DNA from: Ignavibacteriales bacterium
GTDB lineage: Bacteria > Bacteroidota > Ignavibacteria > UBA10030
Assembly (NCBI GenBank): GCA_026390575.1
Contig: JAPLFR010000016.1
Coordinates: 372,001 to 436,000, forward strand
Direction: 5' to 3'
Length of the DNA stretch: 64,000 nucleotides
The notes under the pieces are model-generated. The model was given only the letters and a program-made list of their open reading frames with translations, ran no database searches and had not been told where the DNA came from. The translations under genes and the position numbers were made by a program. Of this stretch, positions 1-64,000 are shown piece after piece; the first letter of the stretch is position 1, and each line of letters begins with the position of its first letter.

Positions 1-1
1 T

Positions 2-1090
2 GGTGTGTTTCAACGGTACATCAATCCTGTCTTGACTGCCGACCATGTGCCAATTCCCTGGCGCTACGATCTCAATTTCAAGACAAATCCATTCCTGATG
101 GAACGGTTGGGAGTGAACGCAACATTCAACTCAGGAGCGATGGAATTCAAGGGAAAAATTGTTTTGGCTGTTCGTGTGGAAGGGGTTGATCGGAAATCTT
201 TTTTCGCAATTGCAGAATCACCAAATGGAGTTGATAACTTTCGATTTTGGGATTACCCCATTCAACTGCAGGAAACGAATGATCCGGACATCAACGTCTA
301 TGATATGCGGCTCGTGAAGCACGAAGATGGATGGATCTACGGATTATTCTGCACCGAACGCAAAGATACAAATGTTGCTCGAACCGATACTTCTTCAGCA
401 CTTGCCCAATGCGGCATTGTGCGGACAAAGGATCTTCTCCACTGGGAGAGACTTCCCGACCTCATCACAAAATCACCGCAGCAGCGGAATGTTGTTCTCC
501 ATCCGGAATTTATGAGAGGAAAATATGCCTTCTACACCAGACCGCAAGATGGGTTTATCGAGGCCGGTTCTGGCGGCGGTATTGGCTGGGGTCTTTCAGA
601 AAGCATGGAATCGGCACAAATCGATAGCGAGATTATCATCGACGACAGGCAGTATCATACAATTAAAGAAGTAAAAAATGGTTTAGGACCTGCACCGATC
701 AAAACGGAAAAAGGCTGGCTGCAATTGGCGCATGGTGTTCGGAATACAGTCGCCGGTCTCCGCTATGTTTTATTTATGTTTCTTACTGATCTGAAAGATC
801 CATCAAAAGTTATAGCAAAGCCGGGTGGTTATTTCTTAGCCCCCGAAGGCGAAGAACGAATCGGTGATGTATCCAATGTAACATTTAGCAATGGCTGGGT
901 GGAACGATCTGATGGCAGGGTATTTATTTACTATGGTTCTTCGGATACACGTATGCACGTCGCTGTTTCCACAGTGGAACGACTGTTGGACTATGTCTTG
1001 CATACACCGGAGGATGGGTTGCGGACTGGATCAAGTGTGCATCAGCGTATTCAACTCATTAAAAGAAATAGTGAGGCAACGAAGAAATAA
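2..1090 (+). CDS. GH130 mannosyl-glucose phosphorylase, 5' end cut by window edge
   Basis: Cytoplasmic inverting phosphorylase that splits beta-1,4-mannosyl-glucose with phosphate to mannose-1-phosphate and glucose, a late step of mannan use. The protein follows the GH130 mannosylglucose phosphorylase pattern closely. The segment NVYDMRL carries the family's general-acid Asp, followed by [27 protein letters not shown], a GSGGGIGWG loop, [13 protein letters not shown] for phosphate and substrate binding, LAHGVRN, and SSDTRMHVA near the end. The frame is open to base 2, and the first GTG at 5 falls inside the conserved N-terminal strand (GVFQRY.NPVLTA). The real start therefore lies upstream, with perhaps 25-35 residues missing. 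There is no signal peptide in the visible part. It is followed by a good intrinsic terminator. GH130 subfamily 1 is inferred from similarity; other beta-mannoside phosphorylases of the family remain possible. Confidence 0.92.
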
Positions 1091-1114
1091 TTCCTCTGCT
1101 TTGAGCCATGAAGG

Positions 1115-1155
1115 CCTGCTGATCAGAATTGTGGTTTGATGACAGCAGGTTTTTT
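1115..1155 (+). terminator. intrinsic terminator after GH130
   Basis: A 7-bp stem CCTGCTG (1115-1121) pairs with CAGCAGG (1143-1149) and is followed directly by six T residues (1150-1155). It lies 25 bases past the GH130 stop codon on the coding strand, so it probably ends that transcript. Confidence 0.75.
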
Positions 1156-1225
1156 ATTTTAACGGCGGCTTTCAATTGAGCGCCAATGAGCAATTAACCG
1201 ATTTATTTGGCTCTGCGAATCTTCT

Positions 1226-1519
1226 TTAAGAAGTGCTATGATTATAATGCCAGCAGACAATATCGTTCTCATCCGTGTAGGGCTTTTCTTCGATGCTATC
1301 GTCAATAATGAGAACGCCATCGGTAGACTCGACTGCTCGAACGTGAGACTTGACGATGTGCCATAACTCTCGGGACTTAGGAATATCTTCCGTCAAGAAT
1401 CGTGTGATTTTGTCATGGCTGATAGCGCCCTGTAAAAGGGCAGACAATCGTGTCGATGGTGTTGCGCTATAGGAACTGAGTAAGTAATCGCTGTACATGT
1501 CCAAAAGAGTTTTATCCAT
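1226..1519 (-). pseudogene. N-terminal fragment of a DDE transposase (IS4/IS701-like)
   Basis: A 97-residue open frame resembles only the start of a DDE insertion-sequence transposase: MDKTLLDMYSDYLLSS, then ISHDKITRFL, then VLIIDDSIEEKPYTDEND. The last contains the first catalytic Asp of the DDE triad (IIDD). The frame stops just after CWHYNHS, where intact relatives continue for some 200-300 more residues carrying the other catalytic residues. No downstream continuation was recognised towards the GH130 gene. It is therefore a dead remnant marking an old insertion or rearrangement between GH130 and the sensor/GH27/CE20 group. The exact IS family was not verified. Confidence 0.6.
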
Positions 1520-1606
1520 TGATATTCTCCGCTCTGGTCTTTCTCAATGTACTACTCTTTCTTTTTATTGCTTTGCATAACATCAGTTAGATAATATCTT
1601 TTGCTG

Positions 1607-2434
1607 TTATGCCGATTTGCGAATTATGAGCTCAGGGTTAAATATAGCATTTTGAGGGTTGCGGAGAATTTCGTCTCTTTGGATTACAACCATAGTGTAC
1701 GCGGCTTCAGCCATTTCCATCAAAGGCTGCCGAATAGTAGTAAGTGTCGGGGTCGAAAGTCGCGCGATAAGTAAATCGTCAAAGCCAACAATTGCGACAT
1801 CCTCGGGAACCCGCACTCCTTTATCTTTGGCTACATTCAGTAATCCTTGCGCGCAATTGTCCCCCGCTGCACAAAAAACGGCATCCACGCCTAGGGCCAA
1901 CAACTTCGGCATTACCTCAACACCATCCTCACGAGAATAATGCATCACCTCCATCACGCACCCTTGCGGTATTGAAAGTCCTTTCGCCTTGAGCGCCTGT
2001 TGGAACCCCTTGAGTCTTAGTACTGCATTGTAGCCGCCTTTCACTTGAGTTCTACCGGTCACAATTGCGATTTTATTCCTGCCCTTTGAAATCAGATATT
2101 CTCCTGCTATTCGCCCGCCTTTGAAGTTATCTGTTGCGATCGTGGACACACCAGCCGCTTCTTCGTCAAATATAACGATAGGTACATTCGCAGCTCTATA
2201 GGTTGAAATTGTATCAAAATCCGGCCGTATATCCATAGCAATCAAGGCAGTGGGTTTATTTTGTATAAGTAATTGGTGCAGGCATTCCATTTGCTTTTCA
2301 GCATCTTCTGTTGAAGACCGCAAAGCCATCTCTTCCGGTTTGAATAACTTCCTGAAGTTTGCGATCATAGAAATTTGAAAAGCCGATCCGAATGTTGGTA
2401 CTGCAATTACAACTTTTATCTCGCGGTTTGTCAT
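1607..2434 (-). CDS. LacI/PurR-type sugar-sensor domain protein lacking the HTH
   Basis: The 275 residues match the periplasmic-binding-protein-like effector domain of LacI/GalR regulators. The typical TDNFKGGRIAGEYLISKG.NKIAIVTG stretch, the VDAVFCAAGDNCAQGLL hinge segment and VPEDVAIVGFDD...L.TPTLTTIRQP are all present. A complete LacI protein has about 335 residues and begins with a 50-60 residue helix-turn-helix plus hinge helix. Here the protein starts at the first beta strand (KVVIAVPTF). The start is supported by a strong ribosome binding site (AAGGAG about 10 bases upstream of ATG), so it is not simply mis-called. There is no signal peptide. It is probably the last gene of a CE20-GH27-sensor transcript. 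It could be a cytoplasmic sugar sensor acting through a partner, a subunit that titrates a full-length regulator, or a decayed regulator. Confidence 0.8.
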   Translation of the reverse strand: MTNREIKVVIAVPTFGSAFQISMIANFRKLFKPEEMALRSSTEDAEKQMECLHQLLIQNKPTALIAMDIRPDFDTISTYRAANVPIVIFDEEAAGVSTIATDNFKGGRIAGEYLISKGRNKIAIVTGRTQVKGGYNAVLRLKGFQQALKAKGLSIPQGCVMEVMHYSREDGVEVMPKLLALGVDAVFCAAGDNCAQGLLNVAKDKGVRVPEDVAIVGFDDLLIARLSTPTLTTIRQPLMEMAEAAYTMVVIQRDEILRNPQNAIFNPELIIRKSA

Positions 2435-2556
2435 GGAGGAAATCTCCTTTCACAAATGAAAACTACATTTTATTCATGTTCGTTTTACTGTTTTCCATCT
2501 TTTGGGTATGATTCCTTATACTATTTGAAGTCGACACATCTTGGAAAAAACAGCGC

Positions 2557-3772
2557 TTATTGTCTTATCAATCTCACCATCAATACATCGTGTAAAGGTA
2601 TTTCTGCAATCAAATTCTTTTTCGTCGTACCAAGATTCTTTTTAGTCCACAGGTCTTTTATTGAATACGCAACATCATTTGTATTCAATGTATTCTTTGA
2701 GATATCATCGGCAATAGTGTTTTTTGACCAGTCAAAAATTCATCTTTTGTTTTTGTTCGGACTTGTTGAAGAAACAGATTGCCCAATCGCCGTTCTTCAA
2801 AGGTTTTATCCAAATTTCAACACCGCTCTCATTATCATTGTATTTTAATCCTTGCACTCCGAGAGAATCCTGATCAACTGCTATAACATCTTTGTTAGTG
2901 AGTATTTCAAGAATCTCTTTCTTCATATTCCGAAGATCATTTCCTGCAATAAGAGGAGCAGCGAGCATCGCCCATAGTGAAAAATGCGCGCGGTCTTCAT
3001 TCAGTGTCATCCCGCGTCCGATTTCCATCATGTCAGGATCATTCCAGTGGTCAGGACCAGCATACTGTCGAATACCTTTTCGCATTTCAATTGTCTTGAC
3101 GATTCCCCATGAGGACCACGAACCATGGTTTATCTCACAGTCAAAGCAATCAGTAATATCGCCGGTGATACGCCAAAGGTGACCGACATCTTTACCCCAC
3201 TCCCATGGCTTTGTATCGCCCCATTCGCATATGCTGTACACTATCGGTCGACCAGCAGCACGAATCGCATCGCGCATTGTTTTATATGTTTCTTCCGAAT
3301 TGGCAGTCCCGTGGGAACACCAATCGTATTTTAGGAAATCGACACCCCACGATGCATAGAGAAGGGCATCTTGAAATTCATGTCCCCTGCCTCCCGGATA
3401 ACCAGCACATGTTTTGGTACCGGCACAGTTATGAATACCAAATTTTAATCCTTTCGAATGGATATAATCACCCAACGCCTTCATACCTGAAGGAAATTTT
3501 TTAGGATCGGCGAGAAGGTTCCCTGCGTTGTCTCTTTCCATTGCTTCCCAGCAATCGTCAAGAACAACATATTGATATCCGGCATCTTTCATGCCACTCG
3601 ATACAATGGCATCCGTCACTTGCCGCAGTAATGCTTCATCGACATTACAAGCGAATGTATTCCAGCTATTCCAACCCATAGGCGGCGTTAACGCCAATCC
3701 TTCGAACTTCTGAGCAACAAGTAATTGACAAAGAACACCGATGAAAAAAGTGACAATGAGCCATCTTTTCAT
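2557..3772 (-). CDS. GH27 alpha-galactosidase, frameshifted near the 3' end
   Basis: Exported retaining alpha-galactosidase that removes alpha-1,6-galactose from galactomannan or oligosaccharides. A Sec signal peptide (MKRWLIVTFFIGVLCQLLVAQ) precedes LTPPMGWNSWN, VLDDCW, the nucleophile Asp in LKYDWC, SICEWGDTKPW, the acid/base Asp in RITGDI, and HWNDPDMMEIG. The start at 3772 is chosen over the 11-codon-longer frame because GGAGG lies 7 bases upstream of this ATG. In the present sequence the frame stops at 2732, in the C-terminal beta-sandwich. Removing one base from the five-A run at 2734-2738 (plus strand) restores the family ending (DWSKNTIADDISKNTL through HDVLMVRLIRQ) to a stop at 2557, giving about 404 residues. 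This is a true +1 frameshift or a homopolymer error. The catalytic barrel is intact. It lies 45 bp downstream of CE20 and is likely co-transcribed. Confidence 0.88.
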
Positions 3773-3817
3773 GACAACCTCCGGAAATAATTTTATGATA
3801 CGCACATTCAGAATCTA

Positions 3818-5878
3818 TTACTCCTGCCAAGTATCTGTTCTAAACGACGAGGCCGGCAAACCCTCCTTATTATAGAGTGTACCCTCTTCCATATTGCTCC
3901 ATGCATAGCGTACTGCAACTGGTTTTGCAATATCCGCATTCGATATGATTAAAGTCTTTCCTTGTACCTGAACGACAGCTTTCTTGAACACTCTATCTTC
4001 GCCGGCGATCAGGAAGTTATTTTCCTTATTTCGTTCCTTTATGATTAAGCCCTTATTAGCATAATCAAACGCGAGTACAATCTTTCCTTTTTCGGCTTTC
4101 ATCGATTTATAGATTGGTCCGGTGAATGGAACTTTCTTGCCGTACGTTTTTGCCAACGCCCATGCTGCGAGCCGCTTGCCGACATTTTCTTTATCTGCCG
4201 GATGAATATTCTTCGGATTGCCAATATCCATAATCACAACCATACCCGTGTTCGTGATAGACATTGTCTGCAGCTGTGCTTCACGCAGAAGCTGTGATTT
4301 TGAATCCTTGCCATAATCATACGGAGCAATTTGGACGTAGTAAAACGGAAACTCGCCGCAGTGAAAATCTGTTCGCCAGCCGGTAATGAGCGAAGTTAAC
4401 AGTTTCGAATAAAGCCACGAATTAGAAACATTGTTTTCACCTTGATACCAGATTGCCCCTCTGAGAGCGAATGGTACTAACGGATTGATCATTCCGTTGA
4501 AAAGTGACGTCGGTGTATCCTGCGAAAAGTTAAGCGGATATTTCGGGCGGTTTGCATATTCATTGCCATCAGCGCCAAAGACATAAAATGTGTTCGAGCG
4601 TAATTCTGCCACCGGCAAGTATTTCCAGTTTGTTTCGAGGGAAATCATGTTCAATGAATCCAGTATCAAAACCATTTTCGTATTTTTTCCCCAGAGGCCG
4701 CCGCCGCCGCGCAGATCAATCACACGCACAGCAATTTGCAGCAGTGAATCCTGCACGAGCGAACCCGGAATTTTATACACGCGATCAACGCTCCAGAATC
4801 CATCACTTGTATGATCACCCACTTTTTTTCCGTTCACATACGTCTCGTCTATATCATCAATTGGCCCGAGACACAAAGTGAGATCTTGCCCCTTCCATGC
4901 AGATGGAAGGTCGACGAGTTTTCGAAACCATACCACACCGTCAAAATTACCTACTTCCGTTTGTTCCCATAGCGTAGGCAGTTTCATTTCAGGCCATGCT
5001 TTGTCGTTAAAGTTTTTATTACTACATTGTTCATCGTTGAAGTTTAGCCCCGCATAGCGGCGCAGCGGATCCTGTTCTGTTATTGGAATTGCTGGATGTT
5101 TTGTAATCCATTGCACTAACGACTGGAATTTGTCGCGGCTTTCATCAAGCTGTTTCAAAGTACCGGCATATTCTTTAAATGCGCTCAAAGATTTTTTATC
5201 CATCCATGCTTCTACAAATGTTCCTCCGAAACTTGAGTTGATCAACCCGATAGGGACATTAAGTGCCTTGTGCAATATCTTTCCAAAATGAAAAGCCGTC
5301 GCGCTGAAACTCCGAATATCGAGCGGCGAACACTCGTTCCAACTTCCCACACAATTTGTCATCGGTGCCGGCTCGAACGAACGCATCACTGTGAACATAC
5401 GGATGGAAGGATAGAGTGCGTTCTCGATTTCACTCGCGCTGTTTGCGATCGTATCGGATGGCGGCCAGCCTTCCAGAGGCATTTCCATGTTCGACTGCCC
5501 GGAACAAAGCCATACTTCACCGGTTAAAATATTCCGCACAACCGTCACATACTTTCCATGGCGGAATGTCATTTGAAACGGTCCGCCTGCTTTGGGAGTT
5601 GACACTTTCGTCATCCAAGTACTATCTGATTGAACTATGACATCTGCCTTCTTTCCCCAGGATGTTTGAATGGTCACCGAGCTGCCGGGATCTCCTTTTC
5701 CCCAAACGGGGACATCCGTTTGTTGCTGAATCACCATATTGTCCTGGAAGAGGGGAGCAAGCCGGAAAAGAGACGATTGTGAAAACGCAAATGATACGAG
5801 TATCTCATTGATGAACGCAAGAACAAGAATACGATGGATCAACCCATTGCAAAAAAATCCTGGAGTTAACTTCTTCAT
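3818..5878 (-). CDS. CE20-type SGNH acetylesterase (sialate O-acetylesterase family)
   Basis: Exported carbohydrate O-acetylesterase. Members of this family de-acetylate sialic acid or, in plant-polymer loci, xyloglucan, xylan and mannan. An N-terminal signal peptide is followed by a beta domain (LFQDNMVIQQQTDVPVWGKG) and the SGNH block I with the catalytic Ser (CSGQSNME). A GH2-like jelly-roll is inserted near WFRKLVDLP...GPIDDIDETYVNG. Block III follows (GAIWYQGENNV), then the catalytic Asp/His block (MDIGNPKNIHPADK). The length of about 686 residues fits the two-part family. The start at 5878 (MKKLTPG) is preferred to 5893 because AAGGA lies 8 bases upstream. It is first in a probable CE20-GH27-sensor operon. 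With GH27 and GH130 beside it, acetylated galactomannan is the more likely target than sialic acid, since no sialidase or sialic acid genes are visible. Confidence 0.88.
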   Translation of the reverse strand: MKKLTPGFFCNGLIHRILVLAFINEILVSFAFSQSSLFRLAPLFQDNMVIQQQTDVPVWGKGDPGSSVTIQTSWGKKADVIVQSDSTWMTKVSTPKAGGPFQMTFRHGKYVTVVRNILTGEVWLCSGQSNMEMPLEGWPPSDTIANSASEIENALYPSIRMFTVMRSFEPAPMTNCVGSWNECSPLDIRSFSATAFHFGKILHKALNVPIGLINSSFGGTFVEAWMDKKSLSAFKEYAGTLKQLDESRDKFQSLVQWITKHPAIPITEQDPLRRYAGLNFNDEQCSNKNFNDKAWPEMKLPTLWEQTEVGNFDGVVWFRKLVDLPSAWKGQDLTLCLGPIDDIDETYVNGKKVGDHTSDGFWSVDRVYKIPGSLVQDSLLQIAVRVIDLRGGGGLWGKNTKMVLILDSLNMISLETNWKYLPVAELRSNTFYVFGADGNEYANRPKYPLNFSQDTPTSLFNGMINPLVPFALRGAIWYQGENNVSNSWLYSKLLTSLITGWRTDFHCGEFPFYYVQIAPYDYGKDSKSQLLREAQLQTMSITNTGMVVIMDIGNPKNIHPADKENVGKRLAAWALAKTYGKKVPFTGPIYKSMKAEKGKIVLAFDYANKGLIIKERNKENNFLIAGEDRVFKKAVVQVQGKTLIISNADIAKPVAVRYAWSNMEEGTLYNKEGLPASSFRTDTWQE

Positions 5879-5981
5879 AGTATTATCCTTCATAATTGAT
5901 GAATTGCCTGAGTTTAAGTAAGATTAGCAAGAATCCTGCCATAAATCGTTGTTTTGAATTCTTTTTTTAAGTTCTTTTCCG

Positions 5982-6485
5982 TCACATCTGATCTATTTGC
6001 CGGATATGATGCTGCATATGTCCGAGATAATCGACAACAACATACCCGATGGTCATTGGTTCGCTGAAACCGATTATGCACGATTTCTCCAAACATTCTG
6101 TCGGCATGTGACTGATCATGTGAGCGAGGTGGAAATTGTAAGACTTCCAGAGTGTCAACAATTCTTTCCACGTGCGCAAGCCGTATTGTTGAATGTGCAC
6201 CCACTCGTTTTGTTCATACGAAGGAAAGGTCAAATCTTTCATATACTGTGCGCGAACGAACCGTTGGTGATTGTTGGAGGCGGAATCTATTAAATGCCCC
6301 AGAATTTCTTTTCTTGACCATTTGTCCGGTTGGGGTTTTTGAGAAGCTTGTGCTTCGTCTAAATTTTCAAGGCGCTTTACAAAATCCTCCACTGTTTTTC
6401 GAATTCCATTTGCAATCTTTTCCGGGATCGTAGACGGATCTTCAAGCGTATCAACGAATCGCCCGATTGGATACTTTGTTTTCAT
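5982..6485 (-). CDS. DinB-like four-helix metal-binding protein
   Basis: The 167-residue protein has the DinB/YfiT fold pattern: an opening RKTVEDFVKRLENL helix, then PDKWSRKEILGHLIDSASNNHQRF with the first metal-binding His, and a closing VVDYLGHMQHHIRQI with the remaining histidines. Proteins of this superfamily bind Zn, Ni or Fe; some are thiol-dependent S-transferases or hydrolases, and most have no known substrate. There is no signal peptide. It is a single gene with no obvious operon partner, lying between the hemicellulose operon and a group of stress or detoxification-like genes. The family is confident, the function is not. Confidence 0.85.
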   Translation of the reverse strand: MKTKYPIGRFVDTLEDPSTIPEKIANGIRKTVEDFVKRLENLDEAQASQKPQPDKWSRKEILGHLIDSASNNHQRFVRAQYMKDLTFPSYEQNEWVHIQQYGLRTWKELLTLWKSYNFHLAHMISHMPTECLEKSCIIGFSEPMTIGYVVVDYLGHMQHHIRQIDQM

Positions 6486-6561
6486 ATTGTCTTTCGTAAA
6501 AAAAGTGAACTTATTGCTAATGAACTCTCGATTAATATTAATAAACGTCTCTGGATCAAAA

Positions 6562-7113
6562 TCATCTTTTCAATACGTTCTTTTCTATGTACTCTTTTAG
6601 CCTTTTGAGTTGTTCGAACATAACTTTATCTACAAGCGGCGCCATTTTCTGTAAACCGCCGGGGCGATATCCTCCGACACTATACGTCACTTTTACATTT
6701 GTGCCGGTATCCGTCTTAGAAAGTGACCACGTCATACTACCTGTCACCGCCATCGCTTGAAGAGGACCAAGACCTCCAATCATCCTGAGCGTTTTCTCCG
6801 GATCAGCAAACACAATTTCGAGGTGGCGAACGCTTCCTCCATTTTCTAATTTCTCGCAGAAACATCCTCCGGCTCTGTCATCGATGGAGAGGTTGTTCGC
6901 ATTTCCCGAGAATGTATGTGCCGAATCCCACCAACGACCAACTTCCGCCACCAGAGAATGATACACGTCGTTCGGTTCTGCCGCAATAATCACACTATCC
7001 TGGATTGTGAATCCGACAGCAGAAGAATCTTTTACTTCTGCCCTTACCGGACTCAGTCCTGCCATTATAAAGACTAAACAGAGAATATTTTTCAGAATAT
7101 TATTACTTTGCAT
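6562..7113 (-). CDS. exported SRPBCC (START-like) protein
   Basis: The 183-residue protein has a Sec signal peptide (NILCLVFIMAGLSPVRA) followed by one SRPBCC/polyketide-cyclase-like domain. The pattern is a first strand FTIQDSVIIAAEPNDVYHSLVAEVGRWW, then GGCFCEKLENGG, then FADPEKTLRMIGGLGPLQAM, and a long C-terminal helix VDKVMFEQLKRLKEYIEKN. The domain forms a deep hydrophobic pocket for lipids or other small ligands. Export is less common for the family, which is mostly cytoplasmic. An AAGGG site upstream of the ATG supports the start. It may share a transcript with the pirin gene 60 bp upstream. The ligand is unknown. Confidence 0.8.
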   Translation of the reverse strand: MQSNNILKNILCLVFIMAGLSPVRAEVKDSSAVGFTIQDSVIIAAEPNDVYHSLVAEVGRWWDSAHTFSGNANNLSIDDRAGGCFCEKLENGGSVRHLEIVFADPEKTLRMIGGLGPLQAMAVTGSMTWSLSKTDTGTNVKVTYSVGGYRPGGLQKMAPLVDKVMFEQLKRLKEYIEKNVLKR

Positions 7114-7174
7114 ATCATACCCTTCTTATTTTATTGCATAGTCACTTTCCAAATATTCTATACCCGATGATAGC

Positions 7175-8080
7175 TTATTTCTTCTTTATGAATGTATTAT
7201 TCTGATATTCCCGAAAAGCAATTTCCAGCTCTTTTTGTGTGTTCATCACGATAGGACCGTACCAGGCAATCGGTTCGCCAATTGGTTTCCCGGATATCAG
7301 GAGAAATCTGACCGTTTGATTTTCTGTCTGAACCGATACTTCATCGCCATCATCAAACAGTACAAGTGTTCCGTTGGAAGCATACGGCTCGCGCTGGATA
7401 TCAAAATAATTTTCCCCGTCGGCTTCATAGGAAAACGGTTTTCTCTCTTTGCATAGAAATCCCTGCCCATCAATAACATAGGCAAAGACCGTATACCCTC
7501 TTTTGGTTTTATGGACAAATTCCGCGTGTGCCGGTACTGTAATGTCGAGATATTCAGGATCGACAACAATATCACGCACAGGCCCTTTTGTATTTTTAAT
7601 GGATCCGCATATAAGTTTTATTTTCGTTCCGTTGTCCAAAACCACTTCCGGAATGTCAGATTGTTTCACTTCTTGATAGCGCGGATCCATCATCTTGTGT
7701 GAAGCTGGAAGATTTGCCCAAAGTTGAAACCCGTACATCGCTCCTGCTTTATCTCCCATCGGCATTTCTTGATGAATAATGCCGCTTCCTGCCGTCATCC
7801 ATTGAACATCGCCCGCAGAAATAATCCCGCTATTCCCCATACTGTCTTTATGCTCTACGGTTCCCTTGAGCACATATGTAATTGTCTCAATTCCGCGATG
7901 CGGATGCCAGGGGAATCCTTTAAGATAATCATTCGGATGATCGGACCGAAAATCATCGAGAAGAAGGAAGGGATCGAATTGAGGTAATTCCTTATTCCCC
8001 ATTGCTCGCTTAAGGCGGACACCTGCTCCTTCAAGAACGGATTGACTCTTAAAAACCTTTTTTATTTTTCGCGTTTTCAT
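7175..8080 (-). CDS. pirin-family cupin protein
   Basis: Two-domain cupin of the pirin family, which includes quercetin 2,3-dioxygenases and redox-sensing iron proteins. The metal site is complete: His pair in FPWHPHRGIETITYV, His in GTVEHKDSMG, and His/Glu in GSGIIHQEMP. The C-terminal cupin half (VFAYVIDGQGFL through LLISGKPIGEPIAWYGPIVMN) is also typical, and the length of about 301 residues is normal. There are two adjacent ATG codons; the second (8080) has GGAGG 6 bases upstream and is preferred. It is a cytoplasmic protein. The MFS gene ends 36 bp upstream on the same strand, so MFS, pirin and SRPBCC may form one transcript. Confidence 0.9.
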   Translation of the reverse strand: MKTRKIKKVFKSQSVLEGAGVRLKRAMGNKELPQFDPFLLLDDFRSDHPNDYLKGFPWHPHRGIETITYVLKGTVEHKDSMGNSGIISAGDVQWMTAGSGIIHQEMPMGDKAGAMYGFQLWANLPASHKMMDPRYQEVKQSDIPEVVLDNGTKIKLICGSIKNTKGPVRDIVVDPEYLDITVPAHAEFVHKTKRGYTVFAYVIDGQGFLCKERKPFSYEADGENYFDIQREPYASNGTLVLFDDGDEVSVQTENQTVRFLLISGKPIGEPIAWYGPIVMNTQKELEIAFREYQNNTFIKKK

Positions 8081-8118
8081 CATACACCTCCAATATTGTT
8101 AATGAATCCATCACATTA

Positions 8119-9303
8119 TCATATTGTATTTTCTTTACCTTTCAGAACGAACCATACTGTCCCGACAATACCGAACGCGAACGCAGAAAGAAGATTCACA
8201 GAAGGAGAAATTCCCCAAAGCCACGCACCTGCAAACGCAGCGAGTGCTACAACACTATCCCTCAACAAATAATAGAAACCGAACATACCGGCTTTCTTGT
8301 TCTCCGGACAGAGTTCTATGATGAGCGCTTTGCGTGTCGGCTCGCCAAATTCCTTTAATCCGCGGATAAGAAAAGCAAATACCAGTACTGTAAAGGAATG
8401 CGAGATCAAAAGAACAACAGGAAATGCAGTAAAGAAAACGAATGTCGTAATGATGAACGGTTTCTTTGTTGTCTTATCTGCAAAGTGTGCAACAGGAATA
8501 TATATAAAAAGTGCAGTGAGCATTTCAACGGTTGTCAACTCCGCAAATTGTACCGGAGTAACACCAACTCCTTTTATACACCAGAGCACAACAAATGCAT
8601 ACGGGATCTGTTCGCAGAAGCGGATAAGAATGTCTGAAAAAAGAAGCTGTTTCAGCCCAGGAGACATTTCCCTCCAAAGCGCAGCCGGATTTACCTGTGC
8701 TTGGTTCTTAATTTCTGCCGGGGTGCTGATGAGCCACTGTTGAATAAGTGTGGAAACAACAGCAAGAACCGTAGCAATGATAAAGGCATATCGGATGCCG
8801 TCCGTTTCACCATACCATTCAACGAGTGCCCCGCCAATCAGCGGTCCAAGAATCATCGGCACACGGCGTGTGAGGGAATTGAGCGACACACCCATGGCAT
8901 GTTTGTTTGACGGAACACTGCGCGTAACAAGCTCGAGTGTTGCGGGCATTGAAATCGCAGTCCAGGAGAGGAAGAAAAACGAACCGATAATCACAGCCTG
9001 CCAGTACGGGAAAAAAATGACGATCAGGTACCCGGCAATAGTCATGGCGTTAAAAAGGAAAAGCGCACGTTTATAGCCAATGCGGTCGCTAACGTAGCCG
9101 CCGAAAAACGAGTACAGAGCATTCGTGAGATTGTTCGCGCCCGAAAAAATTCCGATGGAAACGATTCCTCCGCCGAGAGCAAGCAAATAGAGAGGCAGAA
9201 ATCGTTCGGCTATTCGCTCACCGATTCCGACGAGAACCACCATCAGTAAAAGGACTGCTGTATTTTTCTGAAGCGCGAGATACTCTGTGATTTTGCGGAA
9301 CAT
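8119..9303 (-). CDS. MFS transporter
   Basis: The 394-residue inner-membrane protein has about twelve hydrophobic segments. The MFS signature lies between segments 2 and 3 (GGYVSDRIGYKRALF), with a related loop after segment 8 (VAHFADKTTKKPFII). The mid-protein cytoplasmic loop (ISTPAEIKNQAQVNPAALW) separates the two six-helix halves. The substrate cannot be read from the sequence. The general look, with RGLKEFGEPTRKALI, is that of the broad drug/metabolite efflux-like group. It is likely first in a run with the pirin and SRPBCC genes downstream. Confidence 0.85.
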   Translation of the reverse strand: MFRKITEYLALQKNTAVLLLMVVLVGIGERIAERFLPLYLLALGGGIVSIGIFSGANNLTNALYSFFGGYVSDRIGYKRALFLFNAMTIAGYLIVIFFPYWQAVIIGSFFFLSWTAISMPATLELVTRSVPSNKHAMGVSLNSLTRRVPMILGPLIGGALVEWYGETDGIRYAFIIATVLAVVSTLIQQWLISTPAEIKNQAQVNPAALWREMSPGLKQLLFSDILIRFCEQIPYAFVVLWCIKGVGVTPVQFAELTTVEMLTALFIYIPVAHFADKTTKKPFIITTFVFFTAFPVVLLISHSFTVLVFAFLIRGLKEFGEPTRKALIIELCPENKKAGMFGFYYLLRDSVVALAAFAGAWLWGISPSVNLLSAFAFGIVGTVWFVLKGKENTI

Positions 9304-9343
9304 GGGTCAAACCTTACAGAATAGATATTCTTCTTTATTATAT

Positions 9344-11005
9344 TCAGACTTCTGCTGTTGGCAAAAATCTCGGCGGTTTGCGCGAGTGCGTCGCTTGCTC
9401 GAAGGCGTACGCAAACTTTAGAAGTGTCGGTTCACTCCATGCGCGGCCAAAAAACGAGATCCCAACAGGCAAACCAAAAACAAATCCTGCCGGAACAGTG
9501 ATGCTCGGATATCCTGCAACTGCGGCAATAGTTGAACTTCCGCCAAGAAAGTGATCACTATCGATCAAGTCTGTGAGCCAAGCAGGACTGTCGGTTGGAG
9601 CAACGAGCGCATCTAATTTACATTTCTTCATCGTTGCATCAATTCCGTCTTTGCGGGACATCCGGCGGCACAACTTCAATGCATCGATGTATTCCTTACT
9701 CGTCAGCGGACCCTTTGCTTCCGCTTTCAGGAAAAGCTCCTGGCCAAAATACGGCATCTCTGATTTTGCGTTTTTCTCGTTATACTCAATGAGTTCTTTC
9801 AACGAATGAACGGGTGCGCCTGCGCCGAGTCGCGCAAGATATGCATTCAGATCCGCTTTGAGTTCATACAACAAAACGATCAGTTCAGCATCATCAAATT
9901 TTCCTATTGTCGGAATATCCGCAGGATCAACCAGTGTTGCCCCCTGCTGTTTGAGAACATTCAATGCTTCGTTGATGACTTTATCGACGCCGGGATGGAA
10001 GCCAAAATGTTTTCGCACAACACCAATTCTTGCCCCCTTCAAACCCTTTGGATTGAGGTATTGAGTATAGTCCATCGAGAATTTTCCCCGACCGTCACTG
10101 GTTGCCTTGTCTTCTGAATCGATTCCAGTGAGAGCACCAAGGAGGATCGCCGCATCCCGTACCGTGCGTGCCATGGGACCGGGAGTATCCTGCGTATGTG
10201 AAATCGGAATCACTCCCGTGCGGCTAATAAGTCCAACAGTCGGCTTGATGCCTACAATTCCATTGATTGATGATGGACTTACAATGGAACCATCTGTCTC
10301 TGTTCCAACTGCAGCCGCGCAAAGATTGGCAGAGACAGCCGCGCCCGATCCGGAACTGGAACCTGATGTATTCCGATCTAACGCGTAGGGATTTTTCGTC
10401 AGTCCGCCCCTGCCGCTCCATCCGCTGGTGGAACGGTTCGAACGTATGTTTGCCCATTCGCTCAGGTTGGTTTTTCCAAAAATCACCACTCCTGCAGTAC
10501 GCAGTTGCTGAACAAGGAATGAATCCTTCGGCGGCTTTGCGCCCACCAATGCCAGAGAGCCGGCGGTTGTTGCCATCCGATCCGCAGTATCGATATTATC
10601 TTTGATGAGAATTGGAATTCCATGCAATGGACCGCGTGCACCTTTTTCTTTTCGCTCCTTATCGAGTTCATCGGCAATTGCAAGAGCGTCAGGATTCAAT
10701 TCGAGCACGCTCCTGAGTGTTGGACCTTGCCGGTCAATTGCTTCAATGCGTGCTAAATATTTTTCCGCGATGGATCGCGCGGTGTATTTACCCGAAGCCA
10801 TCCCTTCCGCAAGTTCGGAGATGCTTGTTTCCTCCAACTCAAAAGATGAAATGTCGACATGCGTTGCAGGAGATGCAATGGCTTTCTCCGTAAGCGATAG
10901 AGACGGGAGTGCTGCAGCAGCCAAACCTCCTAATAGACCAGATTTTACAAAACCTCTTCGGGACAGATTATTGTTTTTGTTGTTGCATTCTTCGATGTGA
11001 TGCAT
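9344..11005 (-). CDS. Tat-exported amidase (amidase signature family)
   Basis: Amidase-signature hydrolase with a Ser-cisSer-Lys triad. Lys lies in PILIKDNIDT, and the Gly/Ser-rich signature runs through SGSSSGSGAAVSANLC into ETDGSIVSPSS, which holds the nucleophile. The N-terminus has a twin-arginine motif (SRRGFVKSG) and a hydrophobic stretch (LLGGLAAAALPSLSL), so it should be exported folded to the periplasm. The start at 11005 is chosen over 11065 because AAGGAGG lies about 9 bases upstream. The mature enzyme resembles the gatA-like secreted amidases that hydrolyse aliphatic or aryl amides; the natural substrate is unknown. It is not GatA itself, given the Tat signal and the absence of gatB/gatC. 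It stands alone. Confidence 0.9.
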   Translation of the reverse strand: MHHIEECNNKNNNLSRRGFVKSGLLGGLAAAALPSLSLTEKAIASPATHVDISSFELEETSISELAEGMASGKYTARSIAEKYLARIEAIDRQGPTLRSVLELNPDALAIADELDKERKEKGARGPLHGIPILIKDNIDTADRMATTAGSLALVGAKPPKDSFLVQQLRTAGVVIFGKTNLSEWANIRSNRSTSGWSGRGGLTKNPYALDRNTSGSSSGSGAAVSANLCAAAVGTETDGSIVSPSSINGIVGIKPTVGLISRTGVIPISHTQDTPGPMARTVRDAAILLGALTGIDSEDKATSDGRGKFSMDYTQYLNPKGLKGARIGVVRKHFGFHPGVDKVINEALNVLKQQGATLVDPADIPTIGKFDDAELIVLLYELKADLNAYLARLGAGAPVHSLKELIEYNEKNAKSEMPYFGQELFLKAEAKGPLTSKEYIDALKLCRRMSRKDGIDATMKKCKLDALVAPTDSPAWLTDLIDSDHFLGGSSTIAAVAGYPSITVPAGFVFGLPVGISFFGRAWSEPTLLKFAYAFEQATHSRKPPRFLPTAEV

Positions 11006-11383
11006 AACTTTTTCCTCCTTGGGAGTATTGGTCTGGAAATATTTTTTATCAAGAAGTCTGTTCAATCGTATTCTGTCGACCGCGCTGTCGGACCCAAAAA
11101 AATCGAGGGGAATAAGATCGGAAGATTTCTTGATTCAACTTAAGATTTTAAACATGCAATGCCGCCGAACTATTAATGATAGATACGGTAATTCTGTTCG
11201 AACAGACAGGTTTGAATAACCGACATCATCGGAGACTGAAGCATCGGTACATTCCAGATATCGACATTGAGCACAAGCTATACATTCTCCTCTGCCGGAA
11301 GAACAACTTCCAAACAACGAAGAGATTAAAACTTATCTTACATCCAGGTCAAAAAAAGTCGACGTATAATCGTCAATCTTATT
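11006..11383. other. intergenic, no gene recognised
   Basis: About 380 bases lie between the amidase start and the DUF362 stop. Short open frames on either strand have no ribosome binding site or recognisable protein pattern. The stretch should contain the amidase promoter, but no clear promoter or terminator was seen. Confidence 0.5.
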
Positions 11384-12775
11384 TTATTTCTGATAGATCA
11401 ATTTCTTTGTGCTAGAAAAATTTCCTGCATGCATTTCACAAAAATAGATGCCACTTGCTAAATTCTGAGGAACCCAGTGAAGTTCATGAGTGCCTGCAGA
11501 TATGTTTGTGTCCACAAGAGTTTCAATTCTTTGACCCATTATATTATAGATATGTATCGTTACCTGTCCCGAATGCGGAACATAATATTTTATCGAGGTT
11601 GAAGGATTAAATGGATTCGGAAAATTCTGACATAACTGATAAGATTCCGGATTTGCTGACACATTCTGTGAAGGTACAGATACAAGGTGGGCGCCGTCGC
11701 CGACAACTTCTATTTCACTCAGAAGGTTTGTCCCCATTCCTCTTTCATGAAGCAAGTATAAGTGGTTGTCACAATAACCTCGATCTGTGCCTACGGGTTC
11801 CGGAAGTTTTAATTGGGCGGCTTCCGGATCAAGGCCCATAAAATGGGCAGCAATACTGTCGGTTGCAACAGGATCTTTCCCTGCAAATAGAATATTATCT
11901 TCAGTTTCAATCCATACCGGATTCCAATCGCCTTCCGATCCATGCGCATTCATTACTCCATCAATAACTGCAAGATGAACAGGCCGGGCGAGATTAAGAT
12001 CGCAAATAGTTTCAGGAAGATAGGTGTGGATGGCAGGATGTGCATTATCCTTTTGGTGAAGTGCAGATCTGTAGCTTGTATTATCCGAGAGTGTGTATAA
12101 TTGTTTTGGTGTGGAGCCGATTTGATTCTTTAAAGAACCGGTAAAACCGGCTTCATAATGTTGTTTCAATTTAGGTATTGAGACATAGACGTCGATATCA
12201 GAAAGAATTTTATTCTGGGTGAAAGAAGCAAAATTAATATATTTATCACCTACACTTCTCGTTATAAAGCTTGCAGATGGAGCCGGTTTGTTCAAATCCA
12301 CCGTATTGACTCCAAGGTCTAGAAGTATCGTCTTATAATTTGACGGCCAATCTGCCCACAGTGCTTCAACGACATAGATATCTGATTTACTGACTCCCTC
12401 AGCAATGATTAACTCAGTAACAGCTCGTAACACCTCTGGATGAGTACACATATGGTCGGTGTCTGTATTTCCACCCGTAAGATTAACTTTGATACCAACC
12501 TTTTTTCCAGCACTTACAATATCCCCAATACCTCCAATCGAATCAAAAAGATGTTGCACTTTCTGCTTAATCAATGTTCTGTCGTAACTCGTTGCTTGAG
12601 TGACGGCAACTTGTGTTACGTACGAAGATTTACCTTTTAGCCCGCGGCCAAAAAGTTTTGTTGAATTCAACGAAGGAGCAAGAAGCAAACCCGCTGCTGT
12701 CGCACCAACCGCGCCTATAAATTTTCTTCTCGAACAATTTTCCTCTGTAATTTTACTGCCATTGTGCTTTTTCAT
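11384..12775 (-). CDS. DUF362 protein with Tat signal and T9SS type A sorting domain
   Basis: The 463-residue protein is in three parts. Residues 1-45 are a twin-arginine signal (CSRRKFIGAVGATAAGLLLAPSL). Residues about 55-365 are a DUF362 domain (VGIKVNLTGGNTDTDHMCTHPEVL, VSIPKLKQHYEAGFTGSLKNQIG, AVIDGVMNAHGSEGDW, LFAGKDPVATDSIAAHFMG). The last 85 residues are a type IX C-terminal sorting domain (CQNFPNPFNPSTSIKYYVP, VTIHIYNIMGQRIETLVD, ASGIYFCEM). DUF362 proteins are often linked to iron-sulfur ferredoxin domains, but no such Cys cluster is present here. The start is supported by AGGAG 6 bases upstream. Inference: the protein folds in the cytoplasm, possibly with a cofactor, crosses by Tat, then leaves the cell or is surface-anchored by T9SS. 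Its biochemical activity is unknown. Confidence 0.9.
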   Translation of the reverse strand: MKKHNGSKITEENCSRRKFIGAVGATAAGLLLAPSLNSTKLFGRGLKGKSSYVTQVAVTQATSYDRTLIKQKVQHLFDSIGGIGDIVSAGKKVGIKVNLTGGNTDTDHMCTHPEVLRAVTELIIAEGVSKSDIYVVEALWADWPSNYKTILLDLGVNTVDLNKPAPSASFITRSVGDKYINFASFTQNKILSDIDVYVSIPKLKQHYEAGFTGSLKNQIGSTPKQLYTLSDNTSYRSALHQKDNAHPAIHTYLPETICDLNLARPVHLAVIDGVMNAHGSEGDWNPVWIETEDNILFAGKDPVATDSIAAHFMGLDPEAAQLKLPEPVGTDRGYCDNHLYLLHERGMGTNLLSEIEVVGDGAHLVSVPSQNVSANPESYQLCQNFPNPFNPSTSIKYYVPHSGQVTIHIYNIMGQRIETLVDTNISAGTHELHWVPQNLASGIYFCEMHAGNFSSTKKLIYQK

Positions 12776-12904
12776 TTGAAACTCCTTTATAAGAAAAAAA
12801 TCGATGGACCAACTTTTATTTTCGATAAGGAGACAGAACCGGATTCCTTAGCAATGATCATTTTTTCCTGCCTCTTCATTTTAATGAAGACAACTATTCA
12901 TGGT

Positions 12905-13156
12905 TTAAAGTACGTTTTCCTCTTTAATGGTGCAAGATGCACAGCTGTGTGTCCTTACGAGTAGAATTGGCGATTCATTGTTGATTACAATGATACCGTG
13001 TATATGATTATGCAGCCGGAGGCCTGAATTGGTTACAAAATATTCATCTGAATGGGAGTAATCGTATTCTTTTAAACGAATGGATCTTCGGTGGAGTCGG
13101 TTTATTGTTTTCATTGATGTAGAAAGATAAACAAACAGAAATCCTGTAATGGTCAT
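12905..13156 (-). pseudogene. decayed REP-associated tyrosine transposase (Y1/IS200-like)
   Basis: The reading frame contains the N-terminal motif of these transposases (NRLHRRSIRLKEYDYS..DEYFVT) joined directly to the HUH-type motif segment (NHIHGIIVINNE). In intact proteins about 60-70 residues separate the two. The frame ends in RTHSCASC, the kind of tail seen where the REP palindrome is read as protein; the palindrome CACAGCTGTG is at 12940-12949. The catalytic Tyr helix is missing. It is therefore an internally deleted, inactive remnant. The rest of the gap between the DUF362 gene and 13219 shows nothing else. Confidence 0.65.
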
Positions 13157-13218
13157 TATGGCTGGTTCGGGATTTTGCTTCCATGAAAAATATTATGTTA
13201 CAGAGTGAAACGTACCTC

Positions 13219-13521
13219 TTAACTTTGATGATTTGATTTCCATTTGTTGCGCGTCAGTGATACTCCGCCAAACCCGCTTATGATGGCAATGTAGAAACCA
13301 AAGTCGTACCAAAATCCTGTATTATTCACTTCATAAATTCTGACTGAAGAATTAAAGAAACTGATTATTAAAGATATTGGTGCAATCCAGCCGTGCCATA
13401 TTCCGAAAAACAATCCAGCAGGATTTTCTCTATGGAATTCCCCGCCACCCGGCACACACGCAGCCATTGTCACAACAATCAATCCGATGAGAATAAGAAA
13501 AACGAGGGTGCTTGTCTTCAT
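13219..13521 (-). CDS. small membrane protein, lipoprotein-like start
   Basis: The 100-residue protein starts with a hydrophobic signal and a possible lipobox (VTMAACVPGGGEFHRENPAG). Two more hydrophobic segments follow (LFFGIWHGWIAPISLIISFF and FWYDFGFYIAIISGFGG) and a basic tail. Small proteins of this shape with a conserved W.GW.AP..L..S.F pattern occur in many bacteria, but no function is known to me. The neighbours give no hint. The later hydrophobic segments suggest an integral membrane protein rather than a free lipoprotein. Confidence 0.65.
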   Translation of the reverse strand: MKTSTLVFLILIGLIVVTMAACVPGGGEFHRENPAGLFFGIWHGWIAPISLIISFFNSSVRIYEVNNTGFWYDFGFYIAIISGFGGVSLTRNKWKSNHQS

Positions 13522-13758
13522 ATTGTCTCCATTTTCAAAAATGACTTCATGAAATTTCTTGAGTGTCTTGTTTATTACGTTATGAGCAAACAGAAGAATT
13601 TAGTCAAACCTCGTCAGGACTTCAATGGCAGTACTATTGATTCAATTCGAGTGGTGCGTTCGTAGACTCAAAGCAAATAATAATACACAAGATGTGTGAG
13701 CTCATTGATAGCCGGAACAACAAACAAGTTGGAGTCAAATCAGATATAGTAAGATTGG

Positions 13759-14511
13759 TCAAGAATTCTTTGCAGAAGAATTCTCCAGATGCAGCATTGT
13801 GTAGTACGCACCGCCTAGAAAAAGTCCAATGACTGGAATGATTAAACCGCATGCAATCCAAAAGCCATAAGGGGTTCCCGGCGTCAGCCGGATAGCGACG
13901 TACGACGGCAAACCGCCTAACCAGAATGTCGCAATGAATGTTACAATGCGGTTCTTCCGTGATAACCCACGATAGAAAAAAAGACTTGCAACAAGCCCGT
14001 CAAGAAATGGTACATGCTTCGATTCGTTCTGGCTCCACGTATTCCACAACCATATCAAGTACATCGCAGTGACTGTACAGATGAGACCATACCAACCAAG
14101 AAAGAGAATCCAGTAGATGTCGGTCGGCGTCTTATACTCGGGATCAAGCATTGCTAGATGAATTCGGTGTAAAAACAGAACACCTACAACCCAGGCTGCT
14201 AAAAGCGCCATCGCAATGCGGGAACGCTCTACTGAATGGCCGTGCAGTGCTGTTTTAAGATTATGATATCTCCGCACAAGCCGTGGATACCGTTCACGTT
14301 TCATCAAATATATTTCAAGGACCCGTATGAGATACAGCACAAACAGAAAACAAACGACTAATGCCGCCAGAGTTCCCAACACCCATAAAGATCGAGCAAA
14401 GAATACGATTAATCCAACAAGGATCACGAGTACTTGAATTTCTTCCCGATGGTACCATTCAAATGAAAATGACTGCTGGCCATTATTCGGTTTTATTGGA
14501 TTTTCATTCAT
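13759..14511 (-). CDS. unknown polytopic membrane protein
   Basis: The 250-residue protein has about six hydrophobic segments: a pair near residues 25-65 (VLVILVGLIVFFARSLWVLG and onwards), a basic loop with RERYPRLVRRYHNL, and segments around 100-120, 135-160, 190-210 and 220-240. No known family was recognised. Its start overlaps the stop of the upstream gene by four bases (ATGA type), so the two are translationally coupled and should act together. Confidence 0.65.
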   Translation of the reverse strand: MNENPIKPNNGQQSFSFEWYHREEIQVLVILVGLIVFFARSLWVLGTLAALVVCFLFVLYLIRVLEIYLMKRERYPRLVRRYHNLKTALHGHSVERSRIAMALLAAWVVGVLFLHRIHLAMLDPEYKTPTDIYWILFLGWYGLICTVTAMYLIWLWNTWSQNESKHVPFLDGLVASLFFYRGLSRKNRIVTFIATFWLGGLPSYVAIRLTPGTPYGFWIACGLIIPVIGLFLGGAYYTMLHLENSSAKNS

Positions 14512-15506
14512 ACTGGTGCACCATGGTTGAAGGCTATTGCTGCAATTTCGGACAGCTTTCGTGGATTGAAATAAAAACCTTCTAACTTGTGTAATTCAGA
14601 GATAGGCATTCCTGCTTTCATGAAGGGATAGAACACTTCCGTGTTATCTTTGCTCAAACGTTTAGCCCTGCACATCAAAAAGTAACTTTCGAAGAACGGG
14701 GCATATGGTTTCAACCAAGACTCTGTGTTCATCGATTGGAAAAAATCATATACCTGACGATTGAAACGCAAAACCACCATCTCGTCTTTGAATTGTGCTT
14801 CCTCGAATTCTGGAAAGTCGATGATAATGGAAAATCGTTTTCGCTTTGGTTCAATTCGCGCTTCGTGAACTTTTTCATAGAACGGATGGAGCGAATGTAT
14901 CTTTGGTTGCATGTACCATATTTCACTAATATCTACCGTCGTTCCTTCCCGCAGCAAAGCGAGTTGAGCATCCAGATTCTTTTCCTTGCTTAAGCTCACC
15001 TGGAGACGTGCGCGCTGGAGAGATTCAGGGTCGTTTCCCGCGGCAGGCTTCATCCGCCCTTTTTGCCGTTGCCGTATCAATGCAAGAAGATCCAACCGGC
15101 TTTGTGCTGAACGGCGAAATTGAATCGCCTCTTTTAAATAATCTTGCGTATCTCTCGTACTAAAATCAGATTTTGATCGAAGATAAAAATCCGCGCCATA
15201 TCCCGTCACCAAGGCAGAAAAAACAACCGTCCAGATTTCGAGTGTGTCATGCGAAGACAAAAAATCTAACACCAAAAAAACTATCCCGCCGAACCATGTT
15301 ATAATTGAAAGAAGAAACAGCCAAGCTGAAAAACCCGCAAGAATGGATTCAGTAAGAGAGGGTGGCCTATCGATCCAGATGAGCGTGAACTTGCGCAGTA
15401 GGATCCACGTAAGGATGAGAACAGTGAGCGCTATGGGTAAGATTAAGTACACAATAATGCCGTGAAATAACGACGCTTCAGTTTGAGAACTGCGGTAAGC
15501 TTCCAC
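14508..15506 (-). CDS. unknown membrane protein with cytoplasmic C-terminal domain
   Basis: The 332-residue protein has two or three N-terminal hydrophobic segments (HGIIVYLILPIALTVLILTWILL, AGFSAWLFLLSIITWFGGIVFLVLDFL, and a weaker one near VVFSALVTGYGADFYL). A charged helical stretch follows (QFRRSAQSRLDLLALIRQRQKGR), then a soluble domain of about 170 residues. No family was recognised. It is coupled to the polytopic membrane protein downstream by a 4-base overlap. The pair may be a membrane complex, but nothing in the sequence identifies its job. Confidence 0.65.
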   Translation of the reverse strand: MEAYRSSQTEASLFHGIIVYLILPIALTVLILTWILLRKFTLIWIDRPPSLTESILAGFSAWLFLLSIITWFGGIVFLVLDFLSSHDTLEIWTVVFSALVTGYGADFYLRSKSDFSTRDTQDYLKEAIQFRRSAQSRLDLLALIRQRQKGRMKPAAGNDPESLQRARLQVSLSKEKNLDAQLALLREGTTVDISEIWYMQPKIHSLHPFYEKVHEARIEPKRKRFSIIIDFPEFEEAQFKDEMVVLRFNRQVYDFFQSMNTESWLKPYAPFFESYFLMCRAKRLSKDNTEVFYPFMKAGMPISELHKLEGFYFNPRKLSEIAAIAFNHGAPV

Positions 15507-15628
15507 AGATATCCCCTCTACCGAGGGGATTGTTCCATTGCAGAAGTAATGATTCGTGTATCACAAAAAATACAGACGAGTTGACTCTACGGTAAAATCT
15601 GCGTTTGTTTCTTGTGTTTAAAAACATG

Positions 15629-15967
15629 TTATTTAAAACTTGCGACAGCGCGATCAACCGTTTCGTATGTCTTAAATACTTTAACTAATTGAGTAATCGC
15701 AAACAAACTTTCTACTTTTTCAGTAATATTTGCCAGACGTAAATCACCGGATTTGTTGCGGACGGATGTTAATGCGGCAATAAGCGTTCCCAAACCGGAG
15801 CTGCTAATCCACCGGACTCCTTTCATATCCACTACAACCTTGCTAAAACCTTCTTGCAAAAGGCTGTAGATTTTATCCCGCAAGTTGTCTGTATCCGGTT
15901 CACCAATCAGGTTTCCTTTTAAACTAATCACAGCAATGGAACCATGCATTTTTTCTTTGATTGTCAT
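15629..15967 (-). CDS. STAS-domain anti-sigma-factor antagonist-like protein
   Basis: A single STAS domain: HGSIAVISLKGNLIGEPDTDNLRDKIYSLLQEGFSKVVVDMKGVRWISSS followed by GLGTLIAALTSVRNKSGDLRLANI. The phosphorylatable Ser expected of SpoIIAA/RsbV-type proteins lies in the WISSSGLG segment. The open frame runs 71 codons further upstream, but the extension has no domain. The ATG at 15967 follows GAGG by about 8 bases and gives the usual length of 112 residues, so I place the start there. Such proteins are partners of serine kinase/phosphatase switches (RsbW/RsbU type), none of which is adjacent. It sits downstream of mfd on the same strand with a gap of about 230 bp. Confidence 0.85.
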   Translation of the reverse strand: MTIKEKMHGSIAVISLKGNLIGEPDTDNLRDKIYSLLQEGFSKVVVDMKGVRWISSSGLGTLIAALTSVRNKSGDLRLANITEKVESLFAITQLVKVFKTYETVDRAVASFK

Positions 15968-16197
15968 AGGCATATCCTCGTTTAGGACAGGAGTTTCTTG
16001 AATCAAATGGACCTTTAGTAAAATGATACGTCCTTTTTGACGGAATGTCAACGCCGATATGTTCATCAGGTCGGCAATGAATAAAACCCGCGAGAAGCTC
16101 ACATGAGGTATGAGCCCCCTATGTTCGTGATATATTGTATAATTTCGGGTAATCTTCAAAGTGTTTTTAACGGGATACACCCGGACTATTATGACTG

Positions 16198-19100
16198 CTA
16201 TGAGGGTAATACCAGCGGCTGTGACAATAACATTAATTTTTCTAAAAAACCTCTTACTGCACCTAATCGTTCTTTGTGATTCCCAATGAGCTTAATTCTT
16301 GCGGTTAATTTCAATTGTTTGTTGTCTTGATTCAAGCGTGGGTGGAACGGTTTTAGTTCCTGAATATGCTCAATAATTTTCTGGAATGGTGCATCTTTAT
16401 CTTCATAAAAAGTTTTTTCTTCCGGCGGAGGAAAATGCAATACAAGGACATCACCGTCCAATTCTACTTTGATAAAACCTATTTTCGCTGCAATCACTTT
16501 CAACTCGATTTGCTGAAACAAGTATTCCACTTCTTCCGGATATTCACCGAATCTGTCTTTCAATTCTGCGCGCATCATAGAGATATCTTCCAACGATTCG
16601 CACCTGTACAAACGGCGGTAAATATCCAATCGCTCTGCATCATGTTCAATGTAGATATCTGGAATGAGTGCCTCGATATCGGTTTCGATTACTGTCTCAG
16701 TTTTTTTCTTTTCTCCATCTCCAATTTTCTTTTCTACCAGATCGTTAAATTCTTCCTCTTTCAATTCTGCAACAGCTTCTTCCACAACGCGTTGGTACAT
16801 TTCAAATCCCATTTCTAAAATAAATCCGGATTGTTCGCCGCCAAGCAAATTGCCGGCACCGCGGATTTCCAAATCTCGCATTGCCAGATTGAACCCGGAT
16901 CCAAGCTCGGTGAATTCCTGAATCGCCTGCAAACGGCGCAACGTTACACGCGGCAGAACGGAGAGTGGCGGTGTAAGAAGGTATGCGTACGCCTGAATGT
17001 TTGACCGTCCAACGCGCCCACGCAACTGGTACAACTCCGCCAATCCAAATCGATCTGCACGATTTATGATTATCGTATTGACACTCGGAATGTCTATACC
17101 GGATTCGATAATCTTGGTGCACAATAAGACATCGTACTTTTTCTCTAAGAAATCCATCATCGCTCGTTCTAATTCATGCCCTTTCATCTGTCCGTGCGCA
17201 ACATGAAAGCGTGCCTTTGGTACTTGTTCTTCGAGCATTGTTCGAATAAGGTCAATGTTCTGCACGCGATCGTGGACGAAATACACCTGCCCGCCGCGAT
17301 GCAATTCTTTCATAATAACTTCGTGAATCAGTTGAAGATCAAATTGTGCGATTTCTGTTTGAATAGGAATACGGTTGCGAGGCGGAGTATTCATGAGCGA
17401 CAAATCGCGCGCACCCATCAGCGAAAATTGTAGTGTGCGCGGGATCGGCGTCGCAGTTAATGTTAATGTATCGACATTTGCGCGAAGCTGACGCAGCTTT
17501 TCTTTTGAAGCTACGCCGAAACGCTGTTCCTCGTCGATAATGAGCAAACCAAGATCTTTAAACGCAACATCCTTCGAGAGTAATCGATGTGTACCGATGA
17601 GAATATCGACCTTCCCTTCTGTGAGCCCTTCTAACACTTCCTTTTGTTCGTTCTTTGGTCGAAATCGTGTGAGGGATTCGACGCGCACTGAATACCGTCC
17701 AATACGATCGAGGAATGTATGATAATGCTGGTGCGCAAGAATCGTTGTCGGCACAAGCACGGCAACCTGTTTGCCATTCATCACAGCTTTGAACGCCGCG
17801 CGTACAGCAACTTCCGTTTTGCCAAACCCAACATCGCCGCAAATAAGACGATCCATCGGCGACGGCTGTTCCATATCCTGCTTCACGTCGAGCGTGGACG
17901 TTGCCTGATCGGGCGTATCTTCATAGAGGAACGAAGCTTCCATTTCTTTCTGCCAATGCGTATCAGATGCAAAGGTGAAACCCTGCTCATGTTTACGCCG
18001 CGCATATAACTTGATGAGATCGCGGGCAATATCCTTGATTTTCTTCCGCGCACGCGACTTGAGACGATCCCAGTCTGAACCGCCAAGTTTGCTGAGCTTT
18101 GGCGTGTGTCCTTCCTGCGATGAGTATTTTTGCACGCGGTCGACGAAATTGAGGTGAACGTAGAGAGCATCGTTTTCTTCGTATACCAATTTCATCACTT
18201 CCGCTTCGACACCGCGCAATTTTATCTTTTGTAATCCCGCAAACCTTCCGATACCATAGTCCTGATGCACAACAAAATCACCGCGCTTGAGCTGCTGGAG
18301 TTCCTTTTGCGTAAAACCTTTAAACTTCTTCCGTGTTGTCGTACCGCGCCGTTTCAATCTGCCGAAAATTTCGTGCTCGGTGAAGATGGCGATATTTGCA
18401 GGGAAATAGATGAAACCCTTATGAAGCGCCTCAGGTAAAAGTTGATACGTGACGGGAGATGGGAGATTTTCCACCAGAGGCGGATACGCCTCCGGCGCAG
18501 AGACTTGCGGTTGGACAATCGCGTAAAGAGTATCTTCATCCTGACTTCCTTCTTTATCGACGTTCTCCCATTGTTGAGAGTTTTCTTCCAATTCCCGGCG
18601 TATAGTTTCTAATTTCTGACCTTTGACTCCTGACTCATCCGGTGCCGTTAGTTCCTCTTCAATTAATCCGTCGAGACGTTCGCCTTCTTCCTTTGTGTCA
18701 CAGGCAAGATAGATCGTATGACCTTGGCTGGAATACTTGCGAATCTGTTCAATCAATCGCTTGATGCTCCCCGCAATTGGAGGTTGCGGATGACTCTGAA
18801 AATCTATATGAATTTTAGATTGGGAATTTTGAAGTGTAGTATGATCAAATTTTACGAAACCATTTGCATTTTCTTCAATCATTTTCCAATTGAGAATATT
18901 CGAATATCCTTCTTGCTGCAGTTCCTCAATTTCTTTTTCAATCAGCACCGGTTCATCAAAAAAAAGAAGCGCATCGCTTGAGAGATAGTCAAATACAGAT
19001 ACGCGCATTTCTTTTTCATTTGCAAAATCTGGTATCTGTGATACAGCTACAGAATCAGCGTCATCATGAAAGAGACTTGCTACTATCTGTGCAGTCTGTA

Positions 19101-19755
19101 ATTCGCGGATGGAACGCTGAGAAAGCACGTCAAATTCTCGAATGGATTCCACGGTGTCGCCCCAGAATTCGAACCGGATTGGATTATCGCCAACAAATGG
19201 AAAAATATCGAGAATTCCTCCTCGCACTGCGAAATCGCCATATTCTTCTATGAAATCTTTTTTCACAAAACTCATAGCTGTGAGTTTCTGTATCAATTCT
19301 TCAAACGGATATTCTTTGCTGACTTCTAACTCGACTGCACGCTCGGCAAATTGCTTTGTGGACGGCAGTTTTGTTGTCAAGGCTTCTGCGGAGGCAACGA
19401 TAAGCACACGTTCGGAACGCGAAAGCGACCGAAGAGTTTCCATTTGCGCAATGGGTGCACTCATATCAAGATTCATTGCAGCGTGAGCCGGCCCTGAAAC
19501 GTACGAACATACGTACTCATCACCAAGAATGATGGCGCAATCGTCGCGGAGTTGCTCTGCGCGGTCTCTGTCTGCTGCCACAAGCAGTACCTGTGTTTTC
19601 CGCAATTCAAAGAGATGCGCCGCCGCAAATGCAATCAGTGAGCCGCTGATGCCTTGCAATTGCATGGGACTTCCCGGCTGAAGCGACGTCATCGCTGCTG
19701 ACAATTGCCGGAATGGCTCACTATCGGTAATTCGTTTTCTAATTTGTTCAATCAC
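16198..19755 (-). CDS. mfd: transcription-repair coupling factor Mfd
   Basis: DNA translocase that removes RNA polymerase stalled at lesions and recruits UvrA. At 1185 residues it has the full family length. The N-terminal UvrB-like module includes [13 protein letters not shown] and [14 protein letters not shown]. The RNA-polymerase-interaction domain runs from [20 protein letters not shown] to [14 protein letters not shown]. The translocase follows with Walker [14 protein letters not shown] box [29 protein letters not shown], and the helicase/TRG segment [20 protein letters not shown], then the C-terminal UvrA-masking domain. The start codon is GTG at 19755. No Shine-Dalgarno is visible; instead the leader holds a CTGATAACTG element found ahead of three other genes in this window. 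Confidence 0.97.
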
Positions 19756-19767
19756 ACAACTATCTTT

Positions 19768-19777
19768 CAGTTATCAG
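19768..19777 (-). repeat. CTGATAACTG leader element upstream of mfd
   Basis: One copy of CTGATAACTG (minus-strand sense) ends 12 bases before the GTG start of mfd. The same word, repeated, lies ahead of batD, batBC and the DUF58 gene. Confidence 0.5.
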
Positions 19778-19974
19778 CACTCGGCGGTCGGTTTTCAGAA
19801 CGACAATATATTGTTTCATTGTGCACTGATCATTCTTCATCAGTTGTTTTTTGTCGACAAAATTTCAGTTTTTGTTCTTCCAGAAAACACCTTACCCCGA
19901 CCATCACAGAAATTCCGGACAGTCAGGGTGATTAAAAGCTACCGAAAAGTCGGGCGACATTCAAACAATTCAAT

Positions 19975-20015
19975 AAAAAAGCCGTTCTTCCCGGCATTGG
20001 TCGGATCAGAACGGC
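19975..20015 (-). terminator. intrinsic terminator of the Cys/Lys-rich protein gene
   Basis: On the minus strand an 8-bp stem AGAACGGC (20015-20008) pairs with GCCGTTCT (19988-19981) and is followed by six T residues (19980-19975). It lies 25 bases past the stop codon of the 20040-20459 gene. Confidence 0.75.
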
Positions 20016-20039
20016 TCTACATCGAACAGTTGAGGATGA

Positions 20040-20459
20040 TTATTTTTTTTCTTCTGTCTTTACTTCTTCCTTCATCATAGTCTTCTTTTCCATGTGTTTT
20101 TTCATATCATGCTTCTCGCCCATTTTTTCCATGTGCTTCTTCATATTTTGCTTCTCACACTTTGCCGTGGTATCTTTTGGGCAGGTTCCTTTGCTTCCTT
20201 TTTCACACTTCTCTTTGCATGCTTTCTTGCATTCTGCACACTTTGCACAGCACTTACCGTCGCACTTTTCGCCTGTGCATTTGTCGCAGCATTTCTTGTC
20301 TTTGCAGCAATCCATTTTCTCTTTGCATTCTTTCATCACGTTCTTTTTAACCTTTACAACTTTTTCAACTTTCTTCTCCACGGGTTTATCCTGTGCAAAC
20401 ATTGTCTGCGAGACCATGACAGCAATAATCAACATAAAAACACATACGAGCTTCCGCAT
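20040..20459 (-). CDS. exported Cys/Lys-rich metallothionein-like protein
   Basis: The 139-residue protein has a clear Sec signal peptide (LVCVFMLIIAVMVSQTMFAQ) and a very unusual mature part: a lysine-rich start, then fifteen cysteines packed within about 65 residues in CC, CxxC and CxxxC spacings (DCCKDKKCC, CDKCTGEKCDGKCC, KCAECKKACKEKC), and a Met/His/Lys-rich tail with MKKHMEK repeats. This composition suggests binding of soft metals such as Cu, Zn or Cd in the periplasm or outside the cell, but that is inference from composition. AAGGAG before the ATG supports the start, and its own terminator follows. It is transcribed away from the receptor-kinase gene, with about 200 bp of shared upstream DNA. 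Confidence 0.75.
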   Translation of the reverse strand: MRKLVCVFMLIIAVMVSQTMFAQDKPVEKKVEKVVKVKKNVMKECKEKMDCCKDKKCCDKCTGEKCDGKCCAKCAECKKACKEKCEKGSKGTCPKDTTAKCEKQNMKKHMEKMGEKHDMKKHMEKKTMMKEEVKTEEKK

Positions 20460-20656
20460 ACAACACTCCTTTTGTTTAATACATCATGAGAGAATGAATA
20501 ATAATTTTGCGGTGTACTGGTTGCTATCCTATAAAAGTTTAGCATCCTTCCGCTTGGTATTAAGATAGAAGAAAAGCGCTGAATTTCCAATGTGCTTAAC
20601 TAATGAAATTTGCATCGCTTTTTTGTAGATTTCAATTATTCTATGTATATCATTAG

Positions 20657-23600
20657 ATGAACAGCCGTGCAACCACCATACGAACCATTGTTCTATCCAT
20701 TGCAACTGCCGCTTGCTTGTTAAACGGGTGCATTGGTAAAGACGAATCGGCGGCAGTACATGTTCCTTCTCCGAACCATTCCGGAGGATGGTTTCGCCAG
20801 GCAGTTGTTGATCTGGGCGCTCACATTCAGATGCTAACACCTGTATCGGGCTTTGCGTCATCGCGCGGACGAGGCCCAGAAGTACCTGGACGTATGTATC
20901 GTTTCACCAACGGTAAATGGGATCCCATTCTTACCTATCCGTACTCTGATTCTCCTCTCATCTCTGCCGCAGACACAACAACGGTTTTTCTTGTTCATCA
21001 CCTTGTTCATTCTGGTAACTGCCGCCCTGTTCTCGAGGAATGGCGGAGCGGCACCGTAAAAGAAATCCCTCTTCCGAAAGTGATGTGGGATCAAACCGAT
21101 TATGTAATGTTTAAAAGTCTCTCGCAACTGCCTAACAAGCGTATGTGGATGGTAGGTCAACAGGGACATATTCTTGCACTTGACGACGATCATTGGAAAA
21201 AATCGCCAAGCCCGCTGATTCATGATGAACGTACGAATGCATACGAAGGAGACCTTAATGACGTCTGTATGCTTTCGTCCTTATCCGGCTGGGCTGTGGG
21301 ACGCGATGGTGTCATCCTGCAATGCGTTCAAGGACAGTGGAAGCGTTTCAACTCTCCGACACAGAACGATCTTTTCAAAATCAGTCTGCCGGATGAGCGC
21401 CACGGATGGATAGTTGGAGATAAAGGAACCCTATTGGAATTCGACGGCAATGCATGGCATTCCGTCCCGCTCGGTACGCAACAGTTATTGACATCGGTGA
21501 GGGCAGTTGATTCGACACACGTTTGGATCGTGGGACCCGGCTCGACACTTCTTGTGTACAATGGAAAGACATGGATGACCGATGAATCTATTAAAACTTA
21601 CGATGATACTTTTTCCGACGTGGACGCTACCTATGATTCTTCCGGTACGTTTCATGTTTGGGTCATTGGCGATAGGGGAATATATACAAATTCACAATCG
21701 CTCGAATTCTCGTTCACAGACATTACTTTACAAGCTGCGCTGAGACGCACCGGGAGATCCGGTATTTTCTTCAATCGAACAGGAGGTAATTGTCCCGACT
21801 TGCTTATACTCGGAGACGGCGGTCCAAGTCTCCTCTTTCGTAACAACGGACAAAATGTGTACTCAGATGCGACTCTGGAATCCGGTTTTGAAAGCGTTGC
21901 TAGTGAATGGCAGGCAATGGCCATTGGGGATGTAAACAACGACGGTTCACTCGACATTTTGGAACTTGGCAGCAGCCTGAAGTACCATCTGTTCCTCGGA
22001 ACTGAAGGCGGACGATTTCGCAACAGTACCGATCGAACGAGGGTCCAAATTCAAGAGAATGTCTCAGGTTCCGGCAGCGCTGTACGACTCGTCGACTTTG
22101 ATAATGACGGCAACCTCGACGCATATACTTCCAATGAGGACGGCAGTGATATGTTGTTCCGTAACGACGGCACAGGAAAATTTGTGAATGTCTTTCTTTC
22201 ATCCGGGATTACAAAATTACTGAAACATCGTTCGTTCGGCGCAACGTTCGGCGATTTCAACAACGACGGCCTAGTCGATATCGTTATCCCCTATTACGTA
22301 GGTGAGGATGGGAGATTTATCGATTGTTTTCTGAATGACGGCAACTTCAAATTTCACGCTTCTCCTAATTCTACCTTTGTCTCAAAAGAAAATCCCGCTC
22401 CAACTGTGTGTATTGCAGCCGACTTCAATAACGATGGCAACCTCGATCTTCTTGTCCATAATCAAGGTTCATTGCCGTGGCTGCTGCTCAATGATGGTCA
22501 CGCGCATTTCCGCAGACTTTCTTCAGAGGTCGGTTTTTCCGCTCCGATCTTCCAGCCCGACCCGACAAACGGAACTATTGCAGCAGGCGATGTGAACAAT
22601 GATGGCTGGATCGATGTTTTTATTGCTTCAAAATTATTCCTGAACCAGCATTGCGAACGATTCATTGAAGTATCCGAACAAACCGGTATTCAATTCACCG
22701 GTCACCCTTCATTCGCAGATATCGATAATGACGGCGACCTTGATCTCTTTATCGGCAGTTCAGAGCGGTCTCTTGGCAAGGGCGATCGAACAGCACTTTT
22801 CCGAAATAATTTAAACGACAATAATTTCATCAAAGTTCATATCCTTGGCGATAGGAGCAATCGAGCGGCCATAGGCGCCAAGGTATTTGTCGAAGATCCG
22901 TTGCAGCCTTCCATTCGGCAGCTTCGTGTTGTCGGCATTGGTTCTAATCCGATGGTGCCGCAGGATGTTTCCGAAGTGCATTTCGGTGTTCAGCCGGGAA
23001 GGCGGTACACTCTACGAGTGATTTTTCCTTCAGGCATAGAACAAACGAAAGAAGAAGTACTTGCCGGAAGCCGATTAGACTTTATCGAATCATCTATCAT
23101 TCCACGAGTCGCAATCCTTACATCAAAATCTATCGGCCGAACTCTGAAGATGATAGACTTGCCTGTAGAACTGGTAAAATTTGCGGCTGTCATAGCCCTG
23201 GTCCTGTTGATGGTTGGCGGTGGAATAAAAGTCGGTGCGGGGAAATTCACGCGCCGCTGGTATTTCCCGCTTGCCGGTCTTGTTGCGTATTTCGTCCTTC
23301 TTCATTTCACTATCATAGACGGCCAATTCTTTTCGACGGCTGTCTCATTCGGCGTGCTTCTCATTGGAGGAGGAGTATCGGTGGGTGCTGCCCGGGTGAT
23401 TATTCGAAGACATGAAGCTCAGTATGTATCACACTACAAATTGCTCGGTTTGCTCGGCCAGGGCGGGATGGGACGTGTCTTCAAAGCCATAGACATCAAC
23501 ACAAAACAGACGGTGGCTCTCAAGGTTCTCAATCCTGAAATTGTCAAGGACACGGAGAACAAAAAACGACTGCTGAGCGAAGGACAACTGCTGAACTCTT

Positions 23601-24226
23601 TTTCGCATCCGCACATTGTCCATGTACTGGAAGTGGCAGATACCAGTACGGGCGGATTTATCGCAATGGAATTTCTCGCCGGCGGAACTCTCAAACAAAC
23701 GCTGGAGCGCTTGCATCCGCTGCCGCTGGCGGAGATAAAACGCGTGCTTCTACAAGTGTGCAATGGGTTATCGGAAGTACACAGGCACGGAATCGTTCAT
23801 CGCGATTTGAAGACAGGCAACATCATGTTTGATTCCAGTGGAATCATAAGGATTATGGATTTCGGATTATCAAAGTCGCCGTTGGTGACAACGATGACTT
23901 CGCTCGGCACAGTGCTTGGCACACTCGGTTATGTCGCACCCGAACAAATCACGAATCAAAGTGTCGATCAGCGTACCGACATTTTTTCTCTCGGTGTCAT
24001 CATCAGCGAACTCCTGACCAATACTCTGCCGTTCAAAGGTGAGAATGAGATCGCGCTTATACATTCCATTTTCAATGTTGTTCCGCCGCCGCCTTCTACT
24101 CTCCGGCCGGATGTGACGTCTGCATGGGATTCGATTGTGGCAAGATGCCTGGCGAAGAATCCACATGAACGATATGGCTCAGCAGAGGAAGTAAGAACAG
24201 CGATAGAAGAAACGGTGCTAACCTGA
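20657..24226 (+). CDS. receptor Ser/Thr protein kinase with extracytoplasmic propeller, FG-GAP and UnbV domains
   Basis: The 1189-residue membrane protein begins with a lipoprotein-like signal (ATAACLLNGCIGKD). Residues about 130-345 hold BNR/propeller-like repeats (GWAVGRDGVILQ, GWIVGDKGTLLEFDGNAW, VWIVGPGSTLLVYNG). Residues about 415-700 hold FG-GAP/VCBS repeats with Ca-binding-type loops (DVNNDGSLDI, DFDNDGNLDA, DFNNDGLVDI, DFNNDGNLDL, DVNNDGWIDV, DIDNDGDLDL). An ASPIC/UnbV-like domain follows to about 815 (AAIGAKVFV through EEVLAGSRLDFIES), then about three transmembrane segments between 835 and 915. From about 926 there is a complete Hanks-type kinase: GQGGMG loop, Lys in VALKVL, HRDLKTGN, DFGLS, APEQ, and RTDIFSLGV. 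The sensor is N-terminal and the kinase C-terminal, the reverse of PknB-type receptors. The next gene is a sigma-54 activator, its probable output. Confidence 0.9.
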   Translation: MNSRATTIRTIVLSIATAACLLNGCIGKDESAAVHVPSPNHSGGWFRQAVVDLGAHIQMLTPVSGFASSRGRGPEVPGRMYRFTNGKWDPILTYPYSDSPLISAADTTTVFLVHHLVHSGNCRPVLEEWRSGTVKEIPLPKVMWDQTDYVMFKSLSQLPNKRMWMVGQQGHILALDDDHWKKSPSPLIHDERTNAYEGDLNDVCMLSSLSGWAVGRDGVILQCVQGQWKRFNSPTQNDLFKISLPDERHGWIVGDKGTLLEFDGNAWHSVPLGTQQLLTSVRAVDSTHVWIVGPGSTLLVYNGKTWMTDESIKTYDDTFSDVDATYDSSGTFHVWVIGDRGIYTNSQSLEFSFTDITLQAALRRTGRSGIFFNRTGGNCPDLLILGDGGPSLLFRNNGQNVYSDATLESGFESVASEWQAMAIGDVNNDGSLDILELGSSLKYHLFLGTEGGRFRNSTDRTRVQIQENVSGSGSAVRLVDFDNDGNLDAYTSNEDGSDMLFRNDGTGKFVNVFLSSGITKLLKHRSFGATFGDFNNDGLVDIVIPYYVGEDGRFIDCFLNDGNFKFHASPNSTFVSKENPAPTVCIAADFNNDGNLDLLVHNQGSLPWLLLNDGHAHFRRLSSEVGFSAPIFQPDPTNGTIAAGDVNNDGWIDVFIASKLFLNQHCERFIEVSEQTGIQFTGHPSFADIDNDGDLDLFIGSSERSLGKGDRTALFRNNLNDNNFIKVHILGDRSNRAAIGAKVFVEDPLQPSIRQLRVVGIGSNPMVPQDVSEVHFGVQPGRRYTLRVIFPSGIEQTKEEVLAGSRLDFIESSIIPRVAILTSKSIGRTLKMIDLPVELVKFAAVIALVLLMVGGGIKVGAGKFTRRWYFPLAGLVAYFVLLHFTIIDGQFFSTAVSFGVLLIGGGVSVGAARVIIRRHEAQYVSHYKLLGLLGQGGMGRVFKAIDINTKQTVALKVLNPEIVKDTENKKRLLSEGQLLNSFSHPHIVHVLEVADTSTGGFIAMEFLAGGTLKQTLERLHPLPLAEIKRVLLQVCNGLSEVHRHGIVHRDLKTGNIMFDSSGIIRIMDFGLSKSPLVTTMTSLGTVLGTLGYVAPEQITNQSVDQRTDIFSLGVIISELLTNTLPFKGENEIALIHSIFNVVPPPPSTLRPDVTSAWDSIVARCLAKNPHERYGSAEEVRTAIEETVLT

Positions 24227-24338
24227 CGCAATAGAACACCCCGCAAGGATGACGATGGTAGAATTTGATGATGCATAGTTTTCATTGCTGTTACGGTTTC
24301 TCGTTGCTACATTAGGAACATCCATCTTGGAAAAGTAA

Positions 24339-26072
<1,734 letters not shown>

Positions 26073-26103
26073 CAATATCCGACACTTCCTCAGAGAATAT
26101 TCT

Positions 26104-26814
26104 ATGCCAGAAACTAAGTCGCCAGGTATGTTGATGTTTCAATATAAGTTTCTCTTACAAGATGGATCGGAGAAATCGTTCGATGTGACACTCGATGCAC
26201 AGACCTTGCGTGTTCAACAAGCCCCGCTCGCAAAAAATCCTGAATGGACAAAATTAAAATTTCATAAGTGCAGGAACTGTCCGTTGAAGGATGATGTTGA
26301 GTTCTGTCCGGTGGCGGTGAGTATAGCGCATCTCGTTGATGAATTTAAATTTTCCACTTCATTCGATAGGACATGGGTGACAGTGGAATCTGCAGAACGC
26401 ACCTACGCACAAGATACATCGGTGCAAAACAGCCTCAGTGCCATTCTCGGCATTTATATGGTGACCAGCGACTGTCCGATTCTTGACTACCTTCGCCCGA
26501 TGGTACGTTTTCACCTTCCGTTTGCTACAGCGACAGAGACTGTTTTCCGCGCTGTATCTATGTATTTAGTAGCACAGTACTTCCGAAAGCAGAAAGGTCT
26601 TGAACCGGATTGGAGCATGGAGGGATTAGAACAAATCTATAAGGAAGTCGGCACGGTGAACAAAGGAATGTGGAACCGGCTTTCACATGCTTCGAGTTTT
26701 GATGCCAATGTCAATGCACTCATCGTATTGAGCTCCTTTGGCGAGGCACTTCGTCTATCGCTCAAGAAAGATTTGCAGAACATTTTGCCCTTCTTTAAAA
26801 AATATGTAGAGTGA
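26104..26814 (+). CDS. unknown protein with CxxC-x8-C motif, partner of the kinase/sigma-54 pair
   Basis: The 236-residue protein starts at the ATG at 26104, 31 bp after the activator gene. The frame is open further back into the activator gene but has no support there. Residues about 20-50 form a beta-rich start (FQYKFLLQDGSEKSFDVTLD). A Cys motif KCRNCPLKDDVEFCPVA follows near residue 60, and a second Cys-Pro in TSDCPILDYLRPM. The C-terminal half is helical (AVSMYLVAQYFRKQKG, VNALIVLSSFGEALRLSLKK). There is no signal peptide or membrane segment. The family was not recognised. The Cys set could bind a metal or respond to redox. Its position in the same transcript as the kinase and activator makes it a candidate third component. 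Confidence 0.75.
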   Translation: MPETKSPGMLMFQYKFLLQDGSEKSFDVTLDAQTLRVQQAPLAKNPEWTKLKFHKCRNCPLKDDVEFCPVAVSIAHLVDEFKFSTSFDRTWVTVESAERTYAQDTSVQNSLSAILGIYMVTSDCPILDYLRPMVRFHLPFATATETVFRAVSMYLVAQYFRKQKGLEPDWSMEGLEQIYKEVGTVNKGMWNRLSHASSFDANVNALIVLSSFGEALRLSLKKDLQNILPFFKKYVE

Positions 26815-27104
26815 ACGCAGGATAGAATTGAATTGATGAAGGAGTGTACTATTCAACAGTATCTTTACCCGCGTTCCACTATCCGGTTATCTCCTCGTTG
26901 ACTCATCGACTCAACTGCTTCTTCCCCTTTTTTTTGTCGCATTTCACCGACTTTTCTTCCTGATTATCTTGTTTGTATCTAACGACAACCATTGAGGAAT
27001 ACATCCTTTTTTCTCGATTTCCAGACTTTTCCTCTCATATATAGATGGTACGGAGATTGATTCTTTTTTATATGAATCAAGTTGTTTAATCAATACAAGC
27101 GAAG

Positions 27105-27314
27105 ATGAACGAACTCATTTTAGTTGTCGATCCGGATACCGTACGATTACGAAAACTCAGAGAACTTCTGAGTCGTGAGGGATTCGGCATCATGACGGCA
27201 ACTGATCGTGAAACGGCCATGCAGATTTGCCGGCGGATTCCCGTTCAACTTGTGCTCGGTGAGACAAAGGAACTGGGATTTGATATCTGTGCAAATGAAG
27301 CAACTCATGACTAA
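27105..27314 (+). pseudogene. truncated response-regulator receiver domain
   Basis: The 69 residues match the first half of a receiver domain (LILVVDPDTVRLRKLRELLSREGFGIMTATDRETAM). The frame passes the phospho-acceptor strand (VQLVLGETKELGFDIC), where the usual Asp is not seen, and then stops. A complete receiver has about 120 residues. No continuation was recognised in the other frames. It is probably a broken gene, though a tiny expressed protein cannot be excluded. Confidence 0.45.
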
Positions 27315-27543
27315 TAAAAAAGGCACTAACAGGACAATGGATTATCCAATTGCACTCAAAAGGGAGGTGAGTGGTGAGTTATCCGTTTTCCATGTGAAAT
27401 AGCGCACAAAACCTGTAAATAATAGAAAAGAGTATTGCTTCTCGATAATCTTCTCATATATTTCAATGAAATAAATCATGAATTTGAATTACAAACAATT
27501 CATCTATTAATAACTCTCTTCCACCACTCACAGGAGGTTTCAT

Positions 27544-28635
27544 ATGAAATCTATAGTTCGATACATTTTGATTGCTGCATGTGTTGTTGCACTGTTAGGC
27601 AGCCTTGCAGCAGCACAGGATCTGCAAGAACAATTAAAAAAATTGGGGCATGACGCAGCAGTTGGTTACGTTACTCCAATTTTAGCCGGATGGGGCAACG
27701 ATTTAAACTCAGCGATGTATTATTCCGCAGACTTGCATGATGTTCTTGGTTTTGATGTTGGAGTTAAAGTTGCGATGTCAAGGTTCGTTGATGCAGATAA
27801 AACATATTCATTGGGAATTCCTTCAATAAGTGTAGATCCATCGGCACTGGGAATAAACTCAATTAATGTTGGTGGCACAAATTATCCTGTACCCACTGGC
27901 ACTAAGGTTGTTCTTACATCCGGCGTTAATTATCCATCAAGCGTAACAGCGAATACGGCTGTCGGAGCAAAAGATAATACTATAATTAAAACTAATAGTA
28001 ATTCTGTTGGACATATTAGTTCTTCTAATCCCCTACTAAACAATCAACCCGTATCTGTCCCAGCCAATCAGCCAATTTTAACGCTTCCCGGCGGGTTTGA
28101 TTTAGGTACACTGGGTGTTCCATTACCAATGCCTCAACTTGATTTAGGTTTGCCATTTGGTTTGGAATTCATGTTACGTTATGTCCCAACGATCTCGGCA
28201 GGTGATGTCGGTAAATTTAACTATTCGGGCTTCGGTCTCCGGTACAGTATCAGCCAATGGCTGCCGTTGTTCCCGGTTGATATTGCCGCTCACTTTATGA
28301 CACAGAAGATGAATTTCAAATCGAAAGATGATAAAGATATCTTCTCTGCTTCTGGAACTGCCTATGGAGTTGAAGTGAGCAAGAAGCTTTTTATTCTTAC
28401 TCTCTACGGCGGATTCCAACTGGAAAGTTCAACGTTAACCCTTGCTGATTTCCAGGGGTACAGTGCTGAATTAGGACAAAATGTAACGATTCCCGGATTT
28501 GAGGTGAAGGGAAGTAATAAATCCCGCTTCACTGTCGGCGCACGATTATTGTTGCTTATCGTTAATGTGCATGCAGAATACAGCATTGCAAAAAATCCAG
28601 TTATAGCCATTGGGGCTGGTATTACAATCCGCTAA
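27544..28635 (+). CDS. DUF6588-like outer-membrane beta-barrel protein
   Basis: The 363-residue protein has a Sec signal peptide (YILIAACVVALLGSLAAAQ). An N-terminal helix-like segment (LQEQLKKLGHDAAVGYVTPILAGWGNDLNSAMYYSA) resembles the start of the DUF6588 group common in Bacteroidota and Ignavibacteria. Alternating beta strands ending in aromatic residues follow (GLEFMLRYVPT, FNYSGFGLRYSISQWLPLFPVDIAAHFMTQKM, FILTLYGGFQLESS), and the final strand is AIGAGITIR. The middle (residues about 95-190) is Ser/Asn/Pro-rich and variable. A very strong AGGAGG site precedes the ATG and a good terminator follows, so it is a well-expressed single gene. A barrel in the outer membrane is inferred; the function is unknown. 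Confidence 0.75.
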   Translation: MKSIVRYILIAACVVALLGSLAAAQDLQEQLKKLGHDAAVGYVTPILAGWGNDLNSAMYYSADLHDVLGFDVGVKVAMSRFVDADKTYSLGIPSISVDPSALGINSINVGGTNYPVPTGTKVVLTSGVNYPSSVTANTAVGAKDNTIIKTNSNSVGHISSSNPLLNNQPVSVPANQPILTLPGGFDLGTLGVPLPMPQLDLGLPFGLEFMLRYVPTISAGDVGKFNYSGFGLRYSISQWLPLFPVDIAAHFMTQKMNFKSKDDKDIFSASGTAYGVEVSKKLFILTLYGGFQLESSTLTLADFQGYSAELGQNVTIPGFEVKGSNKSRFTVGARLLLLIVNVHAEYSIAKNPVIAIGAGITIR

Positions 28636-28656
28636 TAATAATTCTGTTTATCTCAT

Positions 28657-28692
28657 AAAAAAGCTGGTCCTGCACAAGGATCAGCTTTTTTT
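28657..28692 (+). terminator. intrinsic terminator of the outer-membrane protein gene
   Basis: The stem AAGCTGGTCCT / AGGATCAGCTT has one mismatch, is flanked by an A-run at 28657-28662 and is followed by a T-run to 28692. It lies 22 bases past the stop codon at 28635. Its symmetry would also allow function on the other strand. Confidence 0.8.
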
Positions 28693-28702
28693 ATACAAGT
28701 AT

Positions 28703-28754
28703 TAGATTCCCGATATCTTATCCTGTTAAACATAAAATAGATATCGGGAATCTA
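28703..28754. repeat. hairpin 1 (16-bp perfect inverted repeat)
   Basis: The arms TAGATTCCCGATATCT (28703-28718) and AGATATCGGGAATCTA (28739-28754) are perfectly complementary around a 20-base loop. No T-run follows. It shares the arm word GATTCCCGAT with a second hairpin about 95 bases further on, so both look like members of one repeat family rather than a terminator. Confidence 0.75.
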
Positions 28755-28847
28755 TCTCAGGGAACCGATTTTCCTTTCTCGGAATAATTTCGTATCTTAT
28801 GATTGCCTCAGGGAGCAAGTCGAGACTGGGGCATTTTTTATTAGATG

Positions 28848-28895
28848 GATTCCCGATTTCTATCACCGTAAGAACTTTGGTAGAAATCGGGAATC
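28848..28895. repeat. hairpin 2 (15-bp perfect inverted repeat)
   Basis: The arms GATTCCCGATTTCTA (28848-28862) and TAGAAATCGGGAATC (28881-28895) enclose an 18-base loop and end 22 bases before the typA start. On the typA transcript this would be a stable leader hairpin close to the ribosome binding site. It has the same outer arm sequence as hairpin 1 but a different inner arm. Confidence 0.75.
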
Positions 28896-28917
28896 TTTAC
28901 ATTTATTGAAAGGCACA

Positions 28918-30768
28918 ATGCAAGAAGTCACACATATACGAAACATCGCAATCATCGCGCATGTTGATCACGGCAAAACAACACTTGTAGATTTTATGCT
29001 TCGGCAAACAGGAACCTTCCGTGCCAACCAGGATATGGGCACGCGTGTCATGGATTCCAACGATTTAGAACGCGAACGCGGCATTACAATTTTAGCAAAG
29101 AATACTGCCGTACTGTATAAAGAGCCCAAAACCGGTGAAATCTATAAAATTAATATTGTGGATACGCCCGGTCACTCCGATTTTGCCGGTGAAGTAGAAC
29201 GAACATTAAAAATGGTTGATGGCGTTCTCTTGTTGGTGGATGCCGCCGAAGGTCCGTTGCCCGGAACAAAGTTCGTTCTTAAAAAATCGCTCGATCTCAA
29301 CCTGCTTCCTATCGTCGTTATAAACAAAATTGACCGCAAGGATGCACGAGCACATCAAGTGTTAGATGAAGTATTCGAACTGTTCCTGTCACTCGGCGCA
29401 CACGATCAACAATTAGATTTTCCGACGATTTATAGCATTGCAAAGCAGGGAATCGCAAAAAACGAATTAGAAGATGTAGGCACAGATCTTGAACCGCTCT
29501 TTGAAGCAATTATAAAATATGTCCCATCGCCCAGCGGCGATACGCAAGGACCGTTCCAGATGCTGGTAACAACCATCGATTACAACGACTATTTAGGTCG
29601 ACTTGGAATTGGAAGGGTTTCGCGCGGAAAAATTCGGCTTGGTTCTCCAATGAAAATTGTTCACCGCGATGGAATAGTGGAAGATGCGCGTGTAACAAAA
29701 ATTTATACTTTTCAGGGATTGAAACGTACTGAAGTTGATGAAGCCGGAACAGGCGAAATCATAGCCGTTGCCGGTATGGAAGATGTCGATATCGGAGAGA
29801 CGATTGCCGATGCTTCCGATCCGACGCCGCTGTCTTTTGTTGCTATTGAAGAACCGACGCTTTCAATGAATTTTATAGTCAACAACTCACCTTTTGCCGG
29901 GTTGGATGGCAAGTATGTCACAACGCGTCATCTTGGCGATCGCCTGGCGAGAGAACTTCGTTCCAACGTCAGCTTGCGCGTGGAATTGACAGACTCACCG
30001 GATGTATTCAAAGTGAGCGGCAGAGGTGAACTGCATCTCGGTATTCTTATCGAAACTATGCGGCGTGAAGGATATGAATTTCAGGTCTCGCGCCCTGAAG
30101 TAATACTCAAACGTATTGCTGATGTCACTTGCGAACCAATCGAGCACGTCATCATCGATGTACCCGATGAACACGTCGGTGTAGTGATAGAAAATCTTGG
30201 AAAACGTAAAGGCGAAATGCGGCAAATGATGCAGAGCCAGGGTAACACGCGATTGGAATTTCTTGCGCCTTCACGCGGACTGATTGGATTCCGTTCGGAA
30301 TTAATGACGCAAACCAAAGGTACCGGTATTATGCATCATATTTTTCACGGTTACGAACCGTTCAAAGGCGAGCTGTCCCATCGAACACGCGGCGCATTGA
30401 TTGTCATGGAAGAGGGTGAATCGGTCGCGTACGGTATGTGGAAGTTGCAAGAACGCTCTACGTTCTTCATCGAACCTGGTATGCGTGTTTATGCCGGCAT
30501 GATTGTGGGTGAAAATTCCCGCGAGTACGATATGGTGGTCAATGTCTGCAAGACAAAACAATTGACCAATATGCGTGCTTCCGGCTCGGACGAAGCCGTT
30601 CGTCTGGAACCGCCGCGGAATCTCACACTGGAACAGGCAATCGAATGGATTGGCGAAGATGAATACGTGGAAGTGACGCCCAAGTCTATGCGTCTGCGTA
30701 AAAAATATCTCGATCATAACGAACGCAATCGCATGTCCAAGAAAAAAGCAGAAACAATAGAAGATTGA
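28918..30768 (+). CDS. typA: ribosome-associated GTPase TypA/BipA
   Basis: Translational GTPase that binds the ribosome and helps large-subunit assembly and stress adaptation. The G domain is complete: G1 AHVDHGKTT, the G2 segment RERGITILAKN, G3 DTPGHSDF, and G4 NKIDR. EF-G-like domains follow (RLGIGRVSRGKIRLG; FKVSGRGELHLGILIETMRREG), then the TypA-specific C-terminal region (APSRGLIGFRSELMTQTKGTG, GMWKLQERSTFFIEPGMRVYAGMIVG, KQLTNMRASGSDE). The start at ATG 28918 is preferred; the frame also opens at a TTG four codons earlier. The length of about 616 residues is normal. The leader contains the hairpin described at 28848-28895. It is a single gene. Confidence 0.96.
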   Translation: MQEVTHIRNIAIIAHVDHGKTTLVDFMLRQTGTFRANQDMGTRVMDSNDLERERGITILAKNTAVLYKEPKTGEIYKINIVDTPGHSDFAGEVERTLKMVDGVLLLVDAAEGPLPGTKFVLKKSLDLNLLPIVVINKIDRKDARAHQVLDEVFELFLSLGAHDQQLDFPTIYSIAKQGIAKNELEDVGTDLEPLFEAIIKYVPSPSGDTQGPFQMLVTTIDYNDYLGRLGIGRVSRGKIRLGSPMKIVHRDGIVEDARVTKIYTFQGLKRTEVDEAGTGEIIAVAGMEDVDIGETIADASDPTPLSFVAIEEPTLSMNFIVNNSPFAGLDGKYVTTRHLGDRLARELRSNVSLRVELTDSPDVFKVSGRGELHLGILIETMRREGYEFQVSRPEVILKRIADVTCEPIEHVIIDVPDEHVGVVIENLGKRKGEMRQMMQSQGNTRLEFLAPSRGLIGFRSELMTQTKGTGIMHHIFHGYEPFKGELSHRTRGALIVMEEGESVAYGMWKLQERSTFFIEPGMRVYAGMIVGENSREYDMVVNVCKTKQLTNMRASGSDEAVRLEPPRNLTLEQAIEWIGEDEYVEVTPKSMRLRKKYLDHNERNRMSKKKAETIED

Positions 30769-30927
30769 GGATGAGTAATTTAGTAATTGCCCGATTAAGA
30801 TTGATCACCTGGTAACCGGTTAAGACTCATTGGTCATGTGAAATTGTTCATGAACTGTTTTCAATTTTTTTAAATACAATTTTCTAAGTTTTAAATCCTG
30901 ATCTCTGGCTCCTGATTTCCTTCTAAT

Positions 30928-32097
30928 ATGTTCTCTTCCCGCACAAACTGGAATATGGCTCCCAATCAACTCTCCGATTTGATTGCGGCAAAACGACAGC
31001 GCAGAGAAGTCATTATTGACCTCACTGAATCAAATCCAACGCGTTGTGGAATCTCGTATCCTAAAAAAGAAATCATCGCTGCTCTTGCCGACGCATCATC
31101 GTTGTTGTATCAGCCAGAGCCACGAGGACTTCTCATTGCACGTAAAGCAATAGCAGATTACTACACAACGCTCGGTGCATCAGTAGCACCGGAACATATT
31201 CTGCTCACGGCAAGCACAAGTGAAGCGTATTCGTTTCTTTTCAAACTCCTCTGCAATGCAGGTGATGAAGTAATCGTTCCTCAGCCAAGTTATCCGCTCT
31301 TAGAATACCTTTGTCAACTCAACGATGTCGCGCTCCGACAATATCGCCTGGTGTACGATGGTGAGTGGCATATTGATTTCGAATCGCTTCAATCAGCATT
31401 CACCAGCCGCACACGTGCCATTGTTCTCGTCCATCCGAATAATCCAACCGGTTCATACCTCAAACAAAATGAATTCGAGCAGGTGTGTACAATGGCCGAC
31501 GAACATCAATGCGCTGTCATTGCCGATGAAGTATTTCAACCGTATTCATATTTTCCCGACGCACGCCGTGCAAATGTTTTGGCGTTGAAATCTTCAGCAT
31601 TGTTGTTCTCGTTAAACGGCATATCCAAACTCTTGGGACTTCCCCAGCTTAAACTTTCCTGGATCGTCATCAACGGTACTTCTCTGCATACTGTCGAAGC
31701 ACTTAACCGGCTCGATATCATCGCTGATACATTTCTCTCTGTCAACACACCAGTACAAACGGCAATTCCAATGCTTCTTTCCTATGCTTCAGATATCGAA
31801 AATCAAATTCGTTTGAGAATTCAAACGAACTATACATTGTTGCAGCAAATATTTGCCGGCTCAAGCGCGTCCCTATTTCAAATAGAAGGCGGATGGTATG
31901 CAATTCTTCAGCTACCGCAGATTCGCAACGATGGTGATTGCGCTATTGAATTACTGCAACAGCAGAATATTCTTGTTCATCCAGGACATTTTTTTGATAT
32001 GAAGCAAACGTCCTGCATTGTTCTTAGTTTACTGCCTCCATCGGACCTCTTTGCCAATGCTTCATCACGAATTCGGCTTTTCGTCGAACAATTGTAA
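30928..32097 (+). CDS. PLP-dependent aminotransferase (class I/II)
   Basis: The 389-residue cytoplasmic fold-type I aminotransferase has the usual landmarks: NPTRCGISYP near the N-terminus, SEAYSFLFKLLCNAGDEVIVPQPSYPLLEY for cofactor binding, HPNNPTGSYL, ADEVFQPYSY, and the PLP-lysine in SLNGISKLLGLPQLKLSW. The C-terminal Arg expected to hold the substrate carboxylate lies in SSRIRLFVEQL. The substrate specificity cannot be assigned; the sequence is in the aspartate/alanine aminotransferase-like group. It stands alone between typA and the coiled-coil receiver gene. Confidence 0.9.
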   Translation: MFSSRTNWNMAPNQLSDLIAAKRQRREVIIDLTESNPTRCGISYPKKEIIAALADASSLLYQPEPRGLLIARKAIADYYTTLGASVAPEHILLTASTSEAYSFLFKLLCNAGDEVIVPQPSYPLLEYLCQLNDVALRQYRLVYDGEWHIDFESLQSAFTSRTRAIVLVHPNNPTGSYLKQNEFEQVCTMADEHQCAVIADEVFQPYSYFPDARRANVLALKSSALLFSLNGISKLLGLPQLKLSWIVINGTSLHTVEALNRLDIIADTFLSVNTPVQTAIPMLLSYASDIENQIRLRIQTNYTLLQQIFAGSSASLFQIEGGWYAILQLPQIRNDGDCAIELLQQQNILVHPGHFFDMKQTSCIVLSLLPPSDLFANASSRIRLFVEQL

Positions 32098-32297
32098 CCA
32101 TCTACGAGTGGTGCAAATTGCGCTATTTTGAACGTTATTGACAGAAGGCGTACAGTATTACGATTTAGTCCTCACTTCAGAAACTGTTTGGCAACATCAG
32201 CCACCTATCACTTATAGAACTTTCTTAAGCGAAAGTTGACTCTTTTGGCTTTTTCGTCTACTTTCGTATGAATAGTTTTAAGAGAGGAGAATTTCTT

Positions 32298-33695
32298 ATG
32301 CCTTTACCGACGCTGAAACCTGAAGAACGAAATGCCCGTGTATCCGCCTTACTGCGCCAGGTGGATGAAGATGTGAAAGCACAAAACCTAGATGCAGCGC
32401 TGGATCGTATTCGAAAAGTATATGAGTTCGATATAAAGAATATTTATGCCCGCGCGTATGAAGAACGTATTTTTGTAATGATGATGGAGAAAGATCGCGA
32501 AACCACAATGCGGGAGGCAAAGCAGCAAGCAGCAGAACAAGTGGATGAAGAGGTCAAGAAGCGGCTTAAAGAATTCTACAAACAACAGGAACTTGAATCG
32601 CACAAACGCAAGCAAGAAGATAAAGCGGAACAACTTCTGGAAGATCGTGCGCGTCAAGCTTCTGTGAATGAAGTACAAGAGGTGGCACACAAAGATATTA
32701 CTGCTATTGAAAAAGATACTGCGCGAAAATTTGAAGAGCTTGAAAAGAGATTGATTACACAATTCCAGCAAACAGCACCGGGAACGTATTCTGCAGGTAC
32801 GACAGCCGGTGCTGATGCTCTCCGGGCAGAGTACGAAGCAAAACTTCAACAATATAGAATCGCTGAAGAAGAACGGAAAAAAATTCAGGATGAGGCGTTT
32901 CTCAAATTGAAAGAGGAACAGAAACGCGCAGAAGACGAGTTGATGCATCAGATGGAAGAAGAGCGAAATGCACTTTTAGAGCGCGAACGCGAAAAAACGA
33001 AACAGCAGGAACTGGATTCTTACCGAACATTGATGAAATTGATGATGCAATTAGCTGTTCCTGCGGAAATGCAGTCTTCACTGTTGCAATCTCTCAAAAT
33101 ATCATTCTCGATCAGTGACACGGAACATATGGACGCAGAGCGCTCGGTACAGGTAAGCGCTTATATTGATGCGGTACGCAAACTCTGGCAAAGCGGTAGT
33201 CCGTCCGATGAAGATTTGATGCATCTCAAAAATCTCCAGCAGTTTTTTAAAATATCAGACGACGAACATGGTTCTATTACAAAACGCGTCAAAAAAGAAT
33301 TGGGCATGGCGGACGATACAGCTGTCATTGTTGTTATCGACGACGATCCCTCCATCCGCAAATACATTGATCACATCCTCAAAAAAACATACAACACTGT
33401 TATCACCGCAGCCTCCGCTGAGACTGCTCTGCCGGAGATACAGAAGGCAGCACCGTCTCTCATTATCAGCGACGTCAATCTGGGCGTGGGCGTGATGAGC
33501 GGCTTTACTTTCTATGAAAAAATTGTCGCCGGCACATACGGCGAAAAGTTAAAATCTGTTCCGTACGTGTTGGTGAGTTCTCTGGAAGACGAGTTCTTTG
33601 TCCGAAGTGCCAAACAAATGGGTGTCAAAGCATATCTCGCAAAACCATTCACGCGTGAATCATTAGAAGCAACGGTAAAAAACGCACTTGCCTAA
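32298..33695 (+). CDS. coiled-coil protein with C-terminal response-regulator receiver
   Basis: The 465-residue protein has unusual order. Residues about 1-60 are helical and TPR-like (RVSALLRQVDEDVKAQNLDAALDRIRKVYEFD). About 200 residues of highly charged coiled coil follow (EEVKKRLKEFYKQQELESHK, KKIQDEAFLKLKEEQKRAED). Next come two copies of a short helical motif (LKISFSISDTEHMDAERSV and LQQFFKISDDEHGSITKRV). From about residue 340 there is a receiver domain: acidic pocket VIDDDPS, phospho-acceptor Asp in LIISDVNLG near 391, Thr/Ser in YVLVSSLED, and Lys in YLAKPF. The start at 32298 follows GAGGAG by 8 bases; the frame is open 10 codons further up. The gene ends 18 bases before the GT4-CE4 gene, so both are probably co-transcribed. 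Confidence 0.85.
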   Translation: MPLPTLKPEERNARVSALLRQVDEDVKAQNLDAALDRIRKVYEFDIKNIYARAYEERIFVMMMEKDRETTMREAKQQAAEQVDEEVKKRLKEFYKQQELESHKRKQEDKAEQLLEDRARQASVNEVQEVAHKDITAIEKDTARKFEELEKRLITQFQQTAPGTYSAGTTAGADALRAEYEAKLQQYRIAEEERKKIQDEAFLKLKEEQKRAEDELMHQMEEERNALLEREREKTKQQELDSYRTLMKLMMQLAVPAEMQSSLLQSLKISFSISDTEHMDAERSVQVSAYIDAVRKLWQSGSPSDEDLMHLKNLQQFFKISDDEHGSITKRVKKELGMADDTAVIVVIDDDPSIRKYIDHILKKTYNTVITAASAETALPEIQKAAPSLIISDVNLGVGVMSGFTFYEKIVAGTYGEKLKSVPYVLVSSLEDEFFVRSAKQMGVKAYLAKPFTRESLEATVKNALA

Positions 33696-33713
33696 TGGAG
33701 AGCGTTTAATTGC

Positions 33714-35558
33714 ATGAATATTCTCCATGTCCTCTCTCAGTTCGAGGTGACTGGCGCGGAGGTGTATGCAGTGACACTCGCTTCGGCACAGCGTCGTCTC
33801 GGGCATTCTGTCACTCTCGCTTCTGATTCACTTCATATACCGTTCGATGGCAGTTTCATTTCGCAGCCCATCGGAAAAAGATCATACCTTCAGCGACTTC
33901 GGAATATCGTCTTTCTTATACGTTTAATTAAAGAAAAAAACATCCACATTGTGCATGGACATTCGAGAGCGGCATGCTGGGTGTGCAACCTTGCAGCACT
34001 CTTCACCGGCATTCCATTTGTTTCCACAATCCATGGTCGTCAGCATCTGCATGTGAGCAGCAGAACTTGGAGCGTGTACGGAACCAATATCATTACGGTC
34101 AGTGAAAGCCTGAGAGAACATCTCATTCGCGAGCTTCATCTGGATCCCAAACACATTACCACCATCCCAAATGGATTTGAAACACAACGCTGGATAAGCG
34201 CGGCGTTACATCAGCCAGATTCAGGTATTTTCGGAGTATCTCCAGAGATTCCAATTCTTCTCTTTATAGGAAGATTCTCCGGTCCAAAAGGCGATATTGT
34301 GAGATTTCTTGTCTCAGAAATTTTTCCTGAATTGATCAAGAAAGCGCCTTGCTCGTTGCAAATCATCGGCGGATTAAATGTTCCGGCAGATATTCCGCAG
34401 CGTGTTCAACACATGCAAGAACGTTTTGGTACTACCAGTGTGGTACTCAGAGAATTTCGGAGCGATCTTGTCCCTTTTCTACGCGCTGCGAATGTTGTCA
34501 TCGGATCTGGACGTGTTGTCATGGAATCACTTTTGGCAGGTAGACCTACTATTGCCTTTGGCGAAAGTAATTATGAAGGATTCATTACACCGGATAATTA
34601 TGAAGCAGCACGCCGGACAAATTTTGGCGACACAGGAATTCGGCAGTCAATGAATGCTGAATTGGTTGTGGATGATCTGGCTGCGATTCTCAACAAACCT
34701 CAGACGACCACAGATATACAACTATTAAGAAAACGTGTGCAGGAAACATGCGATATCAAAGTCGTCGAATCGAAAATCAACGCAGTGTATCAATCCGCTC
34801 TCGCTGCTGCAAAAACTCCCGCAACTATTCCTGTGTTAATGTATCATCGCGTTATTCCAGAAGCTCCAAGACATTCACACCATGGTATATGGGTCACAGC
34901 ACAATCGTTTGAACAGAATCTTTTTTCGCTCAAACAACGCGGATATTCACCCATGACCTTTGAGCAGTACCAACTTTTTCTCAATGGTGAAATCGCCTTA
35001 CCAAAGAAACCCATCATCCTCACATTTGACGACGGATACGAAGATAATTACATCTATGCATTTCCGTTATTGAAAAAATTTAGGTTTCCGGCTGTCATCT
35101 TCGTTGTTGTCGACGAAACGCGGCGAACGAATTTCTGGGATGCCGACGAGCCACAGGTACCATTGATGACGAATGAACAAATATGCGAAATGTCGGCAGC
35201 GGGCATCGAGTTCGGATCGCATACCGTTACGCATCCAAACCTTTCTCAATGTTCACCTGAACAGATCAGGTCTGAACTTACAGAATCAAAACACATGATG
35301 GAACAACTGACAGGGAATAAAATTATTTCTCTTGCATATCCGTATGGTGCCGTCAATGAAATCATGAAATATATCGCTGCCGAAACAGGATACAAATTTG
35401 GCATCGCGACCAACAGTGGCCCGTTGAAGTTTTATGAAGATCTATTCGAGGTTCGCCGCACACAGATTTTTCCATGGACAGATACATTTGGTTTTTGGAA
35501 AAAGACACAGCCATGGTACGTCCGATACAAGCAAAGGAAATCGAATAAGGCGGAATAA
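33714..35558 (+). CDS. fused GT4 glycosyltransferase and CE4 polysaccharide deacetylase
   Basis: The 614-residue protein carries two enzymes. Residues 1 to about 355 are a GT-B glycosyltransferase of family 4 (LSQFEVTGAEVYAVTLA, HGHSRAACWVCNLAALF, ITTIPNGFE, LLFIGRFSGPKG, and the donor-binding GRVVMESLLAGRPTIAFG). From about 370 there is a NodB-like deacetylase with motif 1 TFDDGYEDN (near 436), the metal-binding His pair in FGSHTVTHPN (near 503), and LAYPYGAVN. Each part normally stands alone in cell-surface polysaccharide loci. There is no signal peptide, so the deacetylase half would act on a lipid-linked or nucleotide-linked sugar in the cytoplasm. The partner upstream is the coiled-coil receiver gene. 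It converges on batE with a 22-base gap. Confidence 0.9.
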   Translation: MNILHVLSQFEVTGAEVYAVTLASAQRRLGHSVTLASDSLHIPFDGSFISQPIGKRSYLQRLRNIVFLIRLIKEKNIHIVHGHSRAACWVCNLAALFTGIPFVSTIHGRQHLHVSSRTWSVYGTNIITVSESLREHLIRELHLDPKHITTIPNGFETQRWISAALHQPDSGIFGVSPEIPILLFIGRFSGPKGDIVRFLVSEIFPELIKKAPCSLQIIGGLNVPADIPQRVQHMQERFGTTSVVLREFRSDLVPFLRAANVVIGSGRVVMESLLAGRPTIAFGESNYEGFITPDNYEAARRTNFGDTGIRQSMNAELVVDDLAAILNKPQTTTDIQLLRKRVQETCDIKVVESKINAVYQSALAAAKTPATIPVLMYHRVIPEAPRHSHHGIWVTAQSFEQNLFSLKQRGYSPMTFEQYQLFLNGEIALPKKPIILTFDDGYEDNYIYAFPLLKKFRFPAVIFVVVDETRRTNFWDADEPQVPLMTNEQICEMSAAGIEFGSHTVTHPNLSQCSPEQIRSELTESKHMMEQLTGNKIISLAYPYGAVNEIMKYIAAETGYKFGIATNSGPLKFYEDLFEVRRTQIFPWTDTFGFWKKTQPWYVRYKQRKSNKAE

Positions 35559-35580
35559 CTATTCTTTTGAGGACGATAAT

Positions 35581-36345
35581 TTAAATCCGCTCACACTGGT
35601 CAGCCCGAATCCATGCAATCTTTCCATCAACGAGTGTTACTTTCACCCACTCGCCGACTGCATCAGTCAATTTCACTTTCACACCTTCATGAATAACGAA
35701 TGCATCAACAGCTTTTGCGTCCGGCGATGATTTTGCGGTTACCGTCTGGACAATGATGATGGCTTTGTCCTGCGCTGTATCCCGAAACGATTGAACACCT
35801 AACATAGCCGCACAGAGCGCAGCAAACATACAAGAAATGAAGAACACCATGCGTGCGGTACGAAGAAAAGCCGGTTGGAGAACCAAGTACATCGTGGCGA
35901 GCGAACCAAAGAGCAATACCCAGCTAAGAATAAAAATAATGCGGACAGTTTCATGCGGCATCAGTGATCCGACGGCGTGCATCCATTGAACGAGAAACAT
36001 CTCCGGTACAGGTTCAATGCGGTCAACTGTTTTCAGATACGACAATTTTAAATTGTGATTTATATCGGGATCATTTGGATCTAACAGCGCGGCACGTTCA
36101 TACGAAAGGATTGCTCGTGCAAGCTGTCCATCACGGTAATACGCGTTGCCGAGATTGAAATATAACTCGGCACTGAACTTACTTTGTTTCACAATGCTTT
36201 CGTATTCTCTTTCCGCTTCCTGATACTTACCGGCGCGGTATGACTCATTACCGCGGTTGAATGCATCATCCGGCGTTTGCGCTAACACCACGCTATGGAA
36301 GAACGCAATGACACACACAAACAACATCCAGCGTACATGTTTCAT
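35581..36345 (-). CDS. batE: BatE-like TPR and SH3-like membrane protein
   Basis: The 254-residue protein ends the Bat operon. After a signal peptide (FVCVIAFFHSVVLAQ) come two to three TPR units (AFNRGNESYRAGKYQEAEREYESIV, AELYFNLGNAYYRDGQLARAILSYERAALLDPNDPDI). Two transmembrane segments follow (IIFILSWVLLFGSLATMYLVL and MVFFISCMFAALCAAMLG), then a C-terminal bacterial SH3-like domain (VTAKSSPDAKAVDAFVIHEGVKVKL...WVKVTLVDGKIAWI). This is the BatE architecture. It overlaps batD by four bases and is thus translationally coupled. Bat proteins are linked to aerotolerance and envelope stress in Bacteroides, but their mechanism is not settled. Confidence 0.88.
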   Translation of the reverse strand: MKHVRWMLFVCVIAFFHSVVLAQTPDDAFNRGNESYRAGKYQEAEREYESIVKQSKFSAELYFNLGNAYYRDGQLARAILSYERAALLDPNDPDINHNLKLSYLKTVDRIEPVPEMFLVQWMHAVGSLMPHETVRIIFILSWVLLFGSLATMYLVLQPAFLRTARMVFFISCMFAALCAAMLGVQSFRDTAQDKAIIIVQTVTAKSSPDAKAVDAFVIHEGVKVKLTDAVGEWVKVTLVDGKIAWIRADQCERI

Positions 36346-38183
36346 GCGTTCCCTCTCTTGCCAAACGACTGTTCGATACTATTAATGGCACTGGCACCGG
36401 TATCGAGCAATTCCTTACGGGCATCTGTTGTATCTGATCCTGGCGCATAACGGATAAATTCCGCCCGCTCCATACACGTTTTCAACGATTGAAGAACATC
36501 TTCATGGACGCCTTGTTGCCTTAACTGTACTACTGCCTCTTCCATCACAAATTTTGCTTTCGGTGTTCGAAGTTTATGTTCAAGATATTCCATCAGGGCT
36601 CTGAGAATTTCTGCGTGATAACTTTCGGTGTTCCCTTGTTCAAGCAAGGCACGTGCCTTCTTCAAGCGTCGCGATGCTTCGCGTCCAGCCGTCTCAAATA
36701 GGAGCAGCGGCATATCACCGTAAATTTTTTCCATGCGTTTACGGTAGAGCCATGCACCGGCAAAGACGAACGGCGGGAGAATAATTCCAAATAGAAACCA
36801 CTGTGACGATTTGATTTCATCCGCACTTTGCAGATGACCGAGAGAGAGTTTGAGGAACCTTATATCTTCACCAAGCATCCGCACATCTTCTTTGGCAGCC
36901 AGACTGACACCGGAACTTGAAAAATCTTTGCCTGGCGCGATGGAGAACTCAAATTTTGATGAACGAAGAGTGATGTATTCTTTCTTATCAAGATCGAAAT
37001 ACACAAACTGGATCGGCTCTAATACCCGTTGACCTGCATTTCTCGGGATAAGAAGATACTCTGCTGTTTTCTTTCCTCGAATAATACCTCCGTCGCGCGA
37101 AATTTCCTCCGAAATTTTCGGTTCGTACGATTCCATGTCGGCTGGCAGTTGCGGTTTCGGCAGTGTCACTAACTTAATGTTGCCGGACCCAAGCACTGAA
37201 ACACGAAGCGTAATGGGATCTCCTGCCTTCACATTTCGCGTGTCTACGTTTGCATTGAAAGCGAATCGTCCGATGGCCCCCGAAAATCCTGATGGTACAT
37301 TCGATGGAATCGGATCAACAATAATTGCCAGCGGATTAGATTTCACATCCATATTCACAGTTTGTACTTGCTGGAAGAATGGGTCATTGAAAAACTGATC
37401 AAAGGGGTCATTGCTGCGCCGCTTGGACTGCACCTGTACAGCACAGCGGGCTTCGAGTGGAGCAATTTTCAAATTTCCAGCCTGTGTCGCAAATAACGCT
37501 GTCTTCTTTATCACCACTGAACGATATTGTTTACCGTTCAACGTTTCCGATGTTTGAGCCGGCTGCTTTGGCATTTCAAAATCTTCACTCCAAAACCCAT
37601 CAAATGTCGGTGCTTTTGCTAAATCATATCCCGTCACAGAAACACGCGTATATAATTTGAATGTAACGATCAACTGTTCGCCCTGCCGCACACGTTGTTT
37701 GTCGGCAAAAGCTTTGATGATGAGATTGTCGCCTGCATCAGGGGTGGATTGGTTAGATTGAGATTGCTGTTGTTTTGGTTTTCCCTGTGAGACCTCAATT
37801 TGAATTGGATTAGACTTTAGTATCTTTCCTTTATAATCCATTGTTGCTGAACCAATTGTCATTTTTCCAGCCTGGCGCGCATAGAGAATGTACGTATAGC
37901 TAATAGAAGCCGACATCTTGCCGTTCACCCACTGCATATTTGTTGACTGGTTTGGGCCGGAGAGTACAACAAATTGTCCGAAATCTGGGGCTTTAAAATC
38001 CTTCACACTGTTGTAATCGCTTCCATCGAATGTGAACGTAACTCGGAATTGTTCACCTGCTGCGATTTGCGACGGCTCTGCCGAAGCTGTGAAGGTGCCG
38101 TCTTGTGCACTGGCTTTGGACATACCAATGCTCAAAGAGAGTACCACGAAAAAGAATATTAGAATCTTATTCACATCATTCAT
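36342..38183 (-). CDS. batD: BatD-like protein
   Basis: The 613-residue membrane-anchored periplasmic protein has a signal peptide followed by repeated Ig-like beta domains (FTASAEPSQIAAGEQFRVTF, IKAFADKQRVRQGEQLIVTFKL with GFWSEDFEMP, and RNVKAGDPITLRVSVLGSGNIKL). There is a transmembrane segment near residue 465 (WFLFGIILPPFVFAGAWLY) and a helical cytoplasmic tail (REASRRLKKARALLEQGNTESYHAEILRALMEYLEHKL). This is the standard BatD layout. No ribosome binding site precedes the ATG; a CTGATAACTG-rich leader does. It overlaps batE by four bases. Confidence 0.9.
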   Translation of the reverse strand: MNDVNKILIFFFVVLSLSIGMSKASAQDGTFTASAEPSQIAAGEQFRVTFTFDGSDYNSVKDFKAPDFGQFVVLSGPNQSTNMQWVNGKMSASISYTYILYARQAGKMTIGSATMDYKGKILKSNPIQIEVSQGKPKQQQSQSNQSTPDAGDNLIIKAFADKQRVRQGEQLIVTFKLYTRVSVTGYDLAKAPTFDGFWSEDFEMPKQPAQTSETLNGKQYRSVVIKKTALFATQAGNLKIAPLEARCAVQVQSKRRSNDPFDQFFNDPFFQQVQTVNMDVKSNPLAIIVDPIPSNVPSGFSGAIGRFAFNANVDTRNVKAGDPITLRVSVLGSGNIKLVTLPKPQLPADMESYEPKISEEISRDGGIIRGKKTAEYLLIPRNAGQRVLEPIQFVYFDLDKKEYITLRSSKFEFSIAPGKDFSSSGVSLAAKEDVRMLGEDIRFLKLSLGHLQSADEIKSSQWFLFGIILPPFVFAGAWLYRKRMEKIYGDMPLLLFETAGREASRRLKKARALLEQGNTESYHAEILRALMEYLEHKLRTPKAKFVMEEAVVQLRQQGVHEDVLQSLKTCMERAEFIRYAPGSDTTDARKELLDTGASAINSIEQSFGKRGNA

Positions 38184-38207
38184 TTTTACAAATACTCTGT
38201 TAGTTTT

Positions 38208-38282
38208 CAGTTATTAGCCACCAGTTATCAGTCCTTTTTTTTATCTGATCACTGAATACTGACAACTGATAACTGATAACTT
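38208..38282 (-). repeat. CTGATAACTG-type leader repeats between batBC and batD
   Basis: About 75 bases contain several copies and near-copies of CTGATAACTG / CTGACAACTG (plus-strand sense CAGTTATCAG, and the opposite sense ACTGATAACTGATAAC at 38265-38280). They fill nearly all of the gap between the batBC stop and the batD start. Copies in both orientations could pair with each other. Confidence 0.6.
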
Positions 38283-38284
38283 TT

Positions 38285-40024
38285 CTACCAATCTTTCTCC
38301 ACTTTCACATGCACTGCTTCCCGCTTGCGAAGATTCTTCTGAACTTCCTTTTCGTTATTGCGCATTGCATCCAAAATCCTATCAGCTTCCTGCTTCGGCA
38401 TTTGATTCTTCTTCTGAACTTGTTGGCGTGTTTGATCTTGCTTTGCTTCTTCTTGCTTTTGCTGCTGGCTCTGTTTTTGATTCTGCTGTTGGTTCTGTTG
38501 CTGATCCTGCTGCTGGTTTTGTTTTTGCTGATCCTGTTTTTGATCTTTATTCTGTTGTTTTTGTTGCTGCTGTTGTGCTAATTTTGCGCGCGCCATTTGC
38601 AAGTTGTAGCGTGTGTCTTCATCGTTCGGATTCAAGCGAAGCGATTGCTTATACGCATTGATCGCTTCCTGATATTTATTGGATTGATAGAACGAGTTTC
38701 CAGTATTGTAATACATTGCGGCACGTTCTTCCGGTGATTTCATCGAAACACCTGAGTTGCCATATTCCCGCATCGCTTCATCGAACCGCTGCTGTTTATA
38801 ATACGAATTTCCCAGATTAAATTGCGCTTCTTTCGATTTCGGATTTTTCTCTAATGCTTTTTTGTAATCGACTTCAGCATCAGTGTATTTGCTTTTATCA
38901 TACATATGATTGCCTTCATTAATGTGAGAACGGACCGTCTGAGCTGTCGCAGGTGCCGAGAAAACTGCAAACAGCAACACTGTTACCGCAGCAGGCAGAA
39001 GTTTTTTAAACCATTTGGCCAGTTTAGTCCGTCTTTCAGAAAGCATTATTTCGAAAATTAATAATAAAATCGCGAATGCTAATGGATATTGATACCGCGT
39101 TTCATATCCCGTGATTTGTTTTGTTCCGAATTCTACTTTTTCTAACGACGCTAATTCTTTAAAAATGTCTTCAATCTCATTGCCGCCGCTTGTCGCACGG
39201 TGATAGGATCCCCCGGTCGCAGCCGCAATTTGCTGCAGCATTGTTTCATCTAATTTCGACAGGACAATACTTCCCGATTGATCGCGCTTATAATCAACAC
39301 GAACACCGTTTTGATTGAGAACGGGAATTGGTCCGCCCTCGGGTGTTCCCATGCCAATAGAATACACACGCACACCGGCTTTTTTCGCGTCTTCTACTGC
39401 GCCCATGACATCACCTTCGGTATTTTCACCATCGGAAACAACCACAATAGCTTTCTGCGTGGGCACATCTTTAGAAAAAGATTTTAGCGCAACCTCTATA
39501 GCACTGCCGATCATCGTGCCAGGTACGGGTACTGCATCAACATCGATAGCAGAGAGAAATAAATCCGCCGCAGTGTAATCAGCGGTCAGTGGAAATTGCA
39601 CAAACGCATCACCTGCAAAAACGACCATACCGACGCGATCACCGGAAAGTTTTCGTAATAGTTCCGATACATCACGCTTCGCTTTTTCTAATCTGTTTGG
39701 ACGAATGTCTTCTGACTTCATACTCAGAGAAACATCCAAGGCGACAAACAGATCGATGCCTTCGCGTTTTACTTCTTCCAGACGAGTTCCAACTTGCGGA
39801 TTTGCGACTGCAAGAATCAAACATGCTAGCGCAAGCGACACGAGCGTTTGTTTTATGATGCGCATTGCCAGACTTGCTTCGGGCGCAAGCTGTGGAATGA
39901 GAACTGCACCAACGAACCGGCGCAGCTGTTTCCTCTGCCATAGATTGAGAAAGAAGAATCCAACGCCAAGTGCTGGAATCAAAAGCAAGAACCAAAGATA
40001 TTCAGGATGTTCGAAACGTAGCAT
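38285..40024 (-). CDS. batB: fused BatB-BatC: von Willebrand A protein with TPR and Gln-rich tail
   Basis: The 579-residue protein joins two genes that are usually separate. The BatB part has N-terminal transmembrane segments (WFLLLIPALGVGFFFLNLW, LVSLALACLILAVANP) and a VWA domain with the metal-ion site DVSLSM at residues 97-102 and SDGENTEGD. A transmembrane segment follows near 315, and then another at 343-363 (AAVTVLLFAVFSAPATAQ) that looks like the former BatC signal peptide. The BatC part has three TPR units (EGNHMYDKSKYTDAEVDYKKAL, AQFNLGNSYYKQQRFDEAM, YYNTGNSFYQSNKYQEAINAYKQSL), a Gln/Lys/Asn low-complexity stretch (about 483-545) and a basic tail. The ATG has no Shine-Dalgarno and is preceded by a CTGATAACTG leader. 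Confidence 0.9.
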   Translation of the reverse strand: MLRFEHPEYLWFLLLIPALGVGFFFLNLWQRKQLRRFVGAVLIPQLAPEASLAMRIIKQTLVSLALACLILAVANPQVGTRLEEVKREGIDLFVALDVSLSMKSEDIRPNRLEKAKRDVSELLRKLSGDRVGMVVFAGDAFVQFPLTADYTAADLFLSAIDVDAVPVPGTMIGSAIEVALKSFSKDVPTQKAIVVVSDGENTEGDVMGAVEDAKKAGVRVYSIGMGTPEGGPIPVLNQNGVRVDYKRDQSGSIVLSKLDETMLQQIAAATGGSYHRATSGGNEIEDIFKELASLEKVEFGTKQITGYETRYQYPLAFAILLLIFEIMLSERRTKLAKWFKKLLPAAVTVLLFAVFSAPATAQTVRSHINEGNHMYDKSKYTDAEVDYKKALEKNPKSKEAQFNLGNSYYKQQRFDEAMREYGNSGVSMKSPEERAAMYYNTGNSFYQSNKYQEAINAYKQSLRLNPNDEDTRYNLQMARAKLAQQQQQKQQNKDQKQDQQKQNQQQDQQQNQQQNQKQSQQQKQEEAKQDQTRQQVQKKNQMPKQEADRILDAMRNNEKEVQKNLRKREAVHVKVEKDW

Positions 40025-40026
40025 AA

Positions 40027-40066
40027 AGTTATCAGTTGTCAGTGTTCAGTTCTAAGCATTTAGCAA
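40027..40066 (-). repeat. CTGATAACTG-type leader repeats ahead of batBC
   Basis: The minus-strand leader of batBC reads, in order, GCTAATTGCTAAATGCTTAG, CTGAACACTG, CTGACAACTG and CTGATAACTTT, ending at the ATG. The TAATTGCTAAATGC part continues into the last codons of the S23 gene (40067-40085), whose stop codon is embedded in the repeat. Confidence 0.55.
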
Positions 40067-40432
40067 TTAGCGTTTAGCTATTGGCTTTACTTTTTGAATG
40101 AGAGCATTCAACATTTTTCGCACTACAATAATTTCTTGTTCCAGTTCCTCATACTGTTGTGTTTTTAAATAACCTAAATCATGAGATAGTAAAACTTGAT
40201 ATTCCAATTCACTTGATGAACCCATTGCGATAATAAGAAATCGATGAAACTCTGTGTCACCAGCTCTTCCACATCCTTCAGCTATATTCGTTGGAATAGA
40301 AGAACTGGATCTTCGCATTTGACTTGTCAACCCGAATTTTTCTTCTTTCGGAAACTGACATGTAATTTTGTATACTTCTATAACTAGTTCGTGTGCCCGT
40401 TTCCATACCTCTAGATTCCTATAATCTTTCAT
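40067..40432 (-). CDS. four-helix-bundle protein (23S rRNA intervening-sequence / S23 family)
   Basis: The 121-residue protein matches the S23 four-helix family: YRNLEVWKRAHELVIEVYKIT, FPKEEKFGLTSQMRRSSSSIPTNIAEGCGR, and FLIIAMGSSSELEYQVLLSHDLGYL. These are small, basic, pentameric proteins first found in 23S rRNA insertions and related to the Avd protein of diversity-generating retroelements; their role is mostly unknown. It sits between batA and batBC, where it does not belong to the Bat system. Its borders carry short repetitive sequence (CAATTGGCGATTAGC-like upstream, CTAATTGCTAAATGC-like across the stop). This suggests insertion as a small cassette. No reverse transcriptase or variable repeat is nearby. 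Confidence 0.9.
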   Translation of the reverse strand: MKDYRNLEVWKRAHELVIEVYKITCQFPKEEKFGLTSQMRRSSSSIPTNIAEGCGRAGDTEFHRFLIIAMGSSSELEYQVLLSHDLGYLKTQQYEELEQEIIVVRKMLNALIQKVKPIAKR

Positions 40433-40494
40433 AGGCGTTTTTCTTAATTACAGATTCCTCATGCTAATCGCCAATTGCCAACGGCTGACAGCTC

Positions 40495-41487
40495 TTATGG
40501 ATTTCTCCTCAACACAGTAACGCTCAATCCAACCTCGATCAGCACTGCTAACAATCCCGCCAACAACCATCCGCCGTATAATTCTGAGTACCGTTTGTAG
40601 GCAGTTACTTCAATCTTTGTTCGTTCAAGCTGATCGATTTCTTTATAGATTGCTTTCAATTTTCGATTGTCTGTAGCTCGATAATATTTTCCACCGGTCA
40701 TATCTGCAACCTGCGTCAGTCCTTTTTCATCCAGATCGACGGGGATTAATTGCCTGCGAATTCCAAATGGCGTCTGCACCGGGTATGGCGCCTCACCCTG
40801 TGCACCGACGCCAACCGTATAAATTCGAATGCCGTACGTTGCCGCAATCCTTGCCGCAGTGATCGGATCAATCTCACCGCGATTGTTCACACCATCCGTT
40901 AGCAAAATCATGACTTTACTTTTTGCTTTGCTGTCTTTCAATCGATTCACACCGTTGGCAATGGCGAGCCCGATGGCAGTACCATCGGCAATCATTCCGT
41001 TCTTCACTTCACGCAACAAGTTTTTGAGTACAGGATAATCTGTTGTGAGCGGGCATTGCGTGAAACTTTCCGCGGAAAACACGACAAGTCCGATGCGATC
41101 ATTTGTACGTGCGTCGATAAATTCCGATGCAACTTGCTTTGCCGCTTCAATGCGGTTCGGATTGAAATCTTCCGCTAACATACTGCCGGAAAGATCAAGT
41201 TCCAGTACGATATCGATTCCCTCAGTTGAAATATTCTGTTTGTCTGATACTGACTGCGGACGCGCAAGCGCAATAATAAAAGCTGCAATTGCCAGCAAGC
41301 GCAGGGCAAGAGGAACATGGCGCAATCGCACTTGCCATGTGTGCGGAATGTTTTTAAAAATCTGAAGCGACGAGAATTGCAGTGTCACAGTGAATTTCTT
41401 ACGGCGCCACCAAAGGTAATAGCCGATTGCCGGCAACAACAGCAAGAGCCACAGAAACATCGGATTGGCAAACTTATCACCCAACAT
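40495..41487 (-). CDS. batA: BatA-like von Willebrand A membrane protein
   Basis: The 330-residue protein starts with a hydrophobic segment (FLWLLLLLPAIGYYLWW), a second near residue 65 (LRLLAIAAFIIALARP), then a VWA domain with the complete metal site DLSGSM, LTTDYPV and TDGVNNRGE. It ends with a C-terminal transmembrane segment (WLLAGLLAVLIEVGLSVTVL). The start at 41487 (MLGDKF) is preferred to 41523 because GGAGG lies 9 bases upstream. It then overlaps the end of the upstream gene by 11 bases. In the Bat model, BatA and BatB are paired VWA proteins in the inner membrane. Confidence 0.92.
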   Translation of the reverse strand: MLGDKFANPMFLWLLLLLPAIGYYLWWRRKKFTVTLQFSSLQIFKNIPHTWQVRLRHVPLALRLLAIAAFIIALARPQSVSDKQNISTEGIDIVLELDLSGSMLAEDFNPNRIEAAKQVASEFIDARTNDRIGLVVFSAESFTQCPLTTDYPVLKNLLREVKNGMIADGTAIGLAIANGVNRLKDSKAKSKVMILLTDGVNNRGEIDPITAARIAATYGIRIYTVGVGAQGEAPYPVQTPFGIRRQLIPVDLDEKGLTQVADMTGGKYYRATDNRKLKAIYKEIDQLERTKIEVTAYKRYSELYGGWLLAGLLAVLIEVGLSVTVLRRNP

Positions 41488-42418
41488 CGGCAGTGGCCTC
41501 CAGCAGTCGCGTCTCGGTTGCAACCGGCGCTTTTGGCACCATCATCCGTACAATTTCGTATGCCGAGCGTATTTCATTTTCATGCTCGGCAGGTGAAGGT
41601 TCGTACTTTGCAAATTTTACCAAATCCGCAGTAATAAAGAACGATTCCATTTCTTTCCACACCTTCAATGCATCCGGAATGTGTTTCATCTGAGTAAGAA
41701 TTTCGTCTGTCGTCAACTCCAACGCGATGATGTCCCATCGCCGCTCAAAGAAGTACCGAATAATTTCAGTTACTTCCGAATAGTATTGTTTTACCATTCC
41801 CTGCTGCCAAAGTTTCTTTTCTTCGAGCACACGCAGCGCTGTCAGCGCTTCACGGTGCGGCGGAATTATTACTTTGATAGTTGCAAGCAAATCCTGTTGT
41901 TGTTTTTTCTTCCGCCGGTAATAATAGAATCCACCGGCAAGCGCTGCAAGAACAAGAAACGCGATAAGATAGGGCAAAAAATCTTCAAACAGCCAAGGCG
42001 CACTCATCGGCGGTTTGATATCTTTGATGTCGCCTTTAGGATCGATCGCAACACCTGTGATATTCAACATCAGCGAATTGGTAAACGCCTTTTGTGTGCC
42101 GGTGTCCCCTTTCACTTTGTAACTAAACTCGATGGGCGGCAGAAATACTTTTCCAGAGTCAATCGTCGTTAATCGAATTAACCACGTTGGTTCTGTCCCT
42201 TTCCGTTCTACTGTTACAACTTCAAATAAGCCGATACTGTCTTTCACTACAGGCGCAATTGTATCGATCGGCGTATCACACTTACCTTCCACGTGCACAT
42301 CGATCCAACTGCCAAGCCGAAAAGTATCCACTTCTATTTTAGCAGTCAGGCGGAGTGGCTGGGCAAACACCGTGCTTGAAAGAAGAAAGAAACAAAAGAG
42401 TGCTTTTCTCACCATCAA
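41477..42418 (-). CDS. Bat-operon membrane protein (DUF4381-like)
   Basis: The 313-residue protein has a signal peptide (LFCFFLLSSTVFAQ) and an N-terminal beta domain resembling half a BatD repeat (LTAKIEVDTFRLGSWIDVHVEG...VFLPPIEFSYKVKG). A transmembrane segment lies near residue 155 (FLPYLIAFLVLAALAGGFYYY). The helical cytoplasmic tail is basic and Gln-rich (RRKKKQQQ), with ALRVLEEKKLWQQGMVKQYYSEVTEIIRYFFERRW and LTTDEILTQMK. This gene is a regular member of MoxR-Bat operons between DUF58 and BatA. It overlaps both neighbours (4 bases with DUF58, 11 with batA). Confidence 0.8.
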   Translation of the reverse strand: MMVRKALFCFFLLSSTVFAQPLRLTAKIEVDTFRLGSWIDVHVEGKCDTPIDTIAPVVKDSIGLFEVVTVERKGTEPTWLIRLTTIDSGKVFLPPIEFSYKVKGDTGTQKAFTNSLMLNITGVAIDPKGDIKDIKPPMSAPWLFEDFLPYLIAFLVLAALAGGFYYYRRKKKQQQDLLATIKVIIPPHREALTALRVLEEKKLWQQGMVKQYYSEVTEIIRYFFERRWDIIALELTTDEILTQMKHIPDALKVWKEMESFFITADLVKFAKYEPSPAEHENEIRSAYEIVRMMVPKAPVATETRLLEATADVG

Positions 42419-43290
42419 CTTCTTCTTTCCCTTAATTTGAAAAAGTCTGCCAACGGTTTGATATAAGGTTGATCAAGCCGAATGAGGACATCGTCTAAGC
42501 GTGATTTGACAAACAGCGACTTACGTGCTTCCTGTGTCCGTTCACCTAACTGTTTATAGAGAAATCGAACTTGTGCATCGGATGTATTCACAAGTCTGGT
42601 CGCGCCGGATTCGGCATCACGCAAATCAATAAGACCAACATTGGGCAGTTCATTCTCGCGCGGATCTTGTAAAACAACGCCGATGAGATCGTGACGCTTA
42701 CCGGCGATACGCAGAGCCGCTTCATAATGAGTATCCATAAAATCGGAAAGAACAAATACGATACTGCGTTTTTTCTGGACATGATTAAGATATTCCAACG
42801 CTGTTTTGATGCTTGTTGCCGGGCGTGCAGGTTCAAACGATAACAGTTCGCGGACAATTCGCAGGGCATGGCCGCGGCCTTTGCGCGGCGGCACAAATTT
42901 TTCAATCCGGTCGGTGAAAAGGATCAATCCAACTTTATCATTATTTTTCATTGCGGAAAATGCAAGGATAGCACTCAGCTCAAGAGCTGTGTCCCGTTTC
43001 AACGCAGATTGCGAACCGAAAAACTGCGAGCCGCTCATATCGACCACTAACATCACTGTCAGTTCACGTTCTTCCTCAAAAATCTTGACGAACGGATGAT
43101 TGAACCGCGCAGTCACATTCCAATCAATCATTCGCATGTCATCACCAAACTGGTACTCGCGTACTTCTGAAAATTCCATGCCGCGTCCTTTAAAGACGGA
43201 ATGGTACTCACCGGAGAAGACCTGGTTCACCAGTCCCCGTGTTCGAATTTCCAGTTGTCTGACTTTTTTAAGAAGCTCTTTCGTTTCCAT
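42415..43290 (-). CDS. DUF58 protein of the MoxR-Bat operon
   Basis: The 291-residue cytoplasmic protein has the DUF58 signature (FSEVREYQFGDDMRMIDWNVTARFNHPFVKIFEEERELTV split around the conserved DxR.IDW) and a VWA-like fold with LVVDMSGSQFFG as the metal site. LSDFMDTHYEAAL and VLQDPRENELP follow. DUF58 proteins work with MoxR AAA+ ATPases, possibly as substrate or adaptor. There is no Shine-Dalgarno before the ATG; the leader consists of tandem CTGATAACTG words. Confidence 0.92.
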   Translation of the reverse strand: METKELLKKVRQLEIRTRGLVNQVFSGEYHSVFKGRGMEFSEVREYQFGDDMRMIDWNVTARFNHPFVKIFEEERELTVMLVVDMSGSQFFGSQSALKRDTALELSAILAFSAMKNNDKVGLILFTDRIEKFVPPRKGRGHALRIVRELLSFEPARPATSIKTALEYLNHVQKKRSIVFVLSDFMDTHYEAALRIAGKRHDLIGVVLQDPRENELPNVGLIDLRDAESGATRLVNTSDAQVRFLYKQLGERTQEARKSLFVKSRLDDVLIRLDQPYIKPLADFFKLRERRS

Positions 43291-43295
43291 GTAGC

Positions 43296-43330
43296 TATCA
43301 GTTGTCAGTTATCAGTTATCAGTTATCAGT
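43296..43330 (-). repeat. CTGATAACTG leader repeats ahead of the DUF58 gene
   Basis: On the minus strand three overlapping ACTGATAACTG units, then CTGACAACTG and CTGATAGCTAC, run right up to the ATG of the DUF58 gene. This is the cleanest tandem copy in the window. Confidence 0.6.
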
Positions 43331-43424
43331 CCATCGATAGAATGTCAAAACGTTTTTCAATCAACAAATCACTCATTCTCCGCGAAAGCGGATGCGCCTT
43401 TGACGCAGAAAATCACAAAATTGT

Positions 43425-44408
43425 CTATGGAACTTCCACATGATTTAAAATTTCCATTACCACTTGCTCCGGCGTAATTTCTTCCGCTTCAGCTTCGTAG
43501 GTGACAGCAATACGGTGACGCATGACATCGGGGCAGATCGCACGCACATCTTCAGGGATGACGTAGCCACGCCGCTTGATAAACGCATGCGCTTTTGATG
43601 CAAGCGCCAAATTGATGGACGCACGCGGCGATGCACCATAACTAATCAACGGTGCGAGTTTATCTAATTTAAAATTCTTCGGTTCACGGGTCGCAAAGAC
43701 GATATCAAGAATGTACCGTTCAATCTTCTCGTCCATATACACTTGTTTTACCACTTCGCGTGCGGAGAGAATATCTTTGGTGGATACAACATGCTTCACG
43801 ACTTTATCGTCGCCGGCTATATTCTGCCGCATAATTTTCAATTCTTCCTCGCGTGATGGGTAACCGATTTTTATTTTCAGCATAAATCGATCGACTTGCG
43901 CTTCGGGAAGTGGATAGGTCCCTTCTTGTTCAATGGGATTTTGGGTCGCAAGTACGAGGAATGGTTCTTCTAATTTATACGTCTCTTCGCTAATTGTTAT
44001 TTGACGTTCCTGCATCGCTTCGAGCAAAGCACTTTGCACTTTCGCGGGTGCACGGTTGATTTCATCGGCAAGAATGAAATTTGCAAAGATAGGCCCTTTG
44101 CGCGTAAAGAATTTTCCATCTTTTTGATTGTAAATCATCGTCCCGATAAGATCGGCAGGCAGTAAATCCGGCGTGAATTGCACACGCTGAAATTTTGCAT
44201 TGATTGCTGCCGCCAGCGTTTTAATGGCAAGTGTTTTCGCCAGTCCGGGCACGCCTTCCAACAGAACATGGCCGTTGCACAGCAAGCCAATGAGCAATCG
44301 ATCCACCATATGTTTTTGGCCGACGATAACTTTGCCGACTTCCGATGTCAGCGATTCGACAAATGCGCTTTCGCGCTGAATCATTTCGTTGATGGTTTTG
44401 ATATCCAC
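43425..44408 (-). CDS. MoxR-family AAA+ ATPase
   Basis: First gene of the Bat operon and its AAA+ chaperone-like ATPase. Walker A is replaced by the MoxR form HVLLEGVPGLAKT, followed by RVQFTPDLLPADLIG, Walker B ILADEINRAPAKVQSALLEAMQE, sensor 1 VLATQNPIEQEGTYPLPEAQVDRFM, and the C-terminal lid (SPRASINLALASKAHAFIKRRGYVIPEDV). The frame is open to a TTG at 44435 and an ATG at 44426. I favour the GTG at 44408 because GGAGG lies 8 bases upstream, though the ATG is possible. Length is normal for MoxR. The gap of 134 bases to the DUF58 gene holds the leader repeats. Confidence 0.93.
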   Translation of the reverse strand: MDIKTINEMIQRESAFVESLTSEVGKVIVGQKHMVDRLLIGLLCNGHVLLEGVPGLAKTLAIKTLAAAINAKFQRVQFTPDLLPADLIGTMIYNQKDGKFFTRKGPIFANFILADEINRAPAKVQSALLEAMQERQITISEETYKLEEPFLVLATQNPIEQEGTYPLPEAQVDRFMLKIKIGYPSREEELKIMRQNIAGDDKVVKHVVSTKDILSAREVVKQVYMDEKIERYILDIVFATREPKNFKLDKLAPLISYGASPRASINLALASKAHAFIKRRGYVIPEDVRAICPDVMRHRIAVTYEAEAEEITPEQVVMEILNHVEVP

Positions 44409-44718
44409 GCTTTTTTCCTCCAGCATAATTGACAAATTCTTAACTTAATACAGACGAAGAAAAGACTTCATCTGTTCCCATAAATTCTTACGAAAACGAA
44501 TCGAGCCACGCGACAAATTCAAAAATGAACCTGCGGGCGGCTCGGCGGCACTCTGTTCAGCAACCGTAAGAAATGTACAAAGAAATCATTCGCGATGCAA
44601 CGAACCCTCCGAGTAAGATTATCCCGAATTGGAACCATCAAGCAGTATTTCACGTTTGAAATATAACGACGATGTGAAATAGTGCCGTTTGTTCGGCAGA
44701 TAATCAGGGAATACATCT

Positions 44719-45675
44719 ATGATCGCAGAAAATAATCATTCACAAAAAGTGGGATTGGTTGGAACGGGATTCGTCGGTTCATCATTTGCGTATGCATTGA
44801 TGCATCGCGGTATTGCTTCAGAGCTGGTGCTCATTGATGCAAACGCAGATAAAGCAATTGGTGAAATGATGGACTTGAACCATGGACTTTCTTTTACTAA
44901 ACCGATGAAAATTACAGCAGGGAATTATTCTGATCTGTCCGGTGCAAAGGTTGTCGTTATCACCGCAGGCGCTTCTCAAAAACCCGGAGAAACCCGCCTT
45001 GATCTTCTCTCTAGAAATGCTGCCATCTTTCGTTCCATTATTCCGCAAGTGGTGAAATATAATCCCAACGGTATTATTCTCATCACAACGAATCCGGTCG
45101 ACATTCTCACACACATTTCGTTGAAAGAATCGAATCTGCCGCCTGCAAAACTCATCGGCTCCGGAACTATTCTTGACACCTCGCGCTTCCGGTTTTTGCT
45201 GGGACAATACTATGAAGTTGATACGCGCAGCGTGCATGCGTACATCGTAGGCGAGCATGGCGATAGTGAGATACCTTTGTGGAGTATGGCAAACATCGGC
45301 GGCGTACGTTTACAAGAATTTGCCCCGCTGAAGAATAAACAATATGATCAAGCTGAAATGAACAAGCTCTTCATCAGCGTACGGGATGCTGCATACGAAA
45401 TCATCAGACGAAAAGGCGCGAGCTACTATGCCATCGGGCTTGGATTGCTTTCCATCGTTGAATCAATTCTCGGCAATTACCGTTCCGTGCTTTCCATTTC
45501 CACATTGATGACCGGACAGTACGGTGTACATGATATTTGCCTCAGCATTCCCTCCGTGGTTGGAGAAAACGGCGTTGAAGAAATATTGGCGTTGCCGATG
45601 AATACTGAAGAGCAGGAAGGATTCCGCGCATCCGCAGATAAACTTAAAACAACATTGAACAATTTACATGCGTGA
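44719..45675 (+). CDS. ldh: L-lactate dehydrogenase
   Basis: NAD-dependent enzyme reducing pyruvate to L-lactate. The Rossmann motif is GLVGTGFVGSSFAYAL and the NAD-selecting acidic residue lies in LVLIDAN. The substrate loop ASQKPGETR carries Gln at the position that selects pyruvate over oxaloacetate (malate dehydrogenases have Arg there). LDTSRFR supplies the Asp and Arg of the catalytic relay, and GEHGDSE the catalytic His. At 318 residues it has the usual length. It is a single gene. The short inverted repeat ATTTCA-CGTT-TGAAAT lies about 57 bases upstream of the ATG, but I do not assign it to a known regulator. Confidence 0.95.
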   Translation: MIAENNHSQKVGLVGTGFVGSSFAYALMHRGIASELVLIDANADKAIGEMMDLNHGLSFTKPMKITAGNYSDLSGAKVVVITAGASQKPGETRLDLLSRNAAIFRSIIPQVVKYNPNGIILITTNPVDILTHISLKESNLPPAKLIGSGTILDTSRFRFLLGQYYEVDTRSVHAYIVGEHGDSEIPLWSMANIGGVRLQEFAPLKNKQYDQAEMNKLFISVRDAAYEIIRRKGASYYAIGLGLLSIVESILGNYRSVLSISTLMTGQYGVHDICLSIPSVVGENGVEEILALPMNTEEQEGFRASADKLKTTLNNLHA

Positions 45676-45734
45676 CATAGCTCAATGATTTGTTTCCCTC
45701 ATGACAGTTCCCTGAATACAAAATCAAGCTTTAA

Positions 45735-46703
45735 ATGGAAAGGATTGCGAGAAATGCGTACCTTCTTCTCATGAAGCATCGATATTTTATTCTCCAATTT
45801 TTCATGATACCACTTGTGTTATGCGGCTGCAATTCGTATGTTCAACGCACCGTATGGCAGTCGCTCACAAGAATCGGTGAGCCAATCCCTCCTGCTCCTC
45901 ATATGATCACAACACCGATACTTCAAAACGTGAAGCTGAGTGTGTCCTGGGTCGGGCATGCAACGGTTCTTATTCAGATTTACGATAAGCTTATTATCAC
46001 TGATCCGCTTTTTACAAATACCATTGGCATGGTCGTAAAACGTTTTGTCAAACCCGGGCTCGATCCGTCGCTCCTCACAAAAATGGACTTCACACTTATT
46101 TCTCATATGCATTTTGATCATCTCAGTTATGGCAGTCTTGATGTTCTTCCTAAAAACGGAACACTCGTGTTCCCGGATGGCATTGCCCGTTACGTTCCGG
46201 ATTTTGGTTTTAATAAAATTAACGAACTGAAACCATGGGATGTCATCGAGAGCGATAGCGTCCACATCACCGCAGTTCCGGCACAGCACTTTACAGGCAG
46301 ATACGGTTTTGATCGTGATTGGATGGGAGACATCGGGTACACTGGATATGTTATCGAATACCGAGGCATAGCTGTTTTCTTCGCGGGGGATACCGGGTAC
46401 AACCCCGAACTCTTCAAAGAAATTGGCCGCCGTTTCAAAATCGATCTGGCAATTATTCCCATTGCTCCGAGTTCGGGTAACGGTGTCGGATCACGAGTGC
46501 ATGTTGGTCCACTTGGGGCATTGGCAATTTTCAAAGATGTCGGTGCTACGTTTATGATGCCAATCCATTTCGGCACAATGCTTTTTGGATCCACTGCAAA
46601 TCCGGAAAATCCGCTTGAGCTGCTTCGTGCAGCTGCAGCAAATCAAGGAATTTCCAATCGGATTGTCAGACTGGAGATCGGCGAACAACGGGTCCTTTAT
46701 TAA
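45735..46703 (+). CDS. MBL-fold metallohydrolase lipoprotein (UlaG/NAPE-PLD-like)
   Basis: The 322-residue protein has a lipoprotein-type signal (FFMIPLVLCGCNSY) and a metallo-beta-lactamase fold of the UlaG/NAPE-PLD type. VSWVGHATVLIQI opens the domain, followed by the zinc motif SHMHFDHLS, VPAQHFTGR, FFAGDTGYN, and MMPIHFGTM near the end. These enzymes hydrolyse phosphodiester or lactone-type bonds; the substrate is unknown. The start could also be the internal ATG at 45771, which would give a more compact lipoprotein signal; neither has a strong ribosome binding site. Confidence 0.88.
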   Translation: MERIARNAYLLLMKHRYFILQFFMIPLVLCGCNSYVQRTVWQSLTRIGEPIPPAPHMITTPILQNVKLSVSWVGHATVLIQIYDKLIITDPLFTNTIGMVVKRFVKPGLDPSLLTKMDFTLISHMHFDHLSYGSLDVLPKNGTLVFPDGIARYVPDFGFNKINELKPWDVIESDSVHITAVPAQHFTGRYGFDRDWMGDIGYTGYVIEYRGIAVFFAGDTGYNPELFKEIGRRFKIDLAIIPIAPSSGNGVGSRVHVGPLGALAIFKDVGATFMMPIHFGTMLFGSTANPENPLELLRAAAANQGISNRIVRLEIGEQRVLY

Positions 46704-46833
46704 TATATGAGCATGGAGTAATGCGTAATTAAATTACCAATTGATTTCTTCTTCTTTCTTCCTAAATTGCTGTTTATAGTTATAAAATTGCGCACACGAA
46801 AGTTATGCATAGTACCATTGTTCGGAGAAAGAC

Positions 46834-47775
46834 ATGACTATTATCAAACCACCGAGGTTACGTAAGGGCGGCACTATTGGTCTCATTGCGCCGGCAAGTA
46901 CTCCTTCATCGGAAGAGAAGATTGAGAAAGGCGCCGCCTATCTTGAGCAGCTCGGTTATCGCGTGAAGTTTGGCGAACACATTCGCAATACGCATGGCTA
47001 TCTTGCCGGAACGGATGAAGAGCGGACCGCAGACTTCAACACAATGGTACGAGATAAAGATGTGAACGCCATTTTTGCTATTCGCGGCGGATACGGCACA
47101 CCACGCATTCTTCAAACGATTGATTACCGTTCGCTGAAACAAAATCCCAAAATAATTGTCGGATACAGCGATATTACGGCCATGCACCTTGCCATCTTCC
47201 GCAAGATTGGATTGGTAACATTTTCCGGACCGATGACTGGCACAGATATGTGGAAGGATTTTGACCCTTACACCGAAGAACATTTTTGGCGGCTGCTCAC
47301 ATCAATAAAAAAGATTGGCATAATGAAAAATCCGAGCGATGAACCTTTGAACATACTGAAACACGGTAAAGCACATGGACGATTGCTCGGCGGTAATTTT
47401 TCACTGACTGCGTGCCTTATGGGAACACAATTTTTGCCGGAATTGCGCGGTTCAATTCTATTTCTTGAAGATGTAGAAGAAGCGCCGCATCGTATTGATC
47501 GAATGTTAGCGCAGTTGCTCAACGCCGGAATTTTGCAGGAACTTGCTGGATTGGTGTTTGGAAAATTCACAGATTGCAATCCGAGCAACCCTTCCGAGCC
47601 GCATCTTACTCTCACGCAGATACAAAAAGAATATGCCGAGAAAATAATATGTCCCGTCATTGCTAATTTTCAATACGGCCATGTTCCCCGCAAACTGACG
47701 GTGCCAATTGGACTTCAAGCAATGCTCGACTCCCAGCGTAACCGGATTGAAGTGATAGAAAGTGGGGTTCTCTAA
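46834..47775 (+). CDS. LD-carboxypeptidase (peptidase family S66)
   Basis: The 313-residue enzyme is predicted to cut the terminal D-alanine from tetrapeptide muropeptides during murein recycling. The fold markers are GGTIGLIAPAST, IFAIRGGYGTPRIL, the nucleophile Ser in VGYSDITAMH, the Glu in ILFLEDVEEAPHRIDRML, and the His in FQYGHVPRKLTVPIG. The lack of a signal peptide fits a cytoplasmic recycling role (LdcA-like). GGAGAAAG before the ATG supports the start. It is a single gene followed at 123 bases by the DUF1761 gene. Confidence 0.92.
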   Translation: MTIIKPPRLRKGGTIGLIAPASTPSSEEKIEKGAAYLEQLGYRVKFGEHIRNTHGYLAGTDEERTADFNTMVRDKDVNAIFAIRGGYGTPRILQTIDYRSLKQNPKIIVGYSDITAMHLAIFRKIGLVTFSGPMTGTDMWKDFDPYTEEHFWRLLTSIKKIGIMKNPSDEPLNILKHGKAHGRLLGGNFSLTACLMGTQFLPELRGSILFLEDVEEAPHRIDRMLAQLLNAGILQELAGLVFGKFTDCNPSNPSEPHLTLTQIQKEYAEKIICPVIANFQYGHVPRKLTVPIGLQAMLDSQRNRIEVIESGVL

Positions 47776-47898
47776 GGTAAAGGATGGTTGATGTGAGACG
47801 AGAGATTTCAAGAATCGATAACAGGAACAATTTCACAGTGCCAGTTGTTCGGATTCACATATAAGCCCAACAACATTCCGTAAAAAGAGGAGCAAATT

Positions 47899-48306
47899 AT
47901 GAATCCAGCAAACGTTAATTGGCTTGCAGTTCTAGTTTCCACTATCAGTTCATTTATCATAGGGGCGCTTTGGTATTCGCCGGTACTATTTGGCAAGGTA
48001 TGGGCAAAGGTAAATAACCTGACTGATAATCAGATTCGTGCGGGCAACAAGGCAAAAATCTTTGGTGTATCATTTCTTTTGACTTTCTTCGCTGCCGTCA
48101 ATCTTGGCTTCTTTCTCGCTGATCCGTCTATCAATGCTGTGAACGGAACGCTCTATGGATTTCTTACCGGCTTTGGCTGGGTGTTACCGGCATTCGGTGT
48201 CGTCGCAATGTTTGAGTTGAAAAGCTGGACATGGATTCTAATAAATGGTTTCTATTGGGTCGTCTCATTTACCGTCATGGGATTGATATTCGGCGTATGG
48301 AAATAA
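47899..48306 (+). CDS. DUF1761 membrane protein
   Basis: The 135-residue inner-membrane protein has four hydrophobic segments and the DUF1761 pattern: NWLAVLVSTISSFIIGALWYSPVLFGKVW, FLLTFFAAVNLGFFL, GFLTGFGWVLPAFGVVAMFE, and ILINGFYWVVSFTVMGLIFGVW. The AGAGGAG site before the ATG is strong. The function of the family is unknown. Confidence 0.88.
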   Translation: MNPANVNWLAVLVSTISSFIIGALWYSPVLFGKVWAKVNNLTDNQIRAGNKAKIFGVSFLLTFFAAVNLGFFLADPSINAVNGTLYGFLTGFGWVLPAFGVVAMFELKSWTWILINGFYWVVSFTVMGLIFGVWK

Positions 48307-48589
48307 ATTAGTTCTTAGTTTTTCTTCTTTCATATACTGCGTTGTTCAAACGGGATATATCATTTTAAACAATTATTTTTCCTCCCTCGGCTTTGATTGC
48401 AGATCGCTTAAGAAGTATGTACTTTAGTTGTGTTCAATTTCAGGTAATGAAAACTAATTTGAACATACAACTCGTATGAACTTTCAAAAACACTCCATCC
48501 TTACCACACTTTCCTCCAAAACCGATCCGAAGAATGTCGAAGGGATGACACGGTACGAATTGCTCCGATGGTGCTGCATGGTATGAAGG

Positions 48590-48875
48590 ACTGATCTATC
48601 ATTCGGATCGCGGTGTTCACGATTGTTACGTGGTCTCTGTGTAACTGATGCACCAACCTGGTGTGCGGTTGAGCATGAAAGAAACAGCCAATTCGTATGA
48701 TAATGCTCTTGCAGAACAGGTTAACGGAATTCTCAAGACCGGGTTTCTATAAAACGAAATGTTGCAAGCAGTGCACGATGCCCAGCGTACGGCTCAAGAA
48801 GCAATCGAGACGTACAATAACGTGAGACTACACTTGCGTTTAGGTCTCTGACACCTTCGATGCAATATGCGCCAT
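48590..48875 (+). pseudogene. degenerate IS3-family transposase C-terminus
   Basis: Within the 714-base gap 48307-49020, translation of the plus strand gives recognisable pieces of the IS3 OrfB integrase core: LIYHSDRGVHDC, then GVRLSMKETANSYDNALAEQVNGILKTGFL (with the last catalytic Glu region), then AQEAIETYNNVRLH. In-frame stops interrupt it at least three times. Only the last third of the transposase remains, and no terminal inverted repeats were recognised. The rest of the gap shows no gene. Confidence 0.75.
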
Positions 48876-49020
48876 AATTGTGTTATCAATATATGCCGAT
48901 TATTCAAAAAGAAATTTGTATTATTATATGTTAACTTTTTTAGGATGATACATCTACGGGGATGCTTTCTTTTCTAGCTTACAAAAACTGACTATTATTA
49001 ATATTAGGATAGACAATACA

Positions 49021-49908
49021 ATGACTCAAGATCCACACCACACTCTTAAAGATATTAAGCCCACAATGGATTTCTTTGTGGGAATAGATTCCGACGGTTG
49101 TGTATTCGATACGATGGAAATAAAACATAAAGAATGTTTTTGCCCAAACTTTATTAGGTATTGGGAATTACAGAATATTTCTAAGTATGCGCGTGAGGCA
49201 TGGGATTTTGTGAATTTGTACTCTCAGACGAGAGGATGCAACCGGTTCCATGCAGTTATAGAATCGCTTCGTTTGCTTGCTGAACGAAAGGAGGTAAGGG
49301 CACGCGGTGCAAAACTTCCGGATGTTACTCCTTTGATTGAATGGGTAAAGAAAGAAACAAAACTTGGTAATCCCGCACTCGCGCGCTATGCAAAAGAAGT
49401 AAATAATCCAATTATCGATAGAGCCCTTGCATGGTCGAATGGAGTCAACAAATCAATCAGTGAAATAGTCTATGGCATTCCTCCCTTTCCATGGGTTCGT
49501 GAATCCCTTGTGAAGTTTAATGAACATGCTGATGTCATAGTTGTTTCTCAAACTCCAGGCGAGGCGCTGAATCGTGAGTGGGTAGAACATAACATCGATA
49601 AATATGTTAAAATTATTTGCGGGCAGGAGTATGGCACAAAGTCCGAGCATATTCAATACGCCGCAAAAGGAAAATATCCCGATGATAAAGTATTGATGGT
49701 CGGTGATGCTCCAGGAGATATGCAGGCGGCAAAATCAAATGGTGCGCTGTTCTATCCGATCAATCCTGGACATGAAGAGGATTCTTGGGAACAATTATAC
49801 AAAGAAGGCATCGACCGCTTTATTAAAGGTTCGTTTGCAGGTACGTATGAGAAAAAGTTGATTGAAGAATTCAACACGTGCTTACCGAACACACCGAATT
49901 GGGTCTAA
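49021..49908 (+). CDS. HAD-superfamily hydrolase
   Basis: The 295-residue protein has a HAD phosphatase core with a large cap. Motif I is GIDSDGCVFDTME (DxDGxxxD), motif II VIVVSQTP, and motif IV VLMVGDAPGDMQAAK. The region between (residues about 35-165) is an extended helical cap, longer than in simple phosphatases. It lies upstream of a sugar MFS transporter in the same direction, so a sugar-phosphate phosphatase in the same pathway is plausible. The exact substrate is unknown. Confidence 0.85.
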   Translation: MTQDPHHTLKDIKPTMDFFVGIDSDGCVFDTMEIKHKECFCPNFIRYWELQNISKYAREAWDFVNLYSQTRGCNRFHAVIESLRLLAERKEVRARGAKLPDVTPLIEWVKKETKLGNPALARYAKEVNNPIIDRALAWSNGVNKSISEIVYGIPPFPWVRESLVKFNEHADVIVVSQTPGEALNREWVEHNIDKYVKIICGQEYGTKSEHIQYAAKGKYPDDKVLMVGDAPGDMQAAKSNGALFYPINPGHEEDSWEQLYKEGIDRFIKGSFAGTYEKKLIEEFNTCLPNTPNWV

Positions 49909-50020
49909 AGTTAATATTTTCTGAAATATAAATTGTTCGTGAGCATGAGAATAGGAATAGTTTTTTCATGAATGTACTATATAGGTATCTACAAGTACAG
50001 AATGGTAAAAGGAAATCTTA

Positions 50021-51583
50021 ATGAATTTTTCGAAATTATTTAAGACGGAAGACGGTAAAAACTATTTCTTTACGTTTGCACTTGTAAGCACACTGTTCTT
50101 GTTGTGGGGTATCTGTAATGGAATGATTGACGTTATGGATAAGCACTTCCAGGAAGAGTTACACTTGACCTTATCTCAATCTACCTGGGTGCAATTCGCG
50201 CACTATTTGGGCTACTTTTTAATGTCGATGCCCGCCGGATGGCTGGCGGTAAAGTTAGGTTACAAGGGAGGTATCATTACCGGTTTGCTCATGGTTGCTG
50301 TGGGCGGTCTGTGGTTTATTCCCGCAACGCATATAGCGTCGTTCTGGGCGTTCTTGATAGGTGTTTGCATTATTGCTTCCGGTCTTACATTTCTCGAGAC
50401 CATAGCTAATCCCTATACGACCGTACTTGGACCGAAGCAATACGGAGCCACGCGTATTAATCTTGCCCAGTCCTGCAATGGCATCGGTTGGATTCTTGGT
50501 CCGATTGCCGGAGGCTTATTCTTTTATTCCAAGAACGAAGCAGGGCAAAGCACCGGAAGTCAGACACTGTGGATTCCTTATGCTGCTGTTGCTGGAGTAG
50601 TTATTGTTCTGGCAATCATTTTCTACTTTGCCAATGTTCCTGACATCAAGAGCGAGGATGATTACCACTTAGACGACAAAGATGCTCATACCGGTGCTGC
50701 AAGGATTCCCGAAAGACAAGTCAACCGCGGACTTATTTATTTCTTGCTGCTGCTCAATGTTGCTGTGCTTATCGGCGTTTTCGGAATGATCCTCTGGGTG
50801 TTACTCGGAACTTTCGGTGCAAGTGAATCTGTCATGAGTAGCACACTATGGATTGGATGTAGTGCGTCGCTCATCATCGCTGCCGCGGTGCTTATCCAAA
50901 CTGCAAAAAAGATTTCGCATCACAGCATCTGGTCACATCCGCACTTTTCATCGGCAACGCTTGCACAATTTTTCTACGTCGCCGCCCAGGCAGGCATTTT
51001 CAGTTTCTTGATCAATTACATGACATCAGAAGTCCCCGCTCTTCCTGAATCCTTGACATCGGGATGGATGCAGAATTGGTTTGAAATCAAAGACGGCATT
51101 TATCATTTCAGCAACCAAGGTGCTGCCAACCTGGCGTCGTTAGGTTTTTTCTTCTTCCTCGCAGGACGGTTTTCTGGCGCTGCTATTCTTAAAAAATTCT
51201 CTGCTCATAAAGTGCTTGGCTTGTATGGAATTTTTAACGTGGTGATATGTTTCTTGATTTTCTTGAAGCTGGGCTGGCTCTCTGTGGTGTGCGTGTTCTT
51301 GTGCTACTTTTTCATGTCGATTATGTTCCCAACCATCTTTGCACTTGGCATCTTCGGTCTTGGTACTCGGGCGAAGAAAGCATCCTCCTTCATCGTCATG
51401 GCAATCATGGGCGGTGCCATCCTGCCTAAATTGATGGGGCACATTGCCGACCAATACGGCATGTCTCGTGGTTTTATCGTCCCGCTTTTCTGCTTCGCAA
51501 TAATCACTTTATATGCCTACTACTGGCCTAAACTGAGTAAGGCAGATGGACTGGTCGATTTCTCCTCAACCAAGGAACAGTAA
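50021..51583 (+). CDS. sugar MFS transporter (FucP-like, fucose/glucose/galactose:H+ symporter family)
   Basis: The 520-residue inner-membrane protein is of the FHS family of MFS sugar-proton symporters. The family start LFLLWGICNGMIDVMDKHFQEELHL, the next FAHYLGYFLMSMPAGWLAVKLGYKGG, and GLTFLETIANPYTTVLGP are all present. The second half has YVAAQAGIFSFLINYMTSEVP and FFLAGRFSGAAILKKFS. The protein is longer than FucP (about 440) owing to a loop near residues 205-235 and another near 335-360. AAAGGA before the ATG supports the start. It is paired with the HAD hydrolase upstream. Confidence 0.92.
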   Translation: MNFSKLFKTEDGKNYFFTFALVSTLFLLWGICNGMIDVMDKHFQEELHLTLSQSTWVQFAHYLGYFLMSMPAGWLAVKLGYKGGIITGLLMVAVGGLWFIPATHIASFWAFLIGVCIIASGLTFLETIANPYTTVLGPKQYGATRINLAQSCNGIGWILGPIAGGLFFYSKNEAGQSTGSQTLWIPYAAVAGVVIVLAIIFYFANVPDIKSEDDYHLDDKDAHTGAARIPERQVNRGLIYFLLLLNVAVLIGVFGMILWVLLGTFGASESVMSSTLWIGCSASLIIAAAVLIQTAKKISHHSIWSHPHFSSATLAQFFYVAAQAGIFSFLINYMTSEVPALPESLTSGWMQNWFEIKDGIYHFSNQGAANLASLGFFFFLAGRFSGAAILKKFSAHKVLGLYGIFNVVICFLIFLKLGWLSVVCVFLCYFFMSIMFPTIFALGIFGLGTRAKKASSFIVMAIMGGAILPKLMGHIADQYGMSRGFIVPLFCFAIITLYAYYWPKLSKADGLVDFSSTKEQ

Positions 51584-51833
51584 TCGACTACGCACTTTGG
51601 TATGATGCCGGTGCTGATAAGAATGATCGTTGAAGAAGGATTTAAGCGGATTGGATTTGTACATCCGAATATTTTCGGAAATACTTATACTTAATATAAA
51701 CCTACTATTGCAAAGTGGTAATTCCTTTATCGAAAAAGAACTCCAGCTTGACAGTGCCACTATGCATCGATCTGGTTAGCTGAGAGTTTGAGATTTTCTC
51801 AGTCAGGTCGGCAATCATTGTTTGGCCTGAATT

Positions 51834-52463
51834 TTAGATTCCTTTGATCAAGTTTGCAGCTTCTTTTACAAGAGCAGTAATTTCCTTGAATTGGCCGTTC
51901 GAGATCATCTCTTTTGTCACCATCCAGCTTCCTCCACAAGCAAATACTTGTTTCAAGGAAAGATAATCACGGACATTCTTCGGACCAATGCCGCCTGTGG
52001 GAATAAATTTAATCATGCCATAAGGTGCACTGATTGCTTTCAATGTTTTCAAGCCGCCGTAGGCTTCTGCAGGGAAAAACTTAAAAATATTCAAGCCGTG
52101 CTCAAGACCTATTTCAATTTCTGTTGGAGTACAAATTCCAGGGGTAATCGGAATTTTATTATCGACGCAATACATTACAACTTTTGGATTGAGACCGGGA
52201 GACACAATAAACGTTGCACCAGAATCGATGGCTAATTTTACTTGATCGACCGAAAGAACAGTTCCTGCTCCAAGACAAATTTCTTTATACGTTGAAATAC
52301 GCTTAATCGATTCTGCCGCTGCGGCAGTCCGGAACGTTACTTCAGCGCAAGGCAATCCGCCGGCAATCAGAGCTTCTGCTAGCGGTTCGGCATTTTTTGC
52401 ATCTTCCAAAATAACGACAGGCACCAATCGTATTTCGCCAATCCTTTTTAAAACTTCTGACAT
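51834..52463 (-). CDS. eda: KDPG/KHG aldolase
   Basis: Class I aldolase cutting 2-keto-3-deoxy-6-phosphogluconate (or the galactonate form, or 4-hydroxy-2-oxoglutarate) to pyruvate plus an aldehyde. Catalytic Glu lies in PCAEVTFRTAAA, followed by CLGAGTVLS, the Pro-rich PGICTPTEIEIGLEHG, Schiff-base Lys in IFKFFPAEAYGG, and phosphate loop FIPTGGIGPKN. The start at 52463 (MSEVLKR) is chosen over 52520 because AGGGA precedes it and the family begins here. No kinase or dehydratase of an Entner-Doudoroff branch lies in the window. The 250-base gap to 51583 shows no gene beyond a short LacI-like scrap. Confidence 0.93.
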   Translation of the reverse strand: MSEVLKRIGEIRLVPVVILEDAKNAEPLAEALIAGGLPCAEVTFRTAAAAESIKRISTYKEICLGAGTVLSVDQVKLAIDSGATFIVSPGLNPKVVMYCVDNKIPITPGICTPTEIEIGLEHGLNIFKFFPAEAYGGLKTLKAISAPYGMIKFIPTGGIGPKNVRDYLSLKQVFACGGSWMVTKEMISNGQFKEITALVKEAANLIKGI

Positions 52464-52718
52464 ACTATAATCCCTTATGAATTGCTCATTATTCTTGATG
52501 ATTCCATCATTACATCGCATTTACCGTCTTAGCATAGCCTGTACTACAAAGTATATTTTGCAGGAGAATAAATGAAAGGTTATGCAAAACGAAGATATTC
52601 AGCCCAAATCCACTCTTAGCGTACTAAAAACTCATAGAACAAATATCGTTTTCTTCCAATATCTATTTTCTTAATCCCAATTGTTTTCGTCGACCCGGTT
52701 CGAAATCTTTTTGATAAT

Positions 52719-53756
52719 TTAATAGCGGATCGAAGATAGTTCTTTCAGTATACCCGCACTATACTCTGGAGTAATATCTCTTTGGGGTTCCGCAAGCATT
52801 TCATATCCGACCATAAATTTTTTAATACTTGCAGAACGTAACAGCGGCGGATAGAAATGCATATGAAAATGCCACTCAGCGTGGTCTTTTCCATCAGTCG
52901 GTGCCTGATGCAGCCCTGCAGAATAGGGGAACGATGTTTTAAAAAGATTATCATACTTTATTGTCAACACACTCAATGCATTGGCAAAATTCTTCTTTTC
53001 CGTATTCTTCAATTGAAGAATGTTAGAAATCCTTCTTTTAGAAATGATGATGGTTTCGTACGGCCAGATTGCCCAAAATGGAACCAGCACAACAAACGAA
53101 CCGTTTTCATAGACAATTCTTTCTTTCACCTTCAATTCCAGCTTGAGATAATCCGATAGAAGGCTGCCCTTTTTTTTCGTGTAATACGATTTAAATTGCT
53201 TCAGCTCTTTCATCGGCTCCATCGGAATACTTTCCTGTGCCCAGATTTGCCCATGAGGATGAGGATTACTGTTCCCCATGAGAGAACCCTTATTCTCAAA
53301 TATCTGCACATAGTTAATTCGCGGATGAGAACCTAACGAACTGAATTCATTTTGCCAGGCAGTGATGACTTCTTCTATTTCACCTTCCTGCATTTCCGCA
53401 AGAGTCAAATCGTGGCGAGGTGAAAAATTCACAACTCTGCAAATGCCTCTTTCAGACTTCATAAAAAGCAAATTATTTTTTATCGATTTACCAGAGGGAA
53501 CATCTTCCAGCAAAGCAGAAAAATCATTCGTGAAAACAAATGTACCTGCATATTGAGGATTGATAGCACCATTTGCCCGTTTGTTTCCGGGGCATAAATA
53601 ACAATCCGGTACGTATGGTTTTCTTTTCTCGTTGGCCGAAAGTGAAATTTCCCCCTGCCAAGGACGATTCGTCCTATGGGGAGAAACTAACACCCATTCC
53701 CCGGTAAGGATATTTTTTCTGCGATGAGGAATTTGAGATAATTCTGGCTGATTCAT
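52719..53756 (-). CDS. galT: galactose-1-phosphate uridylyltransferase
   Basis: Leloir-pathway enzyme exchanging UDP between glucose-1-P and galactose-1-P. The catalytic His is in NPHPHGQIWAQ; zinc-site residues lie in YLCPGN and in VVNFSPRHDLTLAEM; WHFHMHFYPPLLRSASIKKFMVGYEM is the second conserved His region. The length of 345 residues is normal. Its ATG lies three bases after the galK stop, so the two are co-translated. Together with galK and the Na+ symporter upstream it forms a galactose uptake and activation operon. Confidence 0.95.
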   Translation of the reverse strand: MNQPELSQIPHRRKNILTGEWVLVSPHRTNRPWQGEISLSANEKRKPYVPDCYLCPGNKRANGAINPQYAGTFVFTNDFSALLEDVPSGKSIKNNLLFMKSERGICRVVNFSPRHDLTLAEMQEGEIEEVITAWQNEFSSLGSHPRINYVQIFENKGSLMGNSNPHPHGQIWAQESIPMEPMKELKQFKSYYTKKKGSLLSDYLKLELKVKERIVYENGSFVVLVPFWAIWPYETIIISKRRISNILQLKNTEKKNFANALSVLTIKYDNLFKTSFPYSAGLHQAPTDGKDHAEWHFHMHFYPPLLRSASIKKFMVGYEMLAEPQRDITPEYSAGILKELSSIRY

Positions 53757-53759
53757 GTC

Positions 53760-54917
53760 CTACACTTTGATGATATTCGTCCCGGAACCGATCGATGTTA
53801 TATAGGTTTTGAGATCTATATTGAATTGCTGTTTATACCGTTCAGTCAGCATGCTACTTACTTCTTCAACATGATTATTTTCAATGAGGTTAATCGTACA
53901 TCCCCCAAATCCACCTCCCATCATCCGCGAACCATAGACTTGCGGATCGTTCTGGACCAGTTCCACCAAAAAGTCGAGTTCCTTGCAGCTTACCTCGTAG
54001 TCGCGGCTTAATCCTTCATGAGTTTTTATCATGTACTTTCCAAAAGCTTTTAAATCTCCCTGTTCCAACTCCTGACATGCATGAAGAACCCGGTCATTCT
54101 CTTCTACAACATATTTGCACCTTCGATAGATCGTTGCATCCATCTTGTCTTTGCATTTCTGGAGCATTTCTACAGAGACATCTCGCAAAGAATCCACTTC
54201 CGGATTTTTTGTTTTTATAATTACGACTCCTTCATTGCACTCTTCTCTTCTTCGATTATATTCTGACGATGCTAACGAATGCGAGACACGCGTATCAAAA
54301 AGAACAATAGAGATATTGTGAAAAGCGAATGGATAATATTTATATTCTAACGAGCGGCAGTCAATACGAAGAACATTGTCCTGCTTACCAAAAATGTTTA
54401 TGTATTGGTCCATAATGCCGCACTGAACACCCACAAATACATTCTCTGCTTTCTGGGCAAATTTTACCAATGCAAGGTTATCAATTCGCAATTTGAATAT
54501 AGAGTTGAGGGCAAACGCCAAACCTGCTTCGAGAGCGGCTGAAGACGACATTCCTGCACCTATGGGAATATCTCCTCCAAAGACACAGTTAAATCCTTGG
54601 ATAGCACACTGCGCCTGGATAAGTTGATCCACGACACCCATCAAATAGTTCGGCCAACCCTTTGGTGAGGATGGAAGAGCATCGATCGAAAACTCGTGCT
54701 CATCGTTCATGTCCATGGCAACCACAATACAGCGCCGATCTTTTCGTGGAGCAATCGCAAAATAAATGGATTTGTCAACAGCCGCCGGAAGAACATACCC
54801 TTTGTTATAATCCGTATGTTCACCGATAAGATTTACTCTTCCCGGTGAACGAAACAGCATGGGTTGTTCCTTGAACTTTTGCTGAAAGACGGATTCGACA
54901 GATTTTGCAAGGCTCAT
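53760..54917 (-). CDS. galK: galactokinase
   Basis: GHMP-family kinase phosphorylating galactose at C1. All three family motifs are present: PGRVNLIGEHTDYNKGYVLP near residue 25, ATP-binding GGDIPIGAGMSSSAALE near 115, and GSRMMGGGFGGCTINL near 335. The catalytic Asp lies in VQCGIMDQYINIFG. At 385 residues it has the usual length. The gene follows a small membrane-protein gene by 7 bases and precedes galT by 3 bases. Confidence 0.96.
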   Translation of the reverse strand: MSLAKSVESVFQQKFKEQPMLFRSPGRVNLIGEHTDYNKGYVLPAAVDKSIYFAIAPRKDRRCIVVAMDMNDEHEFSIDALPSSPKGWPNYLMGVVDQLIQAQCAIQGFNCVFGGDIPIGAGMSSSAALEAGLAFALNSIFKLRIDNLALVKFAQKAENVFVGVQCGIMDQYINIFGKQDNVLRIDCRSLEYKYYPFAFHNISIVLFDTRVSHSLASSEYNRRREECNEGVVIIKTKNPEVDSLRDVSVEMLQKCKDKMDATIYRRCKYVVEENDRVLHACQELEQGDLKAFGKYMIKTHEGLSRDYEVSCKELDFLVELVQNDPQVYGSRMMGGGFGGCTINLIENNHVEEVSSMLTERYKQQFNIDLKTYITSIGSGTNIIKV

Positions 54918-54924
54918 GATTTTC

Positions 54925-55140
54925 TTACCTTGTTTGTTTTCTCATTTTAAAATACAGACCGCCTCCAAAAAGAATCATAAGGCCTCCCCACCATAAATTG
55001 GGATGCGTCTCAGCCAATACTGTTTTGACAGCAGGGGGATTAAAAAAAATGTAGATCCCGCTGCAAAAGACCAATCCTCCGATCACCAGGATTATCAATC
55101 CGACAAAATACCAAATGGGTTTCATTCCTTGCTCAGACAT
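54925..55140 (-). CDS. small membrane protein between symporter and galK
   Basis: The 71-residue protein has two hydrophobic segments (IWYFVGLIILVIGGLVFCSGIYIFF and LWWGGLMILFGGGLYF) and a basic end (KMRKQTR). It lies 15 bases downstream of the Na+/sugar symporter and 7 bases upstream of galK, clearly inside the operon. Small two-helix proteins of this kind often accompany SSS symporters. An accessory subunit is inferred; no family was recognised. Confidence 0.7.
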   Translation of the reverse strand: MSEQGMKPIWYFVGLIILVIGGLVFCSGIYIFFNPPAVKTVLAETHPNLWWGGLMILFGGGLYFKMRKQTR

Positions 55141-55155
55141 AGTGTTTCTCCTTGA

Positions 55156-56838
55156 TTACCAAAACCAAATATTCAATAAAATAAAGACGATCAAAGAAAT
55201 AATCGCATAGAATTCCGGCCTCTTCATGAACGGGATATCCTGATCGAGTTTCTCCTTGGTTAATCCTTTCACCAATCCGACGAGTTCTTCTTTCGGTCTC
55301 TTTTTTGTAAACAGGCTTACGAGAATTGTTACAACAGCGCAAATCAGCCAAGCCCACCATGCACGCCAGAAGTTTGCTGCCATGTCGCTCTGCACACTCG
55401 ACAGGGTAATGATACTTTCTGCAAACCAATGGAATTTTACTGCCATGTACATAAAGAATGATGAAGACATACCAGCGATGAGTCCCCAAAAAGCACCATC
55501 CGGTGTTATCCACCAGAGAAACATTCCAAGCAGCATGGTTGCAAACAGCGGTGCATTCACCCACGAGAAGATTGCCTGCATATAATCCATAATACTGGGA
55601 AAACCTTTTGCCCAGTACGCAGTCACCAGAGAAAGAATGACACCGACAATTGTTGATGCCCGTCCCATCCAGAGAAGGTGTGCGTCGGATGCTTTTCTGT
55701 TCAACACGGATTTATAGATATCATAGGTCCATACTGTATTAAAAGCACTGATGTTCCCTGCCTGTCCTGCCATAAATCCAGCCAGCAATGCTGTCACTCC
55801 TAAGCCAACTAATCCCGGCGGATAGTATCGTGCTATCAACAGCGGCAGCGCAGAGTCGTAATTCGCCTGTCCTCCATCTTGCAGTAATTTGAATCCGCTT
55901 TTTGGATCGATCGAAAGAGCGATGGCAATCAATCCTGCAAGAATCACAATAAAGGGCAATGCCATCTTAAAAAATGATGCAAGTATCGGAGTTATGCGTG
56001 CCGAACGTAAATCTTTTGCAGAAAACGCACGTTGAACAACAAGAAAATCTGTTGTCCAATAGCCAAAGGATAAGACGAATCCAAGACCAAGGACGATACC
56101 GCCCCAATGAACGAGCATACCGTTCAGGTTCGGGTTTGAGGAGGTCGACCAAAGAGTAGTAAAAGATATATGTCCGTAAATTGGATCCGCATTTATCCGT
56201 GCCAAAATTTCGCTGAGACTTCCAATCTCGATGATCCCAAGAACCGAAACAAGAAATAATCCAAACCAAATCAAAAAGAACTGAATGATTTCTGTGAAGA
56301 TCGCCGACAGCAAGCCGCTCAAGGTGACATATCCTGCCACCGTAATGGCCGATGCCCACATGCTGTAATCCCAATTCCAACCCAGGAATGTATGAAGAAC
56401 AAGAGCCATAGCGTAGAGATTGATGCCAGAAACAAGGAGTGTCATGATAGCAAAGGAAATACCGTTGAGTACTCTTGTCTTTTCATCAAAACGGAGTTTG
56501 AGATATCCGGGGATAGAATTGATTTTACTGCTGTAATAGAAAGGCATCATATAAATGCCAAGAAAAAGCATAGCAGGAATGGCACCTATCCAATAGAAAT
56601 GGGCAACATACATTCCATACTTGAACGTATTCCCGGTCATACCGAGTAATTCAAGCGCCCCCAGGTTTGCTGAAAGGAATGCAAGACCGGCAACCCAAGC
56701 AGAATTTTTTCTTCCTGCAAGAAAGAAATCTTCTTGACTTTTCGTATATCGCCGAAGATACAAACCGATACCAAGCACAAAAGCAAAATAGATGAAGATG
56801 ATAATCCAATCTATCAGAGTGAGTCCTATCGCTTCCAT
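55156..56838 (-). CDS. sodium:solute symporter (SSS/SGLT-like sugar transporter)
   Basis: The 560-residue inner-membrane protein has about 13-14 hydrophobic segments in the LeuT fold of the SSS family. Landmarks are the start LTLIDWIIIFIYFAFVLGIGLYLRRYTKSQEDFFLAGRKNSAWVAG split over segment 1, WIGAIPAMLFLGIYMMPFYYSSKINSIPGYLKLRFDEKTR, LSGLLSAIFTEIIQFFL, and YWTTDFLVVQRAFSAKD. The family's second-signature region follows at LVGLGVTALLAGFMAGQAGNISAFNTVWTYDIYK, with the Na+-binding Ser/Asn. It resembles SGLT and vSGLT. It is first in the galK/galT operon, so galactose or a related sugar is the likely cargo. Confidence 0.93.
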   Translation of the reverse strand: MEAIGLTLIDWIIIFIYFAFVLGIGLYLRRYTKSQEDFFLAGRKNSAWVAGLAFLSANLGALELLGMTGNTFKYGMYVAHFYWIGAIPAMLFLGIYMMPFYYSSKINSIPGYLKLRFDEKTRVLNGISFAIMTLLVSGINLYAMALVLHTFLGWNWDYSMWASAITVAGYVTLSGLLSAIFTEIIQFFLIWFGLFLVSVLGIIEIGSLSEILARINADPIYGHISFTTLWSTSSNPNLNGMLVHWGGIVLGLGFVLSFGYWTTDFLVVQRAFSAKDLRSARITPILASFFKMALPFIVILAGLIAIALSIDPKSGFKLLQDGGQANYDSALPLLIARYYPPGLVGLGVTALLAGFMAGQAGNISAFNTVWTYDIYKSVLNRKASDAHLLWMGRASTIVGVILSLVTAYWAKGFPSIMDYMQAIFSWVNAPLFATMLLGMFLWWITPDGAFWGLIAGMSSSFFMYMAVKFHWFAESIITLSSVQSDMAANFWRAWWAWLICAVVTILVSLFTKKRPKEELVGLVKGLTKEKLDQDIPFMKRPEFYAIISLIVFILLNIWFW

Positions 56839-57312
56839 TCTATTTTCCTTCTGAAATAATAAAATATATTGTTGTGGACGCTACCTTTGTGAATCAATTA
56901 AGAAAATCAATGGATTCTTTTTATTAATCATCCTTATCATCTGCGATGCCCCTGTTATCAAACTCTTCCTACAGAAAGATTCCCAACAGATGAGACTTTT
57001 TGATTTGATGAAAACCAATATTGCTTCGTGCCGTTATCGCTATTTTAACTTTCCCTTACAGTCACATCTCAAGATATCATCAATACTTCAGGAAGAAATT
57101 ATAATTATAAAAAAAACTACATATTTCTATCATACAGAATACTTTTTTTTCCATACAAACGTTTGCAGGAATGATTGCAATATTGCTATTATCCAAGTAT
57201 TTTGTGGAGGACATTCATGCACGAAGTATATTTTTCTATGAAGTGATCTCTCTACAATCCATGCTTCATAGTACAACTTATTCATACCCTTATCAACCGA
57301 AAGTCTATTTGC
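56839..57312. other. divergent intergenic region between symporter operon and hemicellulase genes
   Basis: This AT-rich stretch of 474 bases should hold the promoters of the symporter-galK-galT operon (minus) and of the CBM9 gene (plus). The only distinct element seen is the palindrome at 57156-57165. No open frame with support was found. Confidence 0.5.
57156..57165. promoter_or_regulatory. candidate LacI-family operator
   Basis: CAAACGTTTG is a perfect palindrome with the central CG step typical of LacI/GalR operators. It lies 148 bases before the CBM9 start and 318 bases before the symporter start in the shared regulatory region. It is a single copy, and no full-length LacI regulator lies in the window; the only LacI-like protein here (1607-2434) lacks a DNA-binding domain. 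Confidence 0.35.
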
Positions 57313-58221
57313 ATGAGAATGTATCAACATCACTCTAGGCTTTTTCTGCTTATCGTTTCCTTACATTTTCTTATTACTTTTCGAGCGGTTTCTCAACAAA
57401 CCGCTGTGCAGGATGATACCGTACTTGTCTTTGACGCCCCCATCCCTCCTATCGTTGATGGAAAGAAAGATGACTCCGGCTGGCAGGATGCATCATGGCA
57501 GAGTATTGCTCAAGTGTGGATTCCTTACGGAGCGAAAATAGATTCGAGTGATTTTTCAGGACGATATAAAGTTGTATGGTCTTCTACAACCAATCTTCTC
57601 TATTTCCTCGTTGAAGTGACCGATAATGTATTCATCGATGGTTTCATACCTAATAAAACTGCCGAAGTATTTAATTATGATATCATCGAAGTATTCATCG
57701 ATGAGAACAAATCCGGTGGACTCCATGTGTTCGATGCAAAAGACAGCATTAGCATTGAATTGGGAACAAATGCCGAGAATGCTTTTTCTTATCACATCTA
57801 TGCACCTTTTCCTAAGGAAGATAAGGTAACAACAGAACATTTTGCAGGTGATATAGCCGGAACAAGCTGGTCGGACATCAGAAGGGTTAATTACTCATCT
57901 CATATACCCGAATTCGCTTTACGCAGAACAGGAACAAAAGCAGTCTGGGAATTTTCTTTGATCGTTTACAATGACACCTACAATGATACAATAAGCAATA
58001 ACGATGCGGCTCGATCGCAATTAAAAGCCGGCAAGGTGATGGGGTTAACACTCGCCTATTGCGATAATGATCATCCCAAGAAAGAGCCCAAAGTCCGCGA
58101 TAAATTTTTTGGATCAGTCTGGGTTCCGGCAGCAGCCTATAATGATCATTGGAAGAATGCAGATTATTTTGGAACAATGAAATTGATGCCAAACCCTCAT
58201 CCAGTAACGATAATAAAATGA
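57313..58221 (+). CDS. exported CBM9-like carbohydrate-binding protein
   Basis: The 302-residue protein has a Sec signal peptide (FLLIVSLHFLITFRAVSQQ) followed by a single family-9-like carbohydrate-binding domain. The typical opening is IPPIVDGKKDDSGWQDASWQSIA, then YKVVWSSTTNLLYFLVEVTDNVF and YDIIEVFIDENKSGG. WEFSLIVYND, GLTLAYCDND and NADYFGTMKL form the end. These proteins bind ends of plant polysaccharides or act as surface capture proteins; no catalytic residues are present. It is first in the group leading to the GH97 remnant, GH31 and GH3, with the next gene 7 bases downstream. Confidence 0.82.
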   Translation: MRMYQHHSRLFLLIVSLHFLITFRAVSQQTAVQDDTVLVFDAPIPPIVDGKKDDSGWQDASWQSIAQVWIPYGAKIDSSDFSGRYKVVWSSTTNLLYFLVEVTDNVFIDGFIPNKTAEVFNYDIIEVFIDENKSGGLHVFDAKDSISIELGTNAENAFSYHIYAPFPKEDKVTTEHFAGDIAGTSWSDIRRVNYSSHIPEFALRRTGTKAVWEFSLIVYNDTYNDTISNNDAARSQLKAGKVMGLTLAYCDNDHPKKEPKVRDKFFGSVWVPAAAYNDHWKNADYFGTMKLMPNPHPVTIIK

Positions 58222-58228
58222 GATATCT

Positions 58229-58849
58229 GTGAAGAACTTATTTTCCTTACTTCTATTTTTTACTCTTGCCATTCATGTTCTTCATGCGGAATCTGATGAT
58301 GCTGTTCAGAGTCCCGACAAGAATATCTCTGTTTCTATCAATCTAGCATCTAATCAAAGTGTAGTATATAGAATAGAATATACTGGAACTGTCATTTTAC
58401 GGAATCAAAACTAGGGCTCATTCGAGGAGATAATGATTTTTCTCAAGGCCTTAAGCTGGATTCGACTTCCCGTATCGAAGTAGTAACAGATACATATAAA
58501 ATTCTTAGCTGATCGTGTTCCTATATCGCCCATCGGCGGGTATTCCACTTAACGAATTCCTCCGGCGTGGGAAGAGACTCGCTTCATCGCTGGCTATCCA
58601 GGAAAATTTGTTCTCCTTGCCCGACGATCTGGGAACACTTGGTACGTTGCCGGAATCAATGGCAAGCAAATCGAGAAACAGATTCAGATAGTACTTCCAT
58701 TTTTAACGAAAGTAACAAACGGCATTCAAATTTCCGATGGTAACACGAACCGATCATTCACAACAAAGTCTATCACTGTCACACCAGAGAAACCATTTTT
58801 CGTTGCCTTAAATGGAAATGGCGGCTTTGTAGTAAAGTTCTCAGAATAG
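58229..58849 (+). pseudogene. gutted GH97 glycosidase gene
   Basis: The two ends of a GH97 protein survive and the middle is gone. The first 60 codons give a signal peptide and the GH97 N-terminus (SPDKNISVSINLASNQSVVY), ending at a stop near 58413. One frame over the protein continues (ESKLGLIRGDNDFSQGLKL, EVVTDTYKILS), then stops at 58513. From about 58554 the C-terminal domain appears: IPPAWEETRFIAGYPGKFV, LARRSGNTWYVAGINGKQ, TVTPEKPFFVALNGNGG, and a stop at 58849. The whole catalytic barrel, about 400-450 residues of a roughly 650-residue family, is deleted, so the gene is dead. GH97 enzymes are alpha-glucosidases or alpha-galactosidases. Confidence 0.85.
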
Positions 58850-58900
58850 AGTTTATATTTCATTTTTCATAAGCTACATATTGCACGAAAGGTTCACCCT

Positions 58901-61744
58901 ATGAATTTATATCGTTGGCATACGTTGGCGATCATTTGCTCTTTTCTCCTATGTTCCATGCTTTCTTTTGCTATTGAAAAACAATCAGACGGTGTTCTTT
59001 TTGAACTCAAGAAGCAAAAAGAAACCGATCCTCAATGGATGAAGATCCAGGTCTGCACTGAAAATATTATCCGGGTGATTGCATCTCCGGAAAAATCTTT
59101 TCCCTCTCGACCGAGTCTCATCGTAGAGAGAAAATCCTGGAAGCCGGTCAAATGGACATTAAAAGAAAAAAGTGATTGGACAGAGATATCCACATCGTTA
59201 GTTACAGTTCGTGTTCATTCGAAAACCGGTGAAACATCTTTCTTTGATTCCAAAGGACAAGCGCTTCTACAAGAAATCGGTGGAGGCGGAAAGATTATTA
59301 CACCTGCCGAAGTCATGGAAGAGAAGACATTTCATGTGCAGCAGCTTTTTAATTCGCCGGATGATGAAGCGTTTTATGGACTTGGCGGCCATCAGAATTC
59401 AATTATGAATTACAAAGGCCATGATGTGGATCTCTGGCAGCATAATATGGTGGTATCTATCCCCTTCTTTGTCTCTACTAAGAACTATGGAATCCTTTGG
59501 GACAACACTTCACATTCAAAATTCGGTGACATTCGAGAGTTTCAATCACTTTCGACACTGAAACTATATGATAAAGACAGCATCCAGGGAAATCTTACCG
59601 CAGAATATTTCAAGGATGCACAATTTGATTCCCTTTTCATTTCTCGTAAGGAATCGAGAATCGAACATGAGTTCATCGATGTCAATGATGAATTCCCTGT
59701 TGGCTTCGCTCATAATGTCGCTGCAGTCCGGTGGAGCGGTGAGATAGAAAGCAAAGAGACCGGTGTGCACAAGTTTAAATTATATTCTTCCGGATATACG
59801 AAACTCTGGCTGGATGGGAAACTCGTTGTAGACTCGTGGCGGCAAAACTGGAATCCATGGATTCAGTTACCTGCATTGGATATGATAGCCGGGAAAAAAT
59901 ATCAGATCAAATTGGAATGGATTCATTCCGACGGCTACATCGGGTTGAAATGTTTAACGCCGGAGAGCGAAGAAACGAAGGGCAAGCTTTCCCTCTATTC
60001 TGAGGTGGCTGACCAGATCGATTATTATTTCGTTCATGGGGATAATCTTGATGAAATTATAAGCGGCTATCGTACTATCACCGGCAAAGCGCCGATGATG
60101 CCGAAATGGGCGATGGGTTTTTGGCAGTCGCGCGAACATTACAATTCACAGGATGATATTCTTTCCACGGTGAAGGAATTCCGAAAACGTCACATCCCAC
60201 TTGATAACATTGTTCAGGATTGGTTTTACTGGAAAGAAGATCAGTGGGGCAGCCACGAATTCGATCCTACGCGATATACCGATCCAAAAGGTATGATACT
60301 ATCGCTGCACAATGATTATCATACGCAGATTATGATCTCCGTCTGGCCAAAATTCTATGAAGGAATAAAGCATTTTGACCTGTTCAGTGAGAAGGGGTGG
60401 CTCTATAAGCGCAATGTCGAGAAAAGACAGAAGGACTGGGTCGGACCAGGTTATATCTCCACATTTTATGATGCGTATAATGGTGACGCACGAAAGCTCT
60501 TCTGGAAATTGATGAATGAAAAACTCTTCAGTATCGGTATGGATGCTTGGTGGTTAGATTGCACAGAGCCGGATATTTGTTCCAATCTCTCCAGAACCGA
60601 AACGATCCTGCGACAAAATCCAACTGCATTGGGTTCTGCCAATCGCTGCCTGAATGCTTATTCGTTGATGAATGCAAAAGCTGTCTACGAAGGTCAACGG
60701 TCGATAAACAATAATCAGCGCGTCTACATACTTACCCGCTCTGCATTTGCTGGGCAGCAACGGTACGCCGCAACAACTTGGAGCGGTGATATTGCCTCCC
60801 GATGGTACGATCTCAAAGCACAGATTTCGTCCGGGATGAATTTTACTCTCTCCGGCATTCCCTACTGGTCGATGGACATCGGTGGTTTTTCTGTGGAATC
60901 CCGCTATGAACATCCGACGGAAGCAGATCTTGACGAATGGCGTGAGCTGAATACTCGATGGTATCAATTTGGATCCTTCTGTCCAATCTTCCGTGTCCAC
61001 GGACAATTTCCATTGCGTGAAATTTATAATATCGCTCCTGAGGATCATCCCGCATATCAATCGATGCTGGCGTATAACAAACTGCGATACCGTTTAATGC
61101 CCTATATCTACTCCATGACAGGCATGGTTACACAGCAGGATTATACAATTATGCGTGGATTGGTGATGGATTTTAGTACGGACAAGAACGTGCTCAATAT
61201 AAACGATCAATTCATGTTTGGTCCGGCATTGATGGTGAACCCAGTATCAGAATACAAGTCGCGTTCGCGAGCGGTGTATCTTCCTTCCGGGAGCGGCTGG
61301 TATGAATTTAAGACTGGAAAATATTTTGCAGGTGGGCAAACTATTCAAGCTGATGCACCGTATACGGAAATCCCTCTCTATATTAAAGCAGGTTCTATCA
61401 TTCCATGTGGTCCGGAGATTCAACACACAACTGAGAAACCGGCAGATCCAATTCGCTTGTTTGTCTATACCGGCTCCGATGGTTCCTTTACTTTGTATGA
61501 AGATGAAAATGTGAACTACAACTACGAAAAAGGGAAATTTGCAACTATTCCACTGAGTTACAACGAGAAGAAAAAAGAATTTACAATCGGGAAACTTCAA
61601 GGTTCATTCGCCGGTATGTTAAAGAAGCGCACATTTGAAATTGTTTTCATTGGAGAACAAAAGCCGTCCGGGCTTGATTTCCAATCGAAACCTGATGCTC
61701 AAATTATATACAACGGTACTAAGCAATCGATTAAGATGAAATAA
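58901..61744 (+). CDS. GH31 alpha-xylosidase/alpha-glucosidase with inserted PA14 domain
   Basis: The 947-residue exported enzyme starts with a Sec signal (AIICSFLLCSMLSFAIE) and the GH31 N-terminal beta domain (EAFYGLGGHQNSIMNYKGHDVDL). A PA14 domain is inserted at about residues 230-353 (LTAEYFKDAQFDSLF through KKYQIKLEWIHSDGYIGLK). The barrel follows, with the nucleophile Asp553 in WWLDCTEPD and the acid/base Asp630 in TWSGDIASRW, plus the usual beta-sandwich end. GH31 enzymes with a PA14 insertion at this place include xyloglucan alpha-xylosidases, which favours that role next to GH3, but alpha-glucosidase activity cannot be excluded. It lies between the GH97 remnant and GH3 on one strand. 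Confidence 0.93.
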   Translation: MNLYRWHTLAIICSFLLCSMLSFAIEKQSDGVLFELKKQKETDPQWMKIQVCTENIIRVIASPEKSFPSRPSLIVERKSWKPVKWTLKEKSDWTEISTSLVTVRVHSKTGETSFFDSKGQALLQEIGGGGKIITPAEVMEEKTFHVQQLFNSPDDEAFYGLGGHQNSIMNYKGHDVDLWQHNMVVSIPFFVSTKNYGILWDNTSHSKFGDIREFQSLSTLKLYDKDSIQGNLTAEYFKDAQFDSLFISRKESRIEHEFIDVNDEFPVGFAHNVAAVRWSGEIESKETGVHKFKLYSSGYTKLWLDGKLVVDSWRQNWNPWIQLPALDMIAGKKYQIKLEWIHSDGYIGLKCLTPESEETKGKLSLYSEVADQIDYYFVHGDNLDEIISGYRTITGKAPMMPKWAMGFWQSREHYNSQDDILSTVKEFRKRHIPLDNIVQDWFYWKEDQWGSHEFDPTRYTDPKGMILSLHNDYHTQIMISVWPKFYEGIKHFDLFSEKGWLYKRNVEKRQKDWVGPGYISTFYDAYNGDARKLFWKLMNEKLFSIGMDAWWLDCTEPDICSNLSRTETILRQNPTALGSANRCLNAYSLMNAKAVYEGQRSINNNQRVYILTRSAFAGQQRYAATTWSGDIASRWYDLKAQISSGMNFTLSGIPYWSMDIGGFSVESRYEHPTEADLDEWRELNTRWYQFGSFCPIFRVHGQFPLREIYNIAPEDHPAYQSMLAYNKLRYRLMPYIYSMTGMVTQQDYTIMRGLVMDFSTDKNVLNINDQFMFGPALMVNPVSEYKSRSRAVYLPSGSGWYEFKTGKYFAGGQTIQADAPYTEIPLYIKAGSIIPCGPEIQHTTEKPADPIRLFVYTGSDGSFTLYEDENVNYNYEKGKFATIPLSYNEKKKEFTIGKLQGSFAGMLKKRTFEIVFIGEQKPSGLDFQSKPDAQIIYNGTKQSIKMK

Positions 61745-61763
61745 AGAAAGGGGATTGAACAGT

Positions 61764-64000
61764 ATGATAAAATACTTTAGTATTCTCATCATCGTTCTGA
61801 TAGTAAACACAGCTTACTGTCAACAGCAAGCGTATAAAAATTCTTCCCTGCCAATTGAAGTTCGGGTAAACGATCTTCTTCAGAGAATGACCATAGAAGA
61901 GCAAGCAGCTCAGCTATTTTCTATTTTCTCCAGGGATACGGCTGCTTTCGACAAATATGGAAATTTTGTCAGCACTCTTGATACGGCAATTATTAATCAT
62001 GGTGCGGGCAGTTTGGGAACCTGGTCATTGTGGCGTGAACGTTCTCTCAGACGCCGGGTTCAGTGCTTCAACGGAATCCAGCGATATATGATGGAAAAAA
62101 CCAGGCTCGGGATTCCAATATTCACATTCGGTGAATCGCTTCATGGCTTCATGGCCGACGGGGCTACTTCTTTTCCCCAGGCAATTGCATTAGGATGTAC
62201 ATGGGATACTGTGTTGATCGAGCAATTGTTCACTGCTGCGGCACTTGAAGCCAGCTCCCGCGGAACCAGGCAGGTCTTATCTCCCGTTGTCGACCTGGCA
62301 CGCGACCCCCGCTGGGGACGCACGGAAGAATGTTATGGTGAGGATCCGTATTTAGTCTCCCGGCTCGGAATGGCTGCTGTATTTGGTTTTCAGGGACGCG
62401 ATTCAATTATTGACAATCATCATGTTGCTGTCACACTCAAACATTTTGCCGGACATGGGCAGTCTGAAGGAGGCCGCAATATAGCGCCGGTGAGTTTTTC
62501 TGACCGGGAATTCCGCGAGAATCATCTCTACCCTTTTGAAATGGCGGTGACGAAAGCCCATGCTCGTTCCCTGATGGCTTCCTATAATGAATGGGATGGA
62601 GTCCCGAATCACGTCAATCACAAGCTGCTTACCGATATCCTGCGCGGAGAATGGGGTTTCAACGGATATGTTATGAGTGACGGCGGCGGAATGGATGTAA
62701 CCTATCGTGAGCATCATGCGGCCTCAGATTCGATTGAATCGGGAATTCTCTCACTCAATGCCGGCCTTGATTACGAACTCGGCAGAGGTACCTGCTTTGC
62801 AGGTCTTGCTGAGCAGGTTAAAAAAGGAAAAGTCAATGAGTCAGCCATCCGCCGTGCAGCAGCTAATGTGCTGCGAGTGAAATTTGAATGCGGTTTATTT
62901 GAAGCACCCTATGCAGATGTTGATTTAATGGAGCGTGTCACTAATTCCAAGGAACATAAGGCCCTGGCCTTAAAAGCCGCAAATGAAGCTATGGTGCTGC
63001 TGAAAAATGAAAAAACTCTTCCATTTGATCAGACAAAGATCAAAAAACTTGCTGTAATAGGTCCTAATGCTGCAGACATTCATCTTGGCGGCTATTCTGC
63101 TATTCCCATGAAAGGCGTCAGTGTATTACAGGGTATAAAGGATTTTGCCAAAGGAAAATTCGAGGTACAATATGCCGAAGGATGCAAGTTAACTTTGAAT
63201 AAAGAATGTCATTGGCAGGTAAATGAAAATCCAATATTGGGCGATCCAGAGAATGACAAAAAGTTAATATCTGAAGCAGTGAAGACGGCACAAAAGAGCG
63301 ATGCCGTGGTGCTTGTATTAGGTGAGAATGAATTGATATGCCGCGAAGCTTGGTCGGAAAATCATTTAGGCGATCGCGATAATCTGGACCTTGTTGGGCG
63401 ACAAAACGATTTGGCAGATGCAATTCTGCAAACCGGAAAACCGGTTGTAGTTCTCCTGATTAACGGTAGACCAATCACCATCAATGAAATACATAAAAAA
63501 GCACCAGCAATTATTGAATGCTGGTATCTCGGACAGGAGACCGGCCATGCTGTTGCTGATGTAATTTTCGGAAAGGTCAATCCTTCCGGCAAACTTACGG
63601 TCACGTTCCCCCGCTCCGTTGGACAATTGCCTTGTTATTACGATCATAAGCCGTCTCGCTTCCGAAGTTATGTATTATCCGATTCCTCGCCGCTCTATCC
63701 GTTTGGCTTCGGATTGAGCTACACGCACTTCGAGTATTCCAATCTACGCATTGCACCGAAGAACATACAAACAAACGGAACAGTTGAAGTTTCGATAGAT
63801 GTCCAAAATAGCGGGGCCGTGGAAGGAGATGAAATAGTTCAACTGTACATCCATGCCATCATCAGTCTTCCTACACGACCAGTTAAAGAGTTAAAGGACT
63901 TCACCAGAATACATCTCAAACCGGGTGAACTCCGAACTATGAGATTCACTCTCACTCTCGATAAACTAGCCGCCATCGGATTTGACATGAAACGGATCGT
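61764..64000 (+). CDS. GH3 beta-glucosidase-type enzyme, 3' end beyond window
   Basis: The frame is open from ATG 61764 to the window end (about 745 residues, unfinished). AAAGGGG precedes the ATG, followed by a Sec signal (YFSILIIVLIVNTAYCQ). The GH3 barrel shows LLQRMTIEEQAAQLF, DLARDPRWGRTEECYGEDPYLV, TLKHFAGHGQSEGGRN, and the nucleophile Asp306 in YVMSDGGGMD (most relatives have SDW). The second alpha/beta domain carries LVLGENELICREAWSENHLGDRDNL, which holds the acid/base region, and VVVLLINGRPI. The C-terminal fibronectin-like domain is reached (LYPFGFGLSYTHFEYS). It is a beta-glucosidase or beta-xylosidase of the Bacteroidota type, probably periplasmic, co-transcribed with GH31 (19-base gap). 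Confidence 0.94.
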   Translation, partial: MIKYFSILIIVLIVNTAYCQQQAYKNSSLPIEVRVNDLLQRMTIEEQAAQLFSIFSRDTAAFDKYGNFVSTLDTAIINHGAGSLGTWSLWRERSLRRRVQCFNGIQRYMMEKTRLGIPIFTFGESLHGFMADGATSFPQAIALGCTWDTVLIEQLFTAAALEASSRGTRQVLSPVVDLARDPRWGRTEECYGEDPYLVSRLGMAAVFGFQGRDSIIDNHHVAVTLKHFAGHGQSEGGRNIAPVSFSDREFRENHLYPFEMAVTKAHARSLMASYNEWDGVPNHVNHKLLTDILRGEWGFNGYVMSDGGGMDVTYREHHAASDSIESGILSLNAGLDYELGRGTCFAGLAEQVKKGKVNESAIRRAAANVLRVKFECGLFEAPYADVDLMERVTNSKEHKALALKAANEAMVLLKNEKTLPFDQTKIKKLAVIGPNAADIHLGGYSAIPMKGVSVLQGIKDFAKGKFEVQYAEGCKLTLNKECHWQVNENPILGDPENDKKLISEAVKTAQKSDAVVLVLGENELICREAWSENHLGDRDNLDLVGRQNDLADAILQTGKPVVVLLINGRPITINEIHKKAPAIIECWYLGQETGHAVADVIFGKVNPSGKLTVTFPRSVGQLPCYYDHKPSRFRSYVLSDSSPLYPFGFGLSYTHFEYSNLRIAPKNIQTNGTVEVSIDVQNSGAVEGDEIVQLYIHAIISLPTRPVKELKDFTRIHLKPGELRTMRFTLTLDKLAAIGFDMKRI

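Follow-up and report, generated by a model that had tools for sequence, protein, structure and literature searches.

The receptor encoded at positions 20657..24226 of the window, i.e., the whole stretch of 64,000 nucleotides that was analysed, is probably the inner-membrane member of a dedicated two-component-like pathway that uses a Hanks-type Ser/Thr kinase, a type of enzyme shared with animals and plants. The receptor kinase is inherited with an adjoining sigma-54 activator, which gives the two the look of a complete pathway from the outside of the cell to the gene. The parts of the locus are listed below.

20657..24226, + strand: receptor Ser/Thr kinase, 1189 aa, ATG start (ORF, Pfam, 22-sequence family alignment)
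20657..20731, + strand: lipoprotein-type signal ending in LLNGC, residues 1-25 (Cys25 conserved in all 20 family members whose N-terminus is readable, judged by eye)
20792..21688, + strand: first seven-bladed propeller, YCF48/BNR-like, residues 46-344 (PSII_BNR match, model strands, blades counted by eye)
21713..22807, + strand: second seven-bladed propeller, FG-GAP type with six DxNNDG loops, residues 353-717 (FG-GAP_3, CRTAC1 match)
22826..23086, + strand: UnbV/ASPIC beta sandwich, residues 724-810 (Pfam, model, CRTAC1 alignment)
23159..23416, + strand: three membrane helices leading into a juxtamembrane helix, residues 835-920 (hydropathy, loop charge, model helices)
23435..24211, + strand: Hanks-type kinase domain, PknB-like, residues 927-1185 (Pkinase, likeness to PknB, catalytic residues)
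24339..26072, + strand: GAF-AAA+-Fis sigma-54 activator (enhancer-binding protein), 577 aa, next gene after the receptor (Pfam, co-occurrence, adjacency)
24642..25052, + strand: GAF domain of the activator, residues 102-238 (GAF_2, E 1e-12)
25149..25649, + strand: AAA+ domain of the activator, residues 271-437 (Sigma54_activat, E 2.4e-69), GAFTGA at 346-351
20636..26103, + strand: two-gene segment missing at this site in same-genus relatives (left edge from DNA alignment with genome G004; right edge approximate, likely the start of the next gene)

The AF2 model of the receptor has a pLDDT of 84.8. Pfam reports PSII_BNR/YCF48 at residues 226-270, FG-GAP_3 in six stretches (E 1.6e-33) and Pkinase at residues 927-1177 (E 1.7e-56), and the DxNNDG loops are at residues 425, 480, 533, 589, 645 and 688. 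UnbV_ASPIC at residues 738-807 scores 22.2 bits in the protein scan, just below the cut-off of 23.4, and 25.7 bits in the genome scan, above it. These matches bear out the first-pass annotation, which had described an FG-GAP/UnbV ectodomain with a propeller and six DxNNDG repeats. An FG-GAP propeller followed by UnbV is the arrangement of the CRTAC1 or FG-GAP-UnbV family. At the N-terminus, the lipobox-type Cys after the signal peptide is that of a bacterial lipoprotein, and lipidation is predicted. Pfam finds no PASTA domain in the receptor, which lacks the order of N-terminal kinase and C-terminal PASTA repeats; the PASTA receptor kinase model NF033483 scores 271.5 bits (cut-off 450), over model positions 8-268 only. 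Neither Reg_prop nor Y_Y_Y is reported by Pfam at E <= 0.1, and where a hybrid two-component system of the BT4663 type combines a histidine kinase with a receiver and an AraC domain in a single chain, Pfam reports Pkinase.

Between ectodomain and kinase, three hydrophobic segments are found at residues 839-857, 869-887 and 898-916, as had been estimated before, and the model places helices at 835-858, 869-885 and 890-920. With the same threshold, 17 of the 21 sequences that have a membrane region show three segments and the other four show two. Over 21 sequences, Lys and Arg residues number 68 in the loop between TM1 and TM2 versus 10 in the loop between TM2 and TM3, the former count being larger in 19 sequences and tied in 2. 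Because of this distribution of positive charge the kinase is predicted to be cytoplasmic, the side on which it had first been placed. The C-terminal domain is of the Hanks type by its Gly loop, VAIK Lys, HRD, DFG and APE motifs. Residues G934, K956, E975, D1050, K1052, N1055, D1068 and E1096 are conserved in 21 of 21 members with a readable kinase, and Ser/Thr activity is predicted, in line with the earlier impression of an active enzyme. The best PDB match of the kinase, by sequence and by fold, is PknB. The layout is indeed reversed: the kinase is C-terminal here and N-terminal in all 19 other kinase loci examined from related genomes, where 2-54 residues precede it.

Searched by fold as a whole, the receptor gave only kinases among its best 50 matches; the ectodomain was for this reason modelled and searched separately. 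Propeller chains align to residues 1-305 of the ectodomain model with Z about 28. Murine CRTAC1 superposes on receptor residues of about 349-813 (307..771 of the ectodomain model) with Z 36.3, over 438 residues at 2.7 A and 23% identity. BT4663 occupies ranks 2-11 among the PDB matches of the ectodomain with TM-scores of 0.41-0.50; the rmsd of 17-20 A indicates that the domain arrangement differs. With neither Reg_prop nor Y_Y_Y reported, the likeness is one of fold only. In a second ectodomain search BT4663 is not among the best 50 matches, a list that is occupied by propeller residues 1-305 and excludes nothing. A glycan ligand, suggested by the likeness of the model to the carbohydrate-sensing receptor BT4663, is plausible but no more.

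Judged by sequence comparison, the receptor architecture is a conserved family. It is found in 21 of the 391 genomes of the class, with one match each, and its relatives share 37-52% identity along the entire protein, which argues against chance. Matches of 102-126 residues in three other ORFs (G047, G180 and G276) were left out of this count, and the per-genome searches score a limited number of first-look candidates. The wider scan of genome contigs used two peptide patterns, so that the relatives found there are a lower bound and the absence of the receptor elsewhere is weakly supported, among the matches listed. No relative was found in the scan of viral contigs, and none of the 870 plasmid records that gave a match extends over 80% of the query. 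The first-pass annotation had allowed that the architecture might be already common and described. The first part stands insofar as the family is conserved; as to the second, no published description of the architecture or of the pair was found in the open literature among the matches listed.

Within the genus, all four genomes that are readable at this site lack both receptor and activator there, and both flanks are in place. About 230 bp take the place of the pair in G004, and the site in G003 (L211) is occupied by two different genes, of 476 and 326 aa. G002 was left out, its contig ending 2.4 kb upstream of mfd with other genes seen. Distant homologues of the receptor occur in another class (L231-L234), where no activator is present in the 12-13 kb read. 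Three of these four adjoin a histidine kinase and response regulator pair instead, and the kinases of L231-L234 have Gln at the position of the APE Glu.

The adjacent sigma-54 activator is the strongest clue to the function of the receptor. Its AAA+ domain with the GAFTGA motif, which is invariant across 22 activator sequences, is that of a sigma-54 enhancer-binding protein, and activation of promoters is predicted; a Fis-type HTH is matched as well. The NifA model scores 374 bits (cut-off 529) and the NorR model 343 bits (cut-off 476). Sigma-54 itself is present in the window genome (G000) and in 378 of the 391 class genomes. The activator gene had escaped the first-pass annotation.

A close homologue of the activator (E <= 2e-44) is present in all 21 receptor genomes. 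It is also found in two further genomes without this receptor: G095, where the contig starts inside a kinase that is 64% identical, and G061, where the receptor is a Reg_prop/Y_Y_Y-kinase with a kinase that is 62% identical. Of the 39 genomes listed, 23 thus count as having this activator; the 18 matches in the other 16, at E 2.9e-20 or weaker, were set aside. Receptor and activator lie on one contig and on the same strand in 19 class genomes, at a distance of at most 112 bp in 14 of the 19 loci and of 439-4404 bp in the remaining five. On the 8.7 kb contig of L075 a family member has no activator alongside. Kinase and activator distances are correlated (r 0.93; 0 of 2000 permutations), which may reflect shared descent only. 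In three loci of one genus (L165-L167), ammonium transporter and PII-like genes are situated between receptor and activator on the opposite strand, AmtB being assigned by Pfam in L165 and PII by eye. As a part of the system these genes were set aside as incidental, given their restriction to one genus and their opposite strand.

Sensors and outputs occur in different combinations in the class. In one genome, the kinase-activator pair is found under another ectodomain, of the Reg_prop/Y_Y_Y type, the sensor type of BT4663 that the natural relative L187 carries on the same kinase as the window receptor. Modules of FG-GAP, UnbV and membrane region like those of the receptor are also present on 12 histidine kinases (L070 and L214-L224), six of which were tested with Pfam and the remainder assigned by motif and alignment only. 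UnbV is not reported at E <= 0.001 in L224, and L225, L226, L227 and L228, which have FG-GAP and HATPase_c with no HisKA_3 match, stand outside the count of 12. These histidine kinases align to the window receptor up to residues 830-922 at about 24-30% identity; for most of them the alignment takes in the membrane region, and L070 has its three hydrophobic segments in the same place. A response regulator adjoins 11 of the 12: among the loci L214-L224 a pattern search recognised nine, and reading of L220 and L222 added the other two; the twelfth, L070, has no regulator in view, its DNA being masked beyond about 700 bases after the gene. The two regulators tested are of the LuxR type. From these domain assignments, FG-GAP/UnbV is a recurrent sensor in the class, histidine kinases included, and therefore not just an adhesion module. 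The view that such domains normally belong to adhesion or secreted proteins is to be corrected for this class.

The target genes were approached with the sigma-54 consensus TGGCAY-N5-TTGCW. The window genome holds 9 sites versus 3 for the reversed control, and since all 9 lie within or overlap ORFs, no regulon was found in it. In the loci of relatives, sites matching 10 or more of 12 consensus positions number 19 versus 16 in the reversed control, and 3 versus 0 when only those between genes and upstream of an ORF are counted. A sigma-54-like site between the activator and the next gene is found only in L069 and L188, among 21 loci with a downstream gene. Most other loci, many of them AT-rich, have no candidate there. 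The sites in relatives are putative and a lead only, the best candidate promoter being the site at L188:2470. In 6 of 23 loci the ORF that comes first after the activator encodes a protein with a type IX secretion (T9SS) tail, as detected with a home-built model from 5 sequences. Among these six are two pairs whose genomes are related and one gene that lies on the opposite strand. T9SS tails occur in 30 of the 280 ORFs of those loci overall, related genomes kept in. In the window, no gene with a T9SS tail adjoins the activator. T9SS cargo as regulon is suggestive and not claimed.

In the pathway that we favour, the Ser/Thr kinase would take the place of a histidine kinase and the sigma-54 activator that of a response regulator. 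A periplasmic ligand, probably a glycan or another exported polymer, would be held at the propeller faces with the help of the calcium-type DxNNDG loops, and would alter the packing of propellers and sandwich, as in sensors of the BT4663 class. The shift would be transmitted through the membrane helices and the helix at 890-920, upon which the kinases may dimerise and cross-phosphorylate in the conserved TMTSLGT loop. Once active, the kinase would phosphorylate the activator, for which the N-terminal coil or the GAF region is the most likely place, and this would free the AAA+ ring to open sigma-54 promoters. The reading draws on the co-occurrence of the two genes, their shared strand and contig, their joint absence at the same site, and the constancy of the output under a swapped sensor and of the sensor type under a swapped output, and further on the correlated distances, the domain matches and invariant GAFTGA of the activator, and the presence of sigma-54. 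The gaps of 439-4404 bp, L075, L070, the homologues without an activator (L231-L234), the possible origin of the correlation in shared descent and the sigma-54 site search that yielded no regulon count against it. The chances are about even that the system is, more broadly, a portable Ser/Thr counterpart of a two-component system, i.e., a one-to-one pair on a two-gene cassette that moves between genomes, with exchangeable sensor modules and with the phosphorylation chemistry swapped under one sensor design.

Alternatively, the two genes could form one regulatory locus without being kinase and substrate, the activator being controlled by a small molecule at its GAF domain, the kinase having other targets, and their joint travel reflecting a common process. 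In sigma-54 activators such as NorR and NifA the GAF domain serves to sense small molecules or to respond to partners, the window activator matches both models, below their cut-offs, and the two genes can be up to 4.4 kb apart. We nevertheless consider such separate roles rather unlikely, given the strict co-occurrence, the retention of the activator under a swapped ectodomain and the analogous pairing of kinase and response regulator on sensors of this type. It is less probable still that the receptor is a general kinase with many targets in envelope growth, the activator being one among them. PknB-type kinases are pleiotropic, PknB is the nearest solved kinase, and the receptor is the only strong Pkinase match in the window genome, with one other at 31.6 bits; a housekeeping kinase would, however, hardly lack PASTA repeats, be distributed as sporadically as 21 of 391 genomes, or be present and absent jointly with a single partner.

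The first-pass annotation had proposed that the receptor may sense a surface polymer or a self-derived glycan; taken narrowly, it would be a sensor that descends from adhesion proteins. As a ligand proposal this is compatible with the pathway reading, and it remains tentative: the ectodomain model resembles both CRTAC1 and the glycan sensor BT4663, and the T9SS-tail proteins downstream of some activators would fit, but such tails also occur elsewhere in these loci, the six cases include related pairs and a gene on the opposite strand, and the tails are lacking beside the window activator. A role in anti-phage defence is very improbable. The kinase domain gives strong PADLOC matches to PD-T4-6 and MAD6, yet the best 25 of 34 matches cover residues 911-1187 only, a domain by which a Hanks kinase of any function can be matched. 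Membership of these systems was rejected; the remainder of the protein is a receptor, its partner an activator, and Pfam and NCBIfam report no defence family among the neighbour genes.

Most descriptions of bacterial Hanks kinases have them as pleiotropic and without exclusive partners, as PMC4601284 does for Gram-positive pathogens. The locus contrasts with that picture: its kinase is passed on together with a single transcription activator, and sister proteins of the same sensor type employ histidine kinases. If the kinase does phosphorylate the activator, this would be a clean case of one sensor design feeding either of two phosphorylation chemistries, would supply a natural set of chimeras for studying how signals pass the membrane, and would give FG-GAP/UnbV ectodomains a sensor function.

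Compared with known systems, the receptor shares with the BT4663 type of hybrid two-component systems the two seven-bladed propellers and beta sandwich outside, the membrane segment and the kinase inside. It differs in having FG-GAP/UnbV instead of Reg_prop/Y_Y_Y, three membrane helices, and a Ser/Thr kinase without receiver or AraC output instead of a histidine kinase. The FG-GAP/UnbV histidine kinases have the same domain order, although they combine HisKA_3/HATPase with a response regulator where the window locus has a Hanks kinase and a sigma-54 activator. While its kinase domain is closest to PknB, the receptor departs from the PASTA kinases PknB, StkP and Stk1 by the C-terminal position of the kinase, the lack of PASTA repeats and the three membrane helices. 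CRTAC1, a secreted protein with no known kinase domain, superposes on the FG-GAP and UnbV part of the ectodomain, to which the receptor adds the N-terminal propeller, the membrane helices and the kinase. Finally, the activator has the GAF domain, the AAA+ domain with GAFTGA and the Fis-type HTH of NifA/NorR-type activators, but falls below the cut-offs of those families and is linked to a Ser/Thr kinase receptor.

The first-pass annotation had described a receptor kinase in which an FG-GAP/UnbV ectodomain with six DxNNDG repeats is followed by membrane segments and a kinase. Pfam and structure models bear out this order. The receptor, its parts and the gene that follows it are listed here.

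20657-24226, +, receptor open reading frame of 1189 residues
Receptor residues ~46-344, first seven-bladed propeller (predicted models)
Receptor residues 226-270, YCF48/BNR-type stretch (Pfam)
Receptor residues ~353-717, second seven-bladed propeller (predicted models)
Receptor residues 724-810, beta sandwich (predicted models)
Receptor residues 738-807, borderline UnbV match (Pfam)
Receptor residues 927-1177, protein kinase domain (Pfam, E 1.7e-56)
24339-26072, +, sigma-54 activator, the next gene after the receptor, with GAF, AAA+ (invariant GAFTGA) and Fis-type HTH domains

Pfam additionally finds six FG-GAP_3 stretches in the receptor. The six DxNNDG loops were located at residues 425, 480, 533, 589, 645 and 688, and they are preserved across a 22-sequence alignment, departures being single residues. 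The receptor was modeled from a 22-sequence input (mean pLDDT 84.8) and the ectodomain also alone (pLDDT 90.5, pTM 0.89); blades, sandwich and helices were read by eye from the strand list of both models. Calcium-type loops lie on six of the seven blades of the second propeller, and three membrane helices and the kinase complete the predicted protein, the activation loop (residues 1073-1084) being placed without confidence. The N-terminus is a lipoprotein-type signal, with Cys at residue 25 in all 20 family members whose N-terminus is readable. In 21 sequences the TM1-TM2 loop holds 68 Lys/Arg residues in total, versus 10 in the TM2-TM3 loop, an excess that predicts external propellers and a cytoplasmic kinase; the reading as a receptor holds. 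The kinase catalytic residues are preserved in 21/21 family members. As the kinase is N-terminal in all 19 other kinase loci compared, the receptor layout is reversed relative to these. The source genome has a single further Pkinase match, in a protein of 1236 aa (L072:4560-8270, G000:C16 ~120.5-124.3 kb); its kinase match is weak and N-terminal, and the protein also has an ORC/CDC6-like ATPase and matches a PADLOC CARF-STK-AAA model.

When the first propeller was searched against 391 genomes of the class, 24 matched and 21 were counted as receptor genomes, with one receptor match each. In 19 the open frame spans 1176-1239 residues, one of these frames containing an in-frame stop; the other two receptors are truncated by contig ends. 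Among the matches listed, the records name Ignavibacteriales, Melioribacteraceae, Ignavibacteriaceae and one 'Bacteroidetes bacterium' MAG. FG-GAP and kinase share a single open reading frame only in this family among 80 matches listed (six cases, and a seventh, L073, cut by a contig end). The receptor belongs to a conserved family and is no isolated oddity.

The finding of most use concerns a gene beyond the region first annotated: judged from gene content and order, kinase and activator form a heritable pair. A search of the same 391 genomes with the N-terminal 260 residues of the activator hit 23 genomes with E <= 2e-44, the next matches reaching no better than E 3e-20; the 23 include all 21 receptor genomes. 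Both genes share contig and strand in 19 of the 21, at a spacing of at most 112 bp in 14 and of 439-4404 bp in five; in G375 the activator's contig starts within the receptor, and in G091 contig ends truncate both genes. Two genomes have the activator only: the contig of G095 starts within a kinase 64% identical to that of the window, and the kinase of G061, 62% identical, has a different ectodomain. Two further family members lie beyond the 21; in L078 the activator is 7 bp downstream, and none is seen on the 8.7 kb contig of L075. Kinase and activator distances correlate (r 0.93, 21 pairs), as common descent would also predict. In one genus, PII-like, outer-membrane-like and AmtB ammonium transporter genes on the other strand separate receptor and activator (L165:3278-5891, with matching places in L166 and L167).

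Another class of the phylum holds four distant full-length homologues (26.5-27.7% identity), with FG-GAP and kinase by Pfam. They lack the lipobox Cys, have three or four calcium-type motifs, carry Gln for the APE Glu and give no UnbV match by Pfam. No activator stands beside them within the 12-13 kb read, so the receptor can exist without it. Three of the four have as neighbours a histidine kinase and its response regulator, the latter being of OmpR type in L231 according to Pfam; in L231, L232 and L234 the homologue is convergent to this pair.

At the corresponding site in four genomes of the window's genus (G004, G005, G001 and G003), the flanking genes are in place and both receptor and activator are missing. 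To one side stands mfd and to the other DUF6588 and typA, joined in two of these genomes by DUF6901; G002, whose contig breaks off 2.4 kb upstream of mfd, was left out. Homology with G004 stops at 20635, 22 positions upstream of the receptor start codon, and ~230 bp stand there in place of the two genes. G003 has two other genes at the site (476 and 326 aa, L211:10351-12769), which makes the site seem variable; it may be a hot spot. Since the source genome alone of 32 in its family has a strong receptor match, joint gain of receptor and activator is the simplest reading, loss of the pair from the other same-genus genomes being a possible alternative. Nearby, 20040-20459 (-) encodes a protein of 139 aa that looks secreted and has an extremely high content of Lys and Cys (KCCDKCTGEKCDGKCCAKC); it gives no Pfam match, and three genomes of the genus have matches to it at the corresponding site.

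In the predicted models, the second half of the ectodomain superposes on murine CRTAC1, a secreted FG-GAP and UnbV protein (Z 36.3, 438 residues), and the whole ectodomain resembles the periplasmic part of the hybrid two-component sensor BT4663 (ranks 2-11, TM-score 0.41-0.50, rmsd 17-20 A). By analogy with these likenesses, a putative periplasmic ligand would alter the packing of propellers and sandwich, and this change would travel via the membrane helices into the kinase. The kinases would then activate one another, presumably by phosphorylation in the TMTSLGT loop, and the activator would be their substrate, acting at putative target promoters. Four points count against this scheme: no sigma-54 regulon was found in the source genome, common descent would also yield the distance correlation, the homologues of the other class occur without the activator, and the GAF domain of the activator could take its own ligand. 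The available part of PMC3162934 ties sigma-54 to how the cell exterior is controlled, and in 6/23 loci the first open reading frame downstream of the activator encodes a T9SS-type protein; neither identifies a regulon. At L188:2470-2485 (11/12 consensus positions) and L069:5621-5636 (10/12), a sigma-54-like site separates the activator from the gene of a T9SS-tailed protein that lies downstream. In four genomes the first same-strand gene downstream of the activator encodes a lipoprotein-like protein of ~255 aa (L164:4349-5107, L165:93-863, L171:4126-4896, L175:15096-15869), with no Pfam match in the two members checked. Elsewhere in the window, 11384-12775 (-) encodes a DUF362 protein that carries a type IX secretion sorting domain at its C-terminus.

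Among the matches listed in open-licence literature, no title or opening abstract describes an FG-GAP/UnbV kinase with a sigma-54 activator. A survey of bacterial Ser/Thr kinase architectures (PMC1262709) mentions PASTA receptors and two kinds of repeat that form propellers, PQQ and WD, with zero occurrences of FG-GAP in its available text; in that of PMC8023676, on FG-GAP/VCBS propellers, the word kinase occurs once, for PknD. Ectodomains of the receptor type are also borne by HisKA_3 histidine kinases (L070, L214-L224). Eleven of these 12 have a response regulator directly downstream (LuxR type in the two checked with Pfam); the exception is L070, where the DNA is masked past ~700 bases 3' of the kinase. 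Further FG-GAP histidine kinases occur in L225-L228, and across all these loci FG-GAP is mostly accompanied by UnbV. In G061 (L187:7145-10447), a Reg_prop/Y_Y_Y ectodomain sits on the Hanks kinase with the same activator downstream, and similarity to the window's receptor starts at the last membrane helix. As G061 keeps kinase and activator and the histidine kinases carry FG-GAP/UnbV, sensor and output have been swapped in both directions. The Reg_prop/Y_Y_Y kind of ectodomain is known from hybrid two-component sensors.
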